34,412 nucleotides of DNA. Origin: Balneolaceae bacterium. GTDB taxonomy: Bacteria; Bacteroidota; Rhodothermia; Balneolales; Balneolaceae. The stretch covers positions 1 through 34,412 of the forward strand of contig RECI01000315.1 of the NCBI GenBank assembly GCA_007694095.1, given 5' to 3'. Each line of letters starts with the position of its first letter. Positions within the stretch are counted from its first letter, which is position 1. This document shows, piece by piece, positions 1-34,412 of this stretch. Both the position numbers and the translations under genes were made by a program. The notes below the pieces were generated by a model. That model saw only the letters and a program-made list of their open reading frames with translations, was not told the DNA's origin and did not search any database.

Positions 1-2
1 AA

Positions 3-3000
3 TCGGTAAACAGGATTAGTGTAGTCTCAGAACATCAGGTATATCAAAACTGGATTTTTGCTACAGAAAAGGCCTATTCAGATAAGCAAAATGAAATTTC
101 TGTATATGATCGACTGAGTGGTATTTTTTTTGATTTATATCGGGAATCAAACAATGAGACTTACCTTAAATTTAGTTTGTATGAGGCGGGGATTAGAAAA
201 CGAGAGGAAATTATTGATAAACTTACTAAAGATGAGATAGAATCGGTGCAAAACCTAATCTCAATTTTGAGAAATGGTGTAAGTGATTCAACCCATTATA
301 TGATCAGGCCTTATTCATTCGATGACATATATCTCTTCTTGGATTTTGAAATTCCCCGCGAATTTCAACAAAATGCAAGAGAATTATTAGATTACTGGCA
401 TAGAAGATTACCTGAATACTACTCTGAAAGCTACTTAAAAGGCAGCTTTGTGACCCATTCCTTAATATTAGGGTATTATCAACTGGCCGATCATCAAAAA
501 GTATATGAAGTAAGCAGATACCTACAAAATACTAATCCCTTTCCAGATTCATCATTCTCGTTAGATTTATACCTGTTTTTATCTCACTCATTTAGATTAA
601 GTGGTTATTATCTTGACGCATTAAGATTATATGAAAGTATTTCAATCCCAATTGCCTTGAATTTAGTCAATATGCAACGTTATTATGAAATCAGAATGGA
701 CTATGCTTTGACTCAATTACGTATTGGAAATGTTAATGTAGCATTTAATGAATATCAAGATATCTTTTTAAATATTGAATATTTGACTGATTCAAGATAT
801 CGAACTGCCTTGCTTAATAATCTTGCCATTTGTTTCCTAAACACCGGAAGATTTGATCAATATGTAGAGTTTCAGCTTAATGCTTTCCATATTGCTCAAG
901 ATGATGAAAATATTGGACAACAGATAATGATACTTAGGAATCTCTACATTTTTTACCAGCGCCAAAACGAAACGGCAATCGCATATAGCTACCTTGAGCA
1001 AGCCCTTAATTTAGCGCGGGAAAAAGAATTATCAGCAGATATTGCAACTATACTTATAGCACTAGGTATATATAAACGCAGTTTAGAAGATGATTACACT
1101 CATGCTTTTGAACTTTTTTTTGAAGCACTTGACTACGCTGAGTATTACTCAATTTATCAACAAATATTTAACAGTTATTTTGAGATTGCTCAAACTTATA
1201 TGCTACTTGGAGATTACGAAAGCACAAATAAGTATATTGATATAATAATAGATTTAAGCCAATCCAGAAACGATAATCGGGGCTATGCCCTTTCTAATGT
1301 AATCCTTGCCAATTCATACATAAAATCCGGTAGAACAGAGCTTGCAAGAATAATTCTGTCTCAATTCACAGAACAAGATCTCCAGCAGCTTGTTTTCAAT
1401 TACAGGGTAATGGCTCACAATCTATCCATGCAAATTCAAATGGAAAACGGCAATCGTAAGGCTGCAATAAGCGAGAGTATTGAAATGATCGCTGAAATCA
1501 TCGACTGGCTCAGGGAAAGCAGCAATCAAGAAACCGGGCACATGCGGATGGATGAAGAATTTTCCGAAGCATTCCGGCTACACCTGAGCTTATTACAAAG
1601 TGAAAACAAAACCAAGGAAGCGTTAATAGCCATTGGGGATCTCAGAAACATTACCAGGTCCGGGTTTTATAACAACCCGCTTCTCAAATCAAAACTGCTG
1701 TCGGAAGAACAGTTGATCAGGGATTATAATTTAAGTAACCGTATCCAGCACCTGCGAAGTCAATATAGTATTGCATCTGGTGAACAATCAGTTTACCTGG
1801 CCAACGAACTACTTGCGGCAACATCGGAACGAAACAACCTGCTCAATCAGGCTATTCCGCATCTCCCGGAAACCTCTTATCACAGTACATTGCGGAACCT
1901 GCAGCGTCAGCTTCGCTCTGACCAGATGATCTTTTACATCTCGGTTTTTGATGGCCAGATTTTCAGGTTCTCGATAACAAGAAGAAATGTGGATATGAAA
2001 GTTTTTCCAAGGGATGACTACTATCTGGATCTGATCCACAACGCCATATCTTCCCTTGGTTACGGGCAAACCAACCTTCATGATTTACATAAAGTATACA
2101 CCACTTTTTTTGAAGGAGAAATTCCTGAGCGTATTAGTCATATCTATTTTATCCCTGACGGTCAGTTTTACATGCTGCCACTTGAAATTTTACCCATTAT
2201 TGAACCCCAGTCGAGTAACAGCTATGGTTCGGCAAATTATTTTGTGGAAAAGTACAGTGTAAGTTATGCCAACTCCCTATCTGAGATTGTACAAGGCCAA
2301 AAGACTCCAAAAAATGATTTTTATTTTGACATCGCAGGGTTTGGAATCAAAAGCTTCTCCGCTGCCGGCCATCCTGATTTAATGGATCTTCCATTCGGGC
2401 CTGAAGAAATTATCAACAGTAGCCGGGTAATGAATCAATTTTCAAGAAAAAAAATCTTCCTGGACTACGAAAGTACAAAAGAAAATTTCAGGGACGTTGC
2501 AGGCAAATCCAGAATATTGCACATTGCCACTCACAGTAAAGTAAATAATAATAACCCTCTTTTTTCACCACTCTACATGTACACTCGGAATGACAGTGAT
2601 ATTGAACTGGATGCAAAAACTGATGAAACCGACGGGATTATTTATGTGTATGAACTCTTTGACATGAATCTCAATGCGGATTTGATTTTCTTAAGTTCTT
2701 GTGAGTCAGGTACCGGTGGTTATCTACAAGGCACTGGTATTCTGGGCTTTTCAAGGGCATTTTCGTATGCTGGAGCAAAAAGCCTCTCATTAAACTTGTG
2801 GCCTATCCGGGATCAAACCGCAGCTGAAATCGCTGTTCGATTTTATGAAGGCCTGAACTCCGGCAAAAATAAAGCAGAGGCACTGCGAAACGCTCAAATT
2901 TCGTATCTGAATAAAAATAACAGTGACCCTTATTTATGGGGTGCATTTGTAATTTATGGCAACATCGATCCTGTGGTTTCAACTAATAGCCAATATCGGC

Positions 3001-3065
3001 TTGCATTTATCATTATTTTTGTTTTAATAGCAGCCTTTACAATACTATTCAGGTTTAATAAATAA
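3..3065 (+). CDS. TPR-CHAT envelope protease-like protein, 5' end cut by window edge
   Basis: A TPR-repeat protein with a C-terminal CHAT (caspase-HetF-associated) domain and one C-terminal membrane helix. The first ATG/GTG/TTG-type start is TTG at 177, but the frame is open back to base 3. Those 58 extra codons match the N-terminus of the next gene (a QNWIFATEKAY segment against KNWIIIVENAY), so the gene starts outside the window, probably with a signal peptide as in its neighbour. The CHAT domain spans about 1900-2975. It has the expected histidine in an IATHS motif (codon at 2532) and cysteine in an SSCESG motif (codon at 2700). A hydrophobic helix ends the protein, followed by a short basic tail. 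This predicts a periplasmic TPR-CHAT body tethered to the inner membrane. The TPR half is visibly more AT-rich than the CHAT half. The substrate is unknown; protease activity is inferred from the family dyad. Confidence 0.88.
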   Translation, partial: SVNRISVVSEHQVYQNWIFATEKAYSDKQNEISVYDRLSGIFFDLYRESNNETYLKFSLYEAGIRKREEIIDKLTKDEIESVQNLISILRNGVSDSTHYMIRPYSFDDIYLFLDFEIPREFQQNARELLDYWHRRLPEYYSESYLKGSFVTHSLILGYYQLADHQKVYEVSRYLQNTNPFPDSSFSLDLYLFLSHSFRLSGYYLDALRLYESISIPIALNLVNMQRYYEIRMDYALTQLRIGNVNVAFNEYQDIFLNIEYLTDSRYRTALLNNLAICFLNTGRFDQYVEFQLNAFHIAQDDENIGQQIMILRNLYIFYQRQNETAIAYSYLEQALNLAREKELSADIATILIALGIYKRSLEDDYTHAFELFFEALDYAEYYSIYQQIFNSYFEIAQTYMLLGDYESTNKYIDIIIDLSQSRNDNRGYALSNVILANSYIKSGRTELARIILSQFTEQDLQQLVFNYRVMAHNLSMQIQMENGNRKAAISESIEMIAEIIDWLRESSNQETGHMRMDEEFSEAFRLHLSLLQSENKTKEALIAIGDLRNITRSGFYNNPLLKSKLLSEEQLIRDYNLSNRIQHLRSQYSIASGEQSVYLANELLAATSERNNLLNQAIPHLPETSYHSTLRNLQRQLRSDQMIFYISVFDGQIFRFSITRRNVDMKVFPRDDYYLDLIHNAISSLGYGQTNLHDLHKVYTTFFEGEIPERISHIYFIPDGQFYMLPLEILPIIEPQSSNSYGSANYFVEKYSVSYANSLSEIVQGQKTPKNDFYFDIAGFGIKSFSAAGHPDLMDLPFGPEEIINSSRVMNQFSRKKIFLDYESTKENFRDVAGKSRILHIATHSKVNNNNPLFSPLYMYTRNDSDIELDAKTDETDGIIYVYELFDMNLNADLIFLSSCESGTGGYLQGTGILGFSRAFSYAGAKSLSLNLWPIRDQTAAEIAVRFYEGLNSGKNKAEALRNAQISYLNKNNSDPYLWGAFVIYGNIDPVVSTNSQYRLAFIIIFVLIAAFTILFRFNK

Positions 3066-3398
3066 AAACTTCATCAAGTTGGCTTTATTTCTATGCCTCT
3101 GGCTATCAATATAATACTGGATGTCGATATAATTCTTGAGATCTTCAGAATTAATCATCGGCGCCCTTTGATTATGCATGACATTTTCAAGGGTATAATA
3201 AATTTGACTACTCTTCAATTTTTCTCTGTTTGCAATCATGGTATTGCAATCATCGGAATCGGTAATCTGGTCTTCAATGCAGTTAAACTGAGAGAGACAT
3301 TTCAAATACTGAAAAAATATCAAGCGGAAAAATTGATGTAGCCGATGGATAAATAAGATGGGTAACGCCGTTGAATAGTATTCGAAACTCACATACAT
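3045..3398 (-). CDS. small unrecognised ORF, doubtful
   Basis: A 117-codon ORF starting with ATG, antisense to the gap between the two CHAT genes and overlapping the last 21 bases of the first. The product is rich in Asp, Asn, Lys and Ile, with no signal peptide or motif that I recognise. A shorter plus-strand ORF covers the same bases, so at least one of the two is a shadow. The minus-strand product looks more like a soluble protein because it has more charge and fewer hydrophobic runs. It may be a small hypothetical gene, a decayed remnant or chance. Confidence 0.22.
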   Translation of the reverse strand: MYVSFEYYSTALPILFIHRLHQFFRLIFFQYLKCLSQFNCIEDQITDSDDCNTMIANREKLKSSQIYYTLENVMHNQRAPMINSEDLKNYIDIQYYIDSQRHRNKANLMKFLFIKPE

Positions 3399-3535
3399 AC
3401 AGCAACCTCAAGATGCTTTATGTATGAACGTCTAATTGAAGCTAGGATGGCCGATGAATTACACACATAAAAAACTAGTGAACTAGCGGAATCAGAAGAA
3501 AGCTTATTGAAAAAATTATTAATACTATAGTTCTC
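3066..3535. other. intergenic gap between the two CHAT genes
   Basis: About 470 bases separate tandem paralogues that might be expected to sit closer. The gap holds the doubtful minus-strand ORF. It also has an 8-bp inverted repeat (CATACATA at 3392-3399, TATGTATG at 3419-3426) and an AT-rich stretch before the second CHAT start that could carry its promoter. I see no clear terminator. Confidence 0.5.
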
Positions 3536-6500
3536 ATGATGAGGTTATTTTTTTTCTTTTTTGTGATCATGTTCTCTTTTTCATTTGCAACCTGCAATGT
3601 TAATGCTAAAGAGATGCTAAATCAGGATTACCAGAATGAAGTGCTAAAAAACTGGATAATCATAGTTGAAAATGCATATACCTTACCCGATTCATCCGAA
3701 AACGGCACACCAGGCTATAACATAGCCAGTGAACATTTCTTTGATCTTTACAAAAAAAGCGGGGATGCAATCTACCTGAACTTTGCCCTGCATGAAGCCG
3801 ACAGGGGAAAAAGAGAGCAAATTATCAATGAGCTCGGAATCTACGAACGGAAAGTTGTTTCACATATCATTCAAAAACTGAATAACGATATTTTACCGGA
3901 TAATTATTTTGACCTTACTCCTTTCACTGTCGCCAATATTTACCATTTTTATAATATAACGATAGATCAAGGGCAAGAAGCAAAAGCCAAACTACTACTT
4001 GATTATTGGACAAGTCTATTACCAAACATATATGAAACAGATGATCATTTAATCATTTTCAAGATTCACTCATTGGTCAGTGGATACAACCAACTAGGCG
4101 ATTACCAAACGGCATACAGATTAGGTGAATATTTAATTGAAAAACAACCCTTTCCAGCTTCACATTTTGCCGTTGATTTTTTTTTAACATTAGATTTTTC
4201 TGCCAAATCATCGGGATATTATGTAAGCTCATTGAAAATTCTTCAAGAACAATTACTCCCTTTGTCAGAATTTCTGGATGATAAATATATTCAGGCAATC
4301 ATCAGGATGAATTATGCAATGACTTTATTTCGAATCGGAAATATTACAGAAGCTTTAAAGGAAAACGAACAAGTATTCTCAAATTTGGAGTACCTGCCAA
4401 ATCCGAATGACAAGGCCGCCATTTTTAACAATCTTGCCATTATTTATTTAAATACGGGCAGGTTCAATCAGTATCTGGATTTTCAATTAAATGCACTTCG
4501 AATTGCAGATAAAGAAAATAATTACAGTCAACAAATTCTGATACTTCGAAATCTGTACATTTTTTACCGACGCCAAAGCGAAACAGAACAGGCATTTAAC
4601 TACCTTGAAAAAGCCCTTCATTTAGCATCTGAAAAGAATATTACTGAAGAATTAGCGCCATTACTGATCTCTCTTGGCATTTACAAGCGAACTGTTGAGG
4701 ATCAGCCAGCAGATGCATTAGATTATTTTTATGAAGCGCGCAATCATGCAATCAATTACTCCAATTACCGTCAGATTTTCAATAGTCATTTTGAAATTGC
4801 GATGACCTATCTGCTGCTTGAAGATTTTGAAACGGCTGAAAAATATATCAATGATATCATCAATTTAAGCCAATCAAGAAATGATAACCTCGGCTATGTA
4901 CAATCACATATAACTCTTGCCAATTCATATATAAAATCGGGAAGATTAGAGGAAGCTAATACCATTCTGTCTCGATTTACAGATAGTGACTTCCATCAGC
5001 TTACATTTGAGTTCAGGGTGTTGGTTCACAATATCTCATTACAAATAAAAATGGAAAATGGCAGATATAAAGATGCTTTAAATGAAAGTTCAGAAATGAT
5101 CTCTGAAATCATCGATTGGCTGAGAGAAAGCAGCAACCAGGAAACCGGTCATATGCGGATGGACCAGGAATTTTCCGAAGCTTTCCGGTTGCATCTCAAC
5201 CTGTTATTCCGGCTCAACAGGCCGAAGGAAGCTTTATACACTATTGGTAGCCTGAGAAATATTTCCAGGTCTGGATTCTATAATAACCCGCTCCTGAAAT
5301 CACAAATGTTGACCCAGGAAGAATTAATTCACGACTATCAGCTTAGCGACAGAATCAGGCAGCTCCGCGGGCAATATGCAACGGCAGCCGCTGAACATAA
5401 AGTTTCTGTAAACAACGAATTGATTACTGCTATATCAGAGAGAAACCATCTGCTAAATCGTGCTATTCCCCAATACCATGATACCCCTTATGAAAACGCC
5501 CTTCGTAAACTCCGCCGTCAGCTTCGTTCTGACCAGATGGTCTTTCACATCTCGGTTTTTGACGGGCAGATTTTCAAATTTGCAATTACACGAGGGAAAA
5601 TGGATATGAAAGTCTATCCAAAAGATGACTATTATCAGGGGCTGATTAAAAATGCCACATCTTCTTTAGGCAATGGCAATACAAACCTGAAGGATTTACA
5701 CGAAGTTTACACCACTTTTTTCGAAGGGGATATCCCAAAAACGATAACCCATATCTACTTTATCCCTGACGATCACTTTTACATGCTGCCGCTCGGAATT
5801 TTACCTGTATTAGCCCCGGAATCGAGTGACAGCTACAGAACTACATCCTATTTTATGGAAAGATACAGTGTGAGTTATGCCAATACCCTGTCCGATATCG
5901 TGAATAAACGTGGTATTAAAAATGATGATTTTTATTATGAGATGGCGGGTTTTGGAATCAGTAATTTCTCTGATGCCGGGCATCCCAGCTTAACTGATCT
6001 ACCATTCGGACCTGTTGAAATTATACGCAGTGCAGAGGTATTGGATCATTTAACTGAAAAGAAAATATTTCTGGAAAATGAAAGCACCAAAGAAAATTTC
6101 AGGGAAATATCCGGCAAATCCAGAATATTACATATAGCAACCCACAGCAAAGTGAATAACAATAATCCGCTTTTTTCAGCGCTCTATATGCATAACGGAC
6201 TATCTAACAACGCCAATGGAGAATTGACACCCGATGAACATTCCGGCATTATGTATGCCTATGAACTCTTTGACTTAAACCTGAATGCGGATTTAATATT
6301 CCTAAGCTCGTGTGAATCCGGATCCGGAAGTTACTTACAGGGCACCGGTATATTAGGTTTTTCCAGGGCATTTTCCTACGCAGGAGCACAAAGCCTCTCC
6401 TTAAATTTATGGCCTGTAAGAGACCGAACCGCCGCTGAAATAGCTGTCCGCTTTTATGAGGCTCTGAACGAAGGAAAAAACAAAGCCGATGCACTCCGAT

Positions 6501-6712
6501 CCGCTCAAATGTCATATATGAATCATAACAACAGCGATCCTTACTTGTGGGGTGCATTTGTACTTTATGGCAATATTGACCCTGTTATTTCAACCAAAGG
6601 CCAACATCACTATTTATATATTATGTATTTTACGTTAATGTTCGCCTTAATTGTACTTTTCAGATTATATAAAAAAAGGAATCTTGTCAGAAATATAATT
6701 CAAAGACCTTAA
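3536..6712 (+). CDS. TPR-CHAT envelope protease-like protein, second tandem copy
   Basis: A 1058-residue paralogue of the preceding gene. It has a hydrophobic signal peptide at residues 3-20, helical TPR-like repeats at about 150-600, a CHAT domain at about 655-1016, a membrane helix at about 1026-1046 and a basic tail. The catalytic pair is H870 (IATHS) and C926 (SSCESG). A cysteine at residue 20 near the end of the signal could alternatively mark a poor lipobox. CHAT domains are caspase/separase-like cysteine proteases, often fused to TPRs that sense a partner. Here the body should face the periplasm. The two paralogues are most alike from the block around residue 525 (IIDWLRESS) onward and more different in the TPR region, as if they share a target chemistry but sense different partners. 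It starts with two consecutive ATGs; the first is used here. It converges on the TPR/receiver pair. Confidence 0.9.
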   Translation: MMRLFFFFFVIMFSFSFATCNVNAKEMLNQDYQNEVLKNWIIIVENAYTLPDSSENGTPGYNIASEHFFDLYKKSGDAIYLNFALHEADRGKREQIINELGIYERKVVSHIIQKLNNDILPDNYFDLTPFTVANIYHFYNITIDQGQEAKAKLLLDYWTSLLPNIYETDDHLIIFKIHSLVSGYNQLGDYQTAYRLGEYLIEKQPFPASHFAVDFFLTLDFSAKSSGYYVSSLKILQEQLLPLSEFLDDKYIQAIIRMNYAMTLFRIGNITEALKENEQVFSNLEYLPNPNDKAAIFNNLAIIYLNTGRFNQYLDFQLNALRIADKENNYSQQILILRNLYIFYRRQSETEQAFNYLEKALHLASEKNITEELAPLLISLGIYKRTVEDQPADALDYFYEARNHAINYSNYRQIFNSHFEIAMTYLLLEDFETAEKYINDIINLSQSRNDNLGYVQSHITLANSYIKSGRLEEANTILSRFTDSDFHQLTFEFRVLVHNISLQIKMENGRYKDALNESSEMISEIIDWLRESSNQETGHMRMDQEFSEAFRLHLNLLFRLNRPKEALYTIGSLRNISRSGFYNNPLLKSQMLTQEELIHDYQLSDRIRQLRGQYATAAAEHKVSVNNELITAISERNHLLNRAIPQYHDTPYENALRKLRRQLRSDQMVFHISVFDGQIFKFAITRGKMDMKVYPKDDYYQGLIKNATSSLGNGNTNLKDLHEVYTTFFEGDIPKTITHIYFIPDDHFYMLPLGILPVLAPESSDSYRTTSYFMERYSVSYANTLSDIVNKRGIKNDDFYYEMAGFGISNFSDAGHPSLTDLPFGPVEIIRSAEVLDHLTEKKIFLENESTKENFREISGKSRILHIATHSKVNNNNPLFSALYMHNGLSNNANGELTPDEHSGIMYAYELFDLNLNADLIFLSSCESGSGSYLQGTGILGFSRAFSYAGAQSLSLNLWPVRDRTAAEIAVRFYEALNEGKNKADALRSAQMSYMNHNNSDPYLWGAFVLYGNIDPVISTKGQHHYLYIMYFTLMFALIVLFRLYKKRNLVRNIIQRP

Positions 6713-6805
6713 GATGAGATACGATCTTCTTTATATGCCCATGTATTAACCGAACCAGAAGACGAAGTATAGATAAGTAAATTTGACTGCGATTTAAAAC
6801 CAGGT

Positions 6806-7567
6806 TTACAGGCTCTCAAGTGCCATTTTTGCTACCCTGCTAAATGATCCATCTGCCTCAATCACCTTAATTATATTCTCCATGGCTTCTTGTTTCATTC
6901 CAAGCTGCAGTTGTGTATTGGCAAGATACCAATATGATTTTTCCCTCAACACCTTTCCGGGATTCATATGCAGTATCCGGTCGAATGTTTCATGGGCTTC
7001 CTGATAATAGCCTGCATTATAATATATTGTCCCTTTCACAATATAGACATCAACTGCCTCATTCGAGTCTAATATTTCAACTTCAATTGATTTGAGCAGA
7101 TCCAAAGCTGAAGTTATTTCACCGGCAGATGAAAATGAAATGGCTGAGTTGAGTATACTTTCGAGATTCGTTGTTACATCAGCAGATCTCTCAATATTAA
7201 ATTCGATCATGGCAATCGGGCTGAACTCTGGCTCTGATACCTGGTTGCTGAATATATTGAAAAGAACACCCATACTAAGTAAGAGTATGGCAGCGGCTGC
7301 AAGATAGTGTTTCACATAACCACCAAATACCTTCTTCGAACTCATTGGCAGAATAACCGTTTCATTCTCCCTTCCTGTTTCTTCATTTGTAGAGGAAAAT
7401 GCACCTTCATGCCCCATTTTTTTGAGAGTTGCAAGGGTTTGTAAATATTCAAGGTCACTGGGATTAGCAATTAAATGTGCCCATAGATTGTCAACTTCCT
7501 GTTCGGATAAACTCCCCTCAACAAAATTGTGGATCAGGTGTAATATGTGTTCGTTATTTTTTTTCAT
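6806..7567 (-). CDS. one-pass TPR protein with anti-sigma-like layout
   Basis: A 253-residue protein. Residues 1-50 form a helical cytoplasmic head (FVEGSLSEQEVDNLW, then a spaced leucine pattern) like the N-terminus of FCB anti-sigma proteins, but without zinc-binding Cys/His. One membrane helix lies at about 87-109. Residues about 130-253 hold two or three TPR-like units (YYNAGYYQEAHETFDRIL is typical), which should lie in the periplasm. Its ATG overlaps the TGA of the upstream receiver gene in an ATGA junction, so the two are probably translationally coupled. The periplasmic TPRs face the same compartment as the CHAT proteins, so an interaction is plausible but inferred. No sigma-factor gene is next to it; the receiver protein takes that position. 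Function unproven. Confidence 0.8.
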   Translation of the reverse strand: MKKNNEHILHLIHNFVEGSLSEQEVDNLWAHLIANPSDLEYLQTLATLKKMGHEGAFSSTNEETGRENETVILPMSSKKVFGGYVKHYLAAAAILLLSMGVLFNIFSNQVSEPEFSPIAMIEFNIERSADVTTNLESILNSAISFSSAGEITSALDLLKSIEVEILDSNEAVDVYIVKGTIYYNAGYYQEAHETFDRILHMNPGKVLREKSYWYLANTQLQLGMKQEAMENIIKVIEADGSFSRVAKMALESL

Positions 7568-8166
7568 AATTCGAATTTCCTGCTCTTATTTTTTTCCAGG
7601 TGTTTATAGATTTCGTGCAGTGTGCCAAGCAGGTAAGATTTGTCGAATGGTTTTTGAATATATGCGTTTATCCTTGAGGAAATACATTGCTTTCTGACCT
7701 GACTGTACTCATTGGTAGTCAATGCAATGATAGGAATAGACTTGCTATTGTTATCTTCTCTTATCATACTACTGGCTTCAAACCCGTCAATACCGGTTCC
7801 CAGGTTAATATCCATTAATATCAAATCAAAATTTTTCTCTTTAAGTGCCTTAAGTGCCTGCTCAGCCGAATCAACACTTTCCACTTCAAATTCATTTTTT
7901 AGAAAAATGGATACCAGTAACCTGATTTGTGGGCTATCGTCTACGTGAAGAAGTTTTGGTTTATTTCTTTCACTTTTCGCTTCACTTTTTCCATGTCGAA
8001 ATAATGACAAACCACTCCTGATATTTGGCCTTATCCCATTTGAAGAAGCAAGTTCATCCGGATTAAGATATAATTCATATGATGAAGGTACATCCAGTGA
8101 ATGTGCTGCTGAACCATTCATGTAATTATAAGTAAATGCCTTGGGAAATAATACACACGTTTTCAT
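7564..8166 (-). CDS. stand-alone receiver protein with N-terminal extension
   Basis: A 200-residue response-regulator receiver. About 68 residues of unrecognised, low-hydrophobicity sequence precede the domain at 70-190. All phosphorylation residues are present: acidic pair D76/D77 (HVDDS), phosphoacceptor D119 (LILMDINLG), T150/T151 (ALTT) and K172 (QKPF). There is no DNA-binding or enzymatic output domain, so it should act by protein contact like CheY or Spo0F. It overlaps the following TPR membrane protein by four bases. No histidine kinase is encoded in the window. It could relay phosphorylation to, or sequester, the cytoplasmic head of the TPR protein; this is inferred only from the coupling. 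The extension may be partly untranslated if a later start is used, but the only in-frame ATG I see is at residue 16. Confidence 0.85.
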   Translation of the reverse strand: MKTCVLFPKAFTYNYMNGSAAHSLDVPSSYELYLNPDELASSNGIRPNIRSGLSLFRHGKSEAKSERNKPKLLHVDDSPQIRLLVSIFLKNEFEVESVDSAEQALKALKEKNFDLILMDINLGTGIDGFEASSMIREDNNSKSIPIIALTTNEYSQVRKQCISSRINAYIQKPFDKSYLLGTLHEIYKHLEKNKSRKFEL

Positions 8167-8387
8167 TATAAAACTTTTTATTAATTATCACGACTATATA
8201 AAGGATGCATGAAAAGCAGATTTGTTACATTTTTTTTGAAATTTTTTTTAGCTCAATATTTATGAGTTCGTGGCTGGTAATTATTTGATTAAATATTTTT
8301 ACCAATCGCCCCCAACTGTTGGCAAAACCTTAAAAGTAAATTAAATTGACTATATATTTACTTTTATCGAATTATTGTCAACAGGCT

Positions 8388-8876
8388 ATGTCAGAACTAA
8401 AAAAAGCCGCTCTTGCATTCTTATCCAATCAAAATATTGCTGTTGTGGGTGTTTCTTCAAAGGGCGATACCGCTGCAAATTTTATTTATAAAAAATTGAG
8501 GACGAGCGGTTATCGGGTATTTCCGGTTAATCCGAATGCGGATATCGTTGAGGGAGACAAATGTTATAAAAGCCTTACTTCCTTATCCGGTATTATTGAT
8601 GGTGTAGTTATTGGAACGCATCCTGATGTAACCCCTCAAATCATAAGGGAATGCGCTGAAATTAATGTCGGGCAGGTATGGATTCATCGCTCAATCGGGC
8701 AGGGTAGTTATCACCCTGCAGCCATTGAACTGGCCAAAGAGTTAAACATTTCCTTAATCCCCGGCGGCTGCCCTTTGATGTTCAATGAACCGGTTGATTT
8801 TGGTCATAAATGTCTCAGATGGTTTCTAATGCGCAGTAAAAAAGAGAAAACCCCGATCGGTTTTCATCTCAAATGA
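8388..8876 (+). CDS. CoA-binding (YccU-like) Rossmann protein
   Basis: A small cytoplasmic protein of 162 residues in the CoA_binding_2 family. It has a Rossmann start (NIAVVGVSSKGDTAANFIYKK), a PVNPNADIVEG block and the conserved tail motif GGCPLMFNEP. I start it at the ATG at 8388, because the preceding in-frame TTG at 8346 would add residues unlike the family and the family begins close to the Rossmann strand. An AT-rich divergent gap separates it from the receiver gene. The physiological role of these proteins is not established; CoA or nucleotide binding is inferred from the fold. Confidence 0.85.
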   Translation: MSELKKAALAFLSNQNIAVVGVSSKGDTAANFIYKKLRTSGYRVFPVNPNADIVEGDKCYKSLTSLSGIIDGVVIGTHPDVTPQIIRECAEINVGQVWIHRSIGQGSYHPAAIELAKELNISLIPGGCPLMFNEPVDFGHKCLRWFLMRSKKEKTPIGFHLK

Positions 8877-8970
8877 TTTTTATCGGATAAATTGCAGTGG
8901 TATCATCAGGAACGAAATATTCAAATCTATGATTTACCCGAATTGTTGAAATAATTCGGCTCTTGTACTG

Positions 8971-9948
8971 ATGCGCAGAAATATCTTCTTATTTTCATTT
9001 CCGGCTGCTACGATTCTTACAGGATGGGCTTTTTATATGGCTCATGGAAATTTATGGCTTCTTTTTTCGGATAACTGGTTTATGACGGCTACCATGGTTT
9101 TCGGATCGTTCATTGCGGGGGCTAGTTCGGAGGGTGGCGGAGCCATTGCCTTTCCTGCCATGACCCTGCTATTCAATATTGAACCAGAGGTTGCCCGTAA
9201 TTTCAGTTTTGCCATTCAAAGTGTGGGTATGACATTTGCCGCCATCTGGATTTTTATTTCAGGGATAAAAATTGAGAAAAACTACCTGCTGCTTGCAGGT
9301 GCGGGCGGTTTTATCGGCATTATTTTCGGGTCTTACTTTATCGTACCACTCATCAAGCCCGATTACGCCAAAATGATGTTTGTTTCATTTTGGCTGAGCT
9401 TTGGTATTGCACTGGCAGTGGTTAATTTCATTAATCAAAGAAAAAGTATTGAAAAACTACCGCATCTCTCATTTATACAAAAATCAGAACTCTTTTTTGT
9501 TGGAACTCTTGGTGGCGTATTCAGTTCGGTTTTAGGTAACGGACTCGATATATGCACGTTTTCTTATGTTGTAATGAAATATGGCCTTTCGGAAAAAATC
9601 GCTACTCCCACTTCAGTGATACTTATGGCATCGAACGCCATAATTGGATTTATAATACATCTTTTTTTCCTGGAAACGTTTCAAACCGAAGCCTTTCATT
9701 ACTGGCTGGTCTGTATTCCTGTGGTGATTTTTGGTGCACCGCTTGGAGCCTACACCATTACATTAATAGGCCGCAAATCTATTGCTGGTATTCTGATTCT
9801 TATCATTATTGCACAGTTTATTACAGCAATATTTGTTATAAAGCCCGGCATGGATCTGATCCTTTTTTCAACACTCATTTTTGTGATAGGGATATTCATA
9901 TTCTTTGTTATAACAAAAAAGAGATATACAGGTTCAGGAGTTAATTAA
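8971..9948 (+). CDS. TauE/SafE-family membrane permease
   Basis: A polytopic protein of 325 residues with about eight to nine hydrophobic helices. It has the family's glycine-rich segment near the start (FIAGASSEGGGAIAFP) and a second one halfway (FVGTLGGVFSSVLGNGLD). TauE/SafE members move sulfite, sulfoacetate or related small anions across the inner membrane; the substrate cannot be read from sequence. The 3' end overlaps the convergent second TauE/SafE gene by eight bases. Confidence 0.85.
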   Translation: MRRNIFLFSFPAATILTGWAFYMAHGNLWLLFSDNWFMTATMVFGSFIAGASSEGGGAIAFPAMTLLFNIEPEVARNFSFAIQSVGMTFAAIWIFISGIKIEKNYLLLAGAGGFIGIIFGSYFIVPLIKPDYAKMMFVSFWLSFGIALAVVNFINQRKSIEKLPHLSFIQKSELFFVGTLGGVFSSVLGNGLDICTFSYVVMKYGLSEKIATPTSVILMASNAIIGFIIHLFFLETFQTEAFHYWLVCIPVVIFGAPLGAYTITLIGRKSIAGILILIIIAQFITAIFVIKPGMDLILFSTLIFVIGIFIFFVITKKRYTGSGVN

Positions 9949-10750
9949 ATAACTGTATAATCATTAATGCTGCAATGGTAAGGATTAAAATACCGAAGCC
10001 AATTTGAATAGCCAGCTGCGATACCGAATGACCGATTCTGACACCAGCGAAACCTCCGGTGAATGCACCGATAATTAGTGGTAAACCCGATCCAAAATCC
10101 ACATAACCCAATGTAAATGGTGTAATACCATCAGGTTGCCCGGCCAGCAGTGCAAACTGCATCCAGCCGGATAACGAAATCAGCACAATAGCCATTGAAG
10201 AGATGCTCACTGCCTTTTTTAGCCTGAGTTTATAGGCCAGGTTCATGATAGGTACAAGAACGATTCCACCTCCCACACCTGCCAGTGCCGCAATAAATCC
10301 ACCTGTAGTTCCAGCCCCCACAGCTTTGGGAATACTGATTGTTTTTTTAGTAACCAATAGTGTGATATCATTCTTTCTCCGGCGAAAAAAAAGTATGGCA
10401 ACAAATACTAAAAGAATTGAAAATAAAGCTACAAATACATCTTCGGTATAATATGGCGATGTAACAACTTGCTTGCCTGCAAATACCCCAATGGTTCCGA
10501 ACAAACCTACAATTACACCCTGCTTCCAGTAAAAGTTTTTCTCAGATCGCTGCTGAATGGAACTGCTTATTGAAGCGGTAAAGGTGCAAAATAATGACGT
10601 TGCAATAGCCCAGGTTGCCGGATTTTCTAATCCAACTGATGAAAACAGAATAAAAAGAATGGGTGTAAACAATATCCCGCCTCCAACACCGAATAAACCT
10701 GCTACTGTTCCTGCTATTAACCCGCAAAATATCAGAATAACAAAGAGCAT
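9941..10750 (-). CDS. TauE/SafE-family membrane permease, second and distinct
   Basis: 269 residues, about eight membrane helices, and a classical two-repeat TauE/SafE layout: GLFGVGGGILFTP near residue 19 and AALAGVGGGIVLVP near residue 155. It is shorter than, and not closely similar to, the convergent 8971-9948 permease, so this is not a recent duplication. Its ATG overlaps the TGA of the upstream PhzF gene by one base (TGATG), indicating translational coupling. Substrate unknown; sulfite or another organosulfur anion is the family guess. Confidence 0.87.
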   Translation of the reverse strand: MLFVILIFCGLIAGTVAGLFGVGGGILFTPILFILFSSVGLENPATWAIATSLFCTFTASISSSIQQRSEKNFYWKQGVIVGLFGTIGVFAGKQVVTSPYYTEDVFVALFSILLVFVAILFFRRRKNDITLLVTKKTISIPKAVGAGTTGGFIAALAGVGGGIVLVPIMNLAYKLRLKKAVSISSMAIVLISLSGWMQFALLAGQPDGITPFTLGYVDFGSGLPLIIGAFTGGFAGVRIGHSVSQLAIQIGFGILILTIAALMIIQLFN

Positions 10751-11532
10751 CAGATGAAAATTTCACCAATCAGGTAGGTTACGGCCTGCCCGCCTATTTC
10801 AACCCGATCACCTTTATCCACACACTCTATATATCCACCCCGTGCAGAAAGCTGGCGTGCGGTGAGAAACTTTTTCCCCAACCGCTTTGACCAAAAAGGA
10901 ATCAGTACTGTATGGGCGGAACCAGTTACCGGGTCTTCCGGCACACCAAGCGATGGAGCAAAAAAACGGCTCACAAAATCAATACCGGTTTCAGAAGATT
11001 TAGCTGTAATAATCACCCCTCTTACATCCAGACTTTTTAAAATCGAAATATCCGGTTTCATCTTTTTTACAATTTGATCATCATTTACCAACACAAGCAG
11101 ATCTGTATGTAATCCCGTATAGATGGGAATGGTGCCAATAGACTCTGGCAGCAATTTCGGTACAGGAATGGGTTTGGGTGGTTTAGCAGGAAAATTCAAC
11201 CAGTAAAATAAATCTTTTTTTGTAACAGTTAACTTTCCGCTTATGGATTGAAAGATTATCTCCTCAGCGTAAAATCCAAGATGTTTAAATAATACATGGG
11301 CAGCTGCAAGTGTGGCATGTCCGCATAAATCAACTTCGGTTTCGGGTGTAAACCAACGTATATCAAAGGATTCATCCTTATTTTCTTTGAAAAATACCGT
11401 TTCGGAAAGATTATTTTCAGCAGCAATTTGTTGCATTATTGATACATCAATCCATTTTTTTAATGGCACAACGGCAGCCGGATTTCCTTTAAAAACCGAA
11501 TTTGTAAAAGCATCTGCCTGGTATATTTTCAT
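10750..11532 (-). CDS. PhzF-family isomerase/epimerase-like protein
   Basis: 260 residues, matching PhzF-family length. Motifs: QADAFTNSVFKGNPAAVV at the N-terminus, the catalytic glutamate of NLSETVFF at residue 44, EVDLCGHATLAAAH around 66-79 and PEDPVTGSAH in the second lobe. The family has a two-lobed diaminopimelate-epimerase fold. PhzF itself isomerises dihydro-hydroxyanthranilate for phenazines, but most members, including this one, stand outside phenazine clusters and have unknown substrates. It is first in a two-gene unit with the downstream TauE/SafE permease, so a shared small acidic substrate is possible but inferred. It is divergent from mutS2. Confidence 0.9.
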   Translation of the reverse strand: MKIYQADAFTNSVFKGNPAAVVPLKKWIDVSIMQQIAAENNLSETVFFKENKDESFDIRWFTPETEVDLCGHATLAAAHVLFKHLGFYAEEIIFQSISGKLTVTKKDLFYWLNFPAKPPKPIPVPKLLPESIGTIPIYTGLHTDLLVLVNDDQIVKKMKPDISILKSLDVRGVIITAKSSETGIDFVSRFFAPSLGVPEDPVTGSAHTVLIPFWSKRLGKKFLTARQLSARGGYIECVDKGDRVEIGGQAVTYLIGEIFI

Positions 11533-11637
11533 TTTTTATTGTGAATGTAATGATTCTTGCTGTGTGTATGAACGGTTTTTTTGGTTGTCACGATTGCCGG
11601 GTGTTATTTTCATGTAAAGTTCACGACATTTCATCTT

Positions 11638-14043
11638 ATGAGCAGTAAACTAATCATATATCCGCCAACGGCGATCAATAAAATCGGTTATGATACCATT
11701 CTGCGGGCAACACTAAGAAAGTGTTATACACCGTACGGAAGGGAGTATCTTGAACGGTTATGGGCTTCTGCCGACAAAAATATTGTTCAGGAACGTCTGG
11801 CATGCATTTCCGAATGGTTAAAATTACTGGAAAGCTCATCGCATCCCCTGTCGGCTGCCGAAGATATCCGGGAGGATATTAAGGAATGCCGGATTGCAGG
11901 AAGTGCCCTGCCGCTGGAAAGTTTTGTTGCGATCTTGCAAAATGCCCGTATAGCCCGCATTATTAAACAATTTTTCTCAAAACAAGAGGGCAACTATCCT
12001 CATTTAGAACAAATCGCAGATTACTTTGTTAACCTGAAACCGCTTGAAGATGCAATCCAAAAGGTTGTAACAGAAAGAGGGGATTTGCGGGATAATGCAA
12101 GTTCAGAATTAAAAAGCATTCGCAACAGAATTAACGGCGAGAAAAACAGGCTACGGGATACTATACAGCGTGTGATGAAAAGAGTTGTTCAACAAGGAAT
12201 GGCTTCTGATGAAGGCCCAACAATACGAAGCGGGCGCATGGTGATTCCGATACAATCAGAATTTAAACGCAAAGTAGACGGCTTTATCCATGATGTATCT
12301 GCAAGTGGCCAAACCGTTTACATTGAGCCAGTTGAGGCACTTCAGATCAATAATGAAATCCGGCAGCTCGAAGCACTGGAACAACGTGAAATAGACCGCA
12401 TTATCCGGGAACTAACATCCATTGTAAGCAGTCATGCTGACTCTTTATTATTAAATACAGATCAGCTCGCATTAATGGATGCAATTCATAGCCGGGCACA
12501 AATTGGCCTCGACCTCGATGGCAGTGTGCCCCAGCTTTCAACAGATATGTCACTTCAGCTCATAAATGCCCGCAATCCAAACCTGGCACTGAAAAATCAA
12601 AAAACACTGGATACCGAACCGGTCATTCCGTTAAACCTGAAACTTGATAAGGATGAGCTTGGGCTAATCATTACAGGGCCAAACGCCGGCGGTAAATCTG
12701 TAGCGATGAAAACGGCAGGCTTGCTGAGTTACATGTTACAATGCGGTTACCCCATACCTGTTCAGCCGGATTCAGTACTACCAATTATTAACGGAATTTT
12801 TGTTGATGTTGGCGATGACCAATCTATTGAAAATGATTTGAGCACTTTTTCGTCACGGTTGCTATGGATGCGAAACACCCTGTCAAAACTAATGCCGGGC
12901 TCACTTGTATTAATTGATGAAGCAGGCGCGGGAACAGACCCTGAAGAAGGGGGGGCTTTATTCCAGGCGTTTGTGGAAGAAGTGATCAGAAAGAACGGAC
13001 GAGTAATTGTAACTACCCATCACGGATCATTGAAGGTGTTTGCCCACAGTCATAAAAATGTGGTTAACGGAGCTATGGAATTTAACCAGGAAAACCTCTC
13101 TCCAACCTACCATTTCAAAAAAGGAATACCCGGCAGCAGTTACGCATTCGAAATTGCCGACAGAATGAAACTGCCTGAATCACTGATGCGACAAGCAAGA
13201 GAGTTACTTGGGGAAAAACGCGATAGTATGGGTGATCTACTGATCAGCCTTGAAAAAAAGATGCAGGAATCTGATGAAATCACTGCTGATTACAAAAGAC
13301 GCCTTGCCGAGATTGAAAAACGGGAACGCACGCTTGCCGAACAAACATCCAATATTGAAAATAAACGAAAAAATATACTCGAAAAAGCCTTCCGGGATGC
13401 CGAAGAAATACTGAAAACTGCGAACCGCAGAATTGAAGAAGCTGTTGAAAAAGTTGTAATGGAAGGGCGTGAAGACAAGGAGAAAATCCGTGACGCAAGG
13501 AAAAGTATTGATGAAGTAAAACAGGAAATACGCACAGGTAAAAAAGAGTATGAAAATGAGGTTGAGGAAGAAATTGTCAGAAGAAATGAAAAACCCAAAG
13601 TGGGTGATTATGTTGTGATTGGCGATGGAAACAGCATCGGTGAACTTGCGGAAATCTCTGGCAATAACGCCACTGTAATGATGAATGGTATGCGCATCAA
13701 ATCCAAACTGAACAAACTGGTTAAGACAAATCCGCCAAAGAAAAAGGAAAAGACGTATTTCACCCGTAGTTTTACAACTACGGGCGACATTGATTTATCT
13801 GTTAAACCAAGAATTGATCTTAGGGGAATGCGTGGTGATGAAGCCATAAATGAACTTACCGTTTACCTGGACAAGGCAATTGCCCGTGGACTCAAATCGG
13901 CTGAAATCATCCACGGAAAAGGTGAAGGGATTCTACTTAAACTTGTTCATGAATATCTTGAAAGCAGAAAGGAAGTGGAATCCTACGACATTGCACCCTG
14001 GGAAAGCGGTGGTACAGGCTGCACAGTGGTAAATCTTAAATAA
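11638..14043 (+). CDS. mutS2: MutS2 endonuclease/ATPase with Smr domain
   Basis: 801 residues from the ATG at 11638; a TTG at 11581 would add a non-homologous leader, whereas the family starts close to the helix beginning SSKLIIYPPTAINKIGYD. It has core and clamp helices, Walker A GPNAGGKS at 347-354 and Walker B LVLIDEAGAGTDPEEGG at 423-439. A long charged coiled coil at about 505-640 follows. A C-terminal Smr nuclease domain from about 725 carries DLRGMRGDEA and HGKGEGIL. MutS2 lacks the mismatch-recognition domain of MutS. In other bacteria it suppresses homologous recombination and/or rescues collided ribosomes. The hydrolase gene follows after 12 bases, so they are probably co-transcribed. 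Confidence 0.96.
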   Translation: MSSKLIIYPPTAINKIGYDTILRATLRKCYTPYGREYLERLWASADKNIVQERLACISEWLKLLESSSHPLSAAEDIREDIKECRIAGSALPLESFVAILQNARIARIIKQFFSKQEGNYPHLEQIADYFVNLKPLEDAIQKVVTERGDLRDNASSELKSIRNRINGEKNRLRDTIQRVMKRVVQQGMASDEGPTIRSGRMVIPIQSEFKRKVDGFIHDVSASGQTVYIEPVEALQINNEIRQLEALEQREIDRIIRELTSIVSSHADSLLLNTDQLALMDAIHSRAQIGLDLDGSVPQLSTDMSLQLINARNPNLALKNQKTLDTEPVIPLNLKLDKDELGLIITGPNAGGKSVAMKTAGLLSYMLQCGYPIPVQPDSVLPIINGIFVDVGDDQSIENDLSTFSSRLLWMRNTLSKLMPGSLVLIDEAGAGTDPEEGGALFQAFVEEVIRKNGRVIVTTHHGSLKVFAHSHKNVVNGAMEFNQENLSPTYHFKKGIPGSSYAFEIADRMKLPESLMRQARELLGEKRDSMGDLLISLEKKMQESDEITADYKRRLAEIEKRERTLAEQTSNIENKRKNILEKAFRDAEEILKTANRRIEEAVEKVVMEGREDKEKIRDARKSIDEVKQEIRTGKKEYENEVEEEIVRRNEKPKVGDYVVIGDGNSIGELAEISGNNATVMMNGMRIKSKLNKLVKTNPPKKKEKTYFTRSFTTTGDIDLSVKPRIDLRGMRGDEAINELTVYLDKAIARGLKSAEIIHGKGEGILLKLVHEYLESRKEVESYDIAPWESGGTGCTVVNLK

Positions 14044-14055
14044 GTAAATCAACCA

Positions 14056-14934
14056 ATGAAATCTGCTCTAATACTGCTATTCGTATTTTTTCTTCTCCCG
14101 GATTCCATGATTGCCCAGCTAGTGACTTGGCGTGATATTATTGAATCTGACCTGCCGGAACCAACCGCAAGAATTCATTATGGTGAAGACTCTCTGCAAT
14201 TTGGTGATTTATGGCTTCCAAAAAATTCCGAGCCTCACACCACCATTATCCTGATTCATGGTGGTTGCTGGCTGAGTATTTACCCTGGAGTGGAGTTAAT
14301 GCACCTGATGGCAAATGAACTGAGGAATCATGGTTTTGCGGTCTGGAATATTGAATACCGCAGAATTGGCCATGATGGAGGCGGCTACCCCGGCACGTTT
14401 CTTGATGTAGCCAAAGCGGCAGATTTTCTACAAACGATTGCCGAAGAGTATGGGCTAAATCTTAATCGCGTGATTTCATCAGGCCATTCGGCCGGAGGTC
14501 ATCTGGCAAGCTGGCTTTCAGTCCGAAAGAATATCCCCTCAAATAGCGTTCTATACTCTCCCAACCCGTTACATGTGCACAAGGTGATTTCTTTGGCGGG
14601 TATTAACGACCTTGAACGTTTTGGTTCATATGGCTCTTCATCATGTGGGCGAGATACAATAGACAACCTGGTTGACAAAAAGAACCGGGGCGATAGTGCA
14701 TTCCGTGATACATCACCAATAGAGCTTCTCCCTTTTGATCTTCCATTTGTAGAGATAAGTGCAGCCTTCGACGCCCCTGTCCCTCCATTTTTTGGTTATC
14801 ATTTCGTAGACACTGTAAAAAAAGGGGGCGATGAAGCAATACTGATTTTACAGACAGAAGCCGGACATTTTGAAATGATTGCACCCTGGAGTAAAGAATG
14901 GAAAGAGGTTTTGGAAGTCTTTCTGTCATTCTGA
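14056..14934 (+). CDS. secreted alpha/beta-hydrolase (esterase-like)
   Basis: 292 residues. A signal peptide at 1-20 ends in an MIA-QL site. The body is an alpha/beta hydrolase with the oxyanion motif HGGCW (68-72), nucleophile S145 in GHSAGG and the likely catalytic histidine H271 in AGHFEMI; the acid is probably an aspartate near 235-240. The HGGxW plus GHSAGG combination fits carboxylesterase or kynurenine-formamidase-like enzymes. Substrate unknown. It follows mutS2 by 12 bases. Its stop codon lies inside a GTCATTCTGA tract that forms an 8-bp inverted repeat with 14975-14982, so the last residues may have been supplied by an intergenic repeat. Confidence 0.87.
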   Translation: MKSALILLFVFFLLPDSMIAQLVTWRDIIESDLPEPTARIHYGEDSLQFGDLWLPKNSEPHTTIILIHGGCWLSIYPGVELMHLMANELRNHGFAVWNIEYRRIGHDGGGYPGTFLDVAKAADFLQTIAEEYGLNLNRVISSGHSAGGHLASWLSVRKNIPSNSVLYSPNPLHVHKVISLAGINDLERFGSYGSSSCGRDTIDNLVDKKNRGDSAFRDTSPIELLPFDLPFVEISAAFDAPVPPFFGYHFVDTVKKGGDEAILILQTEAGHFEMIAPWSKEWKEVLEVFLSF

Positions 14935-14982
14935 GCCCCTCATTTTGCACAAAAGCGGGCAACACCATATTAAAAATGACAG
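14923..14982. repeat. inverted repeat over the hydrolase stop codon
   Basis: CTGTCATT at 14923-14930 is the exact reverse complement of AATGACAG at 14975-14982, with 44 bases between. The left arm overlaps the last codons and the stop of the hydrolase. It could act as a weak transcript-end structure or be the edge of a dispersed intergenic element. Confidence 0.45.
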
Positions 14983-15482
14983 GAAAACTACGGGCAGTTT
15001 CTTGTGATACCACGGCATTCTTTTCTTCTAACCGTAGACGGTCTATGACCCCCTCGATTCGGTCCGGGGCTTTAATAAGACCATCACTCGGGGGGCACTG
15101 ATTGCCTCTGCTCTCCCGGGGCGACGTTCGCTTGCATTCGCTGTGCTCACTTTGCCCCGGGCTCTGTGATTTCGCCCTTTCAGGGCTGAAAACGCCATTT
15201 CCCACAAATCTGTCAACGGTAGAAAAAAACAGCGACAGACTCTAAAAATGGCGTCTCCAGTCTGATTTGTATGGGTAGATAAAAAATCATCGGAAAAGTT
15301 TTTCGATTATCATGTAGCCTTAGTTTATTCAATGATGCGGTTTTTTGTAAATTCTTTTGAACATTTTGAAAATGATCTGGATTCTTACAATAATAACTGA
15401 CTTTTTTTGTGCATCATCCGGATTACAACACAACTATACTGCATCTTAAACTGGATGCTCATTTAAGTATCATTTTATCCAC
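14935..15482. other. repeat-bearing gap between hydrolase and phosphodiesterase
   Basis: A gap of 548 bases with no convincing gene. It contains copy A of the 163-bp repeat and a 9-bp inverted repeat (ACGCCATTT at 15192-15200, AAATGGCGT at 15246-15254) just after it. An AT-rich leader before the phosphodiesterase start probably holds its promoter. Long minus-strand ORFs here are by-products of the GC-rich repeat. Confidence 0.6.
15031..15193 (+). repeat. 163-bp dispersed repeat, copy A
   Basis: Aligns without gaps to 32550-32712, in the same orientation, with about 16 substitutions by my count (about 90% identity). The best-conserved part contains an 8-bp inverted repeat (CCCGGGGC at 15115-15122, GCCCCGGG at 15154-15161), which gives a GC-rich hairpin. 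It is more GC-rich than its surroundings. This resembles palindromic intergenic elements of FCB-group genomes. No transposase is nearby. Confidence 0.88.
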
Positions 15483-16388
15483 ATGAGAATTACTATTAGT
15501 ATTCTGGCGTTTATTTTTTTTATGAGCTGTTCATCAGAGGAGTATCTGCATGATTTCGATTTACAAGGCCACCGCGGCGCACGGGGTTTACTTCCGGAAA
15601 ATACAATCCCCAGTTTTCTGATCGCCATAGATCATGGTGTGGATACCATCGAATTCGATCTTGTGGTAACCAAAGACAGGCAGCTTCTCATTTCACATGA
15701 GCCATGGTTTCATCATCATATCAGCACGAAGCCGGATGGCTCGCCGGTTACACCTGAAGAACAGATGGATTTTAATATTTTTGAGATGACATACAACGAA
15801 ACTCAGCAATTTGATGTAGGTAAGCGCGGTCATGTTAATTATCCTGAACAGCAGCCGATGGAAGTAACAAAACCGCTGATGAGAGACGCGATCAGGGCTA
15901 TTGAAGCTTATACCGAACAGCAGGGTTTAACCCCGGTATTCTACAATATCGAAACCAAAAGCAACCCTGAACAATACGGGATCATGTTTCCTTACCCGGA
16001 TGAATACGCGCGGTTATTGTATGATGAACTTATAATCCTGCACCAGGAATTTGACCTCTTCGACCGAATCATTATCCAATCTTTTGACCCTGCCACCCTT
16101 ATTGAATTCCGCCAGTTAAATGACCGGATTGCACAGGCTATTCTTGTCTCGGGTGACGATTCAATTCAGAGTTTCATCGATACTCTGGGTTATACGCCTG
16201 AGATCTGGAGTCCGAATTACAGGTACGTAACCCGGGATATCGTTGATGAAGCACATTCGAGAGGAATGAAAGTGATACCATGGACAATTAATAACATTTC
16301 AGACATGCGACAACAGCTCGAAATGGGTGTAGACGGTATCATTACAGACTATCCCGATAGCGCGGCAATTCTGCGGCAACCTTCATAA
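15483..16388 (+). CDS. glycerophosphodiester phosphodiesterase, probable lipoprotein
   Basis: 301 residues. A hydrophobic leader ends in FMSC with lipidation cysteine C16, so the enzyme is probably a lipoprotein facing the periplasm or surface. The GDPD domain has HRGARG (H30, R31) and PENT (E39). Metal/active-site acids lie in TIEFDLVVTKD (E57, D59) and the second histidine in SHEP (H72). The C-terminal TIM-barrel end is VIPWTINN followed by DGIITDYPD. It hydrolyses glycerophosphodiesters to glycerol-3-phosphate and an alcohol, a role in phospholipid head-group salvage. Complete length for the family; it stands alone between two repeat-rich gaps. Confidence 0.93.
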   Translation: MRITISILAFIFFMSCSSEEYLHDFDLQGHRGARGLLPENTIPSFLIAIDHGVDTIEFDLVVTKDRQLLISHEPWFHHHISTKPDGSPVTPEEQMDFNIFEMTYNETQQFDVGKRGHVNYPEQQPMEVTKPLMRDAIRAIEAYTEQQGLTPVFYNIETKSNPEQYGIMFPYPDEYARLLYDELIILHQEFDLFDRIIIQSFDPATLIEFRQLNDRIAQAILVSGDDSIQSFIDTLGYTPEIWSPNYRYVTRDIVDEAHSRGMKVIPWTINNISDMRQQLEMGVDGIITDYPDSAAILRQPS

Positions 16389-16441
16389 CACAAAACTGAT
16401 TCATTCTGAACCGAAAAGAAAAAATTATCCGCCAATTACGA

Positions 16442-16903
16442 TTGCAAGCGCATCCGGAGGGCGGATATTACTCGGAAACATACCGCAGCAGAGAAACCAT
16501 ACATTGTGAAGGCGGGCAATTTCCGGACAGGCGCAGCTACAGCACAGCCATCTACTTCCTTTTAAGCAGCGGAGACATCTCACGATTCCATCGCATACAG
16601 TCAGACGAAATTTGGCATCACTACGAAGGATCTCCCATCACTATTCACATGATACACGTCAATGGTTTTTATGAAGCAAAACATCTGGGAAAACAACTTG
16701 ACAATTCCCAGGAACCTCAGCTTATTGTTCGCGCCGGCACGTGGTTCGGGGCAACGGTGGATGAGCCTGAAAGCTTTGCATTATGTGGATGTACCGTATC
16801 ACCTGGATTTGAATTCAACGATTTTGAGATAGGCGATCGGCACAAAATGCTTCTGGAATTCCCGGAACATCAGAACATTATCCGAAAATTGTTACCGGAT
16901 TAA
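16442..16903 (+). CDS. DUF985-family cupin; start uncertain and probably further upstream
   Basis: A small cupin of the DUF985 family, recognised by LQAHPEGGYYSETYRS at the start, the RSYSTAIYFLLSSGDISRFHRI barrel strand, DEIWHHYEGSP and the late GCTVSPGFEFNDFE block. The first conventional start is TTG at 16442, which yields 153 residues. It lies inside the conserved N-terminal motif. The upstream frame is open to a stop at 16397 and encodes KEKIIRQLR in frame, which looks like the family's usual first helix, but that stretch has no ATG, GTG or TTG. CTG at 16406 or ATT at 16403 are candidate unusual starts. The family is of uncharacterised function; a role in sugar or metabolite isomerisation is a guess from cupins in general. 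Confidence 0.8.
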   Translation: MQAHPEGGYYSETYRSRETIHCEGGQFPDRRSYSTAIYFLLSSGDISRFHRIQSDEIWHHYEGSPITIHMIHVNGFYEAKHLGKQLDNSQEPQLIVRAGTWFGATVDEPESFALCGCTVSPGFEFNDFEIGDRHKMLLEFPEHQNIIRKLLPD

Positions 16904-17208
16904 CCGGGATGTTTTTGTTACAATTATAATGGATGAACAAGTGCTCATAATGACAACTGGTGCTACTCCAGTCCCGCGGTGTCGAAATGATTCAGAAAAA
17001 AGTTGTGAACCGCGAAGCGAAAAGTTGGAGCGATAACGAAAATCCCAATTCCTCGGGGCCGTTACGGTGACGACAGGCCAGACACCCCCGATGACAACTA
17101 AAATCTCAAAACTTAAAACTCCACATCACCGAAACACAAAAATGATTGAAATTTGGTGCTTGAAATTTGGATTTTTTCAATTTTTGCAAAAAATCATTAT
17201 GCAGGAGC
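16904..17208. other. gap between cupin and outer-membrane barrel
   Basis: 305 bases between convergent genes. It holds an array in 7-base register from 17105, including two identical TTGAAATTTGG units 14 bases apart (17146-17156 and 17160-17170). A 25-base block at 17105-17129 recurs inverted at 34211-34235 with one mismatch. No gene or clear terminator is visible. Confidence 0.6.
17105..17129 (+). repeat. 25-bp dispersed block, copy 1
   Basis: Matches the reverse complement of 34211-34235 at 24 of 25 positions, ending in AAAACTCCACATCAC. It begins a stretch with a 7-base register (CTCAAAA, CTTAAAA). The TGAAATT units at 17147 and 17161 fall in the same register, 42 and 56 bases downstream. 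Confidence 0.7.
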
Positions 17209-18369
17209 CTAAAAAATGTATCCCGCCCCAAAATAGATCCTGTAGGTCTCAGCCGAAATACCAACATCTCCGCGAACAAAAAAATCAGGACTTAATATAG
17301 AAATCGCCCCTCCGATCCCTAATGTATGTTTCCAGCCATTAAATAAGGAACCGTCATCAAACTCTGAAAATACCCGCCCGGTATCCCAGAATGTCTGTGC
17401 ACCTAGCCGTAATCGGTCATCAAACAGCGAAAACAACCAACTCCTCAGTTCCAACATACTTAAAATGGAACCATCGCCCCTGAAACGATTCAAATGATAA
17501 CCTCGCAATCCCTGCTCATTTCCAATGATGGATTGAGCCCAAAATGGAGCACTGCCAAAAATTCGCTCAACTTTCAGATTATGAGCTAATGTTAAACCGG
17601 ATAGCAGGGGTATGAAATGCCGAAATTCCCCTTTAATGCCTGAAAAAGTGAACTCACTTCCAACAATCGGAGTACTCACACTGAAATCAACCTGGTAGCG
17701 AATGCCTCTTGTTGGAGTAAACTCGCTGATACGGTTATCCAGTAAAACTCCGATTTCCAGTTTGTTTGACCATTTCTTGTCGAATCCCAGGGGAGTTTCT
17801 GCTGCGAAGAGTGTGGGTTCTTCAAGAGGTTTGCTGTTAACGTACCAAAGAGTTCCGCCACCTATCAGGTCGATAACTCCCCGGCTGCCAAACGTGCCGA
17901 CATTGTACCTGCCCTGATAGTTTATGTAAACCTCTCTGTTTTCATAGAAATAGAAATCGTTATCGAAAAGCTCACTTCCAAAATCGGTACTGTTTCCTAT
18001 TCCAAAATATCTCCCCTGACGCTCGCGTCTCCCGATAAATTCAACCCTGCTTCGAATGGATGTCCCGAATGTCCGGATCCGCTCATATTCCATTCTGGAA
18101 TTGATTGTGCCATTTGTTGATATGGTGAAGTCAGCTTTTGTGTTGCTCAAAAATGGCAGTACATGAACTCCATAATTAATCCGCTGAACAAAACCTCCAC
18201 CTAAAAATCCAAGATCAGAAGTATACGCAGCAAGAGGAAAAACAGAATAGTAACTACCAACCCTTGGGTCGGTTGCTTCCGGAATGTCATTTCCGGTTTC
18301 AGATGGAATGACCTGTGAGGCTGCAATTGCCGGAAACAAGAATAAAAATAAGGCTGCATAAAATTTCAT
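17209..18369 (-). CDS. Omp85-superfamily outer-membrane barrel (BamA/surface-antigen-like)
   Basis: 386 residues with a signal peptide at 1-18 (cut near ASQ). The rest has alternating beta-strand character and ends in an aromatic terminal strand (FGAGYIF), as outer-membrane barrels do. The conserved barrel-lumen motif LRGYHLNRFRGDG, an Omp85 (V/I)RG(F/Y) equivalent, lies around residue 285 and is followed by ELRSWLF. There is no room for POTRA domains, so it is a barrel-only member like patatin-type or DUF-type surface antigens rather than BamA itself. Its ATG directly abuts the TGA of the upstream carboxymuconolactone decarboxylase-like gene (no gap), so the pair is co-expressed. Cargo unknown. 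Confidence 0.83.
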   Translation of the reverse strand: MKFYAALFLFLFPAIAASQVIPSETGNDIPEATDPRVGSYYSVFPLAAYTSDLGFLGGGFVQRINYGVHVLPFLSNTKADFTISTNGTINSRMEYERIRTFGTSIRSRVEFIGRRERQGRYFGIGNSTDFGSELFDNDFYFYENREVYINYQGRYNVGTFGSRGVIDLIGGGTLWYVNSKPLEEPTLFAAETPLGFDKKWSNKLEIGVLLDNRISEFTPTRGIRYQVDFSVSTPIVGSEFTFSGIKGEFRHFIPLLSGLTLAHNLKVERIFGSAPFWAQSIIGNEQGLRGYHLNRFRGDGSILSMLELRSWLFSLFDDRLRLGAQTFWDTGRVFSEFDDGSLFNGWKHTLGIGGAISILSPDFFVRGDVGISAETYRIYFGAGYIF

Positions 18370-18732
18370 TCAGAGCAGGCCCTCATCTTCTAGTATTTCA
18401 ATCGTTGCTACTGCATGTCGAAAATGTGGAATTACGATGCTACCTCCTACGATCAGTGCCACATTCAGTGCGTCTACAATTTCTGCTTTTGTAGAGCCTG
18501 TTTTGGCACATTGCTCGAGGTGATAATCGATACAGTCATTACAACGCAATACTGCCGACGCTGTCAACCCCAAAAGTTCTTTTGTTTTGGATGACAGAGC
18601 CCCGTCTTTATACGTATTGGTATCCAGGTTAAAAAAGCGTTTAATCCCAAGATGATCGAGATCCATCACCTTTTTATTCATCATTGCACGATATTTTCTA
18701 AATTCCTTAAGATTATTTGTAGTTGTTGTCAT
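18370..18732 (-). CDS. AhpD-like / carboxymuconolactone decarboxylase-family protein
   Basis: 120 residues, all-helical CMD family. It carries the AhpD-type redox motif C64-N-D-C67 followed by H71 (CNDCIDYH) and the alanine-rich second helix (DALNVALIVGGSIVIPHFRHAV). Members with this CxxC act as peroxidatic or disulfide-reducing proteins coupled to peroxiredoxins, rather than as decarboxylases. The stop codon immediately precedes the start of the outer-membrane barrel gene. It is divergent from the SGNH hydrolase gene, sharing a 63-base promoter gap. Confidence 0.88.
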   Translation of the reverse strand: MTTTTNNLKEFRKYRAMMNKKVMDLDHLGIKRFFNLDTNTYKDGALSSKTKELLGLTASAVLRCNDCIDYHLEQCAKTGSTKAEIVDALNVALIVGGSIVIPHFRHAVATIEILEDEGLL

Positions 18733-18795
18733 TTTCTGTTTGATTTACTCTACATATTAATTCATTAAACACGGCTAATTTAAGCATTTCGACAT

Positions 18796-20298
18796 TTGTT
18801 TCGCAGGGGCAGATTATATAAACATAAACTCGCAGCTATGGGCGATAGTATGGCCCAGGGGTTTAAAAATGGAGGGATATACCGAACCGACCTCAGCTTT
18901 CCGGCTTTGCTTGCACGTTCTATGGGATTATACTCCGATTTTCACATGCCATCTTTTTCGGCCCAGACTGGAATTCCAATTAATATTGAGATGCTTGTTC
19001 GCGGGCTGGCCGAAAAATATGGTGACAAAATTACGGCAGCAAACTCAGTTTCAGCCGCAAGGGAATTATACCGCACCCTCAGCCGGATTAAATCGTACTG
19101 GGAAGGTCATTTAAAATCATTGCAGGCAGAACAGCCAACTCCCTTTCACAACCAGTCAATATGGGGACTCTCCATCAGTGATACCATGCTGATGACCGAG
19201 AAATATTGCCGTGAGCAAATCATCAACTTCAAACCGAGATATTCGGTATTCAATGTGCTTCCGGATAATGCCATGTACACCACGGCGCGCCTTGTTCTAA
19301 ACCCTGCTTTTAATCCAGCATTGGAAAACAATACCATGGCAGACAATATCGGGCTGTTAAGCGATGATGGCGGAATTGAAAACCTGATTGTTTGTATTGG
19401 CCATAACAATATCGTGGGGGCTGTGACCCGGCTGTCCATCATCATGTCGGAAGAGAGCGATCTGAATACATATTTCGAAAACAGAAAATGTACAGTATTT
19501 CGCCCTGAACATTTTAAATTTGAACTTCGGGCGCTTTATCATCGCATTTCTAAATTGAATACGAAACATGTTTATGTACCTACCATCCCTTATATAACCA
19601 TACCTCCTGCCATAAGGGGAGTAAATGAAGACAGAGAAAGTGCCGGTTCCGGTTATTTCGACTATTACACACGCTTTTGGGTATGGGATGAAGATTTTGA
19701 CCCCGATAAGCATCCACACCTTACAAAAGATCAGGCAATTTTTCTGGATCTGGTAGTTGACCAGTATAATGAAATTATCCGCAGACTGGCGTATGAATTT
19801 GATTTCTGTGTAGTGCCAGTCCATAAATATGTAGCAGCTGCAGCGAGAAGGCGACTGGGAAATAAAATAATACAGCCATACCCGGCTGAATTTCTGAAGG
19901 CTCTTAAAAATAATCCAAACACTGGATACATGGTGAATAATCGGGGCTGGCCAAAAATTTCAACTGATTATTTAAGGCTGGATGAAAAGACAGGGCTAAT
20001 CGATCGCGGTGGTATATTTAGTCTTGATGGGCTTCACCCCACTACCATTGGTTACGGATTAATTGCCAATATGTATCGAAATTGCATGTTGAAACGGGGT
20101 GTACAATTTGCATATCCTTTTGACTGGGATTTCGTTATTGAGAATGAAACCCTGGTTACCAGTCCGCCGCCACTATTAAATAATTTACGTTTACTTCTTC
20201 GATTTCTGGCGATGGATGGACAGGAACGTGTTACATTTCTCGGAAAAAGTTTACTTGAACTTATACTTGAGTCATTTTCTTCGCGTCCGGAAGTTTGA
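18796..20298 (+). CDS. SGNH/GDSL-family hydrolase, cytoplasmic type
   Basis: 500 residues from a TTG start; the frame is closed by a stop at 18781. The GDS motif comes very early (AAMGDSMAQ, S18), so the usual N-terminus is complete and there is no signal peptide. Later blocks: CIGHNNIVGA, matching the GxND-type asparagine block, and DGLHPTTIGYG with D411 and H414 completing the triad. It is longer than typical single-domain SGNH esterases (about 200-250), with large inserts between blocks and a helical C-terminal tail. Such proteins are esterases or acyltransferases on lipids or glycans; the substrate is not inferable. Its stop lies three bases from the stop of the convergent hemG. Confidence 0.82.
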   Translation: MFRRGRLYKHKLAAMGDSMAQGFKNGGIYRTDLSFPALLARSMGLYSDFHMPSFSAQTGIPINIEMLVRGLAEKYGDKITAANSVSAARELYRTLSRIKSYWEGHLKSLQAEQPTPFHNQSIWGLSISDTMLMTEKYCREQIINFKPRYSVFNVLPDNAMYTTARLVLNPAFNPALENNTMADNIGLLSDDGGIENLIVCIGHNNIVGAVTRLSIIMSEESDLNTYFENRKCTVFRPEHFKFELRALYHRISKLNTKHVYVPTIPYITIPPAIRGVNEDRESAGSGYFDYYTRFWVWDEDFDPDKHPHLTKDQAIFLDLVVDQYNEIIRRLAYEFDFCVVPVHKYVAAAARRRLGNKIIQPYPAEFLKALKNNPNTGYMVNNRGWPKISTDYLRLDEKTGLIDRGGIFSLDGLHPTTIGYGLIANMYRNCMLKRGVQFAYPFDWDFVIENETLVTSPPPLLNNLRLLLRFLAMDGQERVTFLGKSLLELILESFSSRPEV

Positions 20299-20301
20299 CA
20301 T

Positions 20302-21681
20302 TCAGGTATCGCTGTCGTTCTTTTTATTAGCAGAAACCGAGCGTATTCTCTCCGCTAGTTCAAGCCCGTTTTTTATACAGTCAGGAACTGAAATTCCATG
20401 CCGGAAATTACCAGCCAGGAACAAACCGGACTGCATAGTTTCAATTTTCCTGATTGTATCGAGTACTTCGTCATAACCAATATGATAGGCTGGTATGGAT
20501 TTAGGCCAATACACATGATCTGTGAATACCGGTTCACCTGTAACCCCAATAAGTTCATCTAACTCTTCAAGCACGATATCCAAAATCTCTTCACTTTGTA
20601 ATGTCGCGATCTCCGGTTGCCTGCCACCTCCGATAAACACAGTTAACAAGTGATAGCCATCAGGTGCCCTGCCAGGGAATAGCGTTGAAGAAAAAAGAGC
20701 CCCCAGGATGCTCCGCTTTTCTTTTTCCGGTGCCAAAAAACCGAACCCATCCAGCGGGTGAAGTACCTGTTCTTTCAAAAAGCCAAGATGCATAACCGAT
20801 AGAGGGGGATAGTGGACATCCGTCATTTTTTTAAAGTCAGTTTCCGAAACCGGGAATAGCGACTGCTTCATCATATAGAGAGGTGAATTAATCACAACAC
20901 CCGAAAATGGACCGAATGTATTTTTTTTTGATGCCAGAAACCACTCGCCGTTTTCACGGGCAGCTTTTAAAATTTCCGTATTATAGTAAACCTTGTTTAA
21001 GCGGGAGGCCATTTTATCAGGAAGCTGTTGAAGGCCATTCTCAAATGAAACCAACTCCCTGGAAATACGTCCCTCATTTTTTCGCTGCCGCATCCCTAAT
21101 AAACTACCGATAATGAGTGAGCCGTATTGATTTTCGAGCCTGTGCATTGCTGGTAAAGTGTGCCTCAATGACAAATTTTCCGGGTTGTTTGCATAAATGC
21201 CGGCTACGAAGGGGTTGATAGCATAATCCAGCATTTCGGCCCCAAGCCTTCGTTCTGCGAACTCTGCAATGGTTTGATCCGGGTTATTACTTCTTTTGAT
21301 AAACGGTTCTTTTAAAACCCTCATTTTGCCCCGCCAGCTAAACAACTCGGTGCCAATTGCTGAACTGGGTGACACAGGCAACGGCTGCAATACCCCATCT
21401 CTCACAATATACCGTTTCGATGCGGCTGGATTAGCAATCAGTTTATTAACGTGTAATCCAAGCTCAATCAGTAAATCAGCAATCACCCGGTCTTTCAGAA
21501 GAATGGTGTTTGGCCCGTATTCCGTAAGCCAATCTCCCTGTCTTACTGTTTTGACAGAACCTCCTGGTTCATTTTTTTTCTCAAAAAGTTCGCAGGATAC
21601 TCCATTTTTTTGAAGGCTATACGCCACGGTTAAACCGGTTATTCCCGACCCGATAATTGCTACTTTATTGTTCTGCAACAT
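20302..21681 (-). CDS. hemG: protoporphyrinogen oxidase (oxygen-dependent, HemY type)
   Basis: 459 residues, the usual length. FAD-binding dinucleotide motif IIGSGITGLTVAYSLQ at 9-24, followed by FEKKNEPGG. Family features include LTEYGPNTI, the AEFAERRLGAEMLDYAINPFVAGIYA block and a C-terminal LFLAGNFRHGISVPDCI FAD motif. It catalyses the six-electron oxidation of protoporphyrinogen IX to protoporphyrin IX, the penultimate step of heme synthesis, and may alternatively act on coproporphyrinogen. It is divergent from a FecA-like receptor, with two operator-like palindromes between them, which implies iron control of heme output. No other heme-synthesis gene is in the window. HemY is an alternative name. 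Confidence 0.93.
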   Translation of the reverse strand: MLQNNKVAIIGSGITGLTVAYSLQKNGVSCELFEKKNEPGGSVKTVRQGDWLTEYGPNTILLKDRVIADLLIELGLHVNKLIANPAASKRYIVRDGVLQPLPVSPSSAIGTELFSWRGKMRVLKEPFIKRSNNPDQTIAEFAERRLGAEMLDYAINPFVAGIYANNPENLSLRHTLPAMHRLENQYGSLIIGSLLGMRQRKNEGRISRELVSFENGLQQLPDKMASRLNKVYYNTEILKAARENGEWFLASKKNTFGPFSGVVINSPLYMMKQSLFPVSETDFKKMTDVHYPPLSVMHLGFLKEQVLHPLDGFGFLAPEKEKRSILGALFSSTLFPGRAPDGYHLLTVFIGGGRQPEIATLQSEEILDIVLEELDELIGVTGEPVFTDHVYWPKSIPAYHIGYDEVLDTIRKIETMQSGLFLAGNFRHGISVPDCIKNGLELAERIRSVSANKKNDSDT

Positions 21682-21718
21682 ATTCGACTAAAATCACACT
21701 GTCTGAATTCAAATTTTA

Positions 21719-21735
21719 TTTAGAATTGGTCTAAA
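21719..21735. promoter_or_regulatory. putative iron/manganese repressor operator, site 1
   Basis: TTTAGAATTGGTCTAAA, the centre of an 18-bp perfect inverted repeat (21707-21724 and 21730-21747, spacer ATTGG). It lies 38 bases upstream of hemG and about 79 upstream of the FecA-like receptor, so it could serve both promoters. Its form resembles operators of DtxR/IdeR-type regulators. A regulator of that family is encoded at 25159-25824. Confidence 0.7.
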
Positions 21736-21768
21736 TAAAATTTGAATACATTTTCAGCACTTCGTAAC

Positions 21769-21783
21769 TTAGAATTGTTCTAA
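21769..21783. promoter_or_regulatory. putative iron/manganese repressor operator, site 2
   Basis: TTAGAATTGTTCTAA, a palindrome with a three-base centre, sharing TTAGAATTGKTCTAA with site 1. It ends 30 bases before the receptor ATG, where repressor binding would block that promoter. The two sites are 50 bases apart, about five helical turns, which would allow cooperative binding on one face. Confidence 0.7.
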
Positions 21784-21813
21784 ATAAACTACTAACACAT
21801 TTTTTAAGATATC

Positions 21814-24054
21814 ATGAATCTCTCCTTCGGCAAAACTTACTTTTTAATTTTTGCACTTCTTTTAACTGTACCCGGAATCCTTCATGCTCAATCGGATACT
21901 CAGGCAAAAAGTGATACAACCGACGTTGTAAATAAAATATATCTCGACCGGATTATGGTGGTGGGGGCACCAGTTTGGGTATCACAAGTTCCCGGCGCAG
22001 CCAGCTACATCAACACCGAACAGCTCCAGAAACAGGGGTACACAGATATTAATCGTGTACTTCGAAGTGTTAGTGGCGTTAATCTCCAGGAAGAAGACGG
22101 CTACGGCCTCAGGCCGAATATCGGACTTAGGGGCGCCGGGGTTGAACGCAGTACAAAAGTTAATATAATGGAAGATGGCATTCTCGCTGCTCCCGCCCCC
22201 TATTCGGCTCCTGCAGCATACTATTTCCCAAATATTTCAAGAATGAATTCGGTTGAAGTAAGAAAGGGTTCTTCACAAATAAAATATGGCCCTAATACAA
22301 CCGGGGGTGCCATCAACCTGATTTCCACACCCATACCGGCAGAATTATCAGGACGGGCAGAATTGAGTATTGGTGAACGAAATTCAAACAAGCTTTATGC
22401 TCATTTCGGAAATACCCATAAGAATTTCGGTTATTTAATTGAAGGTCTCCATCTCGGGGATAACGGATTTAAACAGCTTGATAACGGTGGTGATACAGGA
22501 TTTTCCATACGGGATATCCAGGCGAAATTTATGGTTAGAACCAGCCCGGATGCAAATATTTTTCAACGCCTGGATTTTACATTTGGCTATAATGACCAGG
22601 TATCAGATGAAACCTACGTGGGATTAACCAGGGACGATTTTCAGCTAACACCTTTCCGAAGATATGCCGGTTCACAAGCTGACCAAATAAATACTGAACA
22701 TTTGCAATTAATGGCTCGCCACTTTGTTCTCTTTTCAGAAAATTTTGACCTTACATCTACAATTTATCGGAAGAATTTTTCCAGGGACTGGTATAAACTT
22801 CAATCGGTAAATGGCAAAGGTCTTGCCGGAGTACTTCAAAATCCTTCCCAGAATACAGAGGCACTCGAGGTTTTAAGGGGTAGTGACAGTGAGGATGATG
22901 CGCTGATGGTGCGTGCTAATGCACGTACTTATTATTCCCAGGGAATTGAATCCATTTTGGGAATAAATTTCCGGACCGGCAATTTGAGAAATCAGGTTGA
23001 ATTCGGAGTCCGGCTGCACCAGGACCAGGAAGACCGTTTCCAGTTTGAAGATGGTTACCGTATGCAAAATGGAACAATGATTCTCACAACACCGGGCACA
23101 CCCGGAACCCAGGCCAACAGAATCGGTGAAGCTACCGCTCTCTCCATTTTCCTGCAGGATAAAATCAAATCTGAAAACTGGACATTTACACCCGGTATCC
23201 GATTTGAAAATATCTGGTTCACTGACAGAAATTTCGGCAGCCAGGATCTTGAAAGAAGCGGAACCAATCTAATCCCTAATGAATACACTATCACAGAGTT
23301 TATGCCCGGTTTTGGATTAACCTACCTGGCATCAGACAATTTCACACTCATAAGCGGAATTCACCGCGGTTTCTCACCGCCAAATCCCGGTTCTACAAGC
23401 GATACCAAATCGGAACAAAGTATTAATTATGAACTGGGATTCAGGTTTGCAAACAATCTTTTCCAGACAGAATTAATTGGGTTTTTCAATAATTACAGCA
23501 ACCTGCTTGGATCTGACCTTGCGGCCGGCGGCGGCGGCGGTACAACGGCACAGTTTAACGCAGGAAAAGTTCATGTTTCCGGTATAGAGTTCACCACAAA
23601 TATGGATATATCCGAACTTGCCCGTCTCAGTAAAATAAGCATCCCTTTTTCTATAAATTACACTTTTACTAATGCCATATTTCAAACCGGCTTCCAGAGT
23701 AGTTTTGGGCCCTGGGGTTCTGTTTCAAAAGGAGACCAAATCCCCTTTATACCCCGGCATCAGCTTAATACAGCTCTCGGATTTGGATTGGGAGATTTCT
23801 CCACTCATATCAATTCCGTTTTCTCTCCTGTCATGAGAACCATTGCAGGCAGCGGATCTCCTGATCCAAATTTCAGCACAGACCGGTATTTTCTGCTTGA
23901 TGTGAGCGCTGATTACACTTTTACCTCTTACCTGAATGTATTTGTGAACATCCGGAATATTCTTGATCACACATACATTGTCTCTGATCGTCCATCCGGC
24001 GTAAGGCCCGGCCTGCCGAGAACGCTTATGGGCGGTTTCAGGTTTACGATATAA
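21814..24054 (+). CDS. FecA-like TonB-dependent outer-membrane receptor
   Basis: 746 residues. Signal peptide ending ILHAQ at about 27. Plug domain at about 55-170 with signatures of Fe(III)-dicitrate-type receptors: QEEDGYGLRPNIGLRGAGV, EDGILAAPAPYSAPAAYYFP and EVRKGSSQIKYGPNTTGGAI. A beta-barrel to the end follows, closing with an aromatic strand (MGGFRFTI). There is no N-terminal signalling extension, so it is not a FecR-coupled transducer. It imports a ferric chelate, exact ligand unknown, across the outer membrane using TonB energy. It is preceded by two operator-like palindromes and followed by a strong terminator, so it is a single-gene transcript. Confidence 0.93.
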   Translation: MNLSFGKTYFLIFALLLTVPGILHAQSDTQAKSDTTDVVNKIYLDRIMVVGAPVWVSQVPGAASYINTEQLQKQGYTDINRVLRSVSGVNLQEEDGYGLRPNIGLRGAGVERSTKVNIMEDGILAAPAPYSAPAAYYFPNISRMNSVEVRKGSSQIKYGPNTTGGAINLISTPIPAELSGRAELSIGERNSNKLYAHFGNTHKNFGYLIEGLHLGDNGFKQLDNGGDTGFSIRDIQAKFMVRTSPDANIFQRLDFTFGYNDQVSDETYVGLTRDDFQLTPFRRYAGSQADQINTEHLQLMARHFVLFSENFDLTSTIYRKNFSRDWYKLQSVNGKGLAGVLQNPSQNTEALEVLRGSDSEDDALMVRANARTYYSQGIESILGINFRTGNLRNQVEFGVRLHQDQEDRFQFEDGYRMQNGTMILTTPGTPGTQANRIGEATALSIFLQDKIKSENWTFTPGIRFENIWFTDRNFGSQDLERSGTNLIPNEYTITEFMPGFGLTYLASDNFTLISGIHRGFSPPNPGSTSDTKSEQSINYELGFRFANNLFQTELIGFFNNYSNLLGSDLAAGGGGGTTAQFNAGKVHVSGIEFTTNMDISELARLSKISIPFSINYTFTNAIFQTGFQSSFGPWGSVSKGDQIPFIPRHQLNTALGFGLGDFSTHINSVFSPVMRTIAGSGSPDPNFSTDRYFLLDVSADYTFTSYLNVFVNIRNILDHTYIVSDRPSGVRPGLPRTLMGGFRFTI

Positions 24055-24071
24055 CATATTTTCCCATTATT

Positions 24072-24106
24072 AAGAGCCATGATTGAGAAATTGTGGCTCT
24101 TTTTTT
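24072..24106 (+). terminator. Rho-independent terminator after the receptor
   Basis: Stem AAGAGCCA (24072-24079) with TGGCTCTT (24094-24101), a 14-base loop and an uninterrupted T tract reaching 24106. It lies 18 bases after the receptor stop. Confidence 0.85.
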
Positions 24107-24182
24107 ATGATCGCTCTCCGAAGCCGATTTTTCATTTTTGATACAAAGTAGTTACCTTCAGAAGCAAAAGTTGTTGAAGTTT

Positions 24183-25001
24183 ATGATTATCTCTGTTCTT
24201 GGTTGCGGATGGCTTGGTTTTCCACTCGCTCAACGTCTCGTTAAAAATAATTATTCGGTAAAAGGTTCTACCACAACAAAAAAGAAACTGCAATTACTTC
24301 GCCAAAATGGTATTGAACCATACTTTTTAAAACTTCCTGAATCACTTGCCAACAAGTCGGTTGAATCATTCTGGGAAACTGATATTCTTTTTTTAAATAT
24401 CCCCCCCGGACGTGCCCATCAGGATAAACTGAACGAGTATCCGATTATCATTAAACAGGTTATTGATAAATGCAAATCAAGCGTTGGTTGTTGGATTATC
24501 TTTGCAAGTTCCACTTCGGTTTACAGTGAAACCGGCGGAATCACATTCGAAGAGGATGCCAAAAAAGGGACAGCATCCCGCCCGTCTGGTGAAGCTATCT
24601 TGGAGGCGGAAAGCCACATTATTCAATCCGGGCTGGATTATACCATTCTACGATTCGGCGGCCTTTATGGCTATGGAAGGCATCCTATTCATTACCTGAG
24701 TGGTAAAAAAAATCTGTCCGATCCGCTCAAGCCAGTTAATCTGGTTCATCAAACCGATTCCCTGAACATTGCGATGGAAATCATCCGGCAAAAGAAAAGA
24801 AACCAAATTTATAATGTTGTTTCCGACGGACATCCTCCCAGAAGTACTTTCTATAAATCTGCAGCAGAATACTTCAATCTTCCCGGACCGGAATTCCAGA
24901 AAAACGTCAACAAAGATTACAGGATCGTCTGCAATAAAAAATTAAAACAAGATCTTCTCTACTCCTTTTCATACCCAAACCCAATGGATTTTACTCCTTA
25001 G
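24183..25001 (+). CDS. NAD(P)-binding epimerase/reductase-like protein (YeeZ-like)
   Basis: 272 residues from the ATG at 24183. A TTG 45 bases upstream would push the dinucleotide motif away from the N-terminus, whereas the family starts directly with it (MIISVLGCGWLGFPLAQRL). A Rossmann fold with GCGWLG, then STSVY and a later LRFGGLYGYGRHP block, as in extended SDR-like YeeZ proteins. Predicted cytoplasmic. Function unknown; the fold suggests a nucleotide-sugar or small-metabolite oxidoreductase or epimerase. It sits between the receptor's terminator and the convergent regulator gene. Confidence 0.82.
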   Translation: MIISVLGCGWLGFPLAQRLVKNNYSVKGSTTTKKKLQLLRQNGIEPYFLKLPESLANKSVESFWETDILFLNIPPGRAHQDKLNEYPIIIKQVIDKCKSSVGCWIIFASSTSVYSETGGITFEEDAKKGTASRPSGEAILEAESHIIQSGLDYTILRFGGLYGYGRHPIHYLSGKKNLSDPLKPVNLVHQTDSLNIAMEIIRQKKRNQIYNVVSDGHPPRSTFYKSAAEYFNLPGPEFQKNVNKDYRIVCNKKLKQDLLYSFSYPNPMDFTP

Positions 25002-25111
25002 TTCTGTAATCACAAACTAATAAACGATTACCCGAAAACTATGACCGGATATCGTATACCAAATTTATCCACAGACATCATTTCCCCTCTCATTTTTTTA
25101 CCCATAATTGT

Positions 25112-25134
25112 AATTGGAACACTCCCAATTTTCA
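25112..25134 (+). terminator. weak terminator-like hairpin
   Basis: AATTGG (25112-25117) pairs with CCAATT (25125-25130), followed by a short T run. It is located in the convergent gap between the NAD(P)-binding protein and the DtxR-family gene. The stem is short and AT-rich. Confidence 0.28.
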
Positions 25135-25158
25135 AGGTAGCGGAGGTAAATTGGCCTA

Positions 25159-25824
25159 TCAAAAATCCACTACATAAATATCATCAGCAATCGAGAAACC
25201 AATGGTAGTGGTTTGTTCTTCCACTTTGATTTTGATTGGCCCGTTGAAAGGCTCTTTTGAAATCACCTCAACTTTTACACCCGGAATCAAACCCTGTTTT
25301 TCCAGGTATCTGAGAAGTTCCGGGGATTGATTTTTCACCCTTTTGATAATAAGTGGTATTCCTTCTTCAACCTTTGAAAGTTTGATTGATCGGATTGAAG
25401 GCATTTTCCCATCTTTTGTTGGAATAGGATCTCCGTGGGGGTCAACCGTGGGATGATTAAGCATCTCCGCGATCTTGTCTTCAAATTGTTCAGAAATGTG
25501 ATGTTCGAGCTTTTCCGCTTCCTCATGCACTTCATCCCAGGAGTATCCGAGCATCTCTTTCAGGTATAACTCCAGCAGCCGGTGATGCCTGATCATCTCC
25601 AGCGCAATTTTTTTACCGGATTCAGTTAAACTTGTACCGTAGTAGGATTCATAATTCACAAGCCCCATTTCTGAGAGCCGTTTTAGCATATTGGTTACGG
25701 AAGCATTGGCTACCTCCATTTTTTTAGCCAGTTGTGATGTAGATACCCCGCTACCTTCTCCCTTCTCTCCCTGCAGCTTATAGATGGCTTTTAAATAGTC
25801 TTCAACAGACTGGCTACGCGACAT
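25159..25824 (-). CDS. DtxR/MntR-family metal-dependent repressor with FeoA-type domain
   Basis: 221 residues from the ATG at 25824; the longer TTG start at 25860 adds 12 residues ahead of the conserved first helix (SVEDYLKAIYKL). Winged-helix DNA-binding domain at 5-70, dimerisation/metal domain at 75-140, and an SH3-like FeoA domain at about 148-221. Predicted metal ligands by alignment to the family: D9, H81, E85, H100, E104, E107 and H108. Asp at the first-helix position and Glu where DtxR has Cys102 are the manganese-sensor (MntR-like) pattern; the FeoA tail is shared with IdeR/SloR-type proteins. It probably represses metal uptake, and the two palindromes at 21.7 kb are its obvious candidate operators. 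It is last in a minus-strand run after the thioredoxin-fold gene. Confidence 0.9.
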   Translation of the reverse strand: MSRSQSVEDYLKAIYKLQGEKGEGSGVSTSQLAKKMEVANASVTNMLKRLSEMGLVNYESYYGTSLTESGKKIALEMIRHHRLLELYLKEMLGYSWDEVHEEAEKLEHHISEQFEDKIAEMLNHPTVDPHGDPIPTKDGKMPSIRSIKLSKVEEGIPLIIKRVKNQSPELLRYLEKQGLIPGVKVEVISKEPFNGPIKIKVEEQTTTIGFSIADDIYVVDF

Positions 25825-25887
25825 ATAATTTTCAGGTTTAATAATAGTTTTAAGATTCAATCAGCATTATCATCGTCCGCCCTGCCT

Positions 25888-26382
25888 TTAGCGCTGCTGA
25901 ATATATTCATCAAAAGTCTGGTTCAGAAAAGCATTACTGCCTACAAAATTGAGAAGGTTCGAAAAGGTTCCCTCTTCAATATAACCTGGTTGTATTCCTA
26001 AAATTTCACCGCTTTTATTCAAAAAATAGGTAGTTGGAATATTTCGGTTGTTAAGAGCCCTTGCAAATTCAGCTTCAGTCATTTCCGCACCCATGTACTT
26101 TACTTTATTATCCGATTCCACATTTATTTTTACCCAGATAAAATAATCGGAAATGGCATCAAGTACATTCTGGTCGGTATACACATCAGAGTGCATTCTT
26201 TGGCAATATGGGCACCATGCAGCATATACGTCAACCAGGATTTTTTTATCCTGTTGAGGCGCCATTCTTAACGCCTGCTCCAAAGAAACCGGCTGAACTG
26301 TACTATTCTGTGCAAAAAGGACCTGCACATTACAGATGAATGGCAATAGTGCCCCAAGAGTGATTAAAAGAATTTTTTTCAT
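25888..26382 (-). CDS. secreted thioredoxin-fold protein
   Basis: 164 residues. Signal peptide to about residue 24 (VLFAQ). A thioredoxin fold follows with redox motif W56-C57-P-Y-C60, then IPTTYFLNKSGEILG with the cis-proline. It matches the Thioredoxin_7/SoxW-like group that reduces or isomerises disulfides in the periplasm. It lies 31 bases after the stop of the membrane phosphatase and 63 bases before the metal regulator, so the three minus-strand genes may share a transcript. Its target protein is not known. Confidence 0.87.
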   Translation of the reverse strand: MKKILLITLGALLPFICNVQVLFAQNSTVQPVSLEQALRMAPQQDKKILVDVYAAWCPYCQRMHSDVYTDQNVLDAISDYFIWVKINVESDNKVKYMGAEMTEAEFARALNNRNIPTTYFLNKSGEILGIQPGYIEEGTFSNLLNFVGSNAFLNQTFDEYIQQR

Positions 26383-26413
26383 AACATGAAAATAACGAAC
26401 CCTGACGAAAATA

Positions 26414-28996
26414 TTATCTCTTTTTTATGACAATCATGGTGAGGTCATCATGCTGAAGTGTTTGCTTGCTGAACCTTGCCAGGTCGTTTTCGAGTTTGTT
26501 CACCAATTCATTCGAAGGTAAATTGTGGTATTTTTTAATAAGCTCATGAAGCCTTTGGTCTCCATACACTTTATTGGTTTTGCTGATTGCTTCCACTACA
26601 CCATCCGTGAAAAAAATGAGCATATCATCCTTATTGAAGGGTACACGCTGTTCACCAATATATTTTTTAAAAACATCTTCTTCTGCCATGCCGATAGCCA
26701 GCCCTTCCGGTTTAAACTCATGAAGTGTTTTGGTTTTGCTTTTATAGAATAGCAGCGGATTATGCCCCGCTCTTGAAAACAGAAAAGTATTGTCCGGAAC
26801 GTTCACAACACCGAAAATGAGTGAAATAAATGTGCCCTTATTGGCATTTTGCCGAAAGATTTTATTTGTTTTCGTGAGAACATCTATGGTAGAAGTGTAG
26901 TCATTACAAAGGGAATGCAGCACACCTTTAATGAAGGTCATATAAAAAGCTGCCTGAATTCCTTTTCCGCTCACATCGCCGATGGTTACCGCCAGACGGC
27001 CGTCACGGAGGGAAATCAAATCATAATAATCACCACCGGTTTCATAGGCTGGTTTACAAATAGCGGCAATATCAAGCCCGGGAATATCCGGAGTTTTAAC
27101 CGGTAAAAATGATTCCTGCACTTTCCTGGCTATTTGCAGTTCCTGTTTCATCCTGTCTTCCCGGGCAAGTTCCATGACGTATTCAGGAACAAAATCAGGC
27201 AATTCCCTAACCTGCTTACCGCGATAAATATTATAACCGCCTATAATGTACCCAACTATGACAAGCCCCATAAAGATAAAAAATGTAAGTGCATCTGGTG
27301 ATGCATCCACGAGCCAGCCGGGTGCCGTACTTACGCTGGTTATAAAAATGATGAGTGATATGAGGGTAGTCAGAAAATCTTCCCGGTAATAAATCCAGCC
27401 CAAGGCCAGTCCCACTACGGAAGCAGATAGTAACTCCGCTGCAAAATCTCCTATTCCAAAAGGGAACGGGTACATCATGCCAAACAGAATTGCGGGTGTT
27501 GCCACCAGGATGACCGGATTTTTTGTAGATGCACGAACCTGCCCCATCAGAATTAGAAAAAAGACCTGGGCAAGCAGAAGGTATAGAACAAGATTACCAA
27601 CCAACTCGGCAATGAATGGTAAATAAGTGGTGTTGGCATTAAATACATTTCCGTCGAGACTAACATATGAACCCGGTATTACAAAAAGCGTAATCATCCA
27701 AAACACCAGCAAGATGAACCCATATGAAATGCCCCGAACAAAATTGATTCCTATAGGAATATTGAAAAACTGCCCTACCCTGAGCAGGTCAACCGTTCTG
27801 ATCTTATCTTTCCAATACTGGCGGGTAATGGAATCGGATATGGCTGTAACCGCGAAATAACCAACAGAAACAACCCCTGCAAAAAAACCAATTGTGATCA
27901 AAAGGGTGAGAATAAACGAAAAATTAAAACTGCCAAATCCGTTTATGTGATTGTAGGCCTGACCAAGAATGATAAGAAATGGGACCAGCAAACCTGCCAG
28001 CACTGCAACAAGTGTAGCCGCCTGGATGTCGATCAGGCGCATCCTGAACCGGATAAAAAGTAAAACGATGATCCATAGTACAGCAAACAATATGATCACA
28101 CCTCTTACATTCGATATGATCTGCGAGAAACTTGCTCCCGTTACCTGATTATTCGGGAAGGAGTACTCCATCTTGAGCAGTGCACCTGTTGGCAATACCG
28201 CAACAGAAACCTCCGTTACCTGTGTGGAAAAATCACCTTTGTGCTCAAATACAACTCTTGCTGCTTCCCCGGTTTCCAGAGGATAGAGGTCTGTTGATTT
28301 AACTTCAAAATGATGGGCCGGCCAGGCAGATTTTTCCAGGTGGAAAGTAGCCATCCGCCGGGCTGCATCGCGGCCCAGATATTGTATACGACGCTGGGAA
28401 AATGCGAGGCTATCAGCTACTGGATCTGAGACACCCGGAAACTGAAATGCCAGCAGATTGTGTGCTTCAGAATCTTCAGGATCAATAAAATGGAAAGATT
28501 CAACCTGGTATGCGCGTGCCAGTGCATCCTGGTTTAAACGCCTGACCGGCAAAATATTTTGATTATTCTGAAGTGCGATAAACTTACCTTCTTCAGACAG
28601 ACGGACCTGGATGATATTACTGGGGAGTTCAAAAAAACCGCTGAATGTTTCCTCGCCAGGCTGATCCACACGGAACCTGTTCTCCCAATAAAATACCGGA
28701 TATAAAGCACGGTGCAGTGGATTTCCGTAAAATTCAGGAAAAGAACCGTTTTTTTGTAGTGAATCCAGCAGTGTACTGTTAGCTCTGAATGTAGTTACAG
28801 GCCCATCAGAATAAGAAAAGCCCATTTCCCCGGTAATTTCAGAGGCGGTTTGTGCAGATGCAGCTTTCCCATAGCTGTGGTCAGCATAAGAAAGCGGGTG
28901 ATAGCCGGAATAGAGCCAAAAGAACATCAGCAAGGAAACAGCTCCTGCTACCAGTATAATTAGGTCTTGTTTTGCTGTATCGCTACCGGGAATCAA
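26414..28996 (-). CDS. membrane PP2C/SpoIIE-family phosphatase with CPBP-like membrane domain
   Basis: 860 residues from a TTG start; there is no in-frame ATG upstream. One helix at about 10-30, a periplasmic domain to about 295, roughly eight membrane helices at 298-605, then a short linker coil (MKQELQIARKVQESFLP) and a C-terminal SpoIIE-type PP2C phosphatase at 640-860. Metal-binding acids: D656 and D659 (GGDYYD), D674 (GDVSGKG), D798 (TDGVVEA) and D850/D851 (HDDLTM). This is the RsbU-type output that dephosphorylates anti-anti-sigma factors. The membrane part has a CPBP-like end (FGMMY, GLALGWIYYRED) but seems to lack the EExxxR catalytic motif. It may sense an envelope signal and control a partner-switching sigma cascade; no partner gene is in the window. 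Confidence 0.9.
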   Translation of the reverse strand: MIPGSDTAKQDLIILVAGAVSLLMFFWLYSGYHPLSYADHSYGKAASAQTASEITGEMGFSYSDGPVTTFRANSTLLDSLQKNGSFPEFYGNPLHRALYPVFYWENRFRVDQPGEETFSGFFELPSNIIQVRLSEEGKFIALQNNQNILPVRRLNQDALARAYQVESFHFIDPEDSEAHNLLAFQFPGVSDPVADSLAFSQRRIQYLGRDAARRMATFHLEKSAWPAHHFEVKSTDLYPLETGEAARVVFEHKGDFSTQVTEVSVAVLPTGALLKMEYSFPNNQVTGASFSQIISNVRGVIILFAVLWIIVLLFIRFRMRLIDIQAATLVAVLAGLLVPFLIILGQAYNHINGFGSFNFSFILTLLITIGFFAGVVSVGYFAVTAISDSITRQYWKDKIRTVDLLRVGQFFNIPIGINFVRGISYGFILLVFWMITLFVIPGSYVSLDGNVFNANTTYLPFIAELVGNLVLYLLLAQVFFLILMGQVRASTKNPVILVATPAILFGMMYPFPFGIGDFAAELLSASVVGLALGWIYYREDFLTTLISLIIFITSVSTAPGWLVDASPDALTFFIFMGLVIVGYIIGGYNIYRGKQVRELPDFVPEYVMELAREDRMKQELQIARKVQESFLPVKTPDIPGLDIAAICKPAYETGGDYYDLISLRDGRLAVTIGDVSGKGIQAAFYMTFIKGVLHSLCNDYTSTIDVLTKTNKIFRQNANKGTFISLIFGVVNVPDNTFLFSRAGHNPLLFYKSKTKTLHEFKPEGLAIGMAEEDVFKKYIGEQRVPFNKDDMLIFFTDGVVEAISKTNKVYGDQRLHELIKKYHNLPSNELVNKLENDLARFSKQTLQHDDLTMIVIKKR

Positions 28997-29108
28997 AAAA
29001 TGGACTTTTTCGGTTAAAGATTCATAACATGTACAGAATTCTAAGTTACAGCGAAAATCAGAAAAATATGTTTCATTTTATCTTTTTCAATCCTTTTTTC
29101 GAAATATT

Positions 29109-29867
29109 ATGTGTTTGATTGTATTTGCCTATAACGTTCTACCGGGTCACCCATTTATTCTCGCAGGAAACCGCGATGAGTTTTATATCAGGCCAACGAA
29201 ACCTGCACACAGGTGGAAAACTGATCCGATACTTATTGCAGGGAAAGATCTCATAGCAGGCGGTACGTGGATGGGAATATCAGAAACGGGCCGGTTTGCG
29301 GCACTTACAAATTACCGAGCTATTAATGAAATCAAAGAAAATGCACCAAGCAGGGGCGCTATTGTAAAAGACTTCCTTCTGTCTGAAAAACCTGTTGAAA
29401 GATTCCTTGAAAATTTATTACGTGACGCAGGCAAATATAACGGTTTCAACCTGTTGGCCGGAACTTTATCAGATCTTTATTATCTGACCAACAAACGGGA
29501 GGAGATCGTGAAGCTGAAACCCGGTTATTACTCAATCAGCAATGCGTATCTTGAAACATCATGGCCCAAGACCGACAAAGCTTTGACCAGGTTTAAATCC
29601 GTGCTTGAACAAGACGGGCTAAACGAAACCGATCTGTTCGAACTGCTCCTTGACCGTGAACAATACCCACCGGAATTGCTACCCAAGACCGGCCTCCCCG
29701 AAGAATTGGAGAAAGCCGTTTCATCCATTTTCATTCAGACAGAGAATTACGGTACACGTTGCTCCACGATAGTAAGTACAGACAGCCATTCAAAAATCTC
29801 ACTGGTTGAACGGATCTACACCCCCGGCACCACAAAGATAGAAAACGAAGCAAGGTTTTCCATCTGA
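29109..29867 (+). CDS. NRDE family protein (TANGO2 homologue)
   Basis: 252 residues, complete. Starts MCLIVFAY with the conserved second-position cysteine (C2, an Ntn-hydrolase-like N-terminus), followed by the diagnostic NRDE motif (GNRDEF), GGTWMGI and ALTNYR. TANGO2 proteins have been implicated in heme trafficking in eukaryotes and some bacteria; the enzymatic role remains uncertain. Divergent from the phosphatase gene with 112 bases between. A lone half-palindrome AATTCTAA at 29037-29044 resembles half of the 21.7 kb operators, but is not convincing. Confidence 0.9.
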   Translation: MCLIVFAYNVLPGHPFILAGNRDEFYIRPTKPAHRWKTDPILIAGKDLIAGGTWMGISETGRFAALTNYRAINEIKENAPSRGAIVKDFLLSEKPVERFLENLLRDAGKYNGFNLLAGTLSDLYYLTNKREEIVKLKPGYYSISNAYLETSWPKTDKALTRFKSVLEQDGLNETDLFELLLDREQYPPELLPKTGLPEELEKAVSSIFIQTENYGTRCSTIVSTDSHSKISLVERIYTPGTTKIENEARFSI

Positions 29868-29875
29868 CAATTTAA

Positions 29876-29971
29876 AACATGGTATGTTTATTCGATGATA
29901 TGCAAGAGTTCACCCCGTATCTATACTTCACCATCGTGAAACGCACTGAGCCCGTATAAACATACCATGTT
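29876..29971. repeat. 96-bp element with 16-bp perfect inverted ends
   Basis: AACATGGTATGTTTAT at 29876-29891 is the exact reverse complement of 29956-29971, with 64 bases between. A smaller pair (CGATG 29893-29897, CATCG 29932-29936) lies inside. It sits between convergent genes, 8 bases after the NRDE stop. It could be a bidirectional terminator without T tract, a small non-autonomous element, or an RNA structure. I see no target duplication. Confidence 0.75.
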
Positions 29972-30096
29972 CTTCCGACTCCAATCCCGAAAACCCAAAC
30001 TTGGTATTTCAAAGAACCTTTGCCCTGGGTATCCCTCTGTTAGCGCCGTATGGCACAATAGAAGGTGCAAGCGTACGCAGGTCCTTGAAGCACTCT

Positions 30097-30130
30097 ATCA
30101 ATAACAGATTGGGAAAAGGGGGTTATTGAT
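30097..30130. repeat. 9-bp hairpin before the aminotransferase 3' end
   Basis: ATCAATAAC (30097-30105) pairs with GTTATTGAT (30122-30130) around a purine-rich loop. It lies 28 bases downstream of the aminotransferase stop on the minus strand and may stabilise or end that transcript. A minus-strand T tract is weak. Confidence 0.45.
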
Positions 30131-30158
30131 GAAATATTTCACTTTTCTCCCATTAAAT

Positions 30159-31259
30159 TTATGGTTGGAAAAAAATTTTAATTTTTTCCACGATGGTATC
30201 CTGCTCCTGTTTTGTTAGAAAAGGGTGCATTGGCAAACTAAGTACCTCCCGTGACGCTTTTTCGGACTCCGGGAAATCTCCGTATGAATAACCCAGGTGC
30301 TGGAAAACAGGCTGTTCATGGAAGCAGGCTGGGTAGTAGACACCGGTTGGAATACCTTCGTTTTGCAAATGCAGGGAAAGCTGATCACGCAAATGTTCTT
30401 CAACGCGTATTGTGTATTGGGCAAAAACGTGGGTATTCCCTTCGGTAATTTCCGGTGTTTTACAAATATCACCCAATAACCGGTTATACCGTTCACCGGT
30501 TGATGAACGTAGTTCTGTTTCTTCTTTAAAGTGAGGCCATTTTGCAAGTATAACCGCCGCCTGCAACGTATCAAACCGGCCATTTGTGCCCACATGTGTG
30601 TGATGATGCCTTTTCAGGCCGCCATGTGTACGGATCGCACGCATCACTTCAGCAAGGTGATCATCATCGGTGAAAAGCGCACCGCCGTCGCCATAACATC
30701 CCAGCGGTTTGGCCGGGAAAAATGAAGTACTTCCGATAAGAGTGGCGCCGCAGCTTTTCATCCCAAATCTTTCGGCACCGAAACTCTGCGCCGCATCTTC
30801 AATTACGGGAATACCATATTTCTCCGCGATTTTATTGATGACTTCAAGTTTTGGCATCTGTCCAAACAAACTTACTGGGATTATTGCTTTGGTTTTTCCC
30901 GAGACAGCTTTTTCAATTCCGTTAGCATCCATGTTAAAGCTTCCGGGTTCAATATCTGTAAACACCGGCTGTGCCCCAACAAGGCTGATAACTTCAGCAG
31001 AACTGATCCATGAAAAGGGTACGGTAATCACCTCATCACCGGGCCCAATCCCGAGAGCCCTAAGTGCGATTTCAAGGCTGTGAGTTCCGCTGCTTAACGT
31101 AATACAATGCTTTACCCCGACGAATTCTGCAAGAATCCCTTCAAGCTCAAAAATTTCGGGCCCCATAATATAACGCCCGTGCTCCAGAACCGCCTGCATC
31201 CGGGCATCAATTTCCTCTTTATAACGGATATATTGTGTTTTTAAATCGATGAATTGCAT
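30159..31259 (-). CDS. wbpE: UDP-3-oxo-GlcNAcA aminotransferase (DegT family, WlbC/WbpE type)
   Basis: 366 residues from the ATG at 31259; the ORF reaches further upstream, but those codons lie in repeat DNA, and the family starts at MQFIDLKTQY. DegT/DnrJ/EryC1 PLP enzyme: phosphate-binding SSGT (57-59), D155 and Q158 (EDAAQ) at the cofactor, Schiff-base lysine K184 in FFPAKPLGCYGDGGA. That last motif is typical of WbpE. It transfers an amino group from glutamate to C3 of UDP-2-acetamido-2-deoxy-3-oxo-glucuronate. It is last of the three pathway genes, in the same order as Bordetella wlbA-B-C. Its product would be acetylated by the upstream acetyltransferase. Confidence 0.9.
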   Translation of the reverse strand: MQFIDLKTQYIRYKEEIDARMQAVLEHGRYIMGPEIFELEGILAEFVGVKHCITLSSGTHSLEIALRALGIGPGDEVITVPFSWISSAEVISLVGAQPVFTDIEPGSFNMDANGIEKAVSGKTKAIIPVSLFGQMPKLEVINKIAEKYGIPVIEDAAQSFGAERFGMKSCGATLIGSTSFFPAKPLGCYGDGGALFTDDDHLAEVMRAIRTHGGLKRHHHTHVGTNGRFDTLQAAVILAKWPHFKEETELRSSTGERYNRLLGDICKTPEITEGNTHVFAQYTIRVEEHLRDQLSLHLQNEGIPTGVYYPACFHEQPVFQHLGYSYGDFPESEKASREVLSLPMHPFLTKQEQDTIVEKIKIFFQP

Positions 31260-31320
31260 TTCTTGCTTTCTTTTTAGTTCAATGACCTGCCAGCGTGGCC
31301 CGCTCCTTTCGGGCCTCATG

Positions 31321-31369
31321 CCAGGGTCCGGGGTCAAGGTTCAGGGTCCAAGGTTCAAGGTTCAAGGAC
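31321..31369. repeat. heptad array, consensus CAAGGTT
   Basis: Seven consecutive 7-base units, every one starting with C and having GG at positions 4-5 (for example CAAGGTT three times, CAGGGTC, CCGGGGT). Same 7-base spacing as the arrays at 31468, 32719, 33005, 33043 and 34221. Confidence 0.75.
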
Positions 31370-31375
31370 CTCCAA

Positions 31376-31404
31376 GCGTGCGAAGCACCTTGCAGCGTCC
31401 GGGT
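31376..31404 (+). repeat. modular element, internal short copy
   Basis: GCGTGCGAAGCACCTT at 31376-31391, two spacer bases, then GCGTCCGGGTT at 31394-31404. It is the direct-strand, insert-less version of the element at the right edge. Confidence 0.7.
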
Positions 31405-31410
31405 TCAGGG

Positions 31411-31441
31411 TTCAACAGTTCAACAGTTCAACAGTTCAACA
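31411..31441. repeat. octamer tandem repeat TTCAACAG
   Basis: Three full units of TTCAACAG plus most of a fourth. It follows GGGTTCA-type heptads directly, so the local period changes from 7 to 8. Confidence 0.75.
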
Positions 31442-31467
31442 TCGTAAATTGTCACAAGCTGGACACT

Positions 31468-31502
31468 CCATCATGTATCCAGCATCCAACATCCAGCATC
31501 CC
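31468..31502. repeat. heptad array, consensus GCATCCA
   Basis: Five units in 7-base register with core ATCC (GTATCCA, GCATCCA, ACATCCA, GCATCCC; the first, CCATCAT, is divergent). The same unit is repeated at 33005-33032. Confidence 0.7.
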
Positions 31503-31503
31503 A

Positions 31504-32157
31504 TCACATACTCTTTTTGAATTCTTCATAGGTTTTCACACCTTTGGCCAGGCTATCCGGCAAAGATTCTTCTTCATCCAGGTCGATGCATCTCAGGAGA
31601 TTGTCCGCAAGCTGGTACCTGAAACCCGATTCGGGGCAACTCATCACACCGTTCACATCAGGGTTTTTTAACGGGTGTCCATGACGGCTCATCCACCCCT
31701 TTTGTCTGCCGGGATTGCCGAGGATCAATGCATAATCGGGCACGTTTTTGGTCACTACGGAACCAGCGGCAATAAATGCATATCTGCCGATAGTGATACC
31801 ACATACGATTGTTGCGTTCGCCCCTACTGTAGCTCCCCGCCGGAAACGGGTTTTTTCATAAAGGGAGTGACGGTTAACCTGGCTGCGGGGGTTTGTTACG
31901 TTTGTCAGTACACAGGATGGGCCTAAAAATACCTCATCTTCAAGTTCACAACCTGTATAAATGGAGACGTTATTCTGAACTTTTACCCGGCTGCCGATCT
32001 TAACGTTATTTGCCACAAATACATTTTGGCCAAAGACACAATCCTCCCCAATATCGGCATGTTTTGAAATGTGGCAAAAGTGCCAGATTTTGGTACCTCT
32101 GCCAATGGATACCGGTTCGTCAACATATGCTGATTCGTGAATTTTTACATTTTCCAT
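31504..32157 (-). CDS. wbpD: UDP-2-acetamido-3-amino-glucuronate N-acetyltransferase (WlbB/WbpD type)
   Basis: 217 residues. Left-handed beta-helix acyltransferase: hexapeptide ladder from about residue 8 to 145 (GRGTKIWHFCHI, GQNVFVANNVKIG, GANATIVCGITIG), closing with AAGSVVTKNVPDYALILGNP. The short C-terminal block SCPESGFRYQL is typical of the WbpD/WlbB tail; about 40 further acidic residues extend it. It acetylates the C3 amino group to give UDP-2,3-diacetamido-2,3-dideoxyglucuronate. It lies between oxidase and aminotransferase on the same strand, as in wlbABC. The stop codon adjoins a heptad array. Confidence 0.9.
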   Translation of the reverse strand: MENVKIHESAYVDEPVSIGRGTKIWHFCHISKHADIGEDCVFGQNVFVANNVKIGSRVKVQNNVSIYTGCELEDEVFLGPSCVLTNVTNPRSQVNRHSLYEKTRFRRGATVGANATIVCGITIGRYAFIAAGSVVTKNVPDYALILGNPGRQKGWMSRHGHPLKNPDVNGVMSCPESGFRYQLADNLLRCIDLDEEESLPDSLAKGVKTYEEFKKSM

Positions 32158-32412
32158 CGGTTTTATTGAATAAAATATTCTCTAAAAATAAGATTGCCCT
32201 GTAACCCTGTTAAACCAGGCTCATAAAGGCCTGTCAATATTATGAATTTATTGCATCAAATGCCGGGCACTCCCCCCTTTTTTAAGGCCGGGGGCTCCCC
32301 CTCTGGAGTAGATAGCTTGTTAGAAATAAAAGTGGTAACCTCACTCAGGAATAACAGTAAATAAATATAAAAACTGTCAACCTAAATCAGGAAAAGACCG
32401 GGGCCGGGGACT

Positions 32413-32431
32413 CCCCCTTTCCTAAAGGGGG
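32413..32431. repeat. perfect GC hairpin CCCCCTTT/AAAGGGGG
   Basis: CCCCCTTT (32413-32420) and AAAGGGGG (32424-32431) with a three-base loop. A related degenerate box is at about 32268-32300, so the unit is repeated within the gap. No T tract follows. Confidence 0.6.
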
Positions 32432-32549
32432 CCGGGGGGATTTCTGGATGATTGTCTTTAAGCCTACCACAAAGTGATCCCTAGGGAAAACTCATTTTCC
32501 GCAGATCTGTAGTTGGCGCAGGGCACAAACCTGCTTCGAATATCGAATA

Positions 32550-32712
32550 ACCGAAGACGGTCTATGACCCCCTCGTTTAAGTCCGGGGCTTTAACTGGAT
32601 TATCACTCGGGGGGCACTTATTGCCTCTCCTGTCCCGGGGCGACGTTCGCTTGCATTCGCTGCGCTCACTTTGCCCCGGGCTCTGTGATGTCGCCCCTTC
32701 AGGGCTGGAAAC
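32550..32712 (+). repeat. 163-bp dispersed repeat, copy B
   Basis: Gap-free partner of 15031-15193, with identical length and the same CCCGGGGC/GCCCCGGG hairpin (conserved in both). It is immediately preceded by two GAATATC/GAATAAC heptads and followed six bases later by a heptad array, so the repeat layers are stacked. Confidence 0.88.
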
Positions 32713-32718
32713 AACAAC

Positions 32719-32753
32719 GAATATTGAATACTGAAAGCCGAATATCGAACGGG
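32719..32753. repeat. heptad array, GAA-type
   Basis: Five 7-base units each starting GAA (GAATATT, GAATACT, GAAAGCC, GAATATC, GAACGGG). 32718-32735 is the perfect inverse of 33050-33067. Confidence 0.7.
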
Positions 32754-33004
32754 GGGTGAACTGAAATCAATACAATTGCCGTCTGCTTTAGCTGACGGAA
32801 GGAGGAGGTGACAAAAAACTTCGTGCACCTTTGTGTCTGCACACCGAAGTGCTTCTGCACACAGGTGTGTTATCGTACCTTCTCCCATTGGGAGCCCTTT
32901 CGGGGGTGGCAAAAAAAAGGTAAGATTTTTTCGAATTACTCATCTTTCACCGGTTGCAGTGGGCAGAAGCACCGGGAGCACAAGCAAGATTCTTGCGCCA
33001 TCGT

Positions 33005-33032
33005 TGATCCAGCATCCAGCATCCAGCATCCG
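33005..33032. repeat. heptad array, consensus GCATCCA
   Basis: Four 7-base units (TGATCCA, GCATCCA twice, GCATCCG), the same unit as at 31468-31502. Followed after ten bases by the TTC-type array. Confidence 0.75.
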
Positions 33033-33042
33033 ATCTGAATAG

Positions 33043-33077
33043 TTCGATATTCAGTATTCAATATTCGGTGTTCAATA
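33043..33077. repeat. heptad array, TTC-type
   Basis: Five 7-base units, all TTC followed by four purine/T-biased bases (TTCGATA, TTCAGTA, TTCAATA twice, TTCGGTG). It is the inverse-strand relative of the array at 32719. Confidence 0.75.
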
Positions 33078-33140
33078 TTTCCATATCCCGCTCCAACTCT
33101 GCCAGGAGCTCATTCCATTCGCACTCTGGCAGGTTTGCGC

Positions 33141-34109
33141 TTAGTTTGTGCCGGGATAGAGGATCTTTTTTATTGAGGGGTGCAGCGTAGCCTGAGGGTT
33201 TTTCGTGAGTTTCATGTTTCTCAGGTTATATACCAGTTCGATGGAAGATCTGGCATCTTCAATTCCGAAACCTCTGCCGGCGAGAGTTTCTTCGTAAACA
33301 CGAAAATGTAAATCCCTGAATCCTTTGCTGAACTCCACCTCTTCATCATCAACTTCAATGCTTCGATAGGTAGACATTCCCTGATTCTTAAAACTTTCAG
33401 GAAGGTCTTCTTTCTCCAAAGAAAGGAACCACTCCACATCCGCATGTTGCAATTCGAGAAATCCGCCCATTCTGTTTGGTTCGCGTATAAAAAGTTCATT
33501 CCGGTCGGGCCTGCCAAATAACCACATCAGTAAATCAAAAAAATGAACCCCAATATTGGTACCGATTCCGCCAGACTTTTGCACATCACCTTTCCAGGAA
33601 TAGTGATACCACAAACCCCGGGAAGTGATATAGGTTAACCTAATTTTTTTTCTTGATTCGCTTGAACTGCTGTCAAGCTTTTTTTTAAGCCCGAGAATGG
33701 TTTCATGCACCCTGAGCTGCAAAATATTCCATACTCTTTTGCCAAATTCTTCTTCAAGCTCTTTCAAAACATCAAGATTCCATGGATTCAATACGAGAGG
33801 TTTTTCACAGATAGCATCTGCCCCTACACGAAGTGCCATACGAATGTGGGCATCATGAAGATGGTTCGGAGAACAAACAGAAAGATAATGAATGGATTCT
33901 CCGTTATTCATGCGATGAATTTTTTCGAGATGCCTGTCGAATCGTTCAGGTTCTGTAAAAAAACTCGCCTCCGGAAAATAACTATCGATAATGCCTACCG
34001 AATCGTGCGGATCGAGTGCAGCTACAACCCGGTTACCTGTATCTTTGATGGCTTGCAGGTGTCTTGGTGCGATATATCCCGCAATCCCTGTAATGGCAAA
34101 GTTTTTCAT
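33141..34109 (-). CDS. wbpB: UDP-GlcNAcA 3-dehydrogenase (WlbA/WbpB-type oxidoreductase)
   Basis: 322 residues, Gfo/Idh/MocA family. N-terminal Rossmann start MKNFAITGIAGYIAPRHLQAI, the catalytic-lysine motif CEKPLV near residue 97, and SGGIGTNIGVHFFDLLMWLFG (about 180-200), which is characteristic of WlbA/WbpB rather than generic dehydrogenases. It oxidises C3 of UDP-N-acetylglucosaminuronate, with NAD recycled on the enzyme in characterised WlbA. First of the three-gene set; the dehydrogenase making its substrate is not in the window. The upstream gap carries repeats. Confidence 0.92.
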   Translation of the reverse strand: MKNFAITGIAGYIAPRHLQAIKDTGNRVVAALDPHDSVGIIDSYFPEASFFTEPERFDRHLEKIHRMNNGESIHYLSVCSPNHLHDAHIRMALRVGADAICEKPLVLNPWNLDVLKELEEEFGKRVWNILQLRVHETILGLKKKLDSSSSESRKKIRLTYITSRGLWYHYSWKGDVQKSGGIGTNIGVHFFDLLMWLFGRPDRNELFIREPNRMGGFLELQHADVEWFLSLEKEDLPESFKNQGMSTYRSIEVDDEEVEFSKGFRDLHFRVYEETLAGRGFGIEDARSSIELVYNLRNMKLTKNPQATLHPSIKKILYPGTN

Positions 34110-34210
34110 AAACTGCCCCTTTTTTTTTAGTTCACTATCCCAACAGAGTCTTAATAAATATGTTGGGTACTTACCACTTATTTGGTGGATTTGGATGAAG
34201 TTGGATTTGA

Positions 34211-34244
34211 GTGATGTGGAGTTTTGAGTTTTGAGTTTTGAGTT
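34211..34244. repeat. heptad array GTTTTGA with 25-bp dispersed block
   Basis: Three perfect GTTTTGA units (34221-34241) plus a partial one. 34211-34235 is the inverse of 17105-17129 with one mismatch. Confidence 0.75.
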
Positions 34245-34360
34245 AAAATATCAACGGGCCGGGACTTTCGCTACCGCTACAGCCCCAGGTCATCAAAGAA
34301 TTTTCAACAGTTCCATGCTAAAGGTATCCCTGCGGGATAGTTCAACAGCCTCAAACCTGA

Positions 34361-34412
34361 AACCCGGACGCTTCCCGCATAGCGATCCCTTTGGGAAAGG
34401 TGCTTCGCACGC
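34361..34412 (-). repeat. modular element, copy at the right edge (inverted)
   Basis: Read on the minus strand it has GCGTGCGAAGCACCTT (34412-34397) and GCGTCCGGGTT (34371-34361), separated by a 25-base insert containing a TCCC/GGGA-type inverted repeat. The same two modules lie almost adjacent on the plus strand at 31376-31391 and 31394-31404. It may continue past the window edge. Confidence 0.7.

Follow-up and report, generated by a model that had tools for sequence, protein, structure and literature searches.

A putative ECF sigma circuit under the control of a CHAT-family protease at the envelope of Balneolaceae

Cleavage of a sigma inhibitor by a TPR-CHAT protease is known from Craspase of type III-E CRISPR, in which an RNA trigger sets off a system made of the TPR-CHAT protease Csx29, the sigma inhibitor Csx30 and the ECF factor CASP-sigma (PMC10028731). 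The cut falls between residues 427 and 429 of Csx30, in a loop that has no essential residues (PMC10028731). A second precedent comes from Myxococcus xanthus, where DdvA is the anti-sigma (PDB 8rot, 8rw5) of the ECF sigma DdvS (PMC4374960), which controls an antiphage island (PMC12288465). Regulated proteolysis has also been described for RseA/DegS and RsiW (cited in PMC10028731), and the eukaryotic separases follow an ExxR consensus, cutting after the Arg, often with an acidic residue just upstream (PMC6858450).

We describe here a locus from which we infer that marine and salt-lake Balneolaceae most likely use a separase-like envelope protease to cut a membrane protein that restrains a sigma factor. 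The window, meaning the whole stretch of DNA that was analysed, covers the opening 34,412 bases of contig C21, in a genome of 4.56 Mb. Open reading frames confirm the four genes on which the original prediction was built, namely two tandem TPR-CHAT paralogues and a receiver gene joined by an ATGA overlap to the gene for a one-pass TPR protein. A PADLOC defence-system scan returned nothing informative, and no RNA families were found in the window.

3..3065, forward strand: CHAT1, putative periplasmic TPR-CHAT protease with a C-terminal transmembrane anchor, 5' truncated (open reading frame, Pfam, transmembrane segment)
3536..6712, forward strand: CHAT2, putative TPR-CHAT protease with signal peptide (open reading frame, Pfam, model)
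6806..7567, reverse strand: putative TPR membrane anti-sigma (Pfam, model, linkage)
7564..8166, reverse strand: receiver with an N-terminal extension of about 65 amino acids (Pfam Response_reg, 2.6e-23)

A contig break at the window start concealed the remainder of the locus. The 5' end of CHAT1 is cut by this edge, such that the gene has no signal peptide in the window. Once contig C73 is reverse-complemented, its end matches the first 55 bp of the window exactly, which we read as an assembly overlap through which the window runs on leftward into C73. The C73 coordinates below were converted from the overlap, open reading frame and promoter results, and the sigma gene was found through that of a relative (72% identity).

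1..55, no strand: contig end and overlap with C73 (55-bp exact identity)
C73:125: start of CHAT1, supplying the missing signal peptide (open reading frames)
C73:200-418 and C73:474-692: lipoprotein copies (open reading frames)
C73:782-810: candidate promoter of the lipoprotein-CHAT operon (ECF-type motif)
C73:983-1558: sigma gene (open reading frames, contig join)

The joined order is the leftward sigma gene, two tandem lipoprotein genes that are 98% identical, CHAT1, CHAT2 and then the convergent anti-sigma and receiver genes. The locus in general comprises a divergent ECF sigma gene, one to four lipoprotein genes, one or two TPR-CHAT genes, and a convergent TPR anti-sigma gene with the receiver.

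Conservation of the neighbourhood had been suggested as a check on the original prediction. Relatives were taken from Balneolaceae and other Balneolia in a public genome set, including Rhodohalobacter, Fodinibius/Aliifodinibius and Balneola, and their loci were found by a search of genome contigs with the CHAT alignment. The four-gene neighbourhood is kept across Balneolales: among loci with enough flank, CHAT and the anti-sigma gene converge in 48 of 50, a linkage far above chance. Again with enough flank, the sigma gene is divergent and upstream of CHAT in 23 of 25 loci, and a lipoprotein gene lies between the two in 23 of 25, or in 24 if an inserted gene is allowed in L175, where the copy falls just past the distance cut-off. 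The CHAT pair is real in the source genome and in its closest relatives G011 and G018, but most loci have a single CHAT gene; the pair is a lineage-specific duplication and is ruled out as a general feature.

When 118 genomes of the phylum were sampled, the strong anti-sigma matches all lay within Balneolales. Most genomes also carry a paralogous second system, in which TPR2 always lies next to the sigma gene and points the same way, and the CHATb gene is sometimes beside them and often far away. This second system has no detectable lipoprotein of the family found at the present locus and no promoter of the first type. Furthermore, CHAT, sigma and one-pass anti-sigma genes recur together in KSB1, Ignavibacteria and Bacteroidetes loci. 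Their recurrence in different gene orders makes it likely that the link is functional rather than inherited synteny.

Both window CHAT proteins match Pfam CHAT (PF12770; 3e-48 and 4e-48) and TPR repeats, and both have the IATHS and SSCESG motifs and the C-terminal anchor originally reported for them. The catalytic His and Cys of these motifs are invariant in 38 relatives, and the proteins are putative cysteine peptidases of the CHAT family, with proteolysis predicted. Within this family, 27 of 28 members have a signal peptide and all 28 a C-terminal transmembrane segment. A model of CHAT2 (pLDDT 84.9, pTM 0.77) is divided as follows.

Residues ~30-643: TPR solenoid
Residues ~660-1015: caspase/separase-like domain, with His870 and Cys926
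Residues 1021-1055: C-terminal transmembrane helix

The best structural match of the model is Csx29 (7y9x_B; Z 28.3, 561 residues aligned, rmsd 8.8), and separases align at Z 26. DdvA aligns at Z 21.6 and has the best Foldseek E-value (4.8e-13), in a match that spans both the TPR and CHAT regions, at about residues 184-1012 of the model.

The sigma profile, built from 27 relatives, matches the ECF factor SigE (2q1z) at 4e-8, and NCBIfam sigma-70 models match the source genome's sigma at 3.5e-9. Single sigma proteins are weak against Pfam, and several relatives match Sigma70_r2 and r4. The gene is thus predicted to encode an ECF sigma with regions 2 and 4. Its partner, the TPR membrane protein, is a putative anti-sigma with the following parts.

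7388..7567, reverse strand: cytoplasmic head, predicted to bind the sigma (residues 1-60; 3-4 helices; invariant Leu20, Leu28 and Trp29)
7247..7318, reverse strand: transmembrane helix (residues 84-107; charge bias predicts N-in)
7184..7207, reverse strand: linker motif IEFNIER↓S, predicted CHAT cleavage site (residues 121-128; invariant Arg127)

The anti-sigma model (mean pLDDT 86.5) has three to four N-terminal helices, the transmembrane helix, an unstructured linker and TPR helices, and, judged by charge bias, 33 of 35 of these one-pass anti-sigmas have a cytoplasmic head. The original description of the head as anti-sigma-like gains support because the paralogous TPR2 gene always follows an ECF sigma gene, and because zf-HC2 is matched by 7 of the 35 heads (best 0.0014; the window protein itself is unmatched). 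A Foldseek search with the model found mostly TPR domains, some of them solved with bound peptides, and nothing on the head.

The linker is variable save for one island, P-x-x-x-I-E-x-(D/E)-x-x-R-S, in which Arg127 is the sole invariant linker residue (35 of 35 anti-sigmas); the P4 position is D or E in 27 of 35 and P1' is Ser in 28 of 35. There are 45 matches to [DE]xxR[SGTA] in these 35 proteins, and 26 of them sit on the Arg127 column. The (D/E)xxR↓S motif is also present in 11 of 12 anti-sigmas of the second system. In other phyla, [DE]xxR occurs in two of six anti-sigmas (L237 and L253), and five of the six have an Arg followed by Ser or Gly about as far from the membrane, which lends weak support to a separase-type site. 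The fit of this island to the separase consensus is the chief ground on which we suggest that CHAT is the site-1 protease, with Arg127-Ser128 as its target, and we predict that cleavage occurs after Arg127. The invariance of this residue could instead be structural. Moreover, specificity of the separase type need not hold, because the cut that Csx29 makes in Csx30 lies in a loop without essential residues (PMC10028731).

A different substrate for the protease is conceivable. The lipoproteins are about 70 amino acids long, with a signal peptide, a Cys where one is expected and an acidic middle; in most, the Cys is followed by (A/S)xxT(D/E), and the C-terminal tail is clade-specific (for example RIRPD). 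Neither Pfam nor NCBIfam matched them above cut-off, and they belong to no named family. CHAT might trim these lipoproteins rather than the anti-sigma, with their conserved C-terminal tails then binding the anti-sigma TPR domain, such that the lipoprotein would act as signal and the TPR protein as sensor. The genes do lie directly upstream of CHAT in one to four copies at nearly every locus under a common promoter, the tail is conserved, and the peptide-bound domains among the Foldseek matches would suit such a sensor. However, the lipoproteins have no conserved Arg or ExxR site, the separase-type site is instead in the anti-sigma, and in the second system, which does have a sigma, TPR2 and CHAT, no lipoprotein of the family is detectable. 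We judge this alternative unlikely, and favour the anti-sigma as the substrate.

The promoters suggest how such a circuit might be wired. An ECF promoter of the form TGTAAC-N16-(C/A)(A/C)TC precedes both the lipoprotein-CHAT operon and the receiver/anti-sigma operon. Upstream of the lipoprotein gene, TGTAAC, a fixed 16-base spacer and CATC or ACTC are present in almost all loci examined; the -10 element is slightly different in G003 and G015. At the convergent operon the element lies as follows.

8204..8229, reverse strand: candidate ECF-type promoter of the receiver/anti-sigma operon (TGTAACA-N14-GCATC; some 60 bp before the receiver gene)

The promoter precedes 26 of 51 receiver/anti-sigma or anti-sigma operons, compared with 16 of 4800 random windows, and a strict match is missing in the other 25. 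From this motif alone, the sigma circuit is predicted to be autoregulated.

The source genome (G000) contains five TGTAACA-N14-GCATC sites, two of them at the locus, and a reversed-motif control gave none or one per genome in 29 genomes. These five are obtained with the looser of two patterns; one that requires NTA after CATC returns a single site and misses the receiver promoter because the latter reads CATCCTT. Further sites precede prepilin-like genes in several genomes, short AraC-type (HTH_18) regulators and a lipoprotein gene. The element is within 400 bp upstream of the gene at 11 of 20 AraC-type loci, and the -10 sequence before the trans-encoded AraC-type gene is that of the genome's own locus (GCATC in the source genus, ACTCC in G055 and ACTCT in G030). 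In the source genome, G011 and G013, the AraC-type gene heads a contractile injection system cluster, followed by a sheath gene and, further on, by tube, hub, PAAR spike and gp25-like baseplate genes. The sigma thus appears to switch on its own circuit and, in some species, a syringe-like injection machine, a link that draws on promoter motifs in three genomes and on the promoters of orthologous regulators elsewhere.

The same promoters bear on the place of CHAT in the circuit. CHAT itself is inside the predicted sigma regulon of the source genus, which also fits an output role and so counts against our main reading, as does the frequent separation of the second system's CHAT gene from its sigma/anti-sigma pair. 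CHAT-type peptidases serve as effectors in other settings. It might therefore be argued that CHAT is an output of the sigma, for example a protease for stress or cell damage, and that another protease or the receiver inactivates the anti-sigma, a proposal supported by the sigma promoter of the lipoprotein-CHAT operon. Yet the linkage of CHAT with a sigma and a membrane anti-sigma in several phyla, and the match of DdvA, called an anti-sigma factor, to both the TPR and CHAT regions, make such an output role quite improbable in our estimation, and we retain CHAT as the protease that acts on the anti-sigma.

The receiver is CheY-like and has an invariant phospho-acceptor Asp77, acidic partner Asp119 and Lys172 in 30 sequences, and no output domain was found in it. 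It adjoins the anti-sigma gene in 22 of 48 loci and is missing beside the other 26, where sigma, lipoprotein and CHAT stay conserved, and it is an optional extra of the locus. The idea that the receiver takes the place of the usual sigma and passes on the CHAT signal directly, which drew on the gene overlap and on a receiver that is phosphorylatable by sequence, is refuted by the sigma gene that 23 of 25 loci have on the far side of CHAT (here at C73:983-1558). The many anti-sigma genes without a receiver also speak against it, and we give it almost no credence.

Considering composition, order, conservation, topology signals, shared promoters and the cut-site motif together, all of them from sequence analysis and structure prediction, we think it rather probable that we are dealing with an ECF sigma circuit that regulates itself and is controlled by envelope proteolysis, with CHAT as the site-1 protease. 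The composition and the predicted regulon are well supported at the level of sequence. At rest, the TPR membrane protein would hold the sigma through its cytoplasmic head. An envelope signal, possibly relayed by the small lipoproteins, would activate the periplasmic, membrane-anchored TPR-CHAT protease, which would then cut the exposed linker after Arg127, and a general intramembrane protease would finish the release. The freed sigma would read TGTAAC-N16-(C/A)(A/C)TC promoters, raising the lipoprotein-CHAT operon as positive feedback, the receiver/anti-sigma operon as a reset, and a few distant genes, including the short AraC-type regulators that head the injection cluster in some genomes. 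Where present, the receiver probably tunes the contact between sigma and anti-sigma by phosphorylation. The original proposal that a single envelope pathway unites these proteins and that CHAT acts on the TPR membrane protein thus finds support because linkage is conserved, a promoter is common to both operons and the linker has a conserved separase-type site. Far more tentatively, we suggest a CRISPR-free, envelope-facing counterpart of Craspase, in which a periplasmic separase-like site-1 protease cutting (D/E)xxR↓S is coupled to a multi-copy lipoprotein sentinel and an injection system is deployed in some Balneolaceae.

The locus offers a testable bond (Arg127-Ser128), a named promoter, a small predicted regulon and a lipoprotein family that had been overlooked. 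It may also explain how some bacteria decide on building contractile injection machines. The original statement that no described system has this exact composition is fair for the exact set, but Craspase and DdvA are close precedents, and a single CRISPR system and a single Myxococcus protein are the only known examples of the layout in outline. Like RseA/DegS and RsiW, the proposed pathway runs from an envelope signal through the cutting of a membrane anti-sigma to sigma release, although its site-1 protease would be a CHAT/separase-like cysteine peptidase and not of the DegS type. Eukaryotic separases share the helical repeats, the caspase-like fold and the ExxR consensus (PMC6858450), whereas the Balneolaceae protein is bacterial and exported, and its proposed substrate is an anti-sigma. 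DdvS/DdvA is likewise an ECF sigma and its transmembrane anti-sigma, and the DdvA structure matches the CHAT model, but one DdvA chain carries both the anti-sigma and the CHAT-like region, which are separate genes in Balneolaceae.

With Craspase, the locus shares a TPR-CHAT protease of the same fold, an inhibitor that would sequester an ECF sigma, and the ECF sigma itself. Csx29, however, is activated by target RNA through Cas7-11, and a scan of ten window proteins named no Cas protein. The Balneolaceae protease has a signal peptide (27 of 28) and a membrane anchor (28 of 28), neither of which Csx29 is known to have; its inhibitor is a one-pass membrane TPR protein, and lipoproteins and a receiver are added. 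Craspase had shown a TPR-CHAT protease cutting a sigma inhibitor, yet as a CRISPR curiosity. An order-wide, chromosomal and membrane-anchored version, together with the linkages in other phyla, suggests that control of sigmas by CHAT is a general form of signalling and that Craspase may derive from it by recruitment. The Balneolaceae system works like Craspase and DdvA but is a member of neither, with a protease that is exported and separate from the anti-sigma.

Two small lipoprotein genes of the source genome, G000, are 98% identical to each other, and the locus is followed in the window by a further run of genes:

G000:C73:200-418 and 474-692 (locus L155): tandem pair of small lipoprotein genes, between the sigma gene and the first CHAT gene
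window 8346-14934: genes for a CoA-binding protein, two TauE/SafE-type transporters, PhzF and MutS2, after the locus

The assembly seems to break at the lipoprotein genes because of these near-identical tandem copies, and contigs end likewise in G011 and G016. Part of the gene order at 8346-14934 is seen again beside the receiver in relatives. An orphan receiver paralogue (L095:3621-4136, G000:C264), 44% identical to that of the locus, lacks an anti-sigma neighbour.

Most Balneolaceae carry a second paralogous sigma/TPR2/CHATb set (L094, L096, L097), with its own (D/E)xxR|S motif in the linker, no lipoprotein and a promoter that differs from the first-set type.

Tandem prepilin-like genes (MGQQQLLLVILVTII...; L285, G000:C22:4513 onward) are separated by a long leader from a sigma-type promoter about 390 bp upstream, an arrangement that recurs in G005, G010, G011 and G016. 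Contractile injection system clusters (L332, G013:C129; L330, G000:C85; L331, G011:C331) are each headed by a short AraC-type regulator gene with the sigma promoter of the locus, as judged by motif; L332 includes sheath, tube, hub, PAAR and gp25-like genes.

Neighbourhoods combining CHAT, sigma and one-pass membrane anti-sigma genes also occur in KSB1, Ignavibacteria and Bacteroidetes (L237, L243, L246, L253, L238, L239), and probably represent a widespread, so far undescribed class.
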